Positions 1 to 64,000 of a stretch of 64,000 nucleotides of DNA are shown here, one piece after another. The translations under genes were made by a program, and so were the position numbers. Source of the stretch: Alkalihalophilus pseudofirmus OF4 (GTDB lineage: Bacteria; Bacillota; Bacilli; Bacillales; Bacillaceae_D); the NCBI RefSeq assembly GCF_000005825.2, contig NC_013791.2, positions 124,001-188,000 of the forward strand, read 5' to 3'. Positions within the stretch are counted from its first letter, which is position 1; each line of letters opens with the position of its first letter. The notes beneath the pieces were generated by a model that saw nothing but the letters and a program-made list of their open reading frames with translations, had not been told where the DNA came from and searched no databases.

Positions 1-111
1 GCAGTATAAGTGTGTACGCAATCTATAAAAATGTTTAATCTGCAATCTTTTCTTATGATCTATAGGGAGAGAGTAGATGAAGTCATTTTTAGATACTATA
101 ACGCGAGATTT

Positions 112-128
112 GAGGGGTGAATCAGTTG
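112..128 (+). promoter_or_regulatory. rpoB ribosome binding site that sets a TTG start
   Basis: GAGGGGTGA at 112-120 is a near-perfect anti-16S match and lies 5-8 nt before TTG at 126-128. The in-frame GTG at 117 is inside this Shine-Dalgarno sequence, so it cannot be the start it directs. The resulting N-terminus (M-TGQLVQYG) is that of Bacillus RpoB. In bases 1-111 I see no gene or convincing promoter; the upstream neighbour is cut off by the window edge. Confidence 0.75.
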
Positions 129-3100
129 ACAGGTCAACTTGTTCAGTATGGACGCCACCGCCAACGTAGAAGCTATGCAAGAATTAACGAAGTGTTGGAG
201 TTGCCAAACTTAATTGAGATTCAAACAGCTTCTTATCAATGGTTTCTTGATGAGGGTTTAAGAGAAATGTTCCAAGACATTTCCCCGATTCAAGACTTCA
301 CAGGAAATTTAGTTTTAGAGTTTATTGATTACAGTCTTGGGGAGCCCAAATACCCGGTAGATGAATCAAAAGAGCGTGATGTGACGTTCGCTGCTCCTTT
401 ACGAGTTAAAGTCCGTCTTATTAATAAAGAGACTGGTGAAGTGAAGGAACAAGAAGTATTCATGGGTGACTTCCCATTAATGACAGAGACTGGCACATTC
501 GTCATTAACGGGGCAGAGCGTGTTATCGTTTCTCAGTTAGTACGTTCTCCAAGTGTGTACTACAGTCAAAAGACTGACAAGAATGGGAAGAAAGGTTTCA
601 CCGCTACTGTTATTCCAAACCGCGGAGCATGGTTAGAGCTTGAAACCGATGCGAAGGACATTGTGTATGTCCGTATTGACCGCACAAGAAAGATTCCAGT
701 GACGGTTCTTTTGCGTGCCTTAGGGTTTGGGTCTGATCAAGAGATCATTGATCTATTAGGTGAAGATGAGTATCTTCGTAATTCCCTAGAGAAAGATAAT
801 ACAGATAGCACGGAAAAGGCATTGCTTGAAATCTATGAGCGTCTTCGTCCGGGTGAACCGCCAACAGTAGAAAATGCAAAGAGCTTGCTTGATTCTCGCT
901 TCTTTGATCCTAAGCGCTATGATCTAGCGAATGTTGGTCGTTACAAGATTAACAAAAAGCTTCATATTAAAAACCGTTTATTCAACCAGCGTTTAGCAGA
1001 AACGTTAGTGGATCCTGAGACGGGTGAAGTAATTGCTGAGGAAGGTACGCTTCTAGATCGTCGTACGCTAGACCGTATTCTGCCTAACTTAGAAAATAAC
1101 ATTGGTTTCCGTACAGCTCGTGCATCAGGCGGAGTAGTAGAAGACAGCGAAATTGATCTGCAATCTATTAAGGTTTATGCTCCAGATGACCAAGAGGGTG
1201 AGCAAGTGATCCGTATCATCGGTAATGGCTTAGTAGAGCGTGAAGTGAAACATATCACTCCAGCTGATATTATCGCATCTATTAACTACTTCTTTAACTT
1301 ACTGCATGGTGTCGGTGATACAGATGATATCGACCACCTAGGTAACCGTCGTCTTCGTTCAGTAGGGGAATTACTGCAAAATCAATTCCGTATCGGTTTA
1401 TCTCGTATGGAGCGTGTTGTACGTGAGCGTATGTCTATTCAAGATCCGAATATGATTACGCCTCAAGCTCTTATCAATATCCGTCCGGTTATTGCCTCTA
1501 TTAAAGAGTTCTTCGGAAGCTCTCAGCTTTCTCAATTTATGGACCAAACGAACCCGCTAGCTGAGTTGACACATAAGCGTCGTCTATCAGCATTAGGGCC
1601 TGGTGGTTTAACACGTGAGCGTGCTGGATTTGAAGTGCGTGACGTTCACTACTCTCACTATGGTCGTATGTGTCCAATTGAAACTCCTGAGGGACCGAAC
1701 ATTGGATTGATTAACTCATTATCTTCTTATGCGAAGGTAAATGAATTTGGTTTTATGGAAACACCGTACCGTCGTGTGGATCCTGAAACTGGAAAAGTAA
1801 CAGCGCAAATTGATTATCTAACAGCAGATGAAGAGGATAACTATGTTGTCGCTCAGGCAAATGCTCGTCTAGCTGATGATGGATCATTTGTAGATGATAA
1901 TATCATTGCTCGTTTCCGTGGGGAGAACACCGTTGTCCCACGTGAGCGTTTAGATTATATGGATGTATCTCCTAAGCAGGTAGTTTCAGCGGCGACGTCA
2001 TGTATTCCGTTCTTAGAAAATGATGACTCCAACCGTGCACTTATGGGAGCGAACATGCAACGTCAAGCTGTTCCTCTTCTTATTCCTGAGGCACCGCTTG
2101 TTGGTACAGGTATGGAGCATGTATCTGCTAAAGATTCAGGTGCTGCGATTGTATCGAAGCATCCTGGTGTAGTAGAGCGTGTAACAGCTAAAGAAATCTG
2201 GGTTCGCAGAACTGAAGAAGTAGATGGTAAACAAGTGAAGGGTGACCTTGACAAATACCGTCTTCAAAAGTTTATTCGCTCGAACCAAGGTACAAGCTAC
2301 AACCAACGTCCGATCGTTCGTGAAGGCGATGTGATTGAAAAACGTGAAATCCTTGCTGATGGTCCATCAATGGAAAGCGGAGAAATGGCATTAGGCCGTA
2401 ACGTACTTGTTGGATTCATGACATGGGATGGTTATAACTATGAGGATGCGATCATTTTAAGTGAGCGCCTTGTAAAAGATGACGTATATACATCTGTTCA
2501 CATTGAAGAGTATGAGTCAGAAGCTCGTGATACGAAGCTTGGACCTGAAGAAATTACTCGTGATATTCCAAACGTCGGTGAAGACGCGCTTAAGAACTTG
2601 GATGAGCGAGGAATTATCCGTGTGGGTGCTGAAGTAAAAGACGGCGACATTCTGGTTGGTAAAGTTACGCCAAAAGGGGTTACAGAACTAACAGCTGAGG
2701 AGCGTCTATTACATGCAATCTTCGGTGAAAAAGCTCGTGAAGTACGTGATACGTCACTACGTGCACCGCATGGCGGCGACGGAATTGTACTAGATGTGAA
2801 GATCTTTAACCGTGAAGACGGCGATGAGCTTCCTCCTGGTGTGAATCAGCTTGTACGTGTATACATCGTACAAAAGCGTAAGATCAACCAAGGAGATAAG
2901 ATGGCCGGACGACATGGTAACAAAGGGGTTATCTCTCGTATCTTGCCAGAAGAGGATATGCCTTTCCTTCCAGATGGAACACCAATCGATATCATGTTAA
3001 ACCCACTAGGGGTACCATCTCGTATGAACATCGGACAGGTTCTTGAGCTTCATTTAGGTATGGCAGCTCGTAAACTTGGCATCCATGTTGCTTCTCCTGT

Positions 3101-3668
3101 ATTTGACGGAGCGAATGAGGAAGATGTTTGGGGTACACTAGAGGAAGCTGGTATGGCACGTGATGGTAAGACAGTCCTTTATGATGGACGTACTGGGGAG
3201 CCGTTTGATAACCGTGTGTCAGTAGGGATCATGTACATGATCAAGCTTGCCCACATGGTAGATGATAAGCTTCACGCTCGTTCAACTGGACCATACTCAC
3301 TCGTTACACAACAGCCGCTTGGTGGTAAAGCACAATTTGGTGGACAGCGTTTCGGTGAGATGGAGGTTTGGGCACTTGAGGCCTATGGAGCTGCTTACAC
3401 TTTACAAGAAATCTTAACTGTTAAGTCTGATGACGTTGTCGGACGTGTTAAGACGTATGAAGCAATTGTTAAAGGTGAAAATGTTCCTGAGCCAGGTGTA
3501 CCTGAATCATTTAAAGTTCTTATCAAAGAGCTTCAATCACTCGGTATGGATGTGAAGATGCTCTCAAGTAACGAGGAAGAGATTGAGATGAGAGAGCTTG
3601 ATGATGAAGATGAACAGACTTCAGAAAAGCTTAACTTGAATCTTGAATCAAGTGAATCAAACGTATAA
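126..3668 (+). CDS. rpoB: DNA-directed RNA polymerase subunit beta
   Basis: Beta subunit of RNA polymerase; with beta' it forms the catalytic cleft. Length is 1180 aa from TTG at 126, close to the Bacillus norm. The rifampicin-pocket stretch [16 protein letters not shown] followed by [14 protein letters not shown] lies near residues 465-495 and looks wild type (sensitive). [13 protein letters not shown], which lines the active centre, and the C-terminal [20 protein letters not shown] that contacts beta' are intact. The acidic C-terminal tail is short. rpoC follows after a 151-nt gap. Identity is certain; only the start codon is a judgement, made from the Shine-Dalgarno position. Confidence 0.98.
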
Positions 3669-3696
3669 CGAATAAAAGTATAGAAAAAAGCGATGC

Positions 3697-3719
3697 GGGG
3701 GCTAGATGTACTAGTTCCC
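3697..3719 (+). other. rpoB-rpoC intergenic hairpin
   Basis: GGGGGCTAG (3697-3705) can pair with CTAGTTCCC (3711-3719) around a 5-nt loop, with two G-U pairs. No T-run follows, so it is probably an intercistronic RNA hairpin (processing or stability) rather than a terminator. rpoC has no obvious promoter of its own. Confidence 0.4.
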
Positions 3720-3819
3720 ATGTTGCTGTCTTACCCTCTTTAACATATTAAAAAGAGAATATAGATACTTTCATTTGCGTGTTCTATAAGACATGGAAAT
3801 CAAAAGGGAGGTTGGCCCC

Positions 3820-6800
3820 TTGATAGATGTAAATAACTTCGAATATATGAAAATTGGTCTTGCTTCACCGAACAAGATTCGTTCTTGGTCACGTGGGGAA
3901 GTAAAGAAACCAGAAACGATTAACTATCGTACACTTAAACCTGAGAAAGACGGCTTATTCTGTGAGCGTATTTTCGGACCTCAAAAGGACTGGGAATGTC
4001 ACTGTGGTAAATATAAGCGTGTCCGTTATAAAGGTGTTGTCTGTGATCGTTGTGGTGTAGAGGTTACACGTGCAAAAGTTCGTCGTGAACGTATGGGTCA
4101 TATTGAGCTTGCTGCACCTGTTTCTCACATTTGGTACTTCAAAGGAATTCCGAGCCGTATGGGCCTAGTGCTGGATATGTCTCCTCGTTCTCTTGAAGAA
4201 GTCATTTACTTCGCTTCATACGTAGTAACTGACCCAGGTGAGACGCCGCTTGAGAAAAAGCAGCTTCTATCTGAGAAAGAATTCCGCACATACCGTGATA
4301 AATACGGCCGCTCATTTACTGCTGCTATGGGAGCAGAAGCGATCCGTAAGCTTTTAGCTGATATCGATCTTGAAAAGGAAGTTGATGGGCTGAAAGAAGA
4401 GCTGTTAACTGCTCAAGGTCAACGTCGTACGCGTGCGATTAAACGTCTAGAAGTATTAGAAGCATTCCGTAATTCAGGAAACGAACCTTCTTGGATGATT
4501 TTAGATGTACTTCCGGTTATTCCGCCAGAATTACGTCCAATGGTTCAGCTTGATGGTGGTCGTTTTGCTACTTCTGACTTAAATGACCTTTATCGTCGTG
4601 TAATTAACCGTAACAATCGTTTGAAGCGCCTTCTAGATTTAGGAGCTCCAAATATTATTGTTCAAAATGAAAAGCGTATGCTTCAAGAAGCAGTAGATGC
4701 ATTGATTGATAATGGCCGCCGCGGACGTCCGGTAACAGGACCAGGTAACCGTCCATTAAAATCTTTATCTCATATGCTTAAAGGGAAACAAGGACGTTTC
4801 CGTCAAAACTTACTAGGAAAACGTGTTGATTACTCTGGTCGTTCGGTTATCGTAGTAGGTCCGAACTTAAAGATGTATCAGTGCGGACTTCCAAAAGAGA
4901 TGGCACTAGAGCTATTTAAGCCATTTGTTATGAAGGAGCTTGTAAGTAAAGGTCTTGCTCATAACATTAAGAGTGCTAAGCGTAAGGTAGAGCGCGTTCA
5001 ACCTGAGGTGTGGGATGTACTAGAAGAAGTAATTCGTGAGCACCCAGTTTTATTAAACCGTGCCCCTACTCTTCACCGTCTTGGTATCCAAGCATTTGAG
5101 CCAACTTTAGTTGAAGGTCGTGCAATTAAGCTTCACCCGCTCGTATGTACAGCTTATAACGCTGACTTTGATGGTGACCAAATGGCTGTACACGTACCAT
5201 TATCAGCAGAAGCACAAGCAGAAGCGCGTCTTCTAATGCTTGCAGCTCAAAACATCTTGAACCCGAAAGATGGTAAGCCGGTTGTTACTCCTTCTCAGGA
5301 TATGGTATTAGGTAACTACTACCTGACAATGGAGCGTGAGGAAGCAAAAGGTACAGGTTCTATCTTTAAAGATACAAATGAAGCATTGATTGCGTATCAA
5401 AATGGATATGTGCATCTTCATACACGTGTAGCAATTCCTGTTGCCTCACTCGGTAAAACAACATTTACAGAAGACCAAGAAGATAAATTGTTATTAACGA
5501 CTGTAGGGAAGTTAATTTTCAATGAAATTCTTCCTCCGTCATTCCCATACATCAATGAGCCGACTGCAGTGAACTTAGAGGTGGAAACGCCAGCTAAATA
5601 CATTGTACCAAGCACTACAGATGTAGCGAAGTTGTTTGAAGAGCGTGAAGTTGTAGCGCCATTTAAGAAAGGCTTCCTAGGAAATATCATCGCTGAAGTA
5701 TTTAAGAAGTTTAAGATCACTGAGACTTCTAAGATGCTTGACCGCATGAAAGACTTAGGATTTAAGTACTCAACGAAAGCCGGTATTACTGTTGGGGTAG
5801 CCGATATCGTTGTACTTGCAGAGAAAAAAGAAATCCTTGCTGAAGCTGAAATTAAAGTTGAGAAGGTATTAAAGCAATTCCGCCGTGGTCTTATCACAGA
5901 GGAAGAGCGCTATGACCGTGTTATCTCAGTCTGGAGTGAAGCGAAGGATGTTATCCAGAATAAATTAATGGGAACTCTTGATAAACGCAACCCAATCTTT
6001 ATGATGAGTGACTCAGGTGCCCGTGGTAACGCATCAAACTTTACGCAGCTTGCAGGTATGCGTGGTCTGATGGCTAACCCGTCTGGTCGAATCATTGAGC
6101 TTCCGATCAAATCAAGTTTCCGTGAAGGTTTAACGGTACTCGAGTACTTCATCTCTACTCACGGTGCACGTAAAGGTCTTGCCGATACAGCCTTAAAGAC
6201 TGCCGATTCAGGTTACCTGACTCGTCGTCTAGTAGATGTTGCGCAAGATGTAATCGTACGTGAAAAAGACTGTGGTACAGATCGTGGACTATTAGTCGGT
6301 GCGATTAAAGAAGGAAACGAAATTATTGAAGGACTGTATGACCGTTTACTCGGCCGTGTAGCATTCAAGACTGTTCGCCATCCTGAAACAAATGAAGTCC
6401 TTGTTAAAAAGAATGAACTTATTACAGAGGATGTCGCTAAAATAATTCTAGATGCTGGAATTGAAGAAATGACAATTCGTTCTGTATTCACTTGTAATAC
6501 ACGGCATGGTGTGTGTAAGCAATGTTACGGCCGCAACCTTGCGACAGGAAGCGACGTCGAAGTTGGGGAAGCAGTTGGAATTATCGCTGCTCAATCAATC
6601 GGTGAGCCGGGAACCCAGCTTACAATGCGTACGTTCCATACAGGCGGGGTAGCAGGAGACGATATCACTCAAGGTCTTCCGCGTATCCAAGAGATTTTTG
6701 AAGCTCGTAATCCTAAAGGTCAAGCAGTTATCTCTGAAATTGAAGGAGAAGTTGTTGACTTTAAAGAAGGCGACAAACGTGAAGTTACCGTTCGCAGCGA

Positions 6801-7440
6801 AATGGAGAGCATTAACTATGCGATCCCTTACGGTGCAAGAATAAAAGTGGCTGTCGGTGATCATGTAAAAGCCGGCGAAAGCTTAACAGAAGGTTCGATC
6901 GATCCGAAAGAACTTCTAAAAGTTCGTGGTATGGACGGTGTTCAAGAGTATCTCTTACGCGAAGTTCAAAAAGTATACCGTATGCAAGGGGTAGAAATTG
7001 GCGATAAGCACGTTGAGGTTATGGTTCGTCAAATGCTTCGTAAAATTCGTGTGGTGGATGCAGGGGAAACAAATGTACTTCCAGGTTCCCTTATTGAAAT
7101 CCAACACTTCAACGATGAGAACGCAAAAGTGTTACTTGAAGGCAAACGCCCTGCTACAGGTCGTCCGGTACTTCTTGGTATCACAAAAGCTTCTCTTGAA
7201 ACGGATTCCTTCTTATCAGCTGCTTCGTTCCAAGAAACGACTCGTGTCTTAACTGATGCGGCAATTAAAGGAAAACGTGATGAGTTGCTAGGTCTTAAAG
7301 AAAATGTTATTATCGGTAAGTTGGTTCCAGCGGGAACTGGTATGGACCGCTACCGCCACTTGAATATTTTATCTACTCATGATGATAATCAAGAAGAAGC
7401 GGAAGCTGCTGTACTAGAAGAAGTAGGAACTCACGAATAA
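3820..7440 (+). CDS. rpoC: DNA-directed RNA polymerase subunit beta'
   Basis: Beta' subunit of RNA polymerase, 1206 aa from TTG at 3820. AAAAGGGAGGT at 3802-3812 is well spaced for this TTG, and the protein then begins [10 protein letters not shown] like other Bacillus RpoC; the in-frame ATG at 3793 lies upstream of that site and is unlikely. The N-terminal zinc motif ([19 protein letters not shown], about residues 60-80), the Mg-binding active-site motif [10 protein letters not shown] (about 447-456), and the second zinc site (DCGTDRG near 817, then [11 protein letters not shown] near 890) are all present. The trigger-loop region QPGTQ-like [17 protein letters not shown] follows. Transcribed with rpoB. 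Confidence 0.98.
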
Positions 7441-7457
7441 AAACTATTAATAAGTGG

Positions 7458-7486
7458 TTGACACACATATATCAGGGTGATAAGAT
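7458..7486 (+). promoter_or_regulatory. sigma-A promoter of rplGB and the str operon
   Basis: TTGACA at 7458-7463 and TAAGAT at 7481-7486 are separated by 17 nt, a strong housekeeping promoter placed in the 88-nt gap after rpoC and about 40 nt before the rplGB start. Confidence 0.75.
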
Positions 7487-7528
7487 ATCAAAGTGTGCCT
7501 CAGAACCTGTTGCTTTGGAGGATGAACA

Positions 7529-7777
7529 ATGTCTTATGAAAAAGTAAAGCAGGCTAGTAACCTTATTATAGGTACTAAGCAAACATTAAAGGCGCTAGAG
7601 ATCGGTGAGGTTTGTGAACTGGTTGTAGCAGAAGATGCTGATACTCGTGTTGTATACAAAGTTGAAGCGTTAGCGAAGTCAAAGCAAATCCCGGTTTATT
7701 ATGTTGACTCAATGAAAAAGCTTGGTGAAGCTTGTGGCATTGAAGTCGGTGCAGCCACTGTTGCTTTAAGGAAGTAA
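7529..7777 (+). CDS. rplGB: L7Ae-family kink-turn RNA-binding protein (YbxF/RplGB)
   Basis: A small (82 aa) L7Ae/L30e/S12e/Gadd45-family protein equivalent to Bacillus YbxF, which binds kink-turn RNA. The family signature is visible in [16 protein letters not shown] near the N-terminus and [19 protein letters not shown] at the C-terminus. GGAGG at 7517-7521 sits 7 nt before ATG. It lies between rpoC and rpsL, its usual position in Bacillus, and is the first gene after the promoter at 7458. The RNA target in the cell is not evident from the sequence. Confidence 0.9.
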
Positions 7778-7781
7778 TCGT

Positions 7782-7817
7782 GTTTTTGCCATTCGGGGCG
7801 ATCCGCATGGCAAAAAC
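7782..7817 (+). other. Perfect inverted repeat between rplGB and rpsL
   Basis: GTTTTTGCCAT (7782-7792) and ATGGCAAAAAC (7807-7817) are exact complements around a 14-nt loop, followed by TTTACTTTTG. It could be a weak terminator or attenuator, or an autoregulatory leader for the rpsL group. No protein-binding consensus can be assigned by eye. Confidence 0.5.
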
Positions 7818-7869
7818 TTTACTTTTGCCTAAATATGAACCACCAGGATCAGTGGTCTTATCTTTTTAA

Positions 7870-8307
<438 letters not shown>

Positions 8308-8348
8308 TTAAAAAAATAATTGTTTAAATGTTGAAAGGAGGGGAAACA

Positions 8349-8819
8349 ATGCCTCGTAAAGGTCCAGTTACTCGTCGCGATGTATTACCAGATCCTATTT
8401 ATAATTCAAAACTAGTTACACGTCTAATCAACCGTATTATGGTTGATGGAAAGCGTGGGGTTGCTCAAACAATCCTATATAATGCGTTTGAATTAGTGAA
8501 GGAACGTAGCGGAAAAGACCCTATGGAAGTATTTGATCAAGCGCTTAAGAACATTATGCCTGTTCTTGAAGTTAAAGCTCGTCGTGTTGGTGGTGCTAAC
8601 TACCAAGTGCCGATCGAAGTTAAGCCTGAGCGTCGTACAACTTTAGGTCTTCGTTGGTTAGTAAACTATTCACGTCTTCGTGGAGAAAAAACGATGGAAG
8701 AGCGTTTAGCTTATGAAATCTTAGATGCTGCTAACAACGCTGGTGCTTCTGTTAAGAAGCGTGAAGATACTCATAAGATGGCTGAAGCGAACAAAGCGTT
8801 TGCTCACTATCGTTGGTAA
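8349..8819 (+). CDS. rpsG: 30S ribosomal protein S7
   Basis: S7, 156 aa, nucleates assembly of the 30S head and binds 16S rRNA near the E site. The start is ATG at 8349, giving [16 protein letters not shown] as in Bacillus, with GAAAGGAGGGG just before it; the in-frame ATG at 8328 lies upstream of that site. The conserved core [15 protein letters not shown] and the C-terminal [14 protein letters not shown] are complete. It sits 41 nt after rpsL and 51 nt before fusA. Confidence 0.97.
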
Positions 8820-8870
8820 GATTTTATTCTTATTAAATAAATCGTATGAAATAGGAAGGAGAAATACCCC

Positions 8871-10949
8871 ATGGCAAGAGAGTTCTCCTTAAAAGATACG
8901 CGTAATATCGGCATCATGGCTCACATCGATGCCGGTAAAACAACTACTACAGAGCGCGTACTTTTTTACACAGGTCGTATTCATAAAATTGGTGAAACGC
9001 ACGAAGGTGCTTCACAAATGGACTGGATGGCACAGGAGCAAGAACGTGGTATCACGATCACTTCTGCTGCTACAACGGCTGCTTGGAAAGACCATCGTAT
9101 TAACATCATTGATACACCAGGACACGTAGACTTCACAGTTGAAGTTGAACGTTCACTACGTGTATTAGATGGTGCTGTAGCGGTACTAGATGCTCAATCG
9201 GGTGTTGAACCACAAACAGAAACAGTATGGCGTCAAGCAACAACTTATGGTGTACCACGTGTCGTTTTCGTTAACAAAATGGACAAGACTGGTGCAGACT
9301 TCTTGTACTCTGTTGGAACGATTCATGATCGTCTTCAAGCAAATGCACACCCTATCCAATTACCAATTGGTGCTGAGGATGATTTCAATGGTATCATTGA
9401 TCTTATCGAAATGGTTGCATACTTCTATGAAGATGACCTAGGTACTCGTACTGAAGCGAAAGAAATTCCTGAAGAGTATAAAGAACAAGCTCAAGAATAT
9501 CGTGAGAAACTAGTTGAAGCAGCTGCTGAGCTAGACGAAGAACTCATGATGAAATACTTAGAGGGTGAAGAGTTAACGAATGATGAACTCAAGGCTGCAA
9601 TCCGTAAAGGTACTTGTAACGTTGAATTCTACCCAGTTATCTGTGGTTCTGCATTCAAAAACAAAGGTGTTCAATTAATGCTTGATGCAGTACTTGATTA
9701 CCTTCCTTCACCACTTGATGTACCTGCAATTAAAGGTACAGTACCTGACTCTGAAGAAGAAGTAACTCGTGAACCTGGTGATGACAACCCGTTTTCAGCA
9801 CTTGCGTTTAAAGTTATGACTGACCCATTTGTAGGTAAGTTAACATTCTTCCGTGTTTACTCTGGTACACTAGATTCAGGTTCTTATGTTAAGAACTCAA
9901 CTAAGGATAAGCGCGAGCGTGTTGGTCGTATCCTTCAAATGCATGCAAACTCACGTGAGGAAATCTCTACGGTTTACTCTGGTGATATCGCTGCTGCTGT
10001 TGGTCTAAAAGATACAACAACTGGTGACACTCTATGTGATGAAAAGAATCTTGTTATTCTTGAGTCAATGGAATTCCCAGAGCCGGTTATCTCTTTATCA
10101 GTAGAGCCAAAGTCTAAAGCTGACCAAGATAAGATGGGTATGGCATTAGCTAAGCTTGCTGAGGAAGATCCAACTTTCCGTACGGAAACAAACGAAGAAA
10201 CTGGTCAAACGATTATCTCTGGTATGGGTGAACTTCACCTTGATATCATCGTTGACCGTATGAAACGTGAGTTTAAAGTAGAGGCTAACGTTGGTGCTCC
10301 ACAAGTATCTTACCGTGAAACGATCCGTCAAACGGCTCAAGTTGAAGGTAAGTTCGTTCGTCAATCTGGTGGTCGTGGACAATTTGGTCACGTTTGGGTA
10401 GAATTCTCTCCAAACGAAGAGGGTGCAGGTTTCGAATTCGAAAATGCAATCGTTGGTGGATCAGTTCCTCGTGAATACATCGGATCTGTAGAACAAGGTA
10501 TTGAAGAAGCTCTTGGCAACGGTATGATTGCTGGATACCCTGTAATCGATATTAAAGCGAAGCTTTATGATGGTTCTTACCATGATGTCGATTCAAGTGA
10601 GATGGCGTTTAAAATTGCTGCATCTATGGCACTTAAAAACGCTAAAACTAAGTGTAAACCAGTATTACTTGAGCCATTAATGAAAGTTGAAGTTGTTATT
10701 CCTGAAGAGTACATGGGTGATGTAATGGGTGACGTTACAGCACGTCGTGGACGCGTTGAGGGTATGGAAGCACGCGGTAACGCACAAACAGTTAAAGCGT
10801 TCGTTCCATTAGCTGAAATGTTCGGGTATGCAACATCATTACGTTCTCGTACACAAGGACGCGGAACGTACTCAATGTTCTTTGACCACTACGAAGAAGT
10901 TCCTAAGAGCGTAGCGGAAGAGATCATTAAAAAGCAAAACGGTCAGTAA
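8871..10949 (+). CDS. fusA: Elongation factor G
   Basis: EF-G, 692 aa, the GTPase that drives tRNA-mRNA translocation and, with RRF, ribosome recycling. GTPase motifs are intact: [14 protein letters not shown] (G1), DTPGHVDFT (G3) and NKMDKTGAD (G4). Domain II (about 300-390), domain III with GMGELHLDI, domain IV with [13 protein letters not shown], and domain V all follow in order. The length matches Bacillus EF-G. GGAAGGAGA precedes ATG. It is the third gene of the str group; a 127-nt gap with a hairpin leads to tuf. Confidence 0.98.
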
Positions 10950-10990
10950 TAACGTTTTGTAATTGTTTCATACAACGTTTTGTTGTAAGC

Positions 10991-11030
10991 TAAGAAAGGT
11001 GATATTCGTATGGATATGGCACCTTTCTTA
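10991..11030 (+). other. fusA-tuf intercistronic hairpin
   Basis: TAAGAAAGGTG (10991-11001) and CACCTTTCTTA (11020-11030) are exact complements around an 18-nt loop. The following sequence is A-rich, not T-rich, so a processing or stability hairpin is more likely than a terminator; on the minus strand it would also lack a U-tract. Confidence 0.45.
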
Positions 11031-11076
11031 TTCATAAAAAAACTTACTATTGTTTATTTAAGGGAGGAAATTAATC

Positions 11077-12267
11077 ATGGGTAAAGAAAAATTCGACCGC
11101 TCGAAAACGCATGCCAATATCGGTACTATTGGACACGTTGACCATGGTAAAACAACTTTAACAGCTGCAATCACAACTGTACTTGCTAAGCGTTCTGGTA
11201 AAGGTGCTGCAATGGCGTATGACGCTATCGATGGTGCTCCAGAAGAGCGTGAGCGCGGTATCACAATCTCAACTGCACACGTTGAGTACGAAACTGATAA
11301 CCGTCACTATGCACACGTTGACTGCCCAGGACATGCTGACTATGTTAAAAACATGATCACTGGTGCTGCACAAATGGACGGCGGTATCTTAGTAGTATCT
11401 GCTGCTGATGGCCCAATGCCGCAAACTCGTGAGCACATCCTTCTTTCTCGTCAAGTAGGTGTACCTTACCTTGTTGTATTCTTAAACAAATGTGACATGG
11501 TAGATGACGAAGAGCTACTTGAATTAGTAGAAATGGAAGTACGTGACCTTCTTTCTGAGTATGACTTCCCTGGTGACGATGTACCTGTTATCCAAGGTTC
11601 TGCTCTTAAAGCACTTGAAGGTGACGAAGCATACGAAGAAAAAATTATCGAACTTATGGCTGCTGTAGATGATTACATCCCTACTCCAGAGCGCGATAAA
11701 GAAAAGCCATTCATGATGCCAGTTGAGGATGTATTCTCAATCACTGGTCGTGGTACGGTTGCTACTGGTCGTGTAGAGCGTGGACAACTTAATGTTGGTG
11801 ACGTAATTGACATCATCGGTTTAGCAGAAGAGCCATCTTCTACTACTTGTACAGGAGTAGAAATGTTCCGCAAGCTTCTTGACTATGCTGAAGCTGGTGA
11901 CAACATTGGTGCACTTCTTCGTGGGGTTTCACGTGACCAAGTTCAACGTGGACAAGTACTTGCTAAGCCAGGTAGTATTACTCCACACACAAACTTCAAA
12001 GCTGAAGTTTATGTTCTTTCAAAAGAAGAGGGTGGACGTCACACTCCATTCTTCTCAAACTACCGTCCTCAGTTCTACTTCCGTACAACTGATGTAACTG
12101 GAATCATCAACCTTCCAGAAGGTGTTGAGATGGTAATGCCTGGTGACAACATCGAAATGACTGTTGAACTAATTTCACCAATCGCAATCGAAGAAGGTAC
12201 TAAGTTCTCTATCCGTGAGGGTGGACGTACTGTAGGTGCTGGTGTCGTAGCTACAATCACTAAGTAA
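11077..12267 (+). CDS. tuf: Elongation factor Tu
   Basis: EF-Tu, 396 aa, GTPase that delivers aminoacyl-tRNA to the ribosome. Motifs are complete: [10 protein letters not shown] (G1), the switch I region [22 protein letters not shown] (G3) and [20 protein letters not shown] (G4). Domains II and III follow with [13 protein letters not shown] and the conserved C-terminus [28 protein letters not shown] precedes ATG. Last gene of the str operon, ended by the terminator at 12285. Confidence 0.98.
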
Positions 12268-12284
12268 TTATATTACTTTCTGAT

Positions 12285-12322
12285 AGAAAGCATCTTGGTC
12301 TTCCAAGGTGCTTTCTTTTTTT
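12285..12322 (+). terminator. Rho-independent terminator after tuf
   Basis: AGAAAGCATCTTGG (12285-12298) pairs with CCAAGGTGCTTTCT (12303-12316), one G-U pair, 4-nt loop, followed by a T-run. It separates the str operon from the S10 operon. Confidence 0.9.
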
Positions 12323-12345
12323 ATGCAATTAATTTCGATAAAACC

Positions 12346-12374
12346 TTGCAATTATTCATAGGTGTCGTTATAAT
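12346..12374 (+). promoter_or_regulatory. Sigma-A promoter of the S10 operon
   Basis: TTGCAA (12346-12351), 17-nt spacer, TATAAT (12369-12374). It lies just after the tuf terminator and leaves a leader of about 190 nt before rpsJ. Confidence 0.8.
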
Positions 12375-12396
12375 AGTAGGAGTGTGCCCAACATAA

Positions 12397-12876
<480 letters not shown>

Positions 12877-12969
12877 ATCTGTATGATCAATTAGTGAATA
12901 TAGACTTTTATATGTAAGTATATAAAAATGGCAAACAAAAAATTCGAGTTATATTAGGAGGTGTAACGG

Positions 12970-13596
12970 ATGACCAAAGGAATCTTAGGTAGAAAAATCG
13001 GTATGACACAAGTGTTTGCTGAAAATGGTGAAGTCATCCCAGTAACAGTTATCGAAGCTGAGCCAAACGTGGTTCTTCAAAAGAAAACTGTTGAGTCTGA
13101 TGGATACGAAGCAATCCAAATCGGATTTGCTGACCAAAAGAAATCAAATACTAACAAGCCTCAAGAAGGACATGCTGCAAAAGCTAACACAGCTCCTAAG
13201 CGCTTCATGAAGGAAATCCGTAACTTCGACGCTTCTCTTGAAGTGGGTAACGAAGTTAAAGTTGACACATTTACAGCTGGAGACGTAGTAGACGTAACAG
13301 GAACATCTAAGGGGAAAGGTTTCCAAGGTGCTATCAAGCGTCATAACCAATCTCGCGGACCGATGTCTCATGGTTCACGTTACCACCGTCGCCCAGGTTC
13401 AATGGGTCCTGTAGCTCCAAACCGTGTATTCAAAGGTAAACTATTACCTGGACGTATGGGTGGAGAAACAGTAACAGTACAAAACCTTGAAATCGTAAAA
13501 GTTGATACAGACCGTAATCTTCTATTAGTTAAAGGTAACGTACCTGGCGCTAAAAAGAGCTACGTATCTGTACAAAGTGCGGTTAAAGCAAAATAA
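12970..13596 (+). CDS. rplC: 50S ribosomal protein L3
   Basis: L3, 208 aa, an early-assembly protein near the peptidyl transferase centre. The family start [20 protein letters not shown] and the signature loop [12 protein letters not shown] with [14 protein letters not shown] are complete. ATTAGGAGGTGTAAC precedes ATG. It follows rpsJ after 93 nt and precedes rplD by 25 nt in the S10 operon. Confidence 0.97.
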
Positions 13597-13621
13597 AGAT
13601 TGAAAGAAAGGAGGACACATC

Positions 13622-14245
13622 ATGCCGAAAGTAGCAGTATTTAACCAAGCTGGTTCACAAGTAGGAGATATCGAATTATCTGATTCGATTTTTGGCATTG
13701 AGCCAAACCAAAGTGTGCTTCATGACGCAGTAGTAATGCAGCAAGCATCTCTACGTCAAGGTACACACAAAACAAAAGGACGTTCAGAAGTACGCGGCGG
13801 CGGTCGTAAACCATGGCGTCAAAAAGGAACAGGTCGTGCTCGTCAAGGTTCGATCCGTTCACCACAATGGGTAGGCGGTGGAGTTGTTTTTGGACCGACA
13901 CCACGCAGCTATAGCTACAAGCTACCTAAAAAAGTTCGTCGTCTTGCAATCAAATCTGCTCTATCAAGCAAATTGAAAGCAGCAGAAATCGTTGTTTTAG
14001 ACAACCTACAACTTGATGCTCCAAAAACAAAAGATATGGCTAACGTATTAAATGGCCTTTCTGTTGACAGCAAAGCTCTTGTTGTGACAGCTGATTATAA
14101 TGAAACAGTTGCATTATCTACACGTAACCTTCCTGGTGTAACATTTGTTACTGCAGAAGGAGTAAACGTTCTTGATGTGCTGAAGCATGATAAGCTTGTC
14201 ATCACTAAAGACGCAGTTGCAAAAGTAGAGGAGGTGCTTGCGTAA
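13622..14245 (+). CDS. rplD: 50S ribosomal protein L4
   Basis: L4, 207 aa, lines the exit-tunnel constriction and is also a transcription attenuator of the S10 operon in enterobacteria. The basic extended loop [19 protein letters not shown] near residues 60-80 is intact, with no macrolide-type deletion visible. Its stop codon overlaps the rplW start by 1 nt, implying translational coupling. AAAGGAGGACACATC precedes ATG. Confidence 0.97.
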
Positions 14246-14535
14246 TGTCAAACGCTCGTGATATCATTAAGCGCCCCGTAATTACTGAACGTTCAACTGA
14301 CCTTATGGGTGAGAAAAAATACACGTTCGAAGTAGACGTTCGTGCTAATAAAACTCAAATTAAAGATGCTCTTGAAGAGATCTTTGAAGTTAAGGTTGCT
14401 AAAGTTAACACAATGAACTACAAAGGTAAGTCTAAGAGATTTGGACGTTACACGGGTTACACAGCTCGTCGTAAAAAAGCCATTGTTACATTAACACCTG
14501 AGAGCAAAGAACTCGAATTCTTCGAAGGTGTATAA
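14245..14535 (+). CDS. rplW: 50S ribosomal protein L23
   Basis: L23, 96 aa, sits at the tunnel exit and is the docking site for trigger factor and SRP. The fold-defining [19 protein letters not shown] and [19 protein letters not shown] stretches are present. The ATG overlaps the last base of rplD (TAATG) with GAGGAGG inside rplD. Ends 27 nt before rplB. Confidence 0.97.
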
Positions 14536-14562
14536 GTTTAAAAGCGAAGGAGGGAACTGAAC

Positions 14563-15393
14563 ATGGCGATTAAAAAGTATAAACCGACCAGTGCCGGTCG
14601 TCGTGGTATGTCCGTATCAGATTTTGCGGAAATCACAACTGACAAACCGGAAAAGTCGTTACTTGCTCCTTTACACAAAAAAGGCGGCCGTAACAACCAA
14701 GGTAAATTAACTGTACGTCACCAAGGTGGCGGACACAAACGTCAATACCGTGTGATTGACTTCAAACGTACTAAAGATGGAATTCCAGGACGCGTTGCTA
14801 CGATCGAATATGATCCAAACCGTTCTGCTAACATCGCACTAATCAACTATGTTGATGGTGAAAAGCGTTACATCTTAGCGCCAAAAGGTCTTAAAGTTGA
14901 CATGATGATTGAATCAGGTGCTGAAGCGGATATCAAAGTAGGTAACGCGTTACCTCTTAAAAACATCCCAGTTGGTACTGTAATTCACAACATCGAACTT
15001 AAGCCTGGTAAAGGTGGACAATTAGTTCGTTCTGCTGGTACAGAAGCTCAACTTCTTGGTAAAGAAGGAGATTATGTATTAGTACGTTTAAACTCTGGTG
15101 AGACTCGTTACATCCTTGCTACTTGTCGTGCGACAATTGGTCAAGTAGGTAACGTTGAACATGAACTTATCAACATTGGTAAAGCAGGTCGTTCACGTTG
15201 GTTAGGCAAACGTCCAACTGTTCGTGGATCTGTTATGAACCCTAACGATCACCCACATGGTGGTGGTGAAGGTAAAGCACCAATCGGACGTAAGTCTCCA
15301 ATGTCTCCTTGGGGTAAACCAACACTTGGTTACAAAACTCGTAAGAAGAACAAAGGATCTGACAAGTACATCGTACGTCGTCGTAAAAAATAA
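14563..15393 (+). CDS. rplB: 50S ribosomal protein L2
   Basis: L2, 276 aa, is required for subunit association and peptidyl transferase activity. The conserved HHGGG-type stretch [19 protein letters not shown] carries the functionally important histidine near the C-terminus; [20 protein letters not shown] lies in the N-terminal domain. GGAGGGAACTGAAC precedes ATG. A 60-nt gap with a small hairpin leads to rpsS. Confidence 0.98.
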
Positions 15394-15406
15394 CGGGGTT
15401 TGGCTG

Positions 15407-15425
15407 CGGTTCTCGCGTAGAACCG
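15407..15425 (+). other. rplB-rpsS intercistronic hairpin
   Basis: CGGTTCT (15407-15413) and AGAACCG (15419-15425) are perfect complements with a 5-nt loop. No T-run follows. Probably an mRNA stability or spacing element. Confidence 0.4.
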
Positions 15426-15453
15426 TGGGCGAATCACGAAGGGAGGTTTTCTC

Positions 15454-15732
15454 ATGGGTCGTAGTTTGAAAAAAGGACCTTTCGTTGATGATCATTTAAT
15501 GAAAAAGGTCGAAGCTCATAACGAAGCTAATGACAAGAAAGTGATCAAAACTTGGTCTCGTCGTTCAACAATTTTCCCTGAGTTCATCGGGCACACTATC
15601 GCAGTATATGATGGCCGTAAGCATGTTCCAGTTTACATTTCTGAAGACATGGTAGGACACAAACTTGGTGAGTTTGCACCTACGCGTACGTATAAAGGTC
15701 ATGCTGCTGATGATAAGAAAACAAGACGTTAA
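15454..15732 (+). CDS. rpsS: 30S ribosomal protein S19
   Basis: S19, 92 aa, binds the 16S head with S13 and contacts the A-site tRNA. The family landmarks [38 protein letters not shown] and the C-terminal [11 protein letters not shown] are complete. GAAGGGAGG precedes ATG. S10 cluster member, 26 nt before rplV. Confidence 0.97.
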
Positions 15733-15758
15733 GGTTAGTTAGAGAGGAGGTCCTATCC

Positions 15759-16100
15759 ATGCAAGCTAAAGCTGTAGCAAAACAAGTGCGTATTGCTCCT
15801 CGTAAAGTGCGTTTAGTTGTTGACTTGATTCGTGGAAAGCAAGTAGGTGAGGCGATTGCTATTCTTCGTCACACACCAAAAGCTGGTTCACCTGTTGTAG
15901 AAAAGCTTCTAAACTCTGCAATTGCGAATGCTGAGCATAACTATGAAATGGAGCCAAACAACCTTGTAATTAGTGAAGCGTATGTAGACGAAGGTGTTAC
16001 TTTAAAACGTTTCCGTCCACGTGCGATGGGACGTGCGAGCCGTATTAACAAGCGCACTAGCCACATTACACTGGTTGTAACTGAAAAGAAGGAGGGATAA
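15759..16100 (+). CDS. rplV: 50S ribosomal protein L22
   Basis: L22, 113 aa, lines the exit tunnel with L4. The long beta-hairpin region [20 protein letters not shown] is intact and shows no deletion of the kind found in erythromycin resistance. GAGAGGAGG precedes ATG. Only 3 nt separate it from rpsC. Confidence 0.97.
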
Positions 16101-16103
16101 AGC

Positions 16104-17393
<1,290 letters not shown>

Positions 17394-17409
17394 AAAGGAG
17401 GTTTGCTAA

Positions 17410-17670
17410 ATGGAACGCAACCAACGTAAGGTATATACAGGGCGCGTTGTTTCTGACAAAATGGATAAAACAATTTCTGTTCTTGTTGAAACATACAAAA
17501 AAGACCGCCTTTATGGAAAGCGCGTAAAATACTCTAAGAAGTTAAAAGCGCATGACGAAGAAAACGCTGCTAAAATTGGCGACGTTGTTCGTATCATGGA
17601 AACTCGTCCGCTTTCAAAAGATAAACGTTTCCGCTTAGTTGAAATCGTAGAAGAAGCGGTAATCATTTAA
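17410..17670 (+). CDS. rpsQ: 30S ribosomal protein S17
   Basis: S17, 86 aa, an OB-fold primary binder of the 16S 5' domain. Family landmarks are [20 protein letters not shown] and the C-terminal [27 protein letters not shown] precedes ATG by the normal distance. It opens the spc portion with rplN 33 nt downstream. Confidence 0.97.
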
Positions 17671-17703
17671 TAGAAGTTCTCGATTGAAGGGAGGTAAGAT
17701 CGC

Positions 17704-18072
17704 ATGATTCAACAAGAATCCCGTTTAAAAGTTGCTGATAACTCTGGTGCTCGTGAAGTACTATGTATTAAAGTATTAGGTGGTTCTGGCCGTAAGACAG
17801 CTAATGTTGGTGATGTTATCGTTTGTTCTGTGAAACAAGCAACACCAGGTGGCGTTGTCAAGAAAGGTGAAGTTGTGAGAGCAGTAATCGTTCGTTCTAA
17901 GAGCGGCGTACGTCGTAACGATGGTTCATACATCAAGTTTGATGAGAACGCAGCAGTTATCGTACGTGACGATAAGAGCCCACGCGGAACTCGTATTTTC
18001 GGACCAGTAGCACGTGAACTTCGTGACAACCAATTCATGAAGATTGTGTCTCTTGCTCCAGAAGTTCTTTAA
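17704..18072 (+). CDS. rplN: 50S ribosomal protein L14
   Basis: L14, 122 aa, sits at the subunit interface and forms bridge B8. The start [20 protein letters not shown] and the conserved [15 protein letters not shown] are complete. GAAGGGAGGTAAG precedes ATG. rplX follows after 38 nt. Confidence 0.97.
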
Positions 18073-18110
18073 TAGATATTAACGGAAGGCCCTGTCAAGG
18101 AGGTGCGAAC

Positions 18111-18431
18111 ATGGCGAAGATGCATGTCAAAAAAGGTGACACAGTTAAGGTCATCTCTGGTAAAGACAAAGGGAAACAAGGTGTAATCTTAGAAGCTTTT
18201 CCTAAGAAGAATCGTGTTCTTGTAGAGGGCGTAAACATTGTGAAGAAACACGCAAAGCCATCTCAAGATAATCCGCAAGGTGGAATCTTGAATCAAGAAG
18301 CGCCAATTCATTCTTCAAACGTTATGCCTGTAGATCCTAAGTCTGGTGAACCTACTCGTGTAGGACACAAAATTGAGAACGGCAAAAAAGTACGTATTGC
18401 TAAGAAGTCTGGCGAAGCATTAGATAAGTAG
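18111..18431 (+). CDS. rplX: 50S ribosomal protein L24
   Basis: L24, 106 aa, an assembly initiator of the 50S subunit. The KOW motif is [20 protein letters not shown] at the N-terminus, followed by [20 protein letters not shown]. It is about three residues longer than the usual Bacillus protein at the C-terminus. AAGGAGGTGC precedes ATG. Confidence 0.96.
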
Positions 18432-18457
18432 TCAGTGTGTGAAAGGAGGTCAATCGT

Positions 18458-18997
18458 ATGAATCGTTTAAAAGAGAAGTATTCAACTGAAATCGTTCCTT
18501 CTCTAGTGGAGAAGTTCAACTACTCATCTGTTATGGCGGTGCCGAAACTTGAGAAAATCGTTGTAAACATGGGTGTTGGTGATGCTGTATCTAACGCAAA
18601 AGCTTTAGATAAAGCTGTAGAAGAATTAGCTGAGATCACTGGTCAAAAGCCATTAATCACAAAAGCTAAAAAATCAATCGCTGGTTTTAAACTTCGTGAA
18701 GGTATGCCTATCGGTGCGAAAGTAACTCTTCGTGGTGAGCGCATGTACCAATTTCTTGATAAGTTAGTTTCTGTTTCACTTCCACGTGTACGTGACTTCC
18801 GCGGTGTTTCTAAAAAAGCATTCGACGGTCGCGGTAACTACACACTAGGTGTGAAAGAGCAATTAATCTTCCCTGAAATTGATTACGATAAAGTTGATAA
18901 AGTTCGCGGTATGGACGTTGTTATCGTAACAACTGCGAATACAGACGAAGAAGCTCGTGAACTATTAACACAAATGGGAATGCCATTTCAAAAATAA
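18458..18997 (+). CDS. rplE: 50S ribosomal protein L5
   Basis: L5, 179 aa, binds 5S rRNA and contacts the P-site tRNA and S13. Landmarks are [17 protein letters not shown], the [17 protein letters not shown] loop and the C-terminal [31 protein letters not shown] precedes ATG. Followed by rpsN after 31 nt. Confidence 0.97.
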
Positions 18998-19001
18998 TTA
19001 A

Positions 19002-19214
<213 letters not shown>

Positions 19215-19243
19215 GCCCAAGAACGGGAAGGAGGTAAATAACT

Positions 19244-19642
19244 ATGGTCATGACAGATCCAATTGCAGATATGCTGACTCGTATTCGTAATGCGAACACA
19301 GTTCGTCACGAGAAGCTTGAATTACCTGCTTCAAAGGTAAAGAAAGAAATCGCTGATATCCTTAAGCGTGAAGGCTTTATTCGTGACTATGAATATATCG
19401 AAGACAATAAGCAAGGTGTAATCCGCATCTTCTTAAAATATGGTGCTACAAATGAGCGTGTAATTACTGGTCTTAAACGTATCAGTAAGCCTGGTCTACG
19501 TGTATATGCGAAAGCTGGAGAGCTTCCTCGTGTATTAGGCGGCCTAGGAATCGCGTTAGTTTCTACATCAAACGGTGTAATGACAGACAAGGAAGCACGT
19601 CAACAACAAGTAGGCGGAGAAGTATTAGCATACGTTTGGTAA
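19244..19642 (+). CDS. rpsH: 30S ribosomal protein S8
   Basis: S8, 132 aa, binds helix 21 of 16S rRNA and represses the spc operon in E. coli; whether it does so here is not shown. [18 protein letters not shown] at the N-terminus and the C-terminal [20 protein letters not shown], the RNA-binding loop, are complete. GGAAGGAGG precedes ATG. Confidence 0.97.
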
Positions 19643-19675
19643 TACATTCCTTGAAATGAATGGAGGTGTACAAGA

Positions 19676-20212
19676 ATGTCTCGTATTGGTAATAAACCAG
19701 TAGAGGTTCCAGCTGGTGTAACAATCACGCTTGATGGAACACTACTTACGGTTAAAGGTCCTAAAGGTGAACTTAGTCGTAATCTTCACCCGGACATGAA
19801 AGTCAATGTAGAAGAAAACCAAGTTACAGTAGAGCGTCCGTCTGAGCACAAGGAGCACAAAGCTCTTCACGGAACTACTCGCAGCTTAATCAATAACATG
19901 GTTGAGGGCGTAACGAAAGGCTACGAGCGTGCGCTTGAGCTTATCGGGGTAGGTTATCGTGCAACAAAGTCAGGACAAAAGCTTGTACTTAACGTTGGTT
20001 ACTCTCACCCAGTTGAAATCACTCCTGAAGCGGGTATCGAAATCGAAGTACCTGCTAACACGAAAGTTATCGTTAAAGGTATCGATAAAGAGCGTGTAGG
20101 AGCAGTTGCATCTAATATTCGTTCAGTACGTCTTCCTGAGCCTTACAAAGGTAAAGGTATTCGTTACGAAGGCGAATATGTGCGTCGTAAAGAAGGTAAG
20201 ACTGGTAAATAA
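19676..20212 (+). CDS. rplF: 50S ribosomal protein L6
   Basis: L6, 178 aa, lies near the GTPase-associated centre and is built of two similar alpha-beta domains. Landmarks are [15 protein letters not shown] and the C-terminal [31 protein letters not shown] precedes ATG. Position between rpsH and rplR is standard. Confidence 0.97.
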
Positions 20213-20238
20213 TTAATTACGGAAAGGAATGACGTTCA

Positions 20239-20601
20239 ATGATTACGAAGCCTAGCAAAAATTTGGCGCGTAAGAAAAGACACGCTCACGTACGTCGTGC
20301 GATCACAGGAACACCTGAACGTCCACGTCTTAATGTTTTCCGTTCATCAAAACACATTTACGCACAGCTTATCGATGACGTAAATGGTGTAACTCTTGCT
20401 TCTGCATCTAGCTTAGATAAAGAGCTTGCACTTGAGAACGGTGGAAATAAAGAAGCAGCTAAAGCTGTAGGTGAGCTTGTTGCTAAACGTGCGGTAGAAA
20501 ACGGTCATAAAGTAGTAGTGTTTGATCGCGGTGGTTATGTATACCACGGTCGTGTACAAACATTAGCAGATGCAGCTCGTGAAGCTGGCCTGCAATTCTA
20601 A
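20239..20601 (+). CDS. rplR: 50S ribosomal protein L18
   Basis: L18, 120 aa, a 5S rRNA-binding protein of the central protuberance. [20 protein letters not shown] and the C-terminal [20 protein letters not shown] are intact. GGAAAGGAATGACG is a weaker ribosome site than in the neighbouring genes. Twenty-one nt before rpsE. Confidence 0.97.
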
Positions 20602-20622
20602 AGAACAAAGGAGGGAAAACGA

Positions 20623-21123
20623 ATGCGTCGTATTGACCCTAATACGTTGGAACTTGAAGAGAAAGTAGTAGCTGTCAATCGTGTAGCGAAAGTAGTTAAA
20701 GGTGGACGTCGTTTCCGCTTTGCTGCATTGGTTGTAGTAGGCGATAAGAACGGCCATGTCGGCTTCGGTATGGGTAAAGCTCAGGAAGTTCCTGAGGCAA
20801 TCCGTAAAGCGGTAGAAGATGCAAAGAAAAACCTCATTGAAGTACCAGTTGTTGGTACATCAATTCCACACGAGATCATCGGTCACTTTGGTGCAGGGCG
20901 CGTATTATTAAAGCCTGCTTCTGAAGGTACTGGAGTAATCGCTGGAGGTCCTGTACGTGCGGTATTAGAACTTGCTGGTGTAGGTGACATCCTTTCTAAA
21001 TCACTAGGTTCTAACAACCCAATCAACATGGTTCGTGCAACTATGCAAGGACTTAAAGAACTGAAGCGTGCTGAGGAAGTTGCAAAACTTCGCGGTAAAT
21101 CAGTGGAAGAACTGTTAGGATAA
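20623..21123 (+). CDS. rpsE: 30S ribosomal protein S5
   Basis: S5, 166 aa, lies at the mRNA entry helicase and influences fidelity. The dsRBD-like N-terminal domain carries [18 protein letters not shown], the loop where spectinomycin-resistance changes occur, and appears wild type. The C-terminal domain [17 protein letters not shown] is complete. AAAGGAGGG precedes ATG. Thirteen nt before rpmD. Confidence 0.97.
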
Positions 21124-21136
21124 GGAGGGAACGTCA

Positions 21137-21325
21137 ATGGCTAAGAAATTAGAAATTACCCTCACTCGTAGTCTTATCGGTCGTCCGGAAGACCAACGCG
21201 TTACAGTGAACACACTTGGATTACGCAAAATGCACCAAACTGTTGTTCAAGAAGATAACGCTGCGATTCGCGGTATGGTAAATAAGGTATCTCACCTTTT
21301 AACAGTAAAAGAAATCGAAGCTTAA
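21137..21325 (+). CDS. rpmD: 50S ribosomal protein L30
   Basis: L30, 62 aa, a small ferredoxin-fold protein of the large subunit. [20 protein letters not shown] and [20 protein letters not shown] are characteristic. ATAAGGAGGG precedes ATG and overlaps the end of rpsE. A few residues longer than the family average. Confidence 0.96.
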
Positions 21326-21356
21326 TAGCTTAATTTATACATGAGGAGGTGTCGAC

Positions 21357-21797
21357 ATGAAACTTCATGAGTTGAAGCCCGCAGAAGGATCACGTAAAGT
21401 ACGTAATCGTGTAGGACGTGGTATCGGTTCTGGTAACGGTAAGACATCAGGTAAAGGTCACAAAGGTCAAAACGCTCGTTCTGGCGGTGGCGTACGTCCT
21501 GGTTTCGAGGGTGGTCAAAACCCATTATACCGTCGTCTACCAAAACGCGGCTTTACTAACCCGACTCGTAAGGAGTTTACAGTGATTAACCTTGAGACGC
21601 TCAATCGTTTTGATGCAGGTACTGAGGTAACACCAGAACTACTTATCGAATCAGGTACAGTAAAGAACGTAAGAAACGGAATTAAGATCCTTGGAAACGG
21701 AAAGCTTGAAAAGAACTTAACAGTTAAAGCACATAAGTTTTCTGCATCTGCAGTTGAGGCAATCGAAGCTGCTGGCGGAAAAACTGAGGTGATTTAA
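21357..21797 (+). CDS. rplO: 50S ribosomal protein L15
   Basis: L15, 146 aa, a late-assembly protein that contacts many 23S rRNA domains. The N-terminal [14 protein letters not shown] and glycine-rich RNA-binding tail [19 protein letters not shown] are typical. Its stop codon shares 1 nt with the secY start, so translation of the two is probably coupled. GAGGAGGTGTCGAC precedes ATG. Confidence 0.97.
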
Positions 21798-23089
21798 TGT
21801 TCGGGACGATCTCCAACATTATTCGAGTGGGTGACATACGACGTAAGGTTGTTTTCACCCTACTCATGCTCGTTGTCTTTCGGATCGGTAGCTTTATCCC
21901 TGTACCAGGGGCAAACAGTGATGTTCTGAACTTCCATGACCAATTGAATGCCTTCGGGTTCTTAAATACTTTTGGTGGTGGAGCACTTGGCAACTTCTCG
22001 ATTTTCGCAATGGGTATTATGCCATACATCACTGCATCGATTGTGGTTCAGTTGTTGCAAATGGATGTTGTACCTAAGTTTGCCGAGTGGGCTAAAGAGG
22101 GGGAAGCTGGCCGACGTAAGCTGGCACAGTTCACCCGATATGGAACGATCGTTTTAGGCTTTGTTCAAGCAATTGGAATGTCTATTGGATTTAACTCCTT
22201 TTTCCCAGGATTAATTCCAAATCCAAGTGTTCCAACTTATTTGTTTATTGCACTTGTTCTTACAGCGGGAACAGCATTTCTTATGTGGCTTGGTGAACAA
22301 ATTACCGCTAAGGGTGTTGGTAATGGTATTTCGATCATTATCTTTGCAGGTATCGCAGCTGGTATTCCAAACGGACTTAACCAATTGTATGCTACACAGA
22401 TTCAAGATGCTGGCGAACAGCTATTCTTGAGTATCGTTTCATTATTACTACTTGCTTTAGCAATACTAGCTATTATTGTTGGTGTTATCTTTGTTCAACA
22501 AGCATTACGCAAGATTCCTGTTCAATACGCAAAACGCTTAGTTGGTCGTAGTCCTGTAGGTGGTCAATCTACACACTTACCATTAAAAGTGAACGGCGCA
22601 GGGGTAATTCCGGTTATCTTCGCACTTTCACTATTCATCTTCCCTCCAACAGTTGCCGGGTTCTTCGGAACGGATAATGCAATTGCTGCATGGGTAACAA
22701 GAGTATTTGATTATACTCAGCCGGTGGGTATGGTAGTGTATGCATTGCTTATCATTGGATTTACGTACTTCTATACATTTATCCAGGTCAATCCTGAAAA
22801 AATGGCCGAGAACCTCAAAAAGCAAGGTGGCTATATTCCAGGAATTCGTCCCGGTAAAACAACTCAAGTGTACTTAACTCGCATTTTATACCGTTTAACG
22901 TTTGTCGGAGCATTGTTCCTAGCAACTGTAGCAATTATCCCGGTTTTCTTCACACGATTAATGGGTCTGCCAGCGGCGATTCAAATCGGTGGTACTGGAT
23001 TATTAATCGTAGTTGGTGTAGCATTAGACACGATGAAACAGATAGAAGGACAGCTTATTAAACGTTCTTATAAAGGCTTTATTAAGTAA
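21797..23089 (+). CDS. secY: Preprotein translocase subunit SecY
   Basis: SecY, 430 aa, the channel-forming subunit of the Sec translocon in the plasma membrane. About ten hydrophobic segments are visible; landmarks are the first segment KVVFTLLMLVVFRIGSFIPV, the plug-region LGNFSIFAMGIMPYITASIV, and the cytosolic SecA/ribosome-binding loop with YAKRLVGR and GYIPGIRPGKTT. ATG overlaps the rplO stop by 1 nt. A 75-nt gap precedes adk, the next gene of the spc operon. Confidence 0.98.
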   Translation: MFGTISNIIRVGDIRRKVVFTLLMLVVFRIGSFIPVPGANSDVLNFHDQLNAFGFLNTFGGGALGNFSIFAMGIMPYITASIVVQLLQMDVVPKFAEWAKEGEAGRRKLAQFTRYGTIVLGFVQAIGMSIGFNSFFPGLIPNPSVPTYLFIALVLTAGTAFLMWLGEQITAKGVGNGISIIIFAGIAAGIPNGLNQLYATQIQDAGEQLFLSIVSLLLLALAILAIIVGVIFVQQALRKIPVQYAKRLVGRSPVGGQSTHLPLKVNGAGVIPVIFALSLFIFPPTVAGFFGTDNAIAAWVTRVFDYTQPVGMVVYALLIIGFTYFYTFIQVNPEKMAENLKKQGGYIPGIRPGKTTQVYLTRILYRLTFVGALFLATVAIIPVFFTRLMGLPAAIQIGGTGLLIVVGVALDTMKQIEGQLIKRSYKGFIK

Positions 23090-24561
<1,472 letters not shown>

Positions 24562-24579
24562 ATGTAGGTGATGGATGTA

Positions 24580-24903
24580 ATGAACGACTCTGGTCCGAGT
24601 CCCGGTATCGGTCAAATTGCTATCGGACAGATAGTGCAAGTCAAAAAAGGTAGAGACGAAGGCAGCTATGCTGTGGTCATTGAGGTCCAAAATGATCGTT
24701 ATGTCTTGATTGCTGATGGAGATAAGCGTAAAATTGATCGAGCTAAGAAGAAAAACATCAACCATCTAGAATTGTTGAACTACATTGCTCCTGAAATACG
24801 TATGAGCGTTGAAGAAACGGGACGTGTTACTAACGGAAAGCTCCGCTATGCACTTAGCGGTTTCCTAAAACAACAACTTGATTTGCTGAAGGAAGGAGAG
24901 TAA
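24580..24903 (+). CDS. KOW-domain RNA-binding protein (L14e/L6e/L27e-like)
   Basis: A 107-aa protein of the KOW-type RNA-binding family that Bacillaceae carry between map and infA. The KOW core is [20 protein letters not shown] with [20 protein letters not shown], then a basic stretch [29 protein letters not shown] follows. AGGTGATG ahead of ATG 24580 favours that start over GTG 24568 and ATG 24571, which remain possible. It is 18 nt from map and 4 nt from infA, so part of the operon. The RNA target is unknown; a ribosome-linked role is inferred from context. Confidence 0.85.
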
Positions 24904-24907
24904 ATTC

Positions 24908-25126
24908 ATGGCCAAAGAGGATGTAATTGAAGTGGAAGGTACGGTCATCGAGCCGCTGCCAAACGCAATGTTTCGTGTAGAGTTAGAGAATGGTCACAAG
25001 ATCCTTGCTCATGTTTCTGGTAAGATTCGTATGCACTTTATCCGAATCCTTCCTGGAGATAAAGTAACGGTTGAACTATCACCGTATGACTTGACTCGTG
25101 GACGAATCACATATCGATACAAATAA
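24908..25126 (+). CDS. infA: Translation initiation factor IF-1
   Basis: IF-1, 72 aa, a single OB fold that occupies the A site during initiation. The whole family pattern is present: [39 protein letters not shown] and [20 protein letters not shown] at the end of the upstream gene is its ribosome site. A 100-nt hairpin-containing gap separates it from rpmJ. Confidence 0.98.
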
Positions 25127-25139
25127 ACGTTGCGATTTG

Positions 25140-25169
25140 CTAGCGAGATCTATCCGATAGACTTGCTAG
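25140..25169 (+). other. Strong hairpin between infA and rpmJ
   Basis: CTAGCGAGATCTATC (25140-25154) pairs with GATAGACTTGCTAG (25156-25169), with one bulged A and one G-U pair and an almost closed loop. No T-run follows. Its place just ahead of rpmJ suggests an mRNA element; function unknown. Confidence 0.45.
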
Positions 25170-25220
25170 ATGTGAATTGAACGATTACAATTAAATGCAC
25201 TCCGTACCATAAGGAGGTAA

Positions 25221-25340
<120 letters not shown>

Positions 25341-25362
25341 TATTTAAGGAGGTGCACAGCAC

Positions 25363-25728
25363 ATGGCACGTGTCGCAGGTGTAGATATTCCTCGTGATAA
25401 GCGAGTGGTTGTATCACTCACTTATATCTATGGAGTTGGAAAAACAAAGTCATCTGAAATTTTAGCGGAAGCTGGCGTATCTGAGGATACTCGCGTTCGT
25501 GATTTAACAGAAGAAGAATTAGGTCGTATTCGTGAAGCAGTTGAAGCTCACACAGTTGAGGGTGACCTTCGTCGTGAAGTATCACTTAACATCAAACGCC
25601 TAATCGAAATCGGTTCATACCGTGGTATCCGCCACCGTCGTGGTTTACCAGTTCGTGGTCAAAACTCTAAAAACAATGCTCGTACGCGTAAAGGTCCTCG
25701 TCGTACAGTAGCAAACAAGAAGAAATAG
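25363..25728 (+). CDS. rpsM: 30S ribosomal protein S13
   Basis: S13, 121 aa, in the 30S head, contacts L5 and the P-site t[23 protein letters not shown], the helix-two-turn-helix [16 protein letters not shown], and the basic tail [19 protein letters not shown] are complete. AAGGAGGTGCACAGC precedes ATG. First ribosomal gene of the alpha portion with rpmJ. Confidence 0.97.
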
Positions 25729-25748
25729 TAAAGGAGGTCGCATAAAAA

Positions 25749-26141
25749 ATGGCTAAGAAAACGAATACTCGTCCAAAGCGTCGTCAACGTAAAAATGTTG
25801 AGGCTGGTGTTGCGCACATCCGTTCAACATTCAACAACACTATTGTGACGATCACTGACACGCACGGCAATGCTATTTCTTGGGCAAGTGCAGGTGCATT
25901 AGGATTTAAAGGTTCTCGTAAGTCTACTCCATTCGCAGCGCAAATGGCAGCTGAAACAGCAGCTAAAACAGCAATGGAGCATGGCATGAAAACAATCGAA
26001 GTTTCTGTAAAAGGCCCTGGTGCTGGTCGTGAAGCTGCGATTCGTTCACTACAAGCTGTTGGACTTGAAGTTAACATGATAAAAGATGTTACTCCAGTTC
26101 CTCATAACGGTTGCCGTCCGCCAAAACGTCGTAGAGTGTAA
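25749..26141 (+). CDS. rpsK: 30S ribosomal protein S11
   Basis: S11, 130 aa, forms the 30S platform beside S18/S21. [38 protein letters not shown] and the C-terminal [12 protein letters not shown] are all typical. AAAGGAGGTC precedes ATG. A 167-nt structured gap follows before rpoA. Confidence 0.97.
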
Positions 26142-26173
26142 CGAAATCAATCATTGTATAGATTTCCTGAAAG

Positions 26174-26277
26174 TGTCAATAATGGATGAGACGAATACAT
26201 CCGATTGACAAAAAGGTGAAACGGTTGGGAACTGCCTAATGGGGATTTCCGGTTAGGCTTTCCTGGCAGTCTACCGG
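26174..26277 (+). other. Structured leader between rpsK and rpoA
   Basis: Two elements lie in this gap. First, TGTCAAT-aat-GGATG (26174-26188) pairs with CATCC-g-ATTGACA (26198-26210). Second, three overlapping helices are possible: ACTGCC/GGCAGT (26231-26236 with 26265-26270), GCCTAA/TTAGGC (26234-26239 with 26253-26258) and CCGGT/ACCGG (26249-26253 with 26273-26277). The second set shares bases, so alternative folds are possible. No T-run follows. A regulatory role ahead of rpoA is inference. Confidence 0.5.
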
Positions 26278-26308
26278 AGTTCGACGTTTTGAAGGAGGGT
26301 TTGTTTTA

Positions 26309-27253
26309 ATGATTGAAATCGAAAAGCCAAATATTGAAACGGTTGAAGTTAGTGAAGACGCAAAGTACGGTAAATTTGTCGTTGAGCCACTAGAGCGTGG
26401 GTATGGAACGACTCTTGGTAACTCCTTACGTCGTATTCTTTTATCTTCTCTTCCTGGTGCTGCTGTTACTTCAGTTCAAATTGATAGTGTTCTGCACGAA
26501 TTCTCAACAATTGAAGGTGTTGTAGAAGACGTAACGACTATTATCTTGAACCTTAAGAAACTTGCACTTAAGATTTATTCTGATGAAGAGAAGACGCTAG
26601 AGGTAGATGTTCAAGGTGAAGGTGTAGTAACTGCAGGCGATTTAACACATGATAGTGATATCGAAGTGCTAAATCCAGATCTGCATATTGCAACTTTAGC
26701 AAAAGGAGCACACTTCCATATGCGCCTTACAGCAAAGCGTGGCCGTGGTTACGCACTTGCTGAAGGGAATAAGAATGACGATCAACCGATTGGTGTTCTT
26801 CCTATTGACTCTATTTACACACCGGTATCTCGTGTCAACTATCAAGTTGAAAACACTCGTGTCGGTCAAGTCACCAACTATGACAAACTAACCCTTGATG
26901 TGTGGACTGACGGAAGCATTCGCCCAGAAGAGGCTGTGTCACTTGGCGCAAAAATCTTAACTGAGCATCTTAATATTTTTGTAGGCTTAACGGATCAAGC
27001 ACAAAATGCTGAAATCATGGTCGAAAAAGAAGAAGATCAAAAGGAAAAAGTTCTTGAAATGACGATTGAAGAACTTGATCTTTCTGTTCGTTCTTACAAC
27101 TGCCTGAAGCGTGCTGGTATCAATACGGTACAAGAGTTAACGCAGAAGTCAGAAGAAGACATGATGAAAGTACGTAACCTTGGACGTAAGTCACTAGAAG
27201 AAGTTCAAGAGAAACTTGGCGAACTAGGTTTAGGCCTTCGTAAAGAAGACTAA
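26309..27253 (+). CDS. rpoA: DNA-directed RNA polymerase subunit alpha
   Basis: Alpha subunit, 314 aa, whose dimer nucleates RNA polymerase assembly. The N-terminal domain includes [20 protein letters not shown] and the linker lies near residue 235; the alpha-CTD (about 250-314) holds [18 protein letters not shown] and [19 protein letters not shown], which bind UP elements and activators. AAGGAGGG precedes ATG. rplQ follows after 92 nt. Confidence 0.98.
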
Positions 27254-27345
27254 TCCCAGCCTGCTCTTAACTCTTTTAAGGTTTGAAAGTTCTTTTATAT
27301 CTCTGGCTTAACAGCAAGAGAAGGTAACAAAGGAGGGAAACGAAC

Positions 27346-27708
27346 ATGGCATACGCAAAATTAGGTCGTGATAGTGCTGGTCGTAAGGCTCTTTTCCGTG
27401 ACTTAGCAACTGACCTTATCATTAATGAGCGCATCGAAACGACTGAAGCGAAAGCGAAAGAGCTTCGTTCAATCGTTGAGAAAATGATCACTTTAGGGAA
27501 GCGTGGAGATCTTCATGCTCGTCGTCAAGCTGCAGCTTTCATTCGTCGTGAAGTAGCTAACGAAGAGACTAACGAAGATGCAATCCAAAAGCTATTCTCT
27601 GAAATCGCAACTCGTTACGAGGATCGTCAAGGCGGTTACACTCGTATTCTTAAAGTTGGTCCTCGTCGTGGAGACGGTGCACCAATGGCGATTATTGAAC
27701 TTGTATAA
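27346..27708 (+). CDS. rplQ: 50S ribosomal protein L17
   Basis: L17, 120 aa, near the tunnel exit. [20 protein letters not shown] and the motif [20 protein letters not shown] are family landmarks; the C-terminal [16 protein letters not shown] is complete. AAAGGAGGG precedes ATG. Last gene of the ribosomal superoperon, followed by a terminator. Confidence 0.97.
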
Positions 27709-27740
27709 TTAGAGTCTTTAAAGAGTCATTATATGAGGCG

Positions 27741-27798
27741 ACAAAGGGCTGTACAGGATCTGAGCAAGTAACGCTCTGACTCTGGGGGCCCTTTTTTG
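27741..27798 (+). terminator. Terminator after rplQ
   Basis: AAAGGGC (27743-27749) pairs with GCCCTTT (27788-27794), followed by more T; an inner helix GAGC/GCTC lies in the loop. Outer sequences TATATGAG (before) and CTCATATA (after) also pair. It ends the S10-spc-alpha transcript ahead of the ecf genes. Confidence 0.75.
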
Positions 27799-27893
27799 TT
27801 GCTCATATATTTGTCATAGAGAATGAGACCACTCCTATATATTGATTTCATTCGGTTTCATTCGAGTAAAAGACCTTTTGAGGAGGGTTTTAT

Positions 27894-28730
27894 TTGTCTG
27901 CTTTTATTGAGCTTAAGGAAATATCGTTTCAATACGAAGAATCGAAGGATCTAGCGCTTCATGACTTGACGATCTCCTTTAACCGAAAGGAATGGGTGTC
28001 CATTCTAGGACGAAATGGATCAGGTAAGTCCACGTTTGGCAGGTTAATCAATGGCTTGCTGACACCGCAGCAAGGCAGGGTGATAGTAGATGGCTTCCAT
28101 ACATCTTCTGAAGAGGAGTTATGGCAAGTGAGAAAGCGTGTCGGTATGATTTTTCAAAATCCAGATCATCAATTCGTTGCGACGACTGTTCGCGATGATA
28201 TTGCTTTTGGGTTAGAAAATCAGGGGATTCCTCGTGATGAGATGATCTCTCGAATCGAAAAGTACTCTCAATTAATCGGTATCAGTCATCTCTTAGATGC
28301 AGAGCCTCACCGCCTCTCTGGAGGACAGAAGCAGCGTGTAGCGATTGCTGGCATTATTGCCCTAGAGCCTGATCTAATTATATTTGATGAAGCAACGTCC
28401 ATGCTTGATCCCTCAGGTCGTAAAGATGTCATGAAAACGATGAAGATGCTTCATGACCGCGGTATGGCTATTATGACGATTACTCATGACATGGAAGAAG
28501 CAGTCATGGCTGAACGTGTACTTATCTTTGAAAATGGTCAAATAAAAGCAGATGGTCCACCCAAAGAGGTATTTCAATCGAGTGAACAGTTAGAAGCTGC
28601 TGGTTTGAAGGTGCCTTTTTCTGTACGTCTTGCTCATGAGCTAGAACAAAAGGGGATCAGCTTCGAGCAGTTACCTCTGACGGAAGGAGAGTTGGTTCGG
28701 GCGTTATGGACATATCATTCAAAGGCGTAG
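27894..28730 (+). CDS. ecfA1: ECF transporter energy-coupling ATPase EcfA1 (CbiO1)
   Basis: One of the two ABC ATPases of the shared energising module used by several vitamin-specific S components. It is 278 aa from TTG 27894, with GAGGAGGG ahead. Walker A GRNGSGKST is near residue 38, the Q-loop is MIFQNPDHQFV, the signature LSGGQKQRVAIAG, and Walker B DLIIFDEAT. Gene order ecfA1-ecfA2-ecfT-truA after rplQ is the Bacillus arrangement. Its 3' end overlaps ecfA2 by 25 nt. Confidence 0.96.
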   Translation: MSAFIELKEISFQYEESKDLALHDLTISFNRKEWVSILGRNGSGKSTFGRLINGLLTPQQGRVIVDGFHTSSEEELWQVRKRVGMIFQNPDHQFVATTVRDDIAFGLENQGIPRDEMISRIEKYSQLIGISHLLDAEPHRLSGGQKQRVAIAGIIALEPDLIIFDEATSMLDPSGRKDVMKTMKMLHDRGMAIMTITHDMEEAVMAERVLIFENGQIKADGPPKEVFQSSEQLEAAGLKVPFSVRLAHELEQKGISFEQLPLTEGELVRALWTYHSKA

Positions 28731-29578
28731 AACATCGGTATATGATTGGAACACCATTTGAAAAAACGGCCTTACATCCTGTAGACCTCTTTATTCCTTC
28801 CGGTTCATTTACTGCCATAATTGGTCATACAGGATCAGGTAAGTCTACTCTTATTCAACATATTAATGGACTCCTTAATCCAAGTGCAGGAGAGATTGTA
28901 ATCGGTAAATTTAAACTGAATGCTGATAAAAAGAATAAGCAGCCGTTACGAGATTTAAGGCAGCAGGTTGGTCTTGTTTTTCAATACCCTGAGCATCAGT
29001 TGTTTGAAGAAACAGTGGCTAAGGATATTTGTTTTGGGCCGATGAATTACGGAGTGACTGAAGAAGCGGCTATGCGCCGGGTGCGTGAGCTTCTGCCTCT
29101 TGTAGGGCTAAATGAAGATGTACTTGAGTCGTCTCCTTTTCAATTAAGCGGCGGTCAGATGCGACGGGTAGCGATAGCTGGAGTGCTTGCAATCAGGCCT
29201 TCTGTACTAGTTCTAGATGAGCCGACAGCAGGCCTTGACCCAGAAGGAAGAGTCCAAATGCTTGAGCTCTTTAATAATTATCATAAGGAATATGGCACGA
29301 CAACGATTCTTGTTACTCACAGCATGGAGGATGCAGCGAAATATGCTGATCATTTAGTGGTAATGAATAACGGGAAGATTGAGATGTCTGGCACCCGCGA
29401 TCAAGTGTTTAAGGAGTCTGAGCGTCTAAGTGAGATAGGGCTTGATTTACCTGACACTGTTCGACTGCTGGCTCAGGTGAAAAAGAAGTTTAACCTTACT
29501 GAGGTTCCTCTGCTTTTTGAAAAAGAAGAAGTGGCTGCATTTCTAGCAGACCTTCTTCACGAGAAAGGAGAGGGCTGA
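28706..29578 (+). CDS. ecfA2: ECF transporter energy-coupling ATPase EcfA2 (CbiO2)
   Basis: Partner ATPase of EcfA1, 290 aa. Walker [11 protein letters not shown]-loop [10 protein letters not shown], signature [13 protein letters not shown], Walker [20 protein letters not shown] 28706 lies inside ecfA1, and the protein starts [19 protein letters not shown] as in Bacillus homologues; the ribosome site (GGAGAG) is farther away than usual, so coupled translation is likely. The substrate depends on S proteins encoded elsewhere. Confidence 0.95.
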
Positions 29579-29580
29579 TC

Positions 29581-30381
29581 ATGTTTCAAAATGTGATTAT
29601 CGGCCAGTATGTGCAGGGTAATTCCTTTTTGCATAAGCTTGATCCGCGCTCAAAGCTGATTAGTGTCTTTATTTTATTAATCATTATTTTCTTTGCTGAT
29701 AACTGGTTTTCAAGCTTATTGCTAGTAGGGTTAACTGTCATGTTAATGGCCATCTCAAGGGTTCCGCTTTTATTTTTATATCGCGGGCTCAGGCCGATTT
29801 TATGGTTAGTGTTGTTCACTCTCATTCTCCATATCCTCTTAACAAAAGAGGGCCCTGTCCTGATGACGCTCGGTCCGATCGCCATTCATGAGGGCGGCGT
29901 GATGAACGGCTTATTTATTGCTACGAGACTGTTAACGCTTGTGATGCTGACATCATTGATCACATTAACAACGAGTCCGATTGATTTAACAGACGGGCTA
30001 GAGTCATTGTTTACCCCGCTTAAAAAAGTAGGGCTGCCGGCACATGAGCTTGCTTTAATGATGTCGATTGCTCTCCGGTTTATCCCAACCTTTATGCAAG
30101 AGACGGAAAAGATCTTAAAAGCGCAGATGGCCCGCGGGGTGGATTTTAGTTCTGGTCCGATTTCAAAGCGGGTAAAAGCACTGCTTCCGCTCCTCGTACC
30201 GTTGTTTATCAGTGCGTTTAAGAGAGCAGAGGATTTAGCTCTTGCAATGGAAGCGCGCGGCTACAGGGGCGGTGAAGGCCGTACGAAGCTAAGAGTGTTG
30301 ATGTGGAATGGCAAGGACTCTTTTGTCGTTGTGTCGGCTTTGGTGATTGGCGTTGGAATTATATTGTTACGAAACGGGTAG
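29581..30381 (+). CDS. ecfT: ECF transporter transmembrane protein EcfT
   Basis: Integral membrane T component, 266 aa, that joins the two ATPases to an S component. Several hydrophobic segments occur in the first 130 residues and one at the C-terminus. The two Ala-Arg-Gly coupling-helix motifs are visible as [10 protein letters not shown] and [10 protein letters not shown]. Two nt after the ecfA2 stop, with AGGAGAGGG ahead of ATG. Confidence 0.94.
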
Positions 30382-30391
30382 GTGAAGCGAA

Positions 30392-31135
30392 TTGAACCGT
30401 ATAGCATGTATCATCTCGTATGATGGAACGAACTTTTCAGGCTATCAAGTTCAGCCGAATAAACGAACCGTACAATTAGAGATCGAGCAAGCCTTAAAAC
30501 GTGTGCATAAAGGACAAGAGGTAAGTGTCACCGCCTCTGGCCGTACCGATGCAGGTGTTCATGCCAAAGGCCAAGTCATTCATTTTGACAGCCCGTTTCG
30601 TATTCCTGCAGCTCAATGGCCTAAAGCATTAAATGCATGTCTGCCTGATGATATTCGAGTGCTTTCTGCGCACTATGCAGAGAAGGATTTTCATGCGAGA
30701 TATCATACAACAGGCAAGGAGTATCGCTATCGTGTGCTGAATGCAGAAGATCCTGATGTATTCAGACGGCATCATACAGCACATGTCTTGTACGCGCTTG
30801 ATATTGATAAAATGAGACAGGCAGCGGCTTATTTAATTGGCACTCATGACTTCAGCGCGTTTTGTGCAGCAAATACAAGTGTCATAGATAAAGTGCGCAC
30901 TCTTTACGCAGTCGACATTAACGTACACGAAGATGAACTGCATTTTATTTTGCGCGGGAATGGGTTTCTCTACAATATGGTTCGGATTATTGTCGGCACG
31001 CTGCTTGAGGTTGGCTACGGCAAGAGAACAGCAGAGAGTGTGGATACAGCACTTCGTACGTGCAAGCGGGATGATGCTGGAAAAACAGCTCCTCCACAGG
31101 GACTTTATCTATGGTCCGTACAATATAATGACTGA
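30392..31135 (+). CDS. truA: tRNA pseudouridine(38-40) synthase TruA
   Basis: Makes pseudouridine at positions 38-40 of tRNA anticodon stems. It is 247 aa from TTG 30392 (MNRIACIISYDGTNFSGYQ). The catalytic aspartate is D53 within ASGRTDAGVHAKGQV, and the C-terminal core GFLYNMVRIIVGTLLEVGYG is intact. GGTGAAG ahead of TTG is modest. Ten nt downstream of ecfT, in the same operon. Confidence 0.96.
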   Translation: MNRIACIISYDGTNFSGYQVQPNKRTVQLEIEQALKRVHKGQEVSVTASGRTDAGVHAKGQVIHFDSPFRIPAAQWPKALNACLPDDIRVLSAHYAEKDFHARYHTTGKEYRYRVLNAEDPDVFRRHHTAHVLYALDIDKMRQAAAYLIGTHDFSAFCAANTSVIDKVRTLYAVDINVHEDELHFILRGNGFLYNMVRIIVGTLLEVGYGKRTAESVDTALRTCKRDDAGKTAPPQGLYLWSVQYND

Positions 31136-31191
31136 AATAAGTTTTCCAGAAAAAAACTTTCTAAAACAACGAACCCTAGTGTAACAAATTG

Positions 31192-31220
31192 TTGACATTG
31201 GGTTTTGATTATTATATGAT
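31192..31220 (+). promoter_or_regulatory. Sigma-A promoter of rplM-rpsI
   Basis: TTGACA (31192-31197), 17-nt spacer, TATGAT (31215-31220). It lies in the 200-nt gap after truA, leaving a leader of about 108 nt. Confidence 0.85.
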
Positions 31221-31227
31221 TTTAGAT

Positions 31228-31320
31228 GGTAATTCTAACACCCACTAGCCCCGGGTAGTAGAATGTTACAAGAGACTTTGGATTTAACACACTTGATTTT
31301 AAATTTGAAAGTGAACGTAT
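31228..31320 (+). promoter_or_regulatory. L13-type ribosomal protein leader
   Basis: The rplM leader can fold with GTAATTCTA (31229-31237) against TAGAATGTTAC (31260-31270), with an inner ACTA/TAGT pair around a GCCCCGGG loop. Position, length and promoter fit the L13 leader family of low-GC Gram-positives, thought to mediate autoregulation by L13. The fold is read by eye; a covariance search would confirm it. Confidence 0.6.
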
Positions 31321-31335
31321 TTAGGAGGGAAATTC

Positions 31336-31773
31336 ATGCGTACAACATATATGGCAAAGCCAAACGAAGTTGAGCGTAAGTGGTTTGTAGTAGACGCTGA
31401 AGGCCAAACTCTTGGTCGTCTAGCTTCTGAAGTTGCTTCTATCCTTCGTGGTAAGCACAAACCAACTTACACTCCGCACGTTGACACTGGTGACCACGTG
31501 ATCATCATCAACGCAAAGAAAATTGAACTAACAGGTAACAAATTAAACGACAAGATTTACTACCGTCACACAAATCACCCAGGTGGTTTAAAGATGACTA
31601 AAGCTGCTGATATGCGTGCTAACAAGCCTGAGCGTATGCTTGAGCTTGCTATCAAGGGAATGCTTCCTAAGAACACGCTTGGACGTAAGCAAGGTATGAA
31701 ACTTCATGTTTATGCTGGAAGTGAACACAAACAACAAGCTCAAAAACCAGAAGTTTACGAACTTCGCGGTTAA
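31336..31773 (+). CDS. rplM: 50S ribosomal protein L13
   Basis: L13, 145 aa, an early-assembly 50S protein. [40 protein letters not shown] and [20 protein letters not shown] are all conserved. TTAGGAGGG precedes ATG. It forms the rplM-rpsI operon. Confidence 0.97.
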
Positions 31774-31793
31774 TCGATAGGGAGGTTATTATC

Positions 31794-32186
31794 TTGGCAC
31801 AAGTACAATACTACGGTACAGGTCGCCGTAAGCACTCTGTTGCGCGCGTACGTTTAGTACCAGGTGATGGTCGTATGATCATCAACGGTCGTGAATTAGA
31901 TGAATATTTCGGTCTTGATACTCTTAAGCTTATCGCTAAGCAACCACTAGTTGAAACTGGCGTTGAAGGTCAATATGACGTTCACGTTAACGTTGACGGT
32001 GGTGGGTACACAGGACAAGCAGGCGCTATCCGTCACGGTGTAGCACGTGCACTACTTGAAGTAGATCCTGAAAACCGCACATCTCTTAAGCGTGCTGGCT
32101 TCTTGACTCGTGATGCTCGTATGAAAGAGCGTAAGAAATACGGTCTTAAAGCAGCTCGTCGTGCACCTCAGTTCTCAAAACGTTAA
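31794..32186 (+). CDS. rpsI: 30S ribosomal protein S9
   Basis: S9, 130 aa, whose C-terminal tail reaches the P-site tRNA anticodon loop. Starts at TTG 31794 with GGGAGG ahead; [20 protein letters not shown] is standard. The tail [16 protein letters not shown] ends in the conserved S-K-R. Twenty nt after rplM, followed by a terminator. Confidence 0.97.
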
Positions 32187-32196
32187 TATCGTTTTC

Positions 32197-32234
32197 AAAA
32201 ACTCTCATCCATTTTGGATGGGGGTTTTTTGTTT
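32197..32234 (+). terminator. Terminator after rpsI
   Basis: AAAACTCTCATCC pairs with GGATGGGGGTTTT around a 4-5-nt loop and runs into a T-tract (32226-32234). It ends the rplM-rpsI unit and isolates it from the accessory genes that follow. Confidence 0.85.
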
Positions 32235-32314
32235 TTGTTTAGCTGATCTATAGACATTCGCCCTGCCCAATATAAATATACGGAATAGAGTGTAGTGATG
32301 GAGGAGGAGAGTAA

Positions 32315-32641
32315 ATGTCATATCCAAATATACCTGATATTAATTCGTTTGATGGTTTAGACCGTGAGCAAGTCGCGCTGCTGCTGTTAGCATCCATTGC
32401 ACTCGAAGAATTAAGCTTAGCTCATATTATGAATGCGGAGGCAGAAAAGCTGCAATATGCATTAGGAACATTACTGCCTGGGCAGACGCCCATAGTAGGA
32501 GATTTCGAAGATTTGCTAACGATTAACCGAAGCGTTGAACGGATGTTAAGAACAGTAATCAAAAAAGAAATGCTGCTCCAATTTAAGTTAGAGGATGTTA
32601 TTGATTCAGGCCTTCTTGAAAATAATGTACCTGGAGATTAA
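32315..32641 (+). CDS. Paralogue-cluster protein A: helical module only
   Basis: A 108-aa protein of a family I cannot name, the first of five related genes. Residues 14-29 read GLDREQVALLLLASIA, then EELSLAHIMNAEAEKLQYAL (31-50), a variable Gly/Pro linker, and NRSVERMLRTVIKKEMLLQF (71-90). It looks like two amphipathic helical hairpins without signal peptide, membrane segment or Cys. GGAGGAGAG precedes ATG. It sits behind the rpsI terminator, where B. subtilis has ybaJ, and is closest to protein C. No function is assigned. Confidence 0.85.
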   Translation: MSYPNIPDINSFDGLDREQVALLLLASIALEELSLAHIMNAEAEKLQYALGTLLPGQTPIVGDFEDLLTINRSVERMLRTVIKKEMLLQFKLEDVIDSGLLENNVPGD

Positions 32642-32650
32642 TTAGAAATG

Positions 32651-32690
32651 TAAAGCTCTTAACCAATGGGTTAGGAGCTTTATATATTTA
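32651..32690 (+). terminator. Terminator after paralogue A
   Basis: TAAAGCTCTTAACC (32651-32664) pairs with GGTTAGGAGCTTTA (32669-32682), one G-U pair, 4-nt loop, followed by TATATTTA. Gene A therefore appears to be a single transcription unit. Confidence 0.75.
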
Positions 32691-32786
32691 GAAGGAGCTA
32701 AGAAAAGGCAGTGCATCAATGACACTGGCTGTTTCAAGGGGTTATCTGAATGAATAAATTATAAATAAGAAAGGAGGTAAGCTAAA

Positions 32787-33095
32787 ATGGATAATCTACC
32801 AATAGAGCTATTACCAAAAGAAGGGTTAGACCGCGAGCAAGTAGCGTTATTGTTATTAGCATCGATCGCTTTTAAACAATTTAGTTTAGCCCACGTCATG
32901 AATGCGAGTGCTGAAGAGCTGCAAGCTGCACTTGGTTTAATAGAAAACCCTGAAGTTGGCCAAGCTGAGTCCTTAGACGAATTACTAGAAGCCAATAACC
33001 GATTAGAACAATCCCTTCAACATGTAATCAAAAAAGAGATTTTGCTGTTGTATAAGTTAGATAACATTTTAAAGTATTTGAAGGAAAATCCTTAG
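32787..33095 (+). CDS. Paralogue-cluster protein B: helical module only
   Basis: A 102-aa member of the same family. GLDREQVALLLLASIA is identical to that of A and C; after it the sequence diverges: FKQFSLAHVMNASAEELQAA and a second half LEANNRLEQSLQHVIKKEIL with LLLYKLDNILKYLKENP. The Arg-rich second motif of A and C (SVERMLRTV) has become LEQSLQHV. No Cys and no membrane segment. AAAGGAGG precedes ATG. A rather divergent paralogue, not a recent copy. Confidence 0.83.
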   Translation: MDNLPIELLPKEGLDREQVALLLLASIAFKQFSLAHVMNASAEELQAALGLIENPEVGQAESLDELLEANNRLEQSLQHVIKKEILLLYKLDNILKYLKENP

Positions 33096-33340
33096 TAAAA
33101 AGTGGAAGACCTTAGAATCTCTTAAAAACATAATTAAAAAAAGCCTGGTTATAAATGAGGGGTATTTTGAATCATCTGATAGAAAAGCTTTAATGAAGAG
33201 CTTACAATTTTGATTTATTAAAGAATGAGCAAGTACAGTGAAACCCTTGTTAAAACAGGCATTAGCATGCGGACAAGGGCCGTCCCCTTTTCATTTTATA
33301 TGAATACTTTAGAACTATAAACGAAAGGAGGACATTAAAA

Positions 33341-34120
33341 ATGTCAATGTCTAATATACCAGAAAATCTCAATTCAATAACTGGATTAGATCGAGAGCAA
33401 GTAGCTCTATTACTACTAGCTTCGATTGCCTTTGAAGAACTAAGCTTAGCTCACATCATGAATGCGGAGGGTGAGAAGCTGCAGTATGCGTTAGGGACTC
33501 TTGAAAATGGAGGGGGCCTTGCTGAGGACTTAGATTTAGATGGTCTTCTAGCTGTCAACCGCAGTGTAGAACGTATGTTGAGAACTGTTATAAAAAAAGA
33601 AATGCTGCTTCAATTTAAGCTAGAGGATATTTTAGATTCAGGGCTTTTAAATGGAAATGGACCAACACCGCCGCCAGTTTTCGAGTGTGCATGCTCAGCA
33701 GAGGCACTAGTCAATTCACAAACCGAAACGACAACTGCTTCATTTCCTGAAGAAGAATTAGAGGATATAGAGGGTAACGTAGCTGGACAACTACGTATTT
33801 GTGCAGATTGTGAGGAAGATATACGAATTAACTATAACTTCAATGCTCAAGGAGTCAATCTTCAATTCGATGCAGATGTAGAAGAATTAGATGAAGTAGA
33901 CTGTGATGATATAGAGAATGGTATTGTTACAGTAACAGGTACTGGAAGAGCTACAGGTACAGGTTTTGACCAAATGAACACACCTGTAAACTTTACGATG
34001 GTATTTGATGATGATGCGAATATCGTAACATTAACGTTAACAGATATAGATACAGGAGATGAGTTATACGTTGGAGTAACAAGTGCTCCTGTAGGTGTTA
34101 GTCCGTGTATTGAAGATTAA
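33341..34120 (+). CDS. Paralogue-cluster protein C: helical module plus beta-rich Cys domain
   Basis: A 259-aa protein. Residues 15-104 repeat the family module and are very like A (GLDREQVALLLLASIA, NRSVERMLRTVIKKEMLLQF). A Pro-rich linker (TPPPVF, near 109-114) leads to a domain of about 145 residues with alternating beta-type pattern, many Asp/Glu/Thr, and Cys at 116, 118, 154, 157, 188 and 256. The C-terminal domain has no family I recognise. GGAGG lies 9 nt before ATG. Its stop is 2 nt from the stop of the convergent gene at 34123. Likely extracellular or spore-layer structural protein, by inference only. Confidence 0.82.
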   Translation: MSMSNIPENLNSITGLDREQVALLLLASIAFEELSLAHIMNAEGEKLQYALGTLENGGGLAEDLDLDGLLAVNRSVERMLRTVIKKEMLLQFKLEDILDSGLLNGNGPTPPPVFECACSAEALVNSQTETTTASFPEEELEDIEGNVAGQLRICADCEEDIRINYNFNAQGVNLQFDADVEELDEVDCDDIENGIVTVTGTGRATGTGFDQMNTPVNFTMVFDDDANIVTLTLTDIDTGDELYVGVTSAPVGVSPCIED

Positions 34121-34122
34121 AA

Positions 34123-34644
34123 TCATATCCACAACAACGGGGGAGCTGGCTGTTGAATGGTATGTTGTTCATACCTTATCTGCAGCAGCTCCTTCTTTTC
34201 TTTATAATAACTCATTAAATCATCAAGCTTGCTATTGAATAATGGCAGGTCTTTTTTGTATAGGGGCGAGCTTTTTAAAAGGATGCGTAACGTTTTGATA
34301 GCTGATAATAATTGCTGCTGATTCTCTTCTAATTCATCAAGGTCAATGATGGGTGCTGCACCGTTGTTAGGAATGACCATTACATAATACTGGAGTTTAC
34401 GCTTGAGAAGATGCTGCAGCTGGCATAACTGAGATAAGCTCGCGTGAACGAGCAAGCAGACCTGTTTATTTGTTATCATGTCCGCCTCATGGATCCCTTT
34501 ATTCTTATCAATCGATTCAATCAATTCAATCAATTCAATCAATTCAATGCTTGCACCTAGATAAGAATTAAGCGCCTTTTCCATACTTGAAATAGACTTC
34601 AGTAATATCAATGGTTTATTTGCATGAGGGTTTGTTTTCATCAT
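34123..34644 (-). CDS. Paralogue-cluster protein E: divergent member with an ELI repeat
   Basis: A 173-aa protein on the minus strand from ATG 34644 (or the next ATG, 34641), with AGGAGGTGAGG ahead. Residues 59-92 (NKQVCLLVHASLSQLCQLQH onward) align by eye with the DREQVALLLLASIA module, and DELEENQQQLLSAIKTLRIL with the second half of A, so it appears to be a degenerate fifth copy. The N-terminal part contains IELIELIELIES, encoded by a 9-bp tandem repeat. No Cys-rich or beta domain. Function unknown. Confidence 0.7.
   Translation of the reverse strand: MMKTNPHANKPLILLKSISSMEKALNSYLGASIELIELIELIESIDKNKGIHEADMITNKQVCLLVHASLSQLCQLQHLLKRKLQYYVMVIPNNGAAPIIDLDELEENQQQLLSAIKTLRILLKSSPLYKKDLPLFNSKLDDLMSYYKEKKELLQIRYEQHTIQQPAPPLLWI
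34511..34546 (-). repeat. 9-bp tandem repeat inside paralogue E
   Basis: Four contiguous 9-bp units with period ATCAATTCA (the first varies at one base) encode Ile-Glu-Leu on the minus strand. The unit length is a multiple of three, so copy-number change would keep the reading frame. Confidence 0.8.
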
Positions 34645-34668
34645 CCTCACCTCCTAACAAGCTTGTGG

Positions 34669-35133
34669 TTAATCATGACAGCCGCAGTCGCAGTCACCTT
34701 CGCAATGACAATCGCATTCACAATCACACTCTTTTTCATGTTTATGGTCTGTGCCAAATTCAAACGCGCACCCGCAGTCATGGTGATGCTTATGATCATG
34801 ACAAGGGTCATAACATTTATCGCAATGTGAGTGACAATGTTTGAGGTCTATAATCTCCATGGTCGTCTCAAGTTTTCTAAGCAGCAGAAATTCTTTCATC
34901 AGAACAGAGTCGATCATTCGATTAACTGACTTATTAAACGTAATAATCTCGCCGGTATTAGGACAAGTAGGGAAGTTTAGATGCTTTCCGACAAAGGCTT
35001 GAATTTTCTCAGCTTCTGCATTGACTAAATGAGAGAGAGCTATCTCTTCTAAAGCGATCGATTCCATCAAATCGATCGTTACTTTACATAAGTCAGGACG
35101 ATGGGGCTGTTTTGGAATAATAGGCATACTCAT
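34669..35133 (-). CDS. Paralogue-cluster protein D: helical module plus Cys/His-rich tail
   Basis: A 154-aa protein. Residues 17-92 are a diverged family module: LMESIALEEIALSHLVNAEA and FNKSVNRMIDSVLMKEFLLL. Residues 99-154 hold 14 Cys and 12 His with runs such as HCHSHCDKC, HDHKHHHDCGC and CDCECDCHCEGDCDCGC, suggesting metal binding or disulfide/thioether cross-linking. AAGGAGGTC lies 8 nt before ATG. It is transcribed toward gene E, possibly together. Resembles in composition the Cys-rich spore coat and exosporium proteins, but I see no specific homologue. Confidence 0.82.
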   Translation of the reverse strand: MSMPIIPKQPHRPDLCKVTIDLMESIALEEIALSHLVNAEAEKIQAFVGKHLNFPTCPNTGEIITFNKSVNRMIDSVLMKEFLLLRKLETTMEIIDLKHCHSHCDKCYDPCHDHKHHHDCGCAFEFGTDHKHEKECDCECDCHCEGDCDCGCHD

Positions 35134-35164
35134 TTGACCGACCTCCTTAATACAATTCTCTCCT

Positions 35165-35172
35165 AGTGTATG
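35165..35172 (-). promoter_or_regulatory. Possible sigma-E-type -10 element ahead of paralogue D
   Basis: On the minus strand the sequence CATACACT matches the sigma-E -10 consensus (CATACAnT) about 35 nt upstream of the D start. The -35 region is not convincing, so this is a weak candidate that would place D and E under mother-cell control. Confidence 0.3.
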
Positions 35173-35239
35173 GGTATCTCCCTAAATGGTGCCTGTCATG
35201 AATGTTTTTAAATCCTTCATCTCCTGACAATTTTTCCAC

Positions 35240-35269
35240 TGCATAGTGACATTTACATTCCCCATACTA
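35240..35269 (+). promoter_or_regulatory. Sigma-G-type promoter of ybaK-cwlD
   Basis: GCATA (35241-35245) and CATACTA (35263-35269) with a 17-nt spacer match the sigma-G pattern (GHATR, CATnHTA). It lies 30 nt before the ybaK start. In B. subtilis the ybaK-cwlD operon is read by sporulation sigma factors, which fits. Confidence 0.65.
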
Positions 35270-35299
35270 ATGGCAACATGATTTATGGGAGTGAGGAGA

Positions 35300-35737
35300 A
35301 TGGCAGTTGTATCGACCTTTTCAGAAAAAAGACGTGAAAAGCAGTGGAAATTTGAACGAGGGGTATTAAGGCAGCTCTCGTTAAAGCAGTTAAAAGAAGA
35401 TGTGCATAAGCATTTTAAGCCAGTTGTTCCGTTTTATTTCTTATCTCATCCTTTTTTACTCGATCCTTGTATGGACATGGCTATTGATGCTTACTTAGTG
35501 GGAGCAGAATACGGGAGGTTTGGCTACTTAGGAGAGTCCGTTTCAGAAGTCATGGCAAGATGTGAAGATGAATTAACCGATATTTCCTTTTCCTTGTTTA
35601 ACCTATTACAAGGGTGGAACGGGGATACAGATTATTTATTAGAGTCACTTAAAATTTCATCTGATGTCTTTATAGACCGTTGGTGGGAAAAAGGATTTAA
35701 AGAAGCAGAAAAACGCCACAGACTTAGACTTCATTAA
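35300..35737 (+). CDS. ybaK: YbaK family protein (DUF2521)
   Basis: A 145-aa cytosolic-looking protein of unknown function found directly upstream of cwlD in Bacillaceae. ATG 35300 is preferred (GAGTGAGGAG ahead) over ATG 35285, giving MAVVSTFSEKRREKQWKFER. Conserved features include the aromatic-rich YGRFGYLGESVSEVMARCE and the C-terminal FIDRWWEKGFKEAEKRHRLR. It lies 62 nt ahead of cwlD and is probably co-transcribed from the sigma-G-type promoter. Confidence 0.85.
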   Translation: MAVVSTFSEKRREKQWKFERGVLRQLSLKQLKEDVHKHFKPVVPFYFLSHPFLLDPCMDMAIDAYLVGAEYGRFGYLGESVSEVMARCEDELTDISFSLFNLLQGWNGDTDYLLESLKISSDVFIDRWWEKGFKEAEKRHRLRLH

Positions 35738-35799
35738 ACCATTCATATTTTCCTCCTTGTCCCAATATATATGGGTAGGGATATAAAGGGGGAAGGCTG

Positions 35800-36513
35800 A
35801 TGATCAGGTGGATGAGAGGCATAGCGTTTGCGCTCGGTATAGTGGGACTGCTTTTTTTAATACAATATCAATTTATCAGTAAAGATTCGGCGACATGGCA
35901 TCTGCCCTTATCAGGCAAAATTATAGTCGTCGACCCAGGCCATGGCGGGATTGACGGAGGTGCCGTGTCAAAACAAGGTCTGCTTGAAAAAGAAGTTACC
36001 TTAGCAATAAGCGAACACCTAAGAGATTATCTTCAAGAAGCAGGTGCACTTGTATTAATGACAAGAGAGGAAGACCGCGATTTAGCAGGGGAGGGAACAA
36101 AGAAAATCAGGCATCGTAAAATTGAGGATTTGAAAAGACGGGTTGAGATCGTCAATGAGTCAGATGCCGATCTGTTTGTGACCATCCACCTTAATGCGAT
36201 TCCTTCACCAAAATGGAGCGGGGCACAAACGTTCTACCATCGCGCAATTCCTGAAAATGAAGGACTGGCCAAATTTGTGCAAGATCAAATTCGGACGAAC
36301 TTAGAGAATACAGAAAGAATAGCTAAGCCTATTGATAATATCTTCTTATTAAAGAAAGCAGAAATCCCAGGGGTGTTAGTAGAGGCTGGATTCTTATCTC
36401 ATCCAACAGAAGCGTCGATGCTACAGACCGAGGCGTATCAAGATAAGGTCGCAGCTTCAATTTACCAAGGAATCATGAGATATTATACGAATGAAGAAGA
36501 ACCTGTCTCATAA
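35800..36513 (+). CDS. cwlD: N-acetylmuramoyl-L-alanine amidase CwlD (spore cortex)
   Basis: Removes the stem peptide from muramic acid, the first step toward muramic-delta-lactam in spore cortex; PdaA completes it. It is 237 aa with an N-terminal hydrophobic anchor (residues 6-22). Amidase_3 residues are in place: H48 (DPGHGG), E63, H130 (IHLNAI) and E195 (VEAGFL), of which the first three bind zinc. GGGGGAAGGC precedes ATG. Neighbours ybaK, salA and gerD match Bacillus. Confidence 0.95.
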   Translation: MIRWMRGIAFALGIVGLLFLIQYQFISKDSATWHLPLSGKIIVVDPGHGGIDGGAVSKQGLLEKEVTLAISEHLRDYLQEAGALVLMTREEDRDLAGEGTKKIRHRKIEDLKRRVEIVNESDADLFVTIHLNAIPSPKWSGAQTFYHRAIPENEGLAKFVQDQIRTNLENTERIAKPIDNIFLLKKAEIPGVLVEAGFLSHPTEASMLQTEAYQDKVAASIYQGIMRYYTNEEEPVS

Positions 36514-36556
36514 TTCTAACGAGGTGTAAACGGATTCACGGTCCTTATGCAGAATA

Positions 36557-36565
36557 TGCTATACT
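36557..36565 (+). promoter_or_regulatory. Possible extended -10 promoter of salA
   Basis: TGCTATACT is an extended -10 (TGnTATACT) 34 nt before the salA start. A TTCACG sequence 19 nt upstream could act as a weak -35. Candidate only. Confidence 0.45.
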
Positions 36566-36598
36566 AGGCATATAACTGGTTAAAGGATGGTGTTCATA

Positions 36599-37654
36599 TT
36601 GGTAACAGAAACGACAATTGTCGAAGCCTTAAAACGAGTCAAAGATCGTGATTTAAATAAAAGCATCGTCGAAACTGGTGGTGTACGTGAAGTAAAGATT
36701 AAAGGCGGAAATGTCAGCGTCAAAATTGCTCTTGCCAAAACAGGCACAGCAGAACAAATGGAAGTGCAGCAGGAAGTAGTTAATGTATTAAAAGGAGAAG
36801 GGGCAGAATCTGTAGGCCTGCGCTTTGAAGAGCTGACAGAACAAGAGTTGAAGTCGGCCGGCGGATTAAAAGAAGCGGCATTTGAAGGCCCTTCTATTCT
36901 GGCTCCTGACAGCCCAACGACGTTTATTGCGGTAACAAGCGGTAAGGGGGGCGTTGGAAAGTCCACCGTATCTGTTAATGTGGCGACAACACTAGCTCGT
37001 CTTGGGAAGCGTGTCGGAATTATTGATGCAGATATCTATGGCTTTAGTGTGCCGGATATGATGGGAATTGAAGAGCGTCCAAAAGTCATTGCAGATCGTA
37101 TTTATCCTGTAGAACGCTTTGGTGTAAAAGTCATTTCTATGGGCTTCTTTGTTGAAGATAATGCACCCGTGATCTGGCGCGGACCAATGCTTGGTAAAAT
37201 GCTTAATCAGTTCTTTAGTGATATTGAGTGGGGCGAGCTTGATTACTTAATCCTTGATTTGCCGCCGGGTACAGGTGATGTTGCCCTTGATTTACATACA
37301 ATGCTTCCTCATTCAAAAGAAATTTTGGTGACAACGCCTCATGCTACAGCAGCCTTTGTAGCTGCACGTGCAGGTACAATGGCTATTAAAACACATCATG
37401 AAATTCTTGGTGTCGTTGAGAACATGGCATACTTTGAAAGCAAGACAACAGGAGAGAAAGAATATGTGTTTGGCCGCGGAGGCGGAGAACGTTTAGCAGA
37501 AGAGTTAAAAACAGATATTCTTGGCCAAATTCCTCTTGGACAACCTGACATCGATGAAAATGATTTTGCGCCATCTATTTATGCTGAGGATCATCCAAAT
37601 GGTCTGATTTATAAAGAAATTGCCGAGAAAATTATTGTAAAAATCGAAAAGTAA
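36599..37654 (+). CDS. salA: Mrp/NBP35-family ATPase SalA
   Basis: P-loop ATPase of the Mrp/ApbC Fe-S carrier family; in B. subtilis SalA affects scoC (protease regulator) expression and Mrp proteins can transfer Fe-S clusters. It is 351 aa from TTG 36599, chosen because AGGATGGTG is correctly spaced; ATG 36587 abuts that site. A MIP18-type domain occupies residues 1-85, then Walker A SGKGGVGKST (114-123), DADIYGFSVPDMMG and LDLPPGTGD. The CXXC motif of many Mrp proteins is not evident. Ends at a bidirectional terminator shared with gerD. Confidence 0.93.
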   Translation: MVTETTIVEALKRVKDRDLNKSIVETGGVREVKIKGGNVSVKIALAKTGTAEQMEVQQEVVNVLKGEGAESVGLRFEELTEQELKSAGGLKEAAFEGPSILAPDSPTTFIAVTSGKGGVGKSTVSVNVATTLARLGKRVGIIDADIYGFSVPDMMGIEERPKVIADRIYPVERFGVKVISMGFFVEDNAPVIWRGPMLGKMLNQFFSDIEWGELDYLILDLPPGTGDVALDLHTMLPHSKEILVTTPHATAAFVAARAGTMAIKTHHEILGVVENMAYFESKTTGEKEYVFGRGGGERLAEELKTDILGQIPLGQPDIDENDFAPSIYAEDHPNGLIYKEIAEKIIVKIEK

Positions 37655-37655
37655 A

Positions 37656-37684
37656 AAAAGAAGCCGCTTTGGCTTCTTTTTTTA
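37656..37684. terminator. Bidirectional terminator between salA and gerD
   Basis: AAAAGAAGCC (37656-37665) and GGCTTCTTTT (37671-37680) pair with a 5-nt loop, with T-runs on both strands. It serves the convergent salA (+) and gerD (-); its T-tract reaches the gerD stop. Confidence 0.85.
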
Positions 37685-38341
37685 TCCACCTGAAGATTGG
37701 CCGCCGCTTCCACTGCCACCGCCGCCTTCTTCTTGTTGCTGTTCCTCTTGCTGTTTCTTCTCTTCCTCTGCTTTGGCTGGATCTTGTTTCTTCATTTGCT
37801 CCTCAGCAACACTGCCTAAGATCTCACTAATTTTAGCAACGAAATAAGGACTCTCAAAGGCCTCAGACATAACAGTCATCACTTGCTGGCGGTATTCCTT
37901 TGACTTCATAACCTCAAGCACCGTTTCTTCCATTTCGGGATTTTGCAGAACGGTGATCATCATGCCTTGGTATTCAGGGTCTTTCATTAAACCTTTTAGC
38001 ATCTTTTCATTTTCTGTCTGCATACTTTCTGCAAAGGTTTTTGCAAACTCAGGATCCTGCATCACTTCTTGCCAAAAAGCTCGCCCCTTTTCAGAGGTTA
38101 AGGTTTCTTGGATCGTTTCTTTCACATACGCATTGTCCATTACAAGCTCATGACGCATCTCTTCTTCGTTCATAATTTCTTGAATCGCTTGCTTGCCCTC
38201 ATCGGTCTTAAGCATATCGACCATCATCTTTTTAGTACCTTCATAATCTGTATTATTGCCACCGCTTCCTTCAGCAGTTGCGCAGCTTATTAGTGTAAGT
38301 ATAGCTGAGCACACAATCAACCCATGAAGAAATTTTTTCAT
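37682..38341 (-). CDS. gerD: Spore germination lipoprotein GerD
   Basis: A 219-aa lipoprotein of the spore inner membrane needed for clustering of germinant receptors. The signal peptide ends in a lipobox LISC with Cys20 as the lipidated residue. The helical body includes YEGTKKMMVDMLKTDEGKQA and MKDPEYQGMMITVLQNPEME, as in Bacillus GerD. The C-terminus is a low-complexity EEKKQQEEQQQEEGG and Gly/Ser tail, longer than in B. subtilis. GGAGGTGAGC lies before ATG. Confidence 0.93.
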   Translation of the reverse strand: MKKFLHGLIVCSAILTLISCATAEGSGGNNTDYEGTKKMMVDMLKTDEGKQAIQEIMNEEEMRHELVMDNAYVKETIQETLTSEKGRAFWQEVMQDPEFAKTFAESMQTENEKMLKGLMKDPEYQGMMITVLQNPEMEETVLEVMKSKEYRQQVMTVMSEAFESPYFVAKISEILGSVAEEQMKKQDPAKAEEEKKQQEEQQQEEGGGGSGSGGQSSGG

Positions 38342-38486
38342 GACAGCTGCTCACCTCCTTCGCTTTGTCATTAATTTGAGATATTTATTAAAAAAATATG
38401 CATGAGTAACAGTGAACAACTAGCATTTTTTAATCTTGATTGATACAATCATGACAGTATGTTTAACGATTTTGGAGGAAATGCCA

Positions 38487-39092
38487 GTGAATAGTCGGAA
38501 AGTGGTATATTTATTTTTTTCTACATTGCTTGTAGGAAGTTTAAGTGGAGCAATTGTTGGCTTTATTATTGATTTTGATGTGTATACAGGCGGGGACATT
38601 ACAAATATGGTAGTCGGGCTCATTTGGCTGCTTGGGATCAGTGCGGCATTTAGCTTAGTGAGTCAAATGGGCTTCTTTGCCTACTTGACGCTGCACCGCT
38701 TTGGACTCGGTTTATTTAAATCGGCTAGGCTTTGGAACAGAATACAAGTAGTTCTGATTGCGTTTGTCATTTTTGATTTAATTTATCTGCGGTATATTGC
38801 CTTTGCAACAGAAGGTGAGACGATTCTGCACTATACCATTATGCCGGTTTTACTGTTAGCATATGGGCTAGTCATTGCTTACCTTAAAGCAAAAGATACA
38901 AATCAAGGAGCATTTATTCCAGCTTTATTTTTCATCGTGGTTGTTACGACGATTGAATGGGTGCCAGCCCTAACGGTAAATGACCCTAAATGGTTATGGA
39001 TGTATTTTGCACCGCTTATCTCAGCAAATACATGGCAGCTGCTTACTCTTCATAAGCTGACAAATCAACCAAATACGAAAGCTCGAGCATAG
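38487..39092 (+). CDS. kbaA: KinB-signalling pathway membrane protein KbaA
   Basis: Integral membrane protein required for KinB activity in the sporulation phosphorelay. It is 201 aa from GTG 38487: GGAGG at 38474-38478 is 8 nt away, whereas ATG 38481 is only 2 nt away. Five to six hydrophobic segments are visible; SQMGFFAYLTLHRFGLGLF and YLKAKDTNQGAFIPALFFIV are conserved with B. subtilis. Transcribed divergently from gerD and convergently with pdaB; a short hairpin with TTTTTTT near 39085-39115 may terminate it. Confidence 0.93.
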   Translation: MNSRKVVYLFFSTLLVGSLSGAIVGFIIDFDVYTGGDITNMVVGLIWLLGISAAFSLVSQMGFFAYLTLHRFGLGLFKSARLWNRIQVVLIAFVIFDLIYLRYIAFATEGETILHYTIMPVLLLAYGLVIAYLKAKDTNQGAFIPALFFIVVVTTIEWVPALTVNDPKWLWMYFAPLISANTWQLLTLHKLTNQPNTKARA

Positions 39093-39113
39093 TCGCTCGA
39101 GCTTTTTTTATTT
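39085..39113. terminator. Possible bidirectional terminator between kbaA and pdaB
   Basis: GCTCGAGC (39081-39088) and GCTCGAGC (39095-39102) are self-complementary and pair across CATAGTC-type loop sequence, followed by TTTTTTTATTT. The T-run favours termination of kbaA. Confidence 0.65.
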
Positions 39114-39875
39114 CTATTTAATTTCTTCGCTTTCAGCTTCAGTGCTTGCCATCAGTTCTTCAACTGAAATAAAAGTAAAACCTTTTTCTTTTAATTGATC
39201 AATAACGATAGGAAGGGCTTTATCAGTCTGCTTTACAGAATCTGATGCATGGAACAAAAGAACGTCTCCGGATGTCGTGTTGTTTACGACATTATCTACA
39301 ATGACATCGACTCCTGGATTTTGATAGTCGAGAGAATCCACGCTCCAATGTACAACACTGTAATCTTGTTTTTCAGCAAGGGCCAGGATTCGTTTATCAA
39401 AAGCCCCATTTGGAGGTCTAAGCAACGTTGGCTTTTCGCCAGCTAATTCAGTAAGAACTTGTTTACTCCTCACTAGATCTTTCCTCACCTTTTCATCTTC
39501 CCATGAAGTATAGCTCTTATATTGATAGCCATGGCTTCCGATTAAATGACCGGCCTCTTTAATTTGCTTTACTAAATCCGGATACCGCTCGGCCCAGGAT
39601 GCAGAGACAAAGAACGTTGCTTGATCAACACCCTTTTGAGTTAACACATCAAGGATCGGTCCAACCTGTTTATCTCCCCAGCTTAAGTTAAACGTGAGTG
39701 CGATACGGTTATCATCTGTCTCCGCTTTGTAAAACGCCTGTGGTCCTTCTGATGTTGAAAAAACAGGAAGCTGGGCTCGTTCGATATATAAGAACCCTGC
39801 AGCAAAAAGTGCCATAACAATAATTAAAGATAATTGCTTCATACGTTTCGCATGAATGACCCAAATAAACTTCAT
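39114..39875 (-). CDS. pdaB: Polysaccharide deacetylase-family sporulation protein PdaB
   Basis: A 253-aa NodB-type deacetylase-fold protein needed for late spore stability in Bacillus. An N-terminal signal anchor covers about residues 14-31. The fold motifs are visible: TFNLSWGD (residues 61-68), GSHGYQYKSY, LRPPNGAFD and DVLLFHASD. In B. subtilis PdaB the first motif is TFDISWGD, so the catalytic Asp is Asn63 here, read directly from AAC on the minus strand. The enzyme may be inactive or non-canonical. GAGGGGGAT precedes ATG. Confidence 0.92.
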   Translation of the reverse strand: MKFIWVIHAKRMKQLSLIIVMALFAAGFLYIERAQLPVFSTSEGPQAFYKAETDDNRIALTFNLSWGDKQVGPILDVLTQKGVDQATFFVSASWAERYPDLVKQIKEAGHLIGSHGYQYKSYTSWEDEKVRKDLVRSKQVLTELAGEKPTLLRPPNGAFDKRILALAEKQDYSVVHWSVDSLDYQNPGVDVIVDNVVNNTTSGDVLLFHASDSVKQTDKALPIVIDQLKEKGFTFISVEELMASTEAESEEIK

Positions 39876-40048
39876 TTATTATCCCCCTCGTCCACCTTTT
39901 AGGATAAATTTATGCAAAGTATTAGAACATATGAATAAAAACATTAGGTTTAGAAAACAATTTAGTTAGATGGCACTTGTAAGATATAACCAATTAAATA
40001 AAACGAGTATGTAATGCTGTTGAGTCTCTAAAGGTTGAGGTGTTGCTT

Positions 40049-40276
40049 GTGTTAGGTTTTTTGTTAAATAGTAAAGAAGTAATTGAAGTGGAATACATGT
40101 TGAAAAGAGAGATGGAAGAGCTCTTACTAGATCTATCCGACCCGAGAATAGATGAGGTCGTCAAAAAAGCAATGGAAGAAAAGTATCAAATTGTGTACGG
40201 CATCTATAAACGGTTTGTCCCTCCAAATGATCGAATGAAATACATGCTTCAAAAAAATAAGAAACATACCCAGTGA
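40049..40276 (+). CDS. Conserved-looking small hypothetical protein
   Basis: A 75-aa protein from GTG 40049, with GTTGAGGTG six nt ahead; GTG 40040 and TTG 40043 are alternatives inside that site. A short hydrophobic N-terminus is followed by a charged helical stretch KREMEELLLDLSDPRIDEVV and KRFVPPNDRMKYMLQ. I do not recognise the family. It lies between pdaB and the rRNA operon, with 173 nt upstream that show no clear promoter. Confidence 0.6.
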   Translation: MLGFLLNSKEVIEVEYMLKREMEELLLDLSDPRIDEVVKKAMEEKYQIVYGIYKRFVPPNDRMKYMLQKNKKHTQ

Positions 40277-40358
40277 GAAGAGGGAGGCATTGCCTTCCTT
40301 TTTCTTTTGCCTTAATTCACTATATGAATGAATAGAAGAAAAATCATTAAAAAAATCG

Positions 40359-40387
40359 TTGACTTCAAAAAATGGACATGCTATATT
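40359..40387 (+). promoter_or_regulatory. rrn promoter P1
   Basis: TTGACT (40359-40364), 17-nt spacer, TATATT (40382-40387). Upstream A/T-rich tracts (AAAAATCATTAAAAAAATC-like) could act as an UP element. Confidence 0.8.
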
Positions 40388-40443
40388 AGTACATACCGCA
40401 AGGGAACAACAAACAACATTGAAAAATATTTCAAAAAAGGTTG

Positions 40444-40472
40444 TTGACTTCCACATAAAGATGCGGTAAGAT
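40444..40472 (+). promoter_or_regulatory. rrn promoter P2
   Basis: TTGACT (40444-40449), 17-nt spacer, TAAGAT (40467-40472), 85 nt after P1. Tandem promoters with the same -35 are typical of Bacillus rrn operons. Confidence 0.8.
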
Positions 40473-40479
40473 AACTAAG

Positions 40480-40530
40480 TCGCCAACGAGCGGCGAACAA
40501 GTTCTTTGAAAACTGAACAAAAGCCAAGCG
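40480..40530 (+). promoter_or_regulatory. rrn leader hairpin and boxA-like antitermination region
   Basis: TCGCC...GGCGA around 40482-40498 forms a hairpin, followed by GTTCTTTGAAAACTGAACA, which resembles the leader boxA region of Bacillus rrn operons. A similar TTCTTTGAAAACTAGATAA recurs in the 16S-23S spacer near 42338. Confidence 0.5.
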
Positions 40531-40650
40531 AAATAGAGATACATGATATCTCGTCAATTATTAGCAGAGATGAACTTCGATTAAGTTCGCAACGTCCTGT
40601 TGCAACATCGAAGCCAACACATCCTGTGTAAGTGAGCTTAATCAAACACT

Positions 40651-42205
<1,555 letters not shown>

Positions 42206-42443
42206 TGGAGTATTTACTCTAGTCGATGTATGATCTTACGATCATATACGCTTTGGATCTTTTGTTCAGTTTTGAAGGAACTATCCTTCAATTAGATACT
42301 AATTCTCACCAAGTTGAGTAAGAGTTAGTACTTGGTTCTTTGAAAACTAGATAATGAAATGTAAACATATTTGTTCATCGGTATCTTTTAATAGAGAAGA
42401 TTGAACGAGCATGTCAAGAATTCAACAACCTTTTTTAAATTTT

Positions 42444-45382
<2,939 letters not shown>

Positions 45383-45566
45383 AATTATTCTTGACATATG
45401 TTTACACATTATCTAGTTTTGAGAGAACCATCTCAAACATTTACAAAGAGGATCGAACATATCGAGGAAGCGACGAAGTGAATGCCCGGAGCGTATCAAG
45501 CATACGTGAGGACATGAATGAGGAAGCTGACGAAGAAATGTGAAGATCATCTGAAGTAAATCATAG

Positions 45567-45682
45567 TCTGGTGGCGATAGCAAAGAGGTCACACCCGTTC
45601 CCATGCCGAACACGGTCGTTAAGCTCTTTTGCGCCGATGGTAGTTGGGGGCTTCCCCCTGTGAGAGTAGGACGTTGCCAGGC
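45567..45682 (+). rRNA. rrf: 5S ribosomal RNA
   Basis: 116 nt beginning TCTGGTGGCGATAGC and ending ACGTTGCCAGGC; GAGGTCACACCCGTTCCCAT and CCGAACACGG are characteristic. It is separated from 23S by a 184-nt spacer and followed closely by two tRNA genes. Confidence 0.97.
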
Positions 45683-45694
45683 ATTTTTTTACGT

Positions 45695-45769
45695 TCCACA
45701 GTAGCTCAGTGGTAGAGCAATCGGCTGTTAACCGATCGGTCGTAGGTTCGAGTCCTACCTGTGGAGCCA
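45695..45769 (+). tRNA. tRNA-Asn (GTT)
   Basis: 75 nt with encoded CCA. Anticodon stem-loop ATCGG-CTGTTAA-CCGAT and T-loop GGTTCGAGTCC are canonical. Twelve nt after the 5S gene, so part of the rrn transcript. Confidence 0.97.
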
Positions 45770-45776
45770 TTTTTAT

Positions 45777-45852
45777 GCTTCCATAGCTCAGCAGGTAGAG
45801 CACTACCATGGTAAGGTAGGGGTCAGCGGTTCGAATCCGCTTGGAAGCTCCA
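45777..45852 (+). tRNA. tRNA-Thr (GGT)
   Basis: 76 nt with encoded CCA. Anticodon stem-loop CTACC-ATGGTAA-GGTAG; acceptor GCTTCCA pairs with TGGAAGC. Follows tRNA-Asn by 7 nt. Confidence 0.95.
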
Positions 45853-45880
45853 GAGAGACTTTATCTTATATCTATAGATC

Positions 45881-45908
45881 AAACCAGCCTGGTGAGGTTG
45901 GTTTTTTA
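45881..45908 (+). terminator. Terminator of the rrn-tRNA operon
   Basis: AAACCAGCC pairs with GGTTGGTTT around a short loop, followed by a T-run, 28 nt after the tRNA-Thr gene. Confidence 0.8.
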
Positions 45909-45989
45909 TTTGTAGAAAAGTATATTTTCACTCTTAATCTTAATATAGTCAACTCAATACAGTAGTTTCTAAAGTCTATAAATTAAAAA

Positions 45990-46030
45990 TAAGCTCCCAT
46001 TCAGGATTTTGCTCCTGAGAGAGCTTTTTT
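45990..46030 (+). terminator. Second terminator-like hairpin
   Basis: TAAGCTC and GAGCTT form an outer stem, TTCAGGA and TCCTGA an inner stem, followed by TTTTTT. No plus-strand gene lies between it and the previous terminator, so it may be a back-up or relic. Confidence 0.65.
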
Positions 46031-46087
46031 AGTGAAATGGGGTTGCTAGCAGGTAAGTAGTAGTTATTGACCAATAAGAGGGCCTCT

Positions 46088-46276
46088 CTATCGCGTTGAA
46101 CGGCTTTTTAGCTCTTCAGCAGTTAAACCTGTAACAGTTCGCACAAGCTGCAAGTCAATTCCATAATCAATCATTCTTTCAGCCACTTCTAGCCTTGTTT
46201 CATTTCTAGCTTGATTTTTAACATATTGAAACTTTTTAATTAAATCCGCCTGCAGCATTTCTTGATCTAGATTCAT
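46088..46276 (-). CDS. Small protein resembling the C-terminus of Rpn-family transposase/nuclease
   Basis: 62 aa from ATG 46276 with GGAGTG ahead. The sequence LEVAERMIDYGIDLQLVRTV followed by TGLTAEELKS resembles the C-terminal tail common in Rpn-family (PD-(D/E)XK) nuclease/transposase proteins. The nuclease domain is absent, so this is either a remnant or a free-standing small gene. The family link is recognition by eye, hence modest confidence. Confidence 0.5.
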   Translation of the reverse strand: MNLDQEMLQADLIKKFQYVKNQARNETRLEVAERMIDYGIDLQLVRTVTGLTAEELKSRSTR

Positions 46277-46398
46277 TAAGATCACTCCATTACGTATGCT
46301 ATTTATTATAGTATAGCGAATATGCGTTCGTATAATCAATCGTTTTTACAGTAGAATTAAAAAAAGAAAAAAATCTATAAAAAAATGTACAAAAGGGG

Positions 46399-46427
46399 TT
46401 GTCATCGAAAAGAATATTGGATATAAT
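46399..46427 (+). promoter_or_regulatory. Sigma-A promoter of the tRNA cluster
   Basis: TTGTCA (46399-46404), 17-nt spacer, TATAAT (46422-46427), ending 39 nt before tRNA-Glu. It gives the eight-gene tRNA cluster its own promoter. Confidence 0.8.
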
Positions 46428-46465
46428 ACTTTTTGTCAGCAAGAAACGACACATTCTGAAACAAT

Positions 46466-46540
46466 GGCCCGTTGGTCAAGCGGTTAAGACACCGCCCTTT
46501 CACGGCGGTAACACGGGTTCGAATCCCGTACGGGTCACCA
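46466..46540 (+). tRNA. tRNA-Glu (TTC)
   Basis: 75 nt with encoded CCA; anticodon stem-loop CCGCC-CTTTCAC-GGCGG. First of eight tRNAs whose order (Glu, Val, Thr, Tyr, Gln, Lys, Gly, Ala) resembles that ahead of sigW in Bacillus. Confidence 0.97.
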
Positions 46541-46586
46541 TTAATTTTATATCATACATAAATGACTTACTTTTAAGACAAGCTAT

Positions 46587-46662
46587 GGAGGATTAGCTCA
46601 GCTGGGAGAGCACCTGCCTTACAAGCAGGGGGTCGGCGGTTCGAGCCCGTCATCCTCCACCA
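46587..46662 (+). tRNA. tRNA-Val (TAC)
   Basis: 76 nt with encoded CCA; anticodon stem-loop CCTGC-CTTACAA-GCAGG. Confidence 0.97.
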
Positions 46663-46665
46663 TAT

Positions 46666-46738
<73 letters not shown>

Positions 46739-46754
46739 CTCTTATTAGTTAAGT

Positions 46755-46839
46755 GGAGGGGTAGCGAAGTGGCTAAACGCGGCGGACTGTAAATCCGCTC
46801 CCTCCGGGTTCGGCGGTTCGAATCCGTCCCCCTCCACCA
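46755..46839 (+). tRNA. tRNA-Tyr (GTA)
   Basis: 85 nt with a long variable arm and encoded CCA; anticodon loop CTGTAAA between GCGGA and TCCGC. Confidence 0.96.
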
Positions 46840-46846
46840 TTTATGT

Positions 46847-46921
46847 TGGGCTATCGCCAAGCGGTAAGGCAACGGATTTTGATTCCGTCATGCGTAGGTT
46901 CGAATCCTGCTAGCCCAGCCA
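46847..46921 (+). tRNA. tRNA-Gln (TTG)
   Basis: 75 nt with encoded CCA; anticodon stem-loop ACGGA-TTTTGAT-TCCGT. Confidence 0.96.
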
Positions 46922-46927
46922 TTTTTA

Positions 46928-47000
46928 GAGCCATTAGCTCAGTTGGTAGAGCATCTGACTTTTAATCAGAGGGTCGAAGGTTCGAGTCCTTCATGGCTCA
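46928..47000 (+). tRNA. tRNA-Lys (TTT), no encoded CCA
   Basis: 73 nt; anticodon stem-loop TCTGA-CTTTTAA-TCAGA. The acceptor ends ATGGCTC-A and is followed by TTTTT, so CCA is not encoded. Confidence 0.96.
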
Positions 47001-47035
47001 TTTTTATATCGTTCATCTTCCTAAGGTGAACTGAT

Positions 47036-47110
47036 GCGGAAGTAGTTCAGTGGTAGAACACCACCTTGCCAAGGTGGGGGTCGCGAGTTCGAATCTCGTC
47101 TTCCGCTCCA
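47036..47110 (+). tRNA. tRNA-Gly (GCC)
   Basis: 75 nt with encoded CCA; anticodon stem-loop CCACC-TTGCCAA-GGTGG. Confidence 0.96.
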
Positions 47111-47117
47111 TACATAC

Positions 47118-47193
47118 GGGGCCTTAGCTCAGCTGGGAGAGCGCCTGCCTTGCACGCAGGAGGTCAGCGGTTCGATCCCGCTAGGCTCCACCA
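47118..47193 (+). tRNA. tRNA-Ala (TGC)
   Basis: 76 nt with encoded CCA; anticodon stem-loop CCTGC-CTTGCAC-GCAGG. Last gene of the cluster. Confidence 0.96.
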
Positions 47194-47207
47194 AACTTAC
47201 ATATTTC

Positions 47208-47237
47208 AACCCTTAGCCTGCCAGCTAAGGGTTTTTT
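47208..47237 (+). terminator. Terminator after the tRNA cluster
   Basis: AACCCTTAGC (47208-47217) pairs with GCTAAGGGTT (47224-47233), 6-nt loop, followed by TTTTTATT. It could also serve the convergent Spo0E-like gene, but there is no U-tract on the minus strand. Confidence 0.85.
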
Positions 47238-47243
47238 ATTGTT

Positions 47244-47417
47244 TTATTCTTCTTTTAATAACAAATCATATTCGTTCAGTAATTCATCTAAATGTTGACT
47301 TTGCCAAACAATCAATTCTGAATGCAAGGGCATTGTCTGTGCAAGTTCATTCAATTTATGTCTAGCTGCTTCAATTTGATAAAGAAGATCGTTGTGTGAG
47401 CATGTCATCATAAGCAT
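47244..47417 (-). CDS. Spo0E-family aspartyl-phosphate phosphatase
   Basis: A 57-aa protein: MLMMTCSHNDLLYQIEAARH, KLNELAQTMPLHSELIVWQ, SQHLDELLNEYDLLLKEE. The Spo0E-family signature SQxLDxLL is present as SQHLDELL within two predicted helices. Such proteins dephosphorylate Spo0A~P and so delay sporulation. AGGAGGG lies before ATG 47417. It is transcribed toward the tRNA cluster and divergently from sigW. Short size means it is easily missed. Confidence 0.85.
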   Translation of the reverse strand: MLMMTCSHNDLLYQIEAARHKLNELAQTMPLHSELIVWQSQHLDELLNEYDLLLKEE

Positions 47418-47559
47418 ATTTTACACCCTCCTAACGGAAATAACTGGTTATTATTTGAATACCCATTATTATCAAATTAAAACATCATTAGGAAGTAGCT
47501 TCTATTTTTTTATGATAAAATAATAGAAGCAAAGAAAAAATGAAATAATACCTAATGAA

Positions 47560-47586
47560 TGAAACCTAATAATAAATCCAAACGTA
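47560..47586 (+). promoter_or_regulatory. Sigma-W-type autoregulatory promoter
   Basis: TGAAAC (47560-47565) and CGTA (47583-47586) with a 17-nt spacer match the sigma-W consensus and lie 37 nt before sigW. Bacillus sigW is autoregulated from such a promoter. Confidence 0.8.
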
Positions 47587-47622
47587 TATCACTATAGATT
47601 GAATATAAGCAGGGGATAAATA

Positions 47623-48186
47623 ATGGAAGCGATTGTGAAACGAATCATCCTAGAAATAAAACAAGGTGATGAGCAAGCATTTGCAGAGTTGGTAGAGTTA
47701 TATAAAGACAAAGTATATCAAGTAGCATATCGTATGGTTGGTAACGCTCATGAAGCACAAGATGTCGCTCAAGAGGCTTTTCTCCGTGCTTATACTAATC
47801 TCGATCGTTTCGATACGAATCGTAAGTTCTCAACATGGATTTTCCGCATTGCTACAAATGTGGCGATTGACCGTTTGAGAAAAAAGAAGCCTGATTTCTA
47901 TTTGCAAGATCAAGTTCAAGGGTCTCGGGATCTAACCTATGAAAGTCAATTAGCAGCAAGTGATGATCTTCCTGAAGAACAAATTGTCACCGCTGAAATG
48001 CAGGAGTGGGTTCAAGGTGAAATTAATAGGCTGCCTGTTAAATATCGAACAGCTATCATATTGAAATATTTAGAAGACCTCTCATTAAAGGAGATTAGTG
48101 AGATTTTGGATCTGCCTGTATCTACTGTGAAGACTCGCATACACCGTGGCAGAGAAGCGCTAAGAAAGCGAATGCGTCATTTGTAG
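47623..48186 (+). CDS. sigW: RNA polymerase ECF sigma factor SigW
   Basis: Extracytoplasmic-function sigma factor, 187 aa, for envelope and antimicrobial stress. Region 2 contains AYRMVGNAHEAQDVAQEAFL and STWIFRIATNVAIDRLRKK; region 4 contains LPVKYRTAIILKYLEDLSLK and PVSTVKTRIHRGREALRKRM. The length and sequence match Bacillus SigW, and the promoter, rsiW and cdaA neighbours agree. Released when RsiW is degraded by site-1/site-2 proteases encoded elsewhere. Confidence 0.95.
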   Translation: MEAIVKRIILEIKQGDEQAFAELVELYKDKVYQVAYRMVGNAHEAQDVAQEAFLRAYTNLDRFDTNRKFSTWIFRIATNVAIDRLRKKKPDFYLQDQVQGSRDLTYESQLAASDDLPEEQIVTAEMQEWVQGEINRLPVKYRTAIILKYLEDLSLKEISEILDLPVSTVKTRIHRGREALRKRMRHL

Positions 48187-48202
48187 AAAGGAGGACTTAA
48201 TG

Positions 48203-48850
48203 ATGAAATGTGAACAAAGCTATGAGCAATTAATTCATAAATACTTAGACGGTGAAGCCACTTCAACAGAGAGACAAACGTTAGAAAAACACCTTAATGA
48301 ATGTCCTCATTGCATGCTGCATGTTCGTGAATTAAAGAAGGCTATTGCCTTTGTCCAAAGTGCCTCCCATATTGAAGCACCTAAAGATTTTACAGCAAAT
48401 GTGATGGCTGACCTGCCTCAAAAGAAAACCACATCAAAAACCAAATCTACTTGGAAGCGGTGGATGAAGAACCACCCTATTCTTGTAGCGGCTGCTGTAT
48501 TTATTTTACTCATGTCAACAAGTATCTCTACTTTATGGCAAGGGAACAATAATGATCAAATTAGCTTTACAGGCTCAGGGAATGTTCAGATTGATCATGA
48601 AAGTGGACGTGTCATTGTTCCCGAGGGAGAAGTGATTGATGGCGATCTTGTCATTCGAAATGGAGAGTTAGTGGTGGAAGGTGAGGTGCGGGGCAATATC
48701 TTATTAGTGAACAGCCAACCTTATTTAGCTTCTGCCGGTAGTGTTTCAGGAGAAATTGATGAAGTAGACCAAGTGCTTGATTGGGTATGGTATCACACGA
48801 AAACTTTCTTCAATGAAGTTCTCTCAATTATTCAACGAGACGAGCAATAG
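48203..48850 (+). CDS. rsiW: Anti-sigma-W factor RsiW
   Basis: Membrane anti-sigma factor, 215 aa from ATG 48203: GGAGG is 8 nt away and the start gives C3, H30, C34 and C37, the same numbering as B. subtilis RsiW. The zinc anti-sigma motif is H-LNE-C-PH-C. A single transmembrane segment follows (HPILVAAAVFILLMST, about residues 94-109) with an extracytoplasmic domain of beta-rich DUF-type repeats. ATG 48200 is a possible alternative. Co-transcribed with sigW. Confidence 0.94.
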   Translation: MKCEQSYEQLIHKYLDGEATSTERQTLEKHLNECPHCMLHVRELKKAIAFVQSASHIEAPKDFTANVMADLPQKKTTSKTKSTWKRWMKNHPILVAAAVFILLMSTSISTLWQGNNNDQISFTGSGNVQIDHESGRVIVPEGEVIDGDLVIRNGELVVEGEVRGNILLVNSQPYLASAGSVSGEIDEVDQVLDWVWYHTKTFFNEVLSIIQRDEQ

Positions 48851-48866
48851 TAAGGCCTGATAACTG

Positions 48867-48890
48867 AGCTCCGATAAGGGGCTTTTTTTA
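48867..48890 (+). terminator. Terminator after rsiW
   Basis: AGCTCC (48867-48872) pairs with GGGGCT (48878-48883) via a short loop with one G-U pair, followed by a run of seven T. Short stem but good T-tract. Confidence 0.6.
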
Positions 48891-48956
48891 ATGACCTTTA
48901 TTAATAATCTTTTCTAATTGAGCGAGAAACGGGTCTAAAAAGAAATAATGAATGTA

Positions 48957-48965
48957 TGGTATAAT
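48957..48965 (+). promoter_or_regulatory. Extended -10 promoter candidate for cdaA
   Basis: TGGTATAAT is an extended -10 (TGnTATAAT). The -35 region is poor (A-rich). It lies just ahead of the 13-bp repeats and about 195 nt before cdaA, in a 309-nt gap that holds no gene. Confidence 0.5.
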
Positions 48966-48978
48966 GATACAGTTGAGT

Positions 48979-49017
48979 GAAATGGCTTCATGAAATGGCT
49001 TCATGAAATGACTTCAA
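48979..49017 (+). repeat. 13-bp tandem repeat, three copies, upstream of cdaA
   Basis: GAAATGGCTTCAT at 48979-48991 and 48992-49004, then GAAATGACTTCAA at 49005-49017. Each junction also forms the short inverted repeat ATGAA...TTCAT. It lies directly downstream of the -10 candidate, so it would be in the leader RNA or an operator. Confidence 0.85.
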
Positions 49018-49159
49018 TGAGTTATTGCTTATATTGAAGACAATTCGTTTTGAATGAATAAAAGTTGTGTAAAATGACTAATACCTACAAAATTATGTAT
49101 AGATTACGGGTAAACAATGAAAGTAGTAGTTGAATGCTAATGGTTTGGAGGAAAGTGCC

Positions 49160-49984
49160 ATGTTCCCATTCGAGGATTATACGTGGCTCAATTATATTGG
49201 GCAGGTTGTAGATATTTTACTTGTCACATACGTTGTGTACAAGCTCATTATGATCATACGCGGCACACGAGCAGTACAGCTTGTTAAAGGGATAACCGTT
49301 ATCCTCGTTGTATGGTTTATAAGTAGATTTTTTGGCCTTAGAACGCTTGAATTCCTCATGTCTCAAACCTTAACTTATGGTTTGTTAGCGATTATTATCA
49401 TCTTCCAGCCGGAGTTGAGACGTGCGCTTGAACAACTGGGCCGAGGACGCTTTTTCTCAAGCAGAACACCACCAGAAGATGATTCTACGAAAAAATCAAT
49501 TGAAGGCATCGTAAAGGCTTCTGTTTATATGGGGAAACGTCGCATTGGAGCGTTAATGTCTGTTGAACGAGAGACGGGGATGTCTGATTATGTGGAAACA
49601 GGTATTTCAATGGACGCTCACTTAACATCAGAGCTATTGATCAACACCTTTATCCCGAATACTCCTCTGCATGACGGGGCTGTTATTATTAAAGGAGATA
49701 AGATATTGGCTGCAGGTTGTTATCTTCCTTTATCTGAGAATCCATTTATCTCAAAAGAACTTGGGACGCGTCATAGGGCAGCGCTTGGAGTCAGTGAGGT
49801 TACAGATTGTCTAACGATCATTGTCTCTGAAGAAACGGGTGCGATTTCATTAACTAAAAATAGTGAATTGCACAGAGATCTAGATGAAGAACAATTAAGG
49901 TTATTGCTAGAAAATAATCTGTTAACAGAAAGCAAGCAGCAAACATCTTCTCGCTGGAAGTGGGGAGGGAAGAAGAATGGATAA
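49160..49984 (+). CDS. cdaA: Diadenylate cyclase CdaA
   Basis: Membrane enzyme that makes c-di-AMP from two ATP, 274 aa. ATG 49160 is chosen since GGAGG at 49147-49151 is 8 nt away and the protein matches CdaA from there. Three N-terminal membrane segments (about 13-31, 40-60, 68-84) precede the DAC domain with DGA (172-174) and RHR (204-206), the nucleotide-binding motifs. It overlaps cdaR by 8 nt and precedes glmM, the conserved cdaA-cdaR-glmM operon. Confidence 0.96.
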   Translation: MFPFEDYTWLNYIGQVVDILLVTYVVYKLIMIIRGTRAVQLVKGITVILVVWFISRFFGLRTLEFLMSQTLTYGLLAIIIIFQPELRRALEQLGRGRFFSSRTPPEDDSTKKSIEGIVKASVYMGKRRIGALMSVERETGMSDYVETGISMDAHLTSELLINTFIPNTPLHDGAVIIKGDKILAAGCYLPLSENPFISKELGTRHRAALGVSEVTDCLTIIVSEETGAISLTKNSELHRDLDEEQLRLLLENNLLTESKQQTSSRWKWGGKKNG

Positions 49985-51221
49985 ACTATTTAACAGTCAT
50001 TGGTTTGTAAAAATTATTTCCTTCTTTATTGCTTTGATGTTATTTGCGATGGTGAATATGGATGATTTGACCAGCCAGCCTGGCATATTGCCATCCTTAA
50101 GTGATAGAACTTCAACGCTTGAAGAAGTGGAAGTTTCTGTTTTATATGATGAAGAGAATTTTGCAATTGTCGATCAAACAGAGCATGTTCAGGTGAAATT
50201 AAGCGGCTCTCAAAGTGCAATCGCATTTTTTCAGCTGATGAGACCGACATATGAGGTTTTTGTAGATGTTACAGAGAGACAAGAAGGAGTACATACACTA
50301 AGCATTCAACATAGAGGGTTTCCGGGTGATTTATCCGTTTCTATTGTCCCTCAATTTGCTAGAGTGGAGCTCCAAGAAAAGCAAACCGTGTCTATCCCGG
50401 TTGATGTAGAGCTTGTCAATACTGACGGGGTAAAGGAAGGCTATTCAGTAGGCACGCCGATGGTTTCTCCTGTTAATGTCACAGTGACAGCAGCGAGGGA
50501 AGTAGCTGCTGAAGTAGCAGATGCTAAAGCTTATGTAGATGTGACAGACGCAGATAAAATGCTTGAGGAAGCCGTACCGGTTAAACTGTATGACAGCAGC
50601 GGAAATGAGCTTCACTTAGATGTAGAACCAGGTATTGTTGATGTAAGGGTGCCTGTCACAAGCCCTAATAAAAGTGTGCCGATTAAAGTCTCACGCGAAG
50701 GCGAGCTTGAAGAAGGCTTAAGTATCGAGTCAGTAAACGTTGAACCAAAAGAAGCGGTTATCTACGGTCCCTTTGATGTGATCGAGTCGATAAATGTGTT
50801 AGAAGGATTAACGATTGACCTTGATGAAATAACAGAAAGCGAAACTTTCACAATGGAGCTTCCTGTACCAGCAGGAGTGCAGACGATTGATCCTGAAGTG
50901 GTGGAAGTGACTGTGAATGTAGCCGAAGAAGAATCTAGACAATGGTCAGATGTATCGATTGAAATGATTGGTGCGAGCGACGAAACAGATGTCCGTTTCA
51001 ATGAAGGAGAGGATGATACCCTGTCTATTATTGCTCACGGAGCAGAAACGAATCTCGACCAATTTTCTGTAGATGATATTCAAGTCTATATTGATGTTAG
51101 CGGCTTAAGTGAAGGGGAGCATTCCGTTCCTATTCAAATTAACGGCCCACAAAATATTCGGTTTAGTGTGAGTAAAACAAATGTAGAGGTAATCGTCTCA
51201 GACCAATCAGAATCTGAGTGA
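49977..51221 (+). CDS. cdaR: CdaA regulator CdaR (YbbR-domain protein)
   Basis: Extracytoplasmic regulator of CdaA, 414 aa. The N-terminal membrane anchor is WFVKIISFFIALMLFAMV (about residues 9-27), followed by about four YbbR repeats (such as VELQEKQTVSIPVDVELVN, then VDVRVPVTSPNKSVPIKV). Starts inside cdaA (8-nt overlap), so translation is coupled. CdaR represses or modulates c-di-AMP synthesis in Bacillus relatives. Confidence 0.93.
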   Translation: MDKLFNSHWFVKIISFFIALMLFAMVNMDDLTSQPGILPSLSDRTSTLEEVEVSVLYDEENFAIVDQTEHVQVKLSGSQSAIAFFQLMRPTYEVFVDVTERQEGVHTLSIQHRGFPGDLSVSIVPQFARVELQEKQTVSIPVDVELVNTDGVKEGYSVGTPMVSPVNVTVTAAREVAAEVADAKAYVDVTDADKMLEEAVPVKLYDSSGNELHLDVEPGIVDVRVPVTSPNKSVPIKVSREGELEEGLSIESVNVEPKEAVIYGPFDVIESINVLEGLTIDLDEITESETFTMELPVPAGVQTIDPEVVEVTVNVAEEESRQWSDVSIEMIGASDETDVRFNEGEDDTLSIIAHGAETNLDQFSVDDIQVYIDVSGLSEGEHSVPIQINGPQNIRFSVSKTNVEVIVSDQSESE

Positions 51222-51247
51222 TGATAGCTGAAGGAGAGAGTTAAAAC

Positions 51248-52597
51248 ATGGGTAAATATTTTGGTACAGATGGTGTAAGAGGAGTTGCAAATAAGGATTT
51301 AACGCCTGAGCTTGCATTTAAGTTAGGGAGAATGGGTGGTTATGTCTTAACTAAGCAAACAGATAAACCGCGTGTGGTCATTGGACGTGATACGCGGATT
51401 TCAGGTGAAATGCTTGAGAGCGCATTAGTTGCCGGACTCTTGTCTATTGGTGCAGAAGTTATGCGTTTAGGTGTTATTTCAACTCCTGGGGTTGCTTATT
51501 TGACAAAGGCGTTAAGCGCTGATGCGGGTGTAATGATTTCAGCTTCCCACAATCCAGTGCCTGATAACGGCATCAAATTCTTTGGTCCAGATGGCTTTAA
51601 ATTGTTAGATGAGCAAGAAAAAGAAATTGAAGACCTTATTGACCAGACAGAAGATGCCCTGCCGCGTCCTGTGGGCGATGCTGTCGGTCAAGTAAATGAT
51701 TATTTTGAAGGCGGACAGAAATACATTCAGTTCTTAAAGCAAACAGTTCAAGACGATTTTTCTGGCATCCATATTGCGCTTGATTGTGCAAACGGGGCAG
51801 CATCGTCTCTTGCACCGCATTTATTCGCAGATCTTGAAGCGGATATTTCAACAATGGGTACCTCGCCAAACGGTATAAACATTAATGAAGACTGTGGTTC
51901 CACTCACCCAGAACACCTTGCAGAGCTTGTAGTAGAAAAGGGAGCACAAGTAGGACTGGCATTTGATGGAGATGCTGATCGTCTGATTGCAATTGATGAA
52001 AACGGGCAGATCGTTGATGGGGATCACATTATGTTTATCTGTGCGAAGTTCATGAAGGAGCAAGGCTGGCTTAATCACGGAACCGTCGTATCAACAGTAA
52101 TGAGTAACCTTGGCTTCTACAAAGGCTTAGAAGAGGCTGGTATTGATACGAAGCAAACTGGTGTTGGTGATCGCTATGTGATGGAGGAAATGAGAAAGGG
52201 AGGCTACAACTTAGGTGGTGAGCAATCCGGACATATTATTTTCCTAGATCATATTACAACAGGTGATGGGATGTTATCAGCGCTTCAGCTGGTTAATATC
52301 ATGAAAGTAACGGGCAAGAAGCTGTCTGAGCTGGCAAGTGAGATGGAAACATTCCCTCAAACGCTTGTAAATGTTCGTGTGACGGATAAGCATGCCGTAA
52401 CGGATAATGAGAAGGTTCGTGCATCTATTGAAGCAGTAGAGGCAGATATGGCAGGAGAAGGACGTGTTCTTGTACGACCATCAGGAACGGAGCCGCTTGT
52501 CCGCGTGATGGTAGAGGCTAAAACAGAAGAAAAATGTGAACAATATGTAACAGAAATTGCTAAGGTCGTTGAAGCAGAAATGGGCTTGGCTGAGTAA
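51248..52597 (+). CDS. glmM: Phosphoglucosamine mutase GlmM
   Basis: Converts glucosamine-6-phosphate to glucosamine-1-phosphate for cell-wall precursors; also forms a complex with CdaA. It is 449 aa. The phosphoserine is S100 within MISASHNP, the Mg-binding loop is DGDADR (240-245), and the phosphate-binding loop is [12 protein letters not shown] near the C-terminus. GAAGGAGAG precedes ATG. Third gene of the cdaA-cdaR-glmM operon. Confidence 0.98.
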
Positions 52598-52601
52598 AGA
52601 T

Positions 52602-52648
52602 TATGCATGAGAGGTGAACCAAATCCACTTCTCATGCATATTTTTTTA
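52602..52648 (+). terminator. Terminator after glmM
   Basis: TATGCATGAGAGGTG (52602-52616) pairs with CACTTCTCATGCATA (52626-52640) with one G-U pair, followed by TTTTTTT. It separates glmM from the glmS leader. Confidence 0.9.
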
Positions 52649-52726
52649 GTATTGCAAGGTTCTCTCACTCTTTCATCTAATCTTCTAAAAATCTTCTAAA
52701 ATAAGGTGTAAAAATCTTACCAATGA

Positions 52727-52755
52727 TTGACGTTCATACATCAATCTTGTATGAT
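52727..52755 (+). promoter_or_regulatory. Sigma-A promoter of glmS
   Basis: TTGACG (52727-52732), 17-nt spacer, TATGAT (52750-52755), placing transcription start about 45 nt before the ribozyme cleavage site. Confidence 0.75.
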
Positions 52756-52802
52756 AATGTTTGTATTTATAACGAGGAGGGTAGAGGTATTTTGGTAGAA
52801 AT

Positions 52803-52945
52803 AAAAAGCGCCTGAACTACACATGGACGGAAATCTGTGTAGTTGACGAGGAGAGGGTTTATCGATTGTTCGGCGGATGCCCTCCGGTTGTAGCATGACA
52901 GCCGTTAAGTTTCTGTAAAAAACAAAGGGGTGACTCTTTGCACAA
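52803..52945 (+). ncRNA. glmS ribozyme (GlcN6P-responsive riboswitch)
   Basis: Self-cleaving riboswitch. The cleavage site is between A52807 and G52808 of AAAAAGCGCC; then AACTACACA/TGTGTAGTT (P2), TTGACGAGGAGAGGGTTTA, GGCGGATGCCCTCCGGTTG, and the P4 hairpin CAAAG...CTTTG (52923-52940) follow. Glucosamine-6-phosphate triggers cleavage and mRNA decay, giving feedback on glmS. Confidence 0.95.
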
Positions 52946-52987
52946 AATCAGAAACAGCATGCCACAATAATTAAAATGAAAAGAGTG

Positions 52988-53019
52988 GGGGCAAGTATGC
53001 CCTCTAGGTTTCTTGCCCC
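52988..53019 (+). other. Hairpin between ribozyme and glmS start
   Basis: GGGGCAAG (52988-52995) pairs with CTTGCCCC (53012-53019). It ends 23 nt before ATG and 9 nt before AGGAGG, without a T-run. It may be a spacer or stabiliser of the cleaved mRNA. Confidence 0.45.
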
Positions 53020-53041
53020 TGACTTCAGGAGGTAATTTATT

Positions 53042-54844
53042 ATGTGTGGTATTGTTGGATATATTGGTACAGAAGATGCAAAAGAAATCCTATTACGTGG
53101 ACTTGAAAAGCTTGAATACCGAGGCTATGACTCAGCTGGTATTGCTGTCGCAAATGGTAATGGAGTTCATGTATTTAAAGAAAAAGGGCGTATTGCTTCA
53201 TTACGTGATGTAGTTGATACAACTGTAGACGGAACGGTAGGAATTGGTCATACACGTTGGGCAACGCATGGTGTACCGAGCAAGGTAAACGCTCACCCGC
53301 ATCAAAGTACAACAGAACGCTATACGCTTGTTCACAACGGTGTTATTGAGAATTATGAACAGCTTAAGCGTGAGCATCTAACAAATGTAGAACTTAAAAG
53401 TGATACGGATACAGAAATCATTGTTCAATTAGTAGAGAAGTTTACAGCTGAAGGAAAATCAATTGAAGATGCTTTCCGTCAGACGCTGTCTTTATTAAAA
53501 GGTTCGTATGCGATTGCTCTTCTTGATAACGAAGATACTGACACTGTATATGTAGGGAAGAATAAGAGCCCGTTGCTAATTGGAGTTGGCGATGAAGTAA
53601 ACGTTATTGCATCTGATGCGATGGCTATGCTTCAAGTAACGAATCAGTTTGTTGAAATCATGGATGAGGAAATTGTTATTGTGACACGTGAGAGTATTAC
53701 AATCAAAACTCTTGATGGCACAGTCATGACACGTGAGCCTTACACAGCAGAGCTTGATGCAAGTGACATTGAAAAAGGAACATATCCTCACTTCATGTTA
53801 AAAGAAATTGATGAGCAGCCATTTGTTATCCGTAACATCATTCAAAAATATCAAAACGAAGACGGCTCTGTACGCCTTGATGACGACATTCGTGCGGCTA
53901 TGAAGGGTTCAGATCGTATTTACATTATTGCAGCAGGAACGAGCTACAACGCTGGTCTTGTTGGAAAGCAATTAATTGAAAAAATTGCACAACGTCCGGT
54001 AGAGGTTCATATTGCAAGTGAATTCTTGTACAACATGCCTTTACTATCAGACAACCCACTCTTTATTTTCATCTCGCAAAGTGGTGAGACAGCTGACCTT
54101 CGCGGAGTATTAGTTGACGTGAAGAAACGCGGCCACAAGGCATTAACGATTACAAACGTACCAGGTTCAACGCTTTCTCGTGAAGCTGACTTTACGCTTC
54201 ACACGTATGCGGGACCTGAAATTGCCGTTGCATCAACAAAAGCTTATACAGCTCAAATGGCTGTGTTAACATTGCTTGCTGTTGATACGGCAAAAGCAAA
54301 AGGAATCGAGCTTGACTTTGATCCATTACAAGAGCTTGCGATTGTTGCAAATGCAATGGAGACTCTTACGAACCAAAAAGAGCAGTTCGAACAAATTGCA
54401 CGTGATTATTTAACAATCACTCGCAACTGCTTCTTTATCGGCCGTGCGGTAGACTTTTATGTAGGATTAGAAGGCTCCCTGAAGCTGAAGGAAATCTCAT
54501 ACATTCAAGCAGAAGGCTTTGCTGGCGGGGAGCTTAAGCATGGTACGATTGCCCTTATTGAAGACGGCACACCGGTTATTGCTCTAGCGACTCAAAAGCA
54601 CGTAAGCCTAAGCATCCGCGGGAATGTAAAAGAAGTAGCAGCACGTGGTGCGAATGCATGCATTATCAGTATGGAAGGTATGGAAGAAGAAGGCGATGCA
54701 TTTGTACTTCCAGCGGTGCACGAGTATCTAACGCCGCTTGCAGCCGTTATTCCAATGCAGCTGATTTCTTACTATGCAGCCCTTCACCGTGATTGTGATG
54801 TAGATAAACCTCGTAACCTTGCGAAAAGTGTTACTGTAGAGTAG
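53042..54844 (+). CDS. glmS: Glutamine-fructose-6-phosphate aminotransferase GlmS
   Basis: First committed enzyme of UDP-GlcNAc synthesis: fructose-6-P + glutamine to GlcN6P. It is 600 aa. The N-terminal nucleophile after Met removal is Cys ([10 protein letters not shown]); the glutaminase domain reaches about residue 240. Two SIS domains follow, with [14 protein letters not shown] and [10 protein letters not shown], and the C-terminus is [22 protein letters not shown] precedes ATG. It is controlled by the upstream ribozyme and followed by a terminator. Confidence 0.98.
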
Positions 54845-54866
54845 TAGAAGAATAAATAATCAGATC

Positions 54867-54897
54867 ACCCCTTTGGTTTTAATCCAAAGGGGTTTCT
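54867..54897 (+). terminator. Terminator after glmS
   Basis: ACCCCTTTGG (54867-54876) and CCAAAGGGGT (54884-54893) pair around 7 nt, followed by TTCTTATT. Confidence 0.85.
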
Positions 54898-54918
54898 TAT
54901 TGTAGGAAAAGAGACTGC

Positions 54919-54982
54919 AAAAAAACACCTTACATGGCTTCTGGCCTGAACTTTCAGACCAGAAAGCCTATAAAGTGTTTTA
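54919..54982 (-). terminator. Terminator after katG
   Basis: On the minus strand AAAACACTTTATAGGC and CCAGAAGCC-type arms form a long imperfect stem (outer ACAC/GTGT, inner GGCTTCTGG/CCAGAAAGCC) followed by TTTTTTT. It closes the convergent katG transcript. Confidence 0.7.
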
Positions 54983-54994
54983 TTTAATGATATT

Positions 54995-57226
<2,232 letters not shown>

Positions 57227-57257
57227 TTAAAAGTGCAAAGACAATATCGATTATTAC

Positions 57258-57286
57258 ATTATAATTATAATAAATAATAACCTGAA
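57258..57286 (-). promoter_or_regulatory. katG promoter
   Basis: On the minus strand TTCAGG (57286-57281), 17 nt, TATAAT (57263-57258). The -10 is perfect; the -35 is imperfect, in keeping with repression and oxidative-stress control. Confidence 0.6.
57259..57273. promoter_or_regulatory. PerR-type box of katG
   Basis: TTATAATTATAATAA matches TTATAATnATTATAA at 13 of 14 specified positions (one mismatch at position 11). It overlaps the katG -10 element, so PerR binding would block transcription until peroxide inactivates it. The rest of 57179-57496 holds nothing else I can support. Confidence 0.75.
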
Positions 57287-57496
57287 TAAAAAGCAATACG
57301 CATCGATGTCCCAAAAAACAATCGAAGCGAGTGACTTATACCTAGTTCATTCTAAAGTCAGGTTATGGATTCCTGCATGTTTAACAAAAGTTCAAAAATT
57401 CCTGGATACTTATCATATTATTTACAGTTTCTTTATTTAAATTCACCATAAATTCTAGATGCCTCGTACATACTAATGGTGCGAGGAGGGTTATGA

Positions 57497-58696
57497 ATGT
57501 ACCGATTATACACACACAACGATTTAGATGGGATAGGATGCGGGATTGTAGCAAAGCTTGCTTTTGGTGATCAGGTTAAGATTTTTTATAATTCTGTTCA
57601 GAGTCTAGACAGGCAGATTGAACGTTTCTTTGAAGAGAAAAAAGAGACAGAACAGCTTATTATTAGTGATTTGTCTATAAATGAAGAGAATACAAAGAGG
57701 GTGGAGGAGTATGTACAAAAAGGAGGGAATGCCGTACTAATTGATCATCATAAGACAGCTCTTCACTTTAACGAGTATGACTGGGCGAAAGTAGAAGTAG
57801 AATATGAGGACGGACGGCTTACCTCGGCAACTTCTCTATTGTATGAGTATTTATGTGAGCAGCAATTATTAGAGCCAAAACCCGCAATTGATCAATTTGT
57901 TGATCTTGTCAGGCAATGGGATACGTGGGAATGGGATGAAAATGAGACAGTCGATGCTAAACGTTTAAATGATTTGTTTTTTATGATCTCGATGGATGAA
58001 TTTGAAGAGAGAATGGTCACCCGTTTAAAAGAAAATAATGCGTTCTCCTTTGATGAATTTGAAGGAAAACTACTAGCGATGGAAGAAACAAAAATTGAGC
58101 GTTATATACGCCGGAAGCGACGTGAAATGGTCCAGACATTTGTCGGTAAACATTGTACAGGCATTGTTTATGCAGAGTCGTATCATTCAGAGCTAGGGAA
58201 TGAACTTGGTAAGGAAAGTCCGCACCTTGATTATATTACGATATTAAATGCAGGAGGCCGGAAGATCAGCTTTAGAACGATTCATGATGATATCGACGTT
58301 TCTGAAGTGGCTAAAAAGTTTGACGGCGGGGGTCATGCAAAAGCCTCTGGATGTCAATTAACGAACGAAGCCTTTCAATTGTTTGTGACCAAGCCTTTTG
58401 CTCTTGCTCCCTTACGAATGGATGCCAGCCGCAATTATTTGAATCACAAGGAATCACAAAATGGCAGTTTATATGCCAGCCCTGATGACATACAATACTT
58501 TATCTATCCAACAAAAGAGAATCGGTGGGTTGTTGATTCTAAGGATAAAGTGGTAGACAGTTTTAATTCGTTTGAGAAAGCGGAGCGTTTTATTAAGCGT
58601 AAATATGCTGCTTGGCTTCTGCCTGATGACCAGTTTGTAGAATATCTTGCAAAGCGTGTGATTAAGCAAAAACAAAAAGAAAGTCAGAAGCATTGA
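57497..58696 (+). CDS. nrnB: NanoRNase B (DHH-family oligoribonuclease NrnB)
   Basis: A 399-aa DHH/DHHA1 phosphoesterase, the same length as B. subtilis NrnB (YngD), which degrades short RNAs. Motifs are HNDLDG (7-12), the metal-binding D58, the DHH motif DHHKTAL (83-89) and the DHHA1 RNA-binding GGGHAKASGC (about 280). The C-terminal stretch is basic. GAGGAGGG lies ahead of ATG. Transcribed divergently from katG. It could also act on c-di-AMP breakdown products, by analogy to other DHH enzymes. Confidence 0.9.
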   Translation: MYRLYTHNDLDGIGCGIVAKLAFGDQVKIFYNSVQSLDRQIERFFEEKKETEQLIISDLSINEENTKRVEEYVQKGGNAVLIDHHKTALHFNEYDWAKVEVEYEDGRLTSATSLLYEYLCEQQLLEPKPAIDQFVDLVRQWDTWEWDENETVDAKRLNDLFFMISMDEFEERMVTRLKENNAFSFDEFEGKLLAMEETKIERYIRRKRREMVQTFVGKHCTGIVYAESYHSELGNELGKESPHLDYITILNAGGRKISFRTIHDDIDVSEVAKKFDGGGHAKASGCQLTNEAFQLFVTKPFALAPLRMDASRNYLNHKESQNGSLYASPDDIQYFIYPTKENRWVVDSKDKVVDSFNSFEKAERFIKRKYAAWLLPDDQFVEYLAKRVIKQKQKESQKH

Positions 58697-58766
58697 ATTA
58701 AATAGAACTAAATATGAACCTCTTGCTCATAAGATGTAGTAATACTTATTAGGCAGGAGGTTTTTT

Positions 58767-59264
58767 ATGTATCAGCATATTGTACTCCCAGGAGAAACGT
58801 TGTTTTCCATTTCTGAAGATTATCGCACGCCATATCAAGCAATCCTTGCGGCCAATCAAATCCCCAATCCAAATATGATTTATGTCGGCCAGCCGATTGT
58901 TATTCCTGGAATTCCTGACCCTGCGTTAATACCGTATTTCATTGATGTATCCATCTCTAATAGAACCCTCTCTTTATATGAAAATGAACAGCTGCAGAAG
59001 GTGTACCCTATTGCAGTAGGACGCATGCTTTATGATACTCCTGTTGGCGAATTTATTATTGTAAATCGTGAGCCAAACCCAGGCGGACCGTTTGGCACCC
59101 TTTGGCTGTCCTTATCTAAGAAAAGTTACGGCATTCACGGGACCAATGATCCATCCTCAATCGGCCATGCCGTGTCGAAAGGGTGTATTCGAATGTTTAA
59201 CCAAGATGTAGAAGAGCTTGGCAGTATTGTGCCGAACGGGACTAGAGTAAGAATTCGTCCTTAA
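58767..59264 (+). CDS. L,D-transpeptidase with N-terminal LysM (YkuD type)
   Basis: A 165-aa peptidoglycan cross-linking enzyme. A LysM domain spans residues 1-48 ([19 protein letters not shown]), followed by a YkuD domain with the catalytic pair H124 (GIHGTND) and C140 in SKGCIRM. No signal peptide is visible, like B. subtilis YkuD, which acts in the spore. GGCAGGAGG precedes ATG. No close partner; 70 nt after nrnB. Confidence 0.92.
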
Positions 59265-59402
59265 AAAAAGAAGTTTAACTTTATGGCTTATAGGTAATTA
59301 GACTTATTAGAAAGGATTGATCATAATTATGTAGAACTATGTCAAATTTTATTTATAATGAAGAAAGAAAGTATCCTATATTTAAAAGGAAAATGATGCG
59401 AT

Positions 59403-60572
59403 ATGAAGATGATAGGCAGGAAGACAGCGCTTATTTTTACAGTAATCACTATTTTGATCACTCTATCCCTGCTAAGCTATACGTGGACGGCAACCGTAGT
59501 ACTTTTGTCCATCCCTGTAGTGTGGTGGCTTGGAGGGATTATAGACGATGCCTCTTTGAAAATGGAGCAATTGGAAATAAAAACAGAGACTCTCGAAGCT
59601 GCAAACGAAAAATTTCAAGAGAAAAAAGAAGAATATGAAACGTTGCTAGATTCATTAGAGGGGGCTATTTTTCAATTTTCTCTTTCTTCTAATGAAATGT
59701 ATGTATCAGAAGGTATGAAAGAATTGTATGGTCCTGATTATACTCCCGAGCGGTTAAAAGATTGGAAGGCTTCTATTCTGCCAGATTATCAATTGAAAGT
59801 AGAAGAGCATGAACAGCGCTTACTAGCTGGAGAATCCTCAAAGGTTGAGTTCGAGATTGTCCACCCAGAACAAGGGCGTAAATGGATCATGCAGATTGCG
59901 ACACCGATTGCAGATAATGACGGTGAAGTGACTAAAATCATCGGACAGATGCTTGATATTACAAGCCGTAAAACTCTTGAAAATGAGCTGAAGCAAATGG
60001 CTTTTTATGATGAGTTAACAGATCTGCCAAATCGAAAGTCATTGTATCGTCATATCGAAAAAGCCCTAGCTAGATCGAAGAGGCATCAACATACATTCTC
60101 TTTAATGTTTATTGATTTAGATGATTTTAAAATCGTTAATGATACAATGGGTCATGATGCAGGAGATATGTTATTAAAAGAAGTTGTAAGCAGGTTAAAT
60201 GAAAGTATACGAGAAGAGGATTTAATTTCTCGTATTGGCGGAGATGAATTCATCGTTCTTTTTGAAGAGACATGTAAAGAAGAAATTGAGTCGATTGCTG
60301 AAAGAATATTAGAACGGGTTGCTATGCCGTATAAAATTAATGAGAAGGAAGCGAATATCTCACTTAGTATTGGGGTCAGTATGTATCCTGACGATGGAGA
60401 GGATAAAGATACATTAATTGAACATGCGGATCAAGCGATGTACTTTGCCAAATTCAACGGTAAAAATTCATATAAACTCTACACACCGGATTTATCAGAT
60501 ATGGAATACAAAAAAGTTAGCCTCTTAGATAAATTTAAACACACGTTCCAAAAAGCGAAACTGTTCAGCTGA
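59403..60572 (+). CDS. Membrane-bound PAS-GGDEF diguanylate cyclase
   Basis: A 389-aa protein with two membrane helices (about 8-25 and 29-48), a coiled coil (50-82), a PAS-like domain (83-190) and a GGDEF domain. The active site is GGDEF at 279-283, and an inhibitory I-site RxxD is seen as REED at 270-273, five residues before it. So it should make c-di-GMP with product feedback. AAAAGGA is 12 nt before ATG 59403, rather far; ATG 59409 is an alternative. An overlapping frame at 59339-59638 is not supported. The downstream stem ends the gene. Confidence 0.9.
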   Translation: MKMIGRKTALIFTVITILITLSLLSYTWTATVVLLSIPVVWWLGGIIDDASLKMEQLEIKTETLEAANEKFQEKKEEYETLLDSLEGAIFQFSLSSNEMYVSEGMKELYGPDYTPERLKDWKASILPDYQLKVEEHEQRLLAGESSKVEFEIVHPEQGRKWIMQIATPIADNDGEVTKIIGQMLDITSRKTLENELKQMAFYDELTDLPNRKSLYRHIEKALARSKRHQHTFSLMFIDLDDFKIVNDTMGHDAGDMLLKEVVSRLNESIREEDLISRIGGDEFIVLFEETCKEEIESIAERILERVAMPYKINEKEANISLSIGVSMYPDDGEDKDTLIEHADQAMYFAKFNGKNSYKLYTPDLSDMEYKKVSLLDKFKHTFQKAKLFS

Positions 60573-60598
60573 GCAGTTTCGCTTTCTATTTTTCGTTT
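60552..60598 (+). terminator. Terminator overlapping the diguanylate cyclase stop
   Basis: AAAGCGAAACTG (60552-60563) pairs with CAGTTTCGCTTT (60576-60587), followed by CTATTTTTCG. The left arm is still within the reading frame, so the terminator overlaps the last codons. Confidence 0.8.
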
Positions 60599-60633
60599 AT
60601 CATCGGTGTATGATGGCTTTCTATGTTAGACGT

Positions 60634-60662
60634 TTGTAGAAAAAGAGCGGTTCTTGTACACT
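60634..60662 (+). promoter_or_regulatory. Candidate promoter of the FAD oxidoreductase
   Basis: TTGTAG (60634-60639), 17 nt, TACACT (60657-60662). Both elements are imperfect, so this is tentative. Confidence 0.35.
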
Positions 60663-60694
60663 ACTACTATAAATGAAGGAGAGTCAGGTGTTAG

Positions 60695-61813
60695 ATGATG
60701 AAGTCAGTTATTGTAGTAGGAGCAGGTATTCTTGGTGCATCTGCCGCGTATCACCTAGCGAAGTCGGGTGCAAAAGTGACGATTATAGACCGCAGGGACA
60801 AAGGACAAGCAACAGAAGCAGCAGCGGGAATTGTGTGTCCGTGGCTTACACAGCGGAGAAATAAAGCATGGTATCAGCTCGCCAAAAATGGCGCGAAATA
60901 CTATCCATCATTAATAAACGAATTAGAACAATTAGGGGAAACACAGACAGGCTATAAAAAAGTGGGGACAATCAGTTTACATACAGATGAGGGCAAGCTA
61001 GACAAAATGGAAGAAAGAGCAAACAAAAGGCTTGAAGATGCTCCGGAAATCGGGGAAATTACCCGCCTTTCCAAAGAAAAGGTGAAAAGCCTCTTTCCAC
61101 TGTTGTCAGAGGACTTTAGTGCGTTACATGTAAGCGGAGGAGCTAGGGTGAATGGACGTGCGCTTAGGGATTCACTGATTGAGGCAGCCAAAAAGCACGG
61201 GGCTGAATTTGTGGAAGCAGAGGCGCAGCTAATCGCAAGAGACAACCGAGTGATAGGAGTGAGCTGCTGTGGTGAAGAGCGTCTAAGTGATCAAGTCATT
61301 GTAACAGCTGGAGCTTGGGCAAAAGAGCTATTTAAGCCTATCGGAGTTACTTTAAAGATTGAACCTCAAAAAGCTCAAATTGTTCATTTGGACGTCCAAA
61401 ACGAGGATACAGAATCCTGGCCTGTTGTGATGCCGCCTAATAATCAATATTTACTGGCTTTTGAAGACGGAAGGATCGTGGCTGGGGCCACTCATGAAGA
61501 TGAGATGGGCTATGATATGCGGCCGACAGTTGGCGGGCTTCATGATATTTTTGATAAAGCACTGCACATTGCCCCTCATTTAAATGATAGTACGTTTTTA
61601 GAGGCGAAGGTAGGCTTTAGACCGGTTGCTCCAAATTTCCTCCCTATCATTGGCCCGCTTCCAAGTTGGGAAGGCGTTCTACTTGCCAATGGATTAGGAG
61701 CTTCTGGATTAACGGTCGGACCTTATTTGGGTGGTGAACTAGCGAAGCTTTCACTTGAGATTCCAACAGAGATTGATCTTGAATTATATGATGTAGAAGG
61801 TGCGATTGAATAA
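60695..61813 (+). CDS. FAD-dependent amino-acid oxidase-like oxidoreductase (DadA/YurR type)
   Basis: A 372-aa DAO-family flavoenzyme. The Rossmann GxGxxG motif is VVGAGILGASAAYHL at residues 6-20; the C-terminal region VGFRPVAPNFLPIIGPLP and GLGASGLTVGPYLGGELAKL bind FAD and close the site. The substrate is probably an amino acid or sarcosine-like amine, not fixed by sequence. ATG 60695 and 60698 are both possible. It is the last gene before the IS element at 61853. Confidence 0.88.
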   Translation: MMKSVIVVGAGILGASAAYHLAKSGAKVTIIDRRDKGQATEAAAGIVCPWLTQRRNKAWYQLAKNGAKYYPSLINELEQLGETQTGYKKVGTISLHTDEGKLDKMEERANKRLEDAPEIGEITRLSKEKVKSLFPLLSEDFSALHVSGGARVNGRALRDSLIEAAKKHGAEFVEAEAQLIARDNRVIGVSCCGEERLSDQVIVTAGAWAKELFKPIGVTLKIEPQKAQIVHLDVQNEDTESWPVVMPPNNQYLLAFEDGRIVAGATHEDEMGYDMRPTVGGLHDIFDKALHIAPHLNDSTFLEAKVGFRPVAPNFLPIIGPLPSWEGVLLANGLGASGLTVGPYLGGELAKLSLEIPTEIDLELYDVEGAIE

Positions 61814-61854
61814 AATAAGTAAAAGATAAAAAGAACTCTTCCTTTTCTAAAATG

Positions 61855-61905
61855 TACCCTATAGAGTAGACACTTAAAAAAAGTCTACCTATAGGGTACT
61901 TTTTT
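61855..61905 (+). terminator. Terminator-like hairpin at the IS left end
   Basis: TACCCTATAG (61855-61864) pairs with CTATAGGGTA (61889-61898), and TAGAC (61867-61871) with GTCTA (61883-61887), followed by TTTTTT. It lies inside the IS end and would block transcription entering the transposase from outside. Confidence 0.7.
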
Positions 61906-61959
61906 GTATAATAAATAACATTACTACTAGAGAAATACATCATGAGATGGGAGTACATA

Positions 61960-62373
61960 ATGAGTAAAAAGGACTTTACTAAAAACGAGATTAAGCGATT
62001 ATCATCTAATAAGTACGTTAGATCTGTTAGTTCAAAAAGCATCACTTATACAGATGAATTTAAACACATATTTATAGCGGAAAAAGAGAAAGGGAGGTTT
62101 GCCAGAGACATATTTGAAGTATGCGGATTTGACGTTGAAGTTTTAGGAACAGAAAGGATTAAATCAGCGAGTAAAAGATGGCAAAAAGCTTACAATCAAG
62201 ACGGGTTAATGGGACTACGTGACACGAGAGCTGAAAATTCAGGGCGTACAAAGGAAAAGGAGCTTTCCATGGAGGAGAAGAATGCTCGCTTAGAAGCTCA
62301 AATTAACTTACTAAAGGCGGAAAACGAACTTTTAAAAAAGATTCGGTTCGCGGAAAGGGGGATGAAGAAATAG
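61960..62373 (+). CDS. IS3-family transposase OrfA
   Basis: 137-aa OrfA from ATG 61960 (MSKKDFTKNEIKRLSSNKY); GATGGGAG is ahead. Frame opens further upstream to 61942 but that ATG has no good ribosome site. It contains a helix-turn-helix region (VEVLGTERIKSASKRWQKAY) and a C-terminal Leu/Lys coiled coil. A slippery heptamer A-AAA-AAG at 62334-62340 in the right frame predicts -1 frameshifting to make OrfAB. Confidence 0.88.
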   Translation: MSKKDFTKNEIKRLSSNKYVRSVSSKSITYTDEFKHIFIAEKEKGRFARDIFEVCGFDVEVLGTERIKSASKRWQKAYNQDGLMGLRDTRAENSGRTKEKELSMEEKNARLEAQINLLKAENELLKKIRFAERGMKK

Positions 62374-62411
62374 TCCTTCCCCCTAGCCAGAAGTATATCC
62401 TCATTCGTACT

Positions 62412-63290
62412 GTGATTGAAAAGTATCAACTGAAACATATGGTTAAATATCTTTGTGAATTAGCTGGTGTCTCAAGAAGCGGGTACTATAATTACTTTTC
62501 ATTAAAGTCACAGGAACACAGGAAACAACGAGATAAAGCCGATCAAAAAGTGAAGAAGGTCATCCTAAAAGCTTTCCATTTTAAAGGTCGTAAGAAAGGG
62601 GCACGTCAAATTAAAATGACATTGGCGGGTCAATTTAGTGTTGTCTACAATTTGAAGCGGATCCGACGAATCATGAAGAAATACAACATTATTTGTCCTA
62701 TTAGGAAGGCCAACCCTTATAGACGAATGATGAAAGCTACACATGAACATCGGACAATGCCAAACTTATTGAATCGGGAGTTTAGGCAAGGTATTCCAGG
62801 AAAAGTCCTCTTAACAGATATCACCTATTTATTTTACGGTAAAAATCAAAAGGCTTACTTATCAACCATAATAGATGGTACCTCTGGACAAGCTTTGGCT
62901 TATCATGTGTTAGACCGCCTAACGATGGACTTAGCTACAGACACTCTTTTAAAGTTAAAGAAGAATAGAAACTTCAAGAAAGCAAAGGATGCTTTCATTC
63001 ACTCGGATCAAGGATTTCATTACACAAGTCCTGCTTTTCAAAAGTTAGTGAAGAAGATGGGATATCATCAGTCGATGTCAAGACGAGGAAACTGTTGGGA
63101 TAACGCCCCTCAGGAATCTTTCTTTGGCCACCTTAAGGATGAAGCCTCTATTAAAGAATGTTCAACTCTAGATGAAGTAAAAAAAGAAATGAAACGATAT
63201 ATGACCTACTACAATCACTATAGATACCAGTGGAATAGAAATAAGATGACCCCTGTTCAGTACAGAGATCATCTTATTAAGGCTGCCTAG
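62412..63290 (+). CDS. IS3-family transposase OrfB (rve integrase domain)
   Basis: 292-aa OrfB from GTG 62412. The frame is open upstream to the heptamer at 62340, encoding VLPPSQKYILIRTVIEKYQ-type sequence, so the working protein is probably the OrfAB fusion made by -1 frameshift. The DDE residues D136 (LLTDITYL), D199 (IHSDQGFHY) and E235 (NAPQESFFG) are all present, and the C-terminal YNHYRYQWNRNKMTPVQYRD is complete, so it is likely functional. Confidence 0.9.
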   Translation: MIEKYQLKHMVKYLCELAGVSRSGYYNYFSLKSQEHRKQRDKADQKVKKVILKAFHFKGRKKGARQIKMTLAGQFSVVYNLKRIRRIMKKYNIICPIRKANPYRRMMKATHEHRTMPNLLNREFRQGIPGKVLLTDITYLFYGKNQKAYLSTIIDGTSGQALAYHVLDRLTMDLATDTLLKLKKNRNFKKAKDAFIHSDQGFHYTSPAFQKLVKKMGYHQSMSRRGNCWDNAPQESFFGHLKDEASIKECSTLDEVKKEMKRYMTYYNHYRYQWNRNKMTPVQYRDHLIKAA

Positions 63291-63330
63291 GCTTTTTAAA
63301 AATGTCCTTTACAAAGGGTACACTTTATTC

Positions 63331-64000
63331 TTAAAGGAGAGTTCTTTCTTCATCATCGTTAGATTTAGTTGTACTAGATAACGCTTTTGCGAGTGAGGAG
63401 GCTGTTGTTAAACGATTAAAACGAAGGCCAAGTTTTATCGATATTTGCGCAATTTCAGGTCTGATTCCAGAAAGAATCGTTTCCACACCAGTTAAGCGCA
63501 GCGATTCGATTAAATGATACAGCTGTTCTGCAACGAGCTCGTCTATTGTCAGCACTCCAGAAAGATCAACAAATAATGTAGAAATTTCTTTTGCGGCACA
63601 TTGATTTAAGGTCTTTTCTAAAATAACTTTTCCGCGCGCAGAATCAATCTTCCCGACTAATGGAAGGAGGGCAGTTTGATTTTGAAGAGGAATTAAAGGT
63701 GAGCTTAATTCATTAATAACCTCTTCCTGTGCAAGAAAGCGCTTGTTTGTATTTTGATGATAAGCCTCGATAAAGATCGTGACTATTAACAAATTTAATG
63801 ACGATCTCAGTCCAGCTGAAGATATCATCAAAATCTACTTTATCTTTATTTAAAAGCGCATATTTTTTAATGTAGGATAGGAGCACTTTCTTTGTAGAAA
63901 AGAACTCGCGTATGACATAGTGCAGAGGCGTGTCTAGATGCTTAACATCTTTGGCAAGTTCTTCTGACCAGGCTTTAAACGCGTTATAAAATTCACATTC
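63331..64000 (-). pseudogene. RsbR-family STAS stressosome protein, frameshifted and cut by the window edge
   Basis: The minus-strand reading frame from 63831 down encodes a STAS domain (QNQTALLPLVGKIDSARGKV, DLSGVLTIDELVAEQLYHL, GIRPEIAQISIKLGLRFNRL) typical of RsbR/RsbS partners. The upstream part, from 64000 to about 63790, encodes KHLDTPLHYVIREFFSTKKV and FDDIFSWTEIVIKFV, like an RsbR N-terminal globin-type domain, but in another frame. One frameshift near 63775-63795 is needed to join them. The 3' end is next to the IS. The gene continues past the window. Confidence 0.7.

Follow-up and report, generated by a model that had tools for sequence, protein, structure and literature searches.

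An Alkalihalophilus pseudofirmus gene cluster homologous to the A-ENA spore fibre subunit, and its probable role as a fibre system with a dedicated D-E pair

PDB 9ihh, a stand-alone subunit of 101 residues, is the building block of the A-ENA fibre; it is described as ex vivo spore-silk and was released on 2026-03-04. No paper on 9ihh or on the A-ENA spore-silk fibre was found in the open-licence PMC literature. Expression in the mother cell under sigma-K is a feature that we presume A-ENA to have, and is not taken from the 9ihh entry. Spore appendages are also made from small subunits in the S-/L-ENA kinds (Ena1/Ena3, the PF13157 Enas). The F-ENA fibre, in the part of PMC11952670 available to us, consists of small, trimerising DUF4183 subunits, an F-Anchor on which the subunit domain is displayed once more, and F-BclA, a fibrillum devoted to the tip.

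Here we analyse a locus in a 64,000-nucleotide stretch of the A. pseudofirmus OF4 genome (the window). Five open reading frames, A to E, lie at the positions reported in a preliminary description of this DNA and occupy a segment, roughly 3 kb long, that separates rpsI from a DUF2521 gene:

32197-32229, + strand: terminator-like site after rpsI, from a consensus scan; stays upstream of the segment
32235-35202, no strand: segment gained here or lost in a near-identical congener, as seen by comparing the two
32315-32641, + strand: A, 108 aa, stand-alone A-ENA module, proposed main fibre subunit; phmmer to 9ihh_A, E = 6e-18
32787-33095, + strand: B, 102 aa, second stand-alone module, diverged (long branch, 1.11), proposed minor subunit; phmmer to 9ihh_A, E = 5e-12
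33341-34120, + strand: C, 259 aa, module plus 6-Cys tail predicted to be beta, putative cap, tip or side decoration; residues 1-103 match 9ihh_A in phmmer, E = 1.1e-18
34123-34650, - strand: E, 175 aa, small unnamed helical family, proposed partner of D; directly downstream of D-type genes
34669-35133, - strand: D, 154 aa, distinct module subfamily plus Cys/His-rich tail, proposed base or anchor; phmmer to 9ihh_A, E = 2.2e-9
35164-35190, - strand: sigma-K-like promoter of D-E (AC, 16 nt, CATACACTA), beginning 57 nt upstream of the start codon of D

The module shared by A to D is, by sequence comparison, a homologue of the subunit that makes up a spore-derived fibre: it matches 9ihh from end to end (profile E = 1.1e-31). 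The preliminary description had noted a stretch identical in A, B and C, and GLDREQVALLLLASIA is indeed present in all three. With A as query, a search of the organism's own genome returned C (5e-41), B (4.5e-21) and D (3.4e-13), all far beyond chance, which agrees with the earlier view of D as a diverged copy, together with a fifth copy that lies unlinked to the others, at C1:434611 (4.6e-46), and likewise carries a 6-Cys tail. Structure prediction of A alone, as had been proposed, gave the two helices of the module with high confidence (residues 17-50 and 64-97, mean pLDDT 89.8), the hairpin being preceded by an extended N-terminal arm with a conserved MSxPNIP. The A model has the same subunit fold as 9ihh (44% identity over 90 residues, rmsd 3.0). 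By Z score, however, 9ihh is not outstanding, as an unrelated chain reaches 9.6 in the same list; thus the fold likeness is supportive only and the sequence match carries the weight. In Pfam and NCBIfam (E up to 1) no credible match was obtained for A to E, and the weak lines to Sec8_N, Med21, HYR, DUF4940 and PRK10737, all below the cut-off, were dismissed. The fold is so recent that it has no name in these databases as searched, and its members are likely to be annotated as ‘hypothetical’ or ‘collagen-like’. The preliminary description had recognised no described system in the locus; a solved relative does exist, but this is understandable given that 9ihh was released only in March 2026.

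Compared with 9ihh, this locus adds the Cys-beta fusion C, the Cys/His-tailed D subfamily and the partner E. Its logic resembles that of F-ENA, to the extent that the latter is covered by the source above, in having a small subunit, a putative anchor in which the subunit domain recurs, and a putative tip part of its own, but DUF4183 is absent from A to E (Pfam, E up to 1) and the A module is a predicted alpha-helical hairpin. S-/L-ENA also use small subunits, yet A to E have no PF13157 match (E up to 1); a whole-genome Enas search was uninformative because its controls gave no match. In Paenibacillus cremeus (L029) the module is fused to Enas (E = 5e-4, below the cut-off), which hints at a bridge between the A-ENA and S-/L-ENA kinds. 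With BclA-type collagen nap proteins the link is that, in other genomes, collagen/BclA_C proteins bear the module at their N-terminus, whereas collagen repeats occur in none of the five module genes of this genome, and neither the repeat nor the BclA_C domain was found by Pfam in the ORF translations of A to E. For the exosporium leader peptide, NCBIfam gave no credible match in A to E (E up to 1), a search that short peptides may escape. Brevibacillus CpbA and CpbB were considered as relatives and set aside, as PMC5335551, in the part available, offers no protein sequence.

Of the genomes sampled, 45 of 299 in the order and 36 of 398 in the phylum carry the module. Some copies stand alone and others are joined to collagen or Thr/Ser stalks, to Cys-rich domains or to Cys/His tails, so that the earlier notion of one module used with varied appendages extends to other Bacillota. 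About 29 collagen and 27 Thr/Ser stalks were counted among 239 modules, which were classed by simple rules on stop-to-stop ORFs; in this set C of the window has two or more entries that differ slightly in their boundaries, and among the ‘C-terminal’ cases at least L039 seems to be an artefact of an upstream frame. A domain scan of long proteins (74 of 81, the 81 excluding own-genome duplicates and most truncated rows of one genome, G013) placed the module at the N-terminus of collagen proteins (16/74) and BclA_C proteins (3/74). For the alignments, six of 91 diverse modules were omitted and C was added in one, and two B. velezensis rows were dropped in the other; the larger tree used 50 modules drawn at random from 191 classed as ‘other’.

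The beta-rich Cys domain of C and the Cys/His tail of D, both noted earlier, were recovered. C is predicted to have helices at 18-51 and 66-99 followed by strands between 118 and 255, the tail holding six cysteines (block pLDDT about 53-86). Its module is closest to the genome's own A; the C of L008 groups apart from the A of that locus. Tails with six cysteines were also found in L008, L142 (twice), L143, L144 and L146. Two genomes, G062 and G206, have only two module matches each, one C-type and one D-type gene; with no stand-alone subunit, the fibre there would have to be made from C.

The D tail has 14 Cys and 12 His in 60 residues, and D-type modules are separated from the others by a long, well supported branch. 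In a 34-row tree the 11 E-linked modules form one group (100/100), in which L010 was placed because an E gene follows its module. A clean E profile found 16 distinct family members in the fetched loci, every one of them preceded immediately by a module gene of the same orientation, and the best 10 E matches in the 299 genomes all lie directly downstream of a module gene. In L010, L019, L038 and L139 the E-linked module lacks the Cys tail; thus the tail is not essential to the D-E role. E itself has no credible Pfam match. It had been described as a degenerate module copy, and here the evidence divides: residues 1-110 reach 13.4 bits with the module profile, where the best of 2000 shuffles has 11.2, and two D-type modules are matched (3e-5 and 5e-5) by a clean E profile built from 15 members, but whole E reaches 8.4 bits, as do 3 of 2000 shuffles, hhalign gives 20%, 9ihh is absent among E matches up to E = 10, and for eight of the 15 family members between 4 and 137 of 300 shuffles of their own sequence score at least as high. 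E is a member of a small family of its own, for which kinship with the module is only moderately supported.

Sigma-K-like promoters, called with a consensus that we take to be that of sigma-K, precede 57 of 189 module-family genes, against 8.8 in shuffles. The sigma-A hexamer TATAAT is not enriched (41/207 vs 37/196 control ORFs). Within the window, D is the only one of the four module genes with a full sigma-K-like site; A has none. Co-occurrence with SpoIVA was rejected as proof of a spore role: 34 of 36 module-carrying genomes have it (G382 and G586 do not), but so do 340 of 398 genomes overall, so it adds little.

Together, these results make it very likely, in our judgement, that the locus encodes an A-ENA system. 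The module would act as the fibre-forming subunit through its arm and hairpin, and A, perhaps with B, would polymerise into a fibre on the spores of this species. C may enter this fibre through its module, as a cap, tip or side decoration carrying the Cys-rich beta domain; D, with its metal-binding-type tail, and E would be made jointly from the mother-cell sigma-K-like promoter and would tie the fibre base to the spore coat. The roles of C as cap and D as anchor are proposed by analogy with F-ENA. What is new here is the recurrence of the module and its fusions, the E-linked D subfamily and the enrichment of sigma-K-like promoters.

Homology to a spore-derived fibre upholds the self-assembling, spore-surface part of the preliminary description; its layer or exosporium set fares less well, as the solved relative is a fibre and PF10612 (CotY/CotZ/ExsY) is absent from A to E and from the whole genome (E up to 0.001; the B. 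subtilis control matches). A two-dimensional exosporium or crust lattice built by the module is improbable. Several paralogues with Cys-rich appendages, as C and D have, do recall known lattices, and a genome without PF10612 could need another layer protein, but the sole solved relative was deposited as fibres and many members bear long collagen or Thr/Ser stalks, as in protruding appendages. Fibres of vegetative cells or the biofilm matrix seem still less credible to us. The collagen-like proteins ClpA-D of B. amyloliquefaciens FZB42 are reported, in the part of PMC4319854 available, to affect biofilm and root adhesion, and a collagen-like protein of B. velezensis bears the module; against this stand the ex vivo spore-silk origin of 9ihh and the enrichment of sigma-K-like promoters but not of TATAAT.

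The anchor role of D-E has a more serious competitor, although we regard it as the less probable one, namely that the pair handles metal or acts as an assembly chaperone controlling A/B/C polymerisation. The metal-binding-type tail, the long branch of the D-type modules and the conservation of E as a helical partner with no known homologue would all suit such a pair, but the four E-linked modules without a Cys tail fit a structural module role better. With the anchor reading, D-E becomes a concrete candidate part, likely the foot of the fibre by the F-ENA analogy.

The tie of the module to one solved structure provides a lead on many Bacillota surface proteins. If the proposed system is correct, one common joint attaches very different stalks, adhesins and Cys-rich domains to spores. 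More tentatively, and with somewhat less than even confidence, we suggest that the A-ENA module is a general sporeformer plug. Any module-bearing protein could then join into or onto a spore-borne helical fibre; D would be an ancient plug subfamily dedicated, with its undescribed and perhaps far-diverged plug partner E, to the fibre base; the plugs of decorators (C, collagen, DUF11-like, Thr/Ser and Enas fusions) would track the local fibre subunit in sequence; and whole gene sets would shift between genomes as compact cassettes.

At other loci, TruA, RplM, RpsI, DUF2521, Mrp and GerD were not found near the module (fetched loci, own-genome loci set aside, E up to 1e-4); the sole matches in this neighbour search were a CwlD-like protein in L018 (1.9e-7) and E homologues. 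The segment carries no Rfam element and no transposase in the ORF list, and A, the protein searched against phage, has no phage match, so a mobile carrier was not retained; GC content (37-41% in A to E vs 42% in the window) is not diagnostic. As the terminator-like site is kept upstream of the segment, A to C probably form their own transcription unit or units. The locus does not replace ybaJ in this genus, as had been thought: in the congeners G001 and G002 the rpsI-DUF2521 gap is about 130 bp and holds no ORF of at least 50 aa. The gap is 133 bp in the near-identical congener, and TGTTT flanks the segment at 32230-32234 and 35203-35207, the empty site having a single TGTTT.

The locus belongs to a known kind of system: its genes form a variant set of the A-ENA spore fibre, whose subunit structure was solved recently. 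The cluster singled out in the preliminary description is real, and its identity more specific than was guessed. The five open reading frames lie exactly where they had been placed.

Window genes and the further module gene of the source genome
32315-32641, + strand: A, stand-alone (solo) module
32787-33095, + strand: B, module
33341-34120, + strand: C, module with a six-Cys tail
34123-34650, - strand: E, member of a separate helical family
34669-35133, - strand: D, module of a distinct subfamily with a Cys/His tail
G000:C1:434611-435324 (L002, L177): fifth module gene, module with another Cys-containing tail

The module, whose fold is predicted, is homologous to the fibre subunit of PDB 9ihh. 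The 16-residue stretch GLDREQVALLLLASIA is identical in A, B and C, and the homology of A, B, C and D spans about 97 residues. A search of the source genome with A returned C (E 5.0e-41), B (4.5e-21), D (3.4e-13) and a fifth copy of 238 amino acids (4.6e-46) about 276 kb away. The fifth gene is isolated, following ORFs that resemble a two-component system, and its Cys tail was not found with C's tail as query.

The window has four sure module copies, and the claim of a five-gene paralogue cluster stands for A, B, C and D; E, whose kinship has moderate support on mixed scores, belongs to a separate family and may be a far-diverged fifth copy. Whole E scored 8.4 bits against the module profile, which 3 of 2000 shuffles matched, and its residues 1-110 scored 13.4 bits, which none of 2000 reached. 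An hhalign comparison of the 15-member E family with the module gave 20%, and the clean E profile matched two D-type modules (3e-5 and 5e-5) among the ORFs of the fetched loci. Tested against 300 shuffles each, 7 of 15 family members beat nearly all (0-2 reaching the score) and 8 do not stand out (4-137). At its C-terminal end E carries a Pro-rich motif, which reads PAPPLLWI in the window and PAxPW in the family consensus. Inside E, a 9-bp tandem repeat of 4.6 copies (34508-34548) encodes an IEL repeat, for which copy-number variation is possible.

The congener G001, identical to the window at 100% in RpsI, 99.3% in RplM, 96.7% in the DUF2521 protein and 98.7% in CwlD, has 133 bases (stop codon included) between rpsI and the DUF2521 gene, and the congener G002 has 132. 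Alignment of the flanks with G001 shows that the window carries an extra segment, 32235-35202, flanked on each side by TGTTT, which the empty site has once. Because both congeners are empty, the simpler reading of the alignment would be a gain here rather than a loss in G001. The proposal that the locus replaces ybaJ of the B. subtilis gene order is unsupported in this genus given the 133 and 132 bases. The gap is 170-186 bases in G004 and G012, with no ORF wholly inside, and about 550 in G031; for the remaining relatives, the fetched stretch of 1.5 kb yielded no rpsI.

Of 189 module genes, 57 have CATANNNTA in the 100 bases upstream (mean 8.8 and maximum 17 in 100 dinucleotide shuffles); in 49 of these the motif begins 21-60 bases ahead of the start codon. 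Counting AC dinucleotides in the interval 14-21 bases ahead of the motif gave 48, of which 34 lie at 18 or 19. The motif marked 69 of 207 module genes versus 20 of 196 control ORFs of the same loci; TATAAT was not enriched (41/207 versus 37/196). We take the upstream AC with CATANNNTA to be the sigma-K pattern, i.e. late mother-cell expression. Only D among the window module genes has it in full:

35190-35164: full sigma-K-like pattern, upstream of D

In front of B and C, AATANNNTA lies at -34 and -38, respectively, and the same scan found no such element upstream of A; a terminator-like site lies 3' of rpsI.

A single scan with C's module across a collection of 84,980 species genomes yielded 75 loci, which belong to Bacilli, Clostridia, Halanaerobiales and unplaced Bacillota assemblies. 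The module turned up in 45 of the 299 genomes sampled from the window's order (33 of 116 genera), in 36 of 398 genomes drawn from the phylum, and in 5 of 40 close relatives (the source genome counted). By hand count, 33 of the 45 order genomes have more than one match, two lying within 10 kb in 32 of these. G013, of the window's family, has 26 matches in 2.6 Mb (L086-L111), most of those fetched being N-terminal to long collagen-like ORFs.

A combination recurs: a solo module, a C-type module with six-Cys tail, and a D-type module immediately followed by an E-family gene. All four kinds are present in Anoxybacillus sp. (L008: A, C, E, D) and G023 (L142: C, solo, second C, E, D). C with D-E is found in three genomes from a single genus (L143, L144, L146), of which only L146 has the solo module, and solo with D-E occurs in Salipaludibacillus (L046, L050, L148), Salsuginibacillus (L065) and L145. 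Each of the 16 distinct E-family genes in the fetched loci (clean profile; one, cut by the edge of L135, is whole in L146) is closely preceded, on its own strand, by a module gene, and the marginal matches in L140 (E 0.002) and L147 (E 0.004) also directly follow a module match. Since this sample is biased towards module loci, the E alignment was searched in the 299 order genomes. The ten strongest matches (E at most 7.2e-30) all fall in module genomes, each 61-236 bases 3' of a same-strand module match. Nine were already represented in the alignment and only G191 was not; what the test chiefly adds is that it found no strong E genes in other places. Five weaker matches lie in genomes without a module match, one at 7e-7 and four, from one genus, at 2-5e-4.

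In F-ENA the fibre is joined by an anchor and by a tip protein (PMC11952670). On this model we infer the assembly and all the roles: A, with B, would polymerise into the fibre, C would plug into the same fibre, displaying a beta domain stabilised by disulphides or metal, and D-E would form the fibre foot. In a 34-module tree the 11 E-linked modules form one group (support 100/100). In a 77-row tree all 16 E-linked modules lie on one side of a long branch (support 100/99, length 0.93), together with three others, one of which (L147) has the marginal E gene, and two Cys-tailed modules for which no E was recognised; the 16 do not make up a strict clade there (4 changes). These trees fit a split of roles in which D would be the dedicated partner of E. 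A-type and C-type modules are mixed in the 34-module tree, where C groups with its own genome's solo module in the window, L142 (one of two C genes) and L146, and not in L008; this is suggestive of, and does not establish, a C that must match the local fibre subunit. Against the proposed division of roles, G062 and G206 (L143, L144) have only C-type and D-type module genes plus E, with no solo module found genome-wide (E up to 1e-5), so C would itself have to be the subunit there. A search of the source genome for the CotY/CotZ/ExsY family (PF10612) gave no match. Neither the D-E pair nor the module's proposed use as a common plug turned up in the literature searched.

Among 239 distinct modules, classed by simple rules, about 103 are solo, 29 lead into collagen repeats, 27 into Thr/Ser stalks, 22 into short Cys(/His) tails, 12 into Cys-rich globular tails and 38 into others; in 8 ORFs the module is C-terminal. 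Pfam assigned Collagen to 16 of 74 long members, BclA_C to 3 and Enas, below cut-off, to 1.

Selected module proteins
L029 5995-6603, Paenibacillus cremeus: module with a domain weakly matching Enas (PF13157, E 5e-4, below cut-off)
L176 1-2298 (G277:C1:1928000-1930297): 4922-residue open frame, DUF11-like by eye, module at its end
L007 6001-8082, Bacillus velezensis record pDMB05-1: collagen-like protein with module
L007 9722-10291, same record: second module gene, Pro/Asp- and Cys-containing tail

The L029 fusion may link the A-ENA fibres with the S-/L-ENA kind. The giant L176 protein could be a tip fibre; about 19 kb from its frame are two module genes, one (L175 7234-7629, - strand, the same as L133) more closely related to the 9ihh subunit than any other in the loci searched, the other Cys-tailed (L175). 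A tail domain, GSAWxxGxxxG..., is conserved after the module in eight loci (L012, L017, L026, L036, L040, L041, L043, L054); the L012 protein, scanned singly, had no Pfam match up to E 0.1. In seven clostridial loci (L011, L020, L031, L040, L041, L043, L076) the gene for a module-(Thr/Ser stalk)-Cys-rich protein has a second module gene as its neighbour, divergently oriented in six; this may be the A/C partnership again, in a different class. A glycosyltransferase gene lies near the L007 collagen-like gene, whose stalk may be glycosylated.
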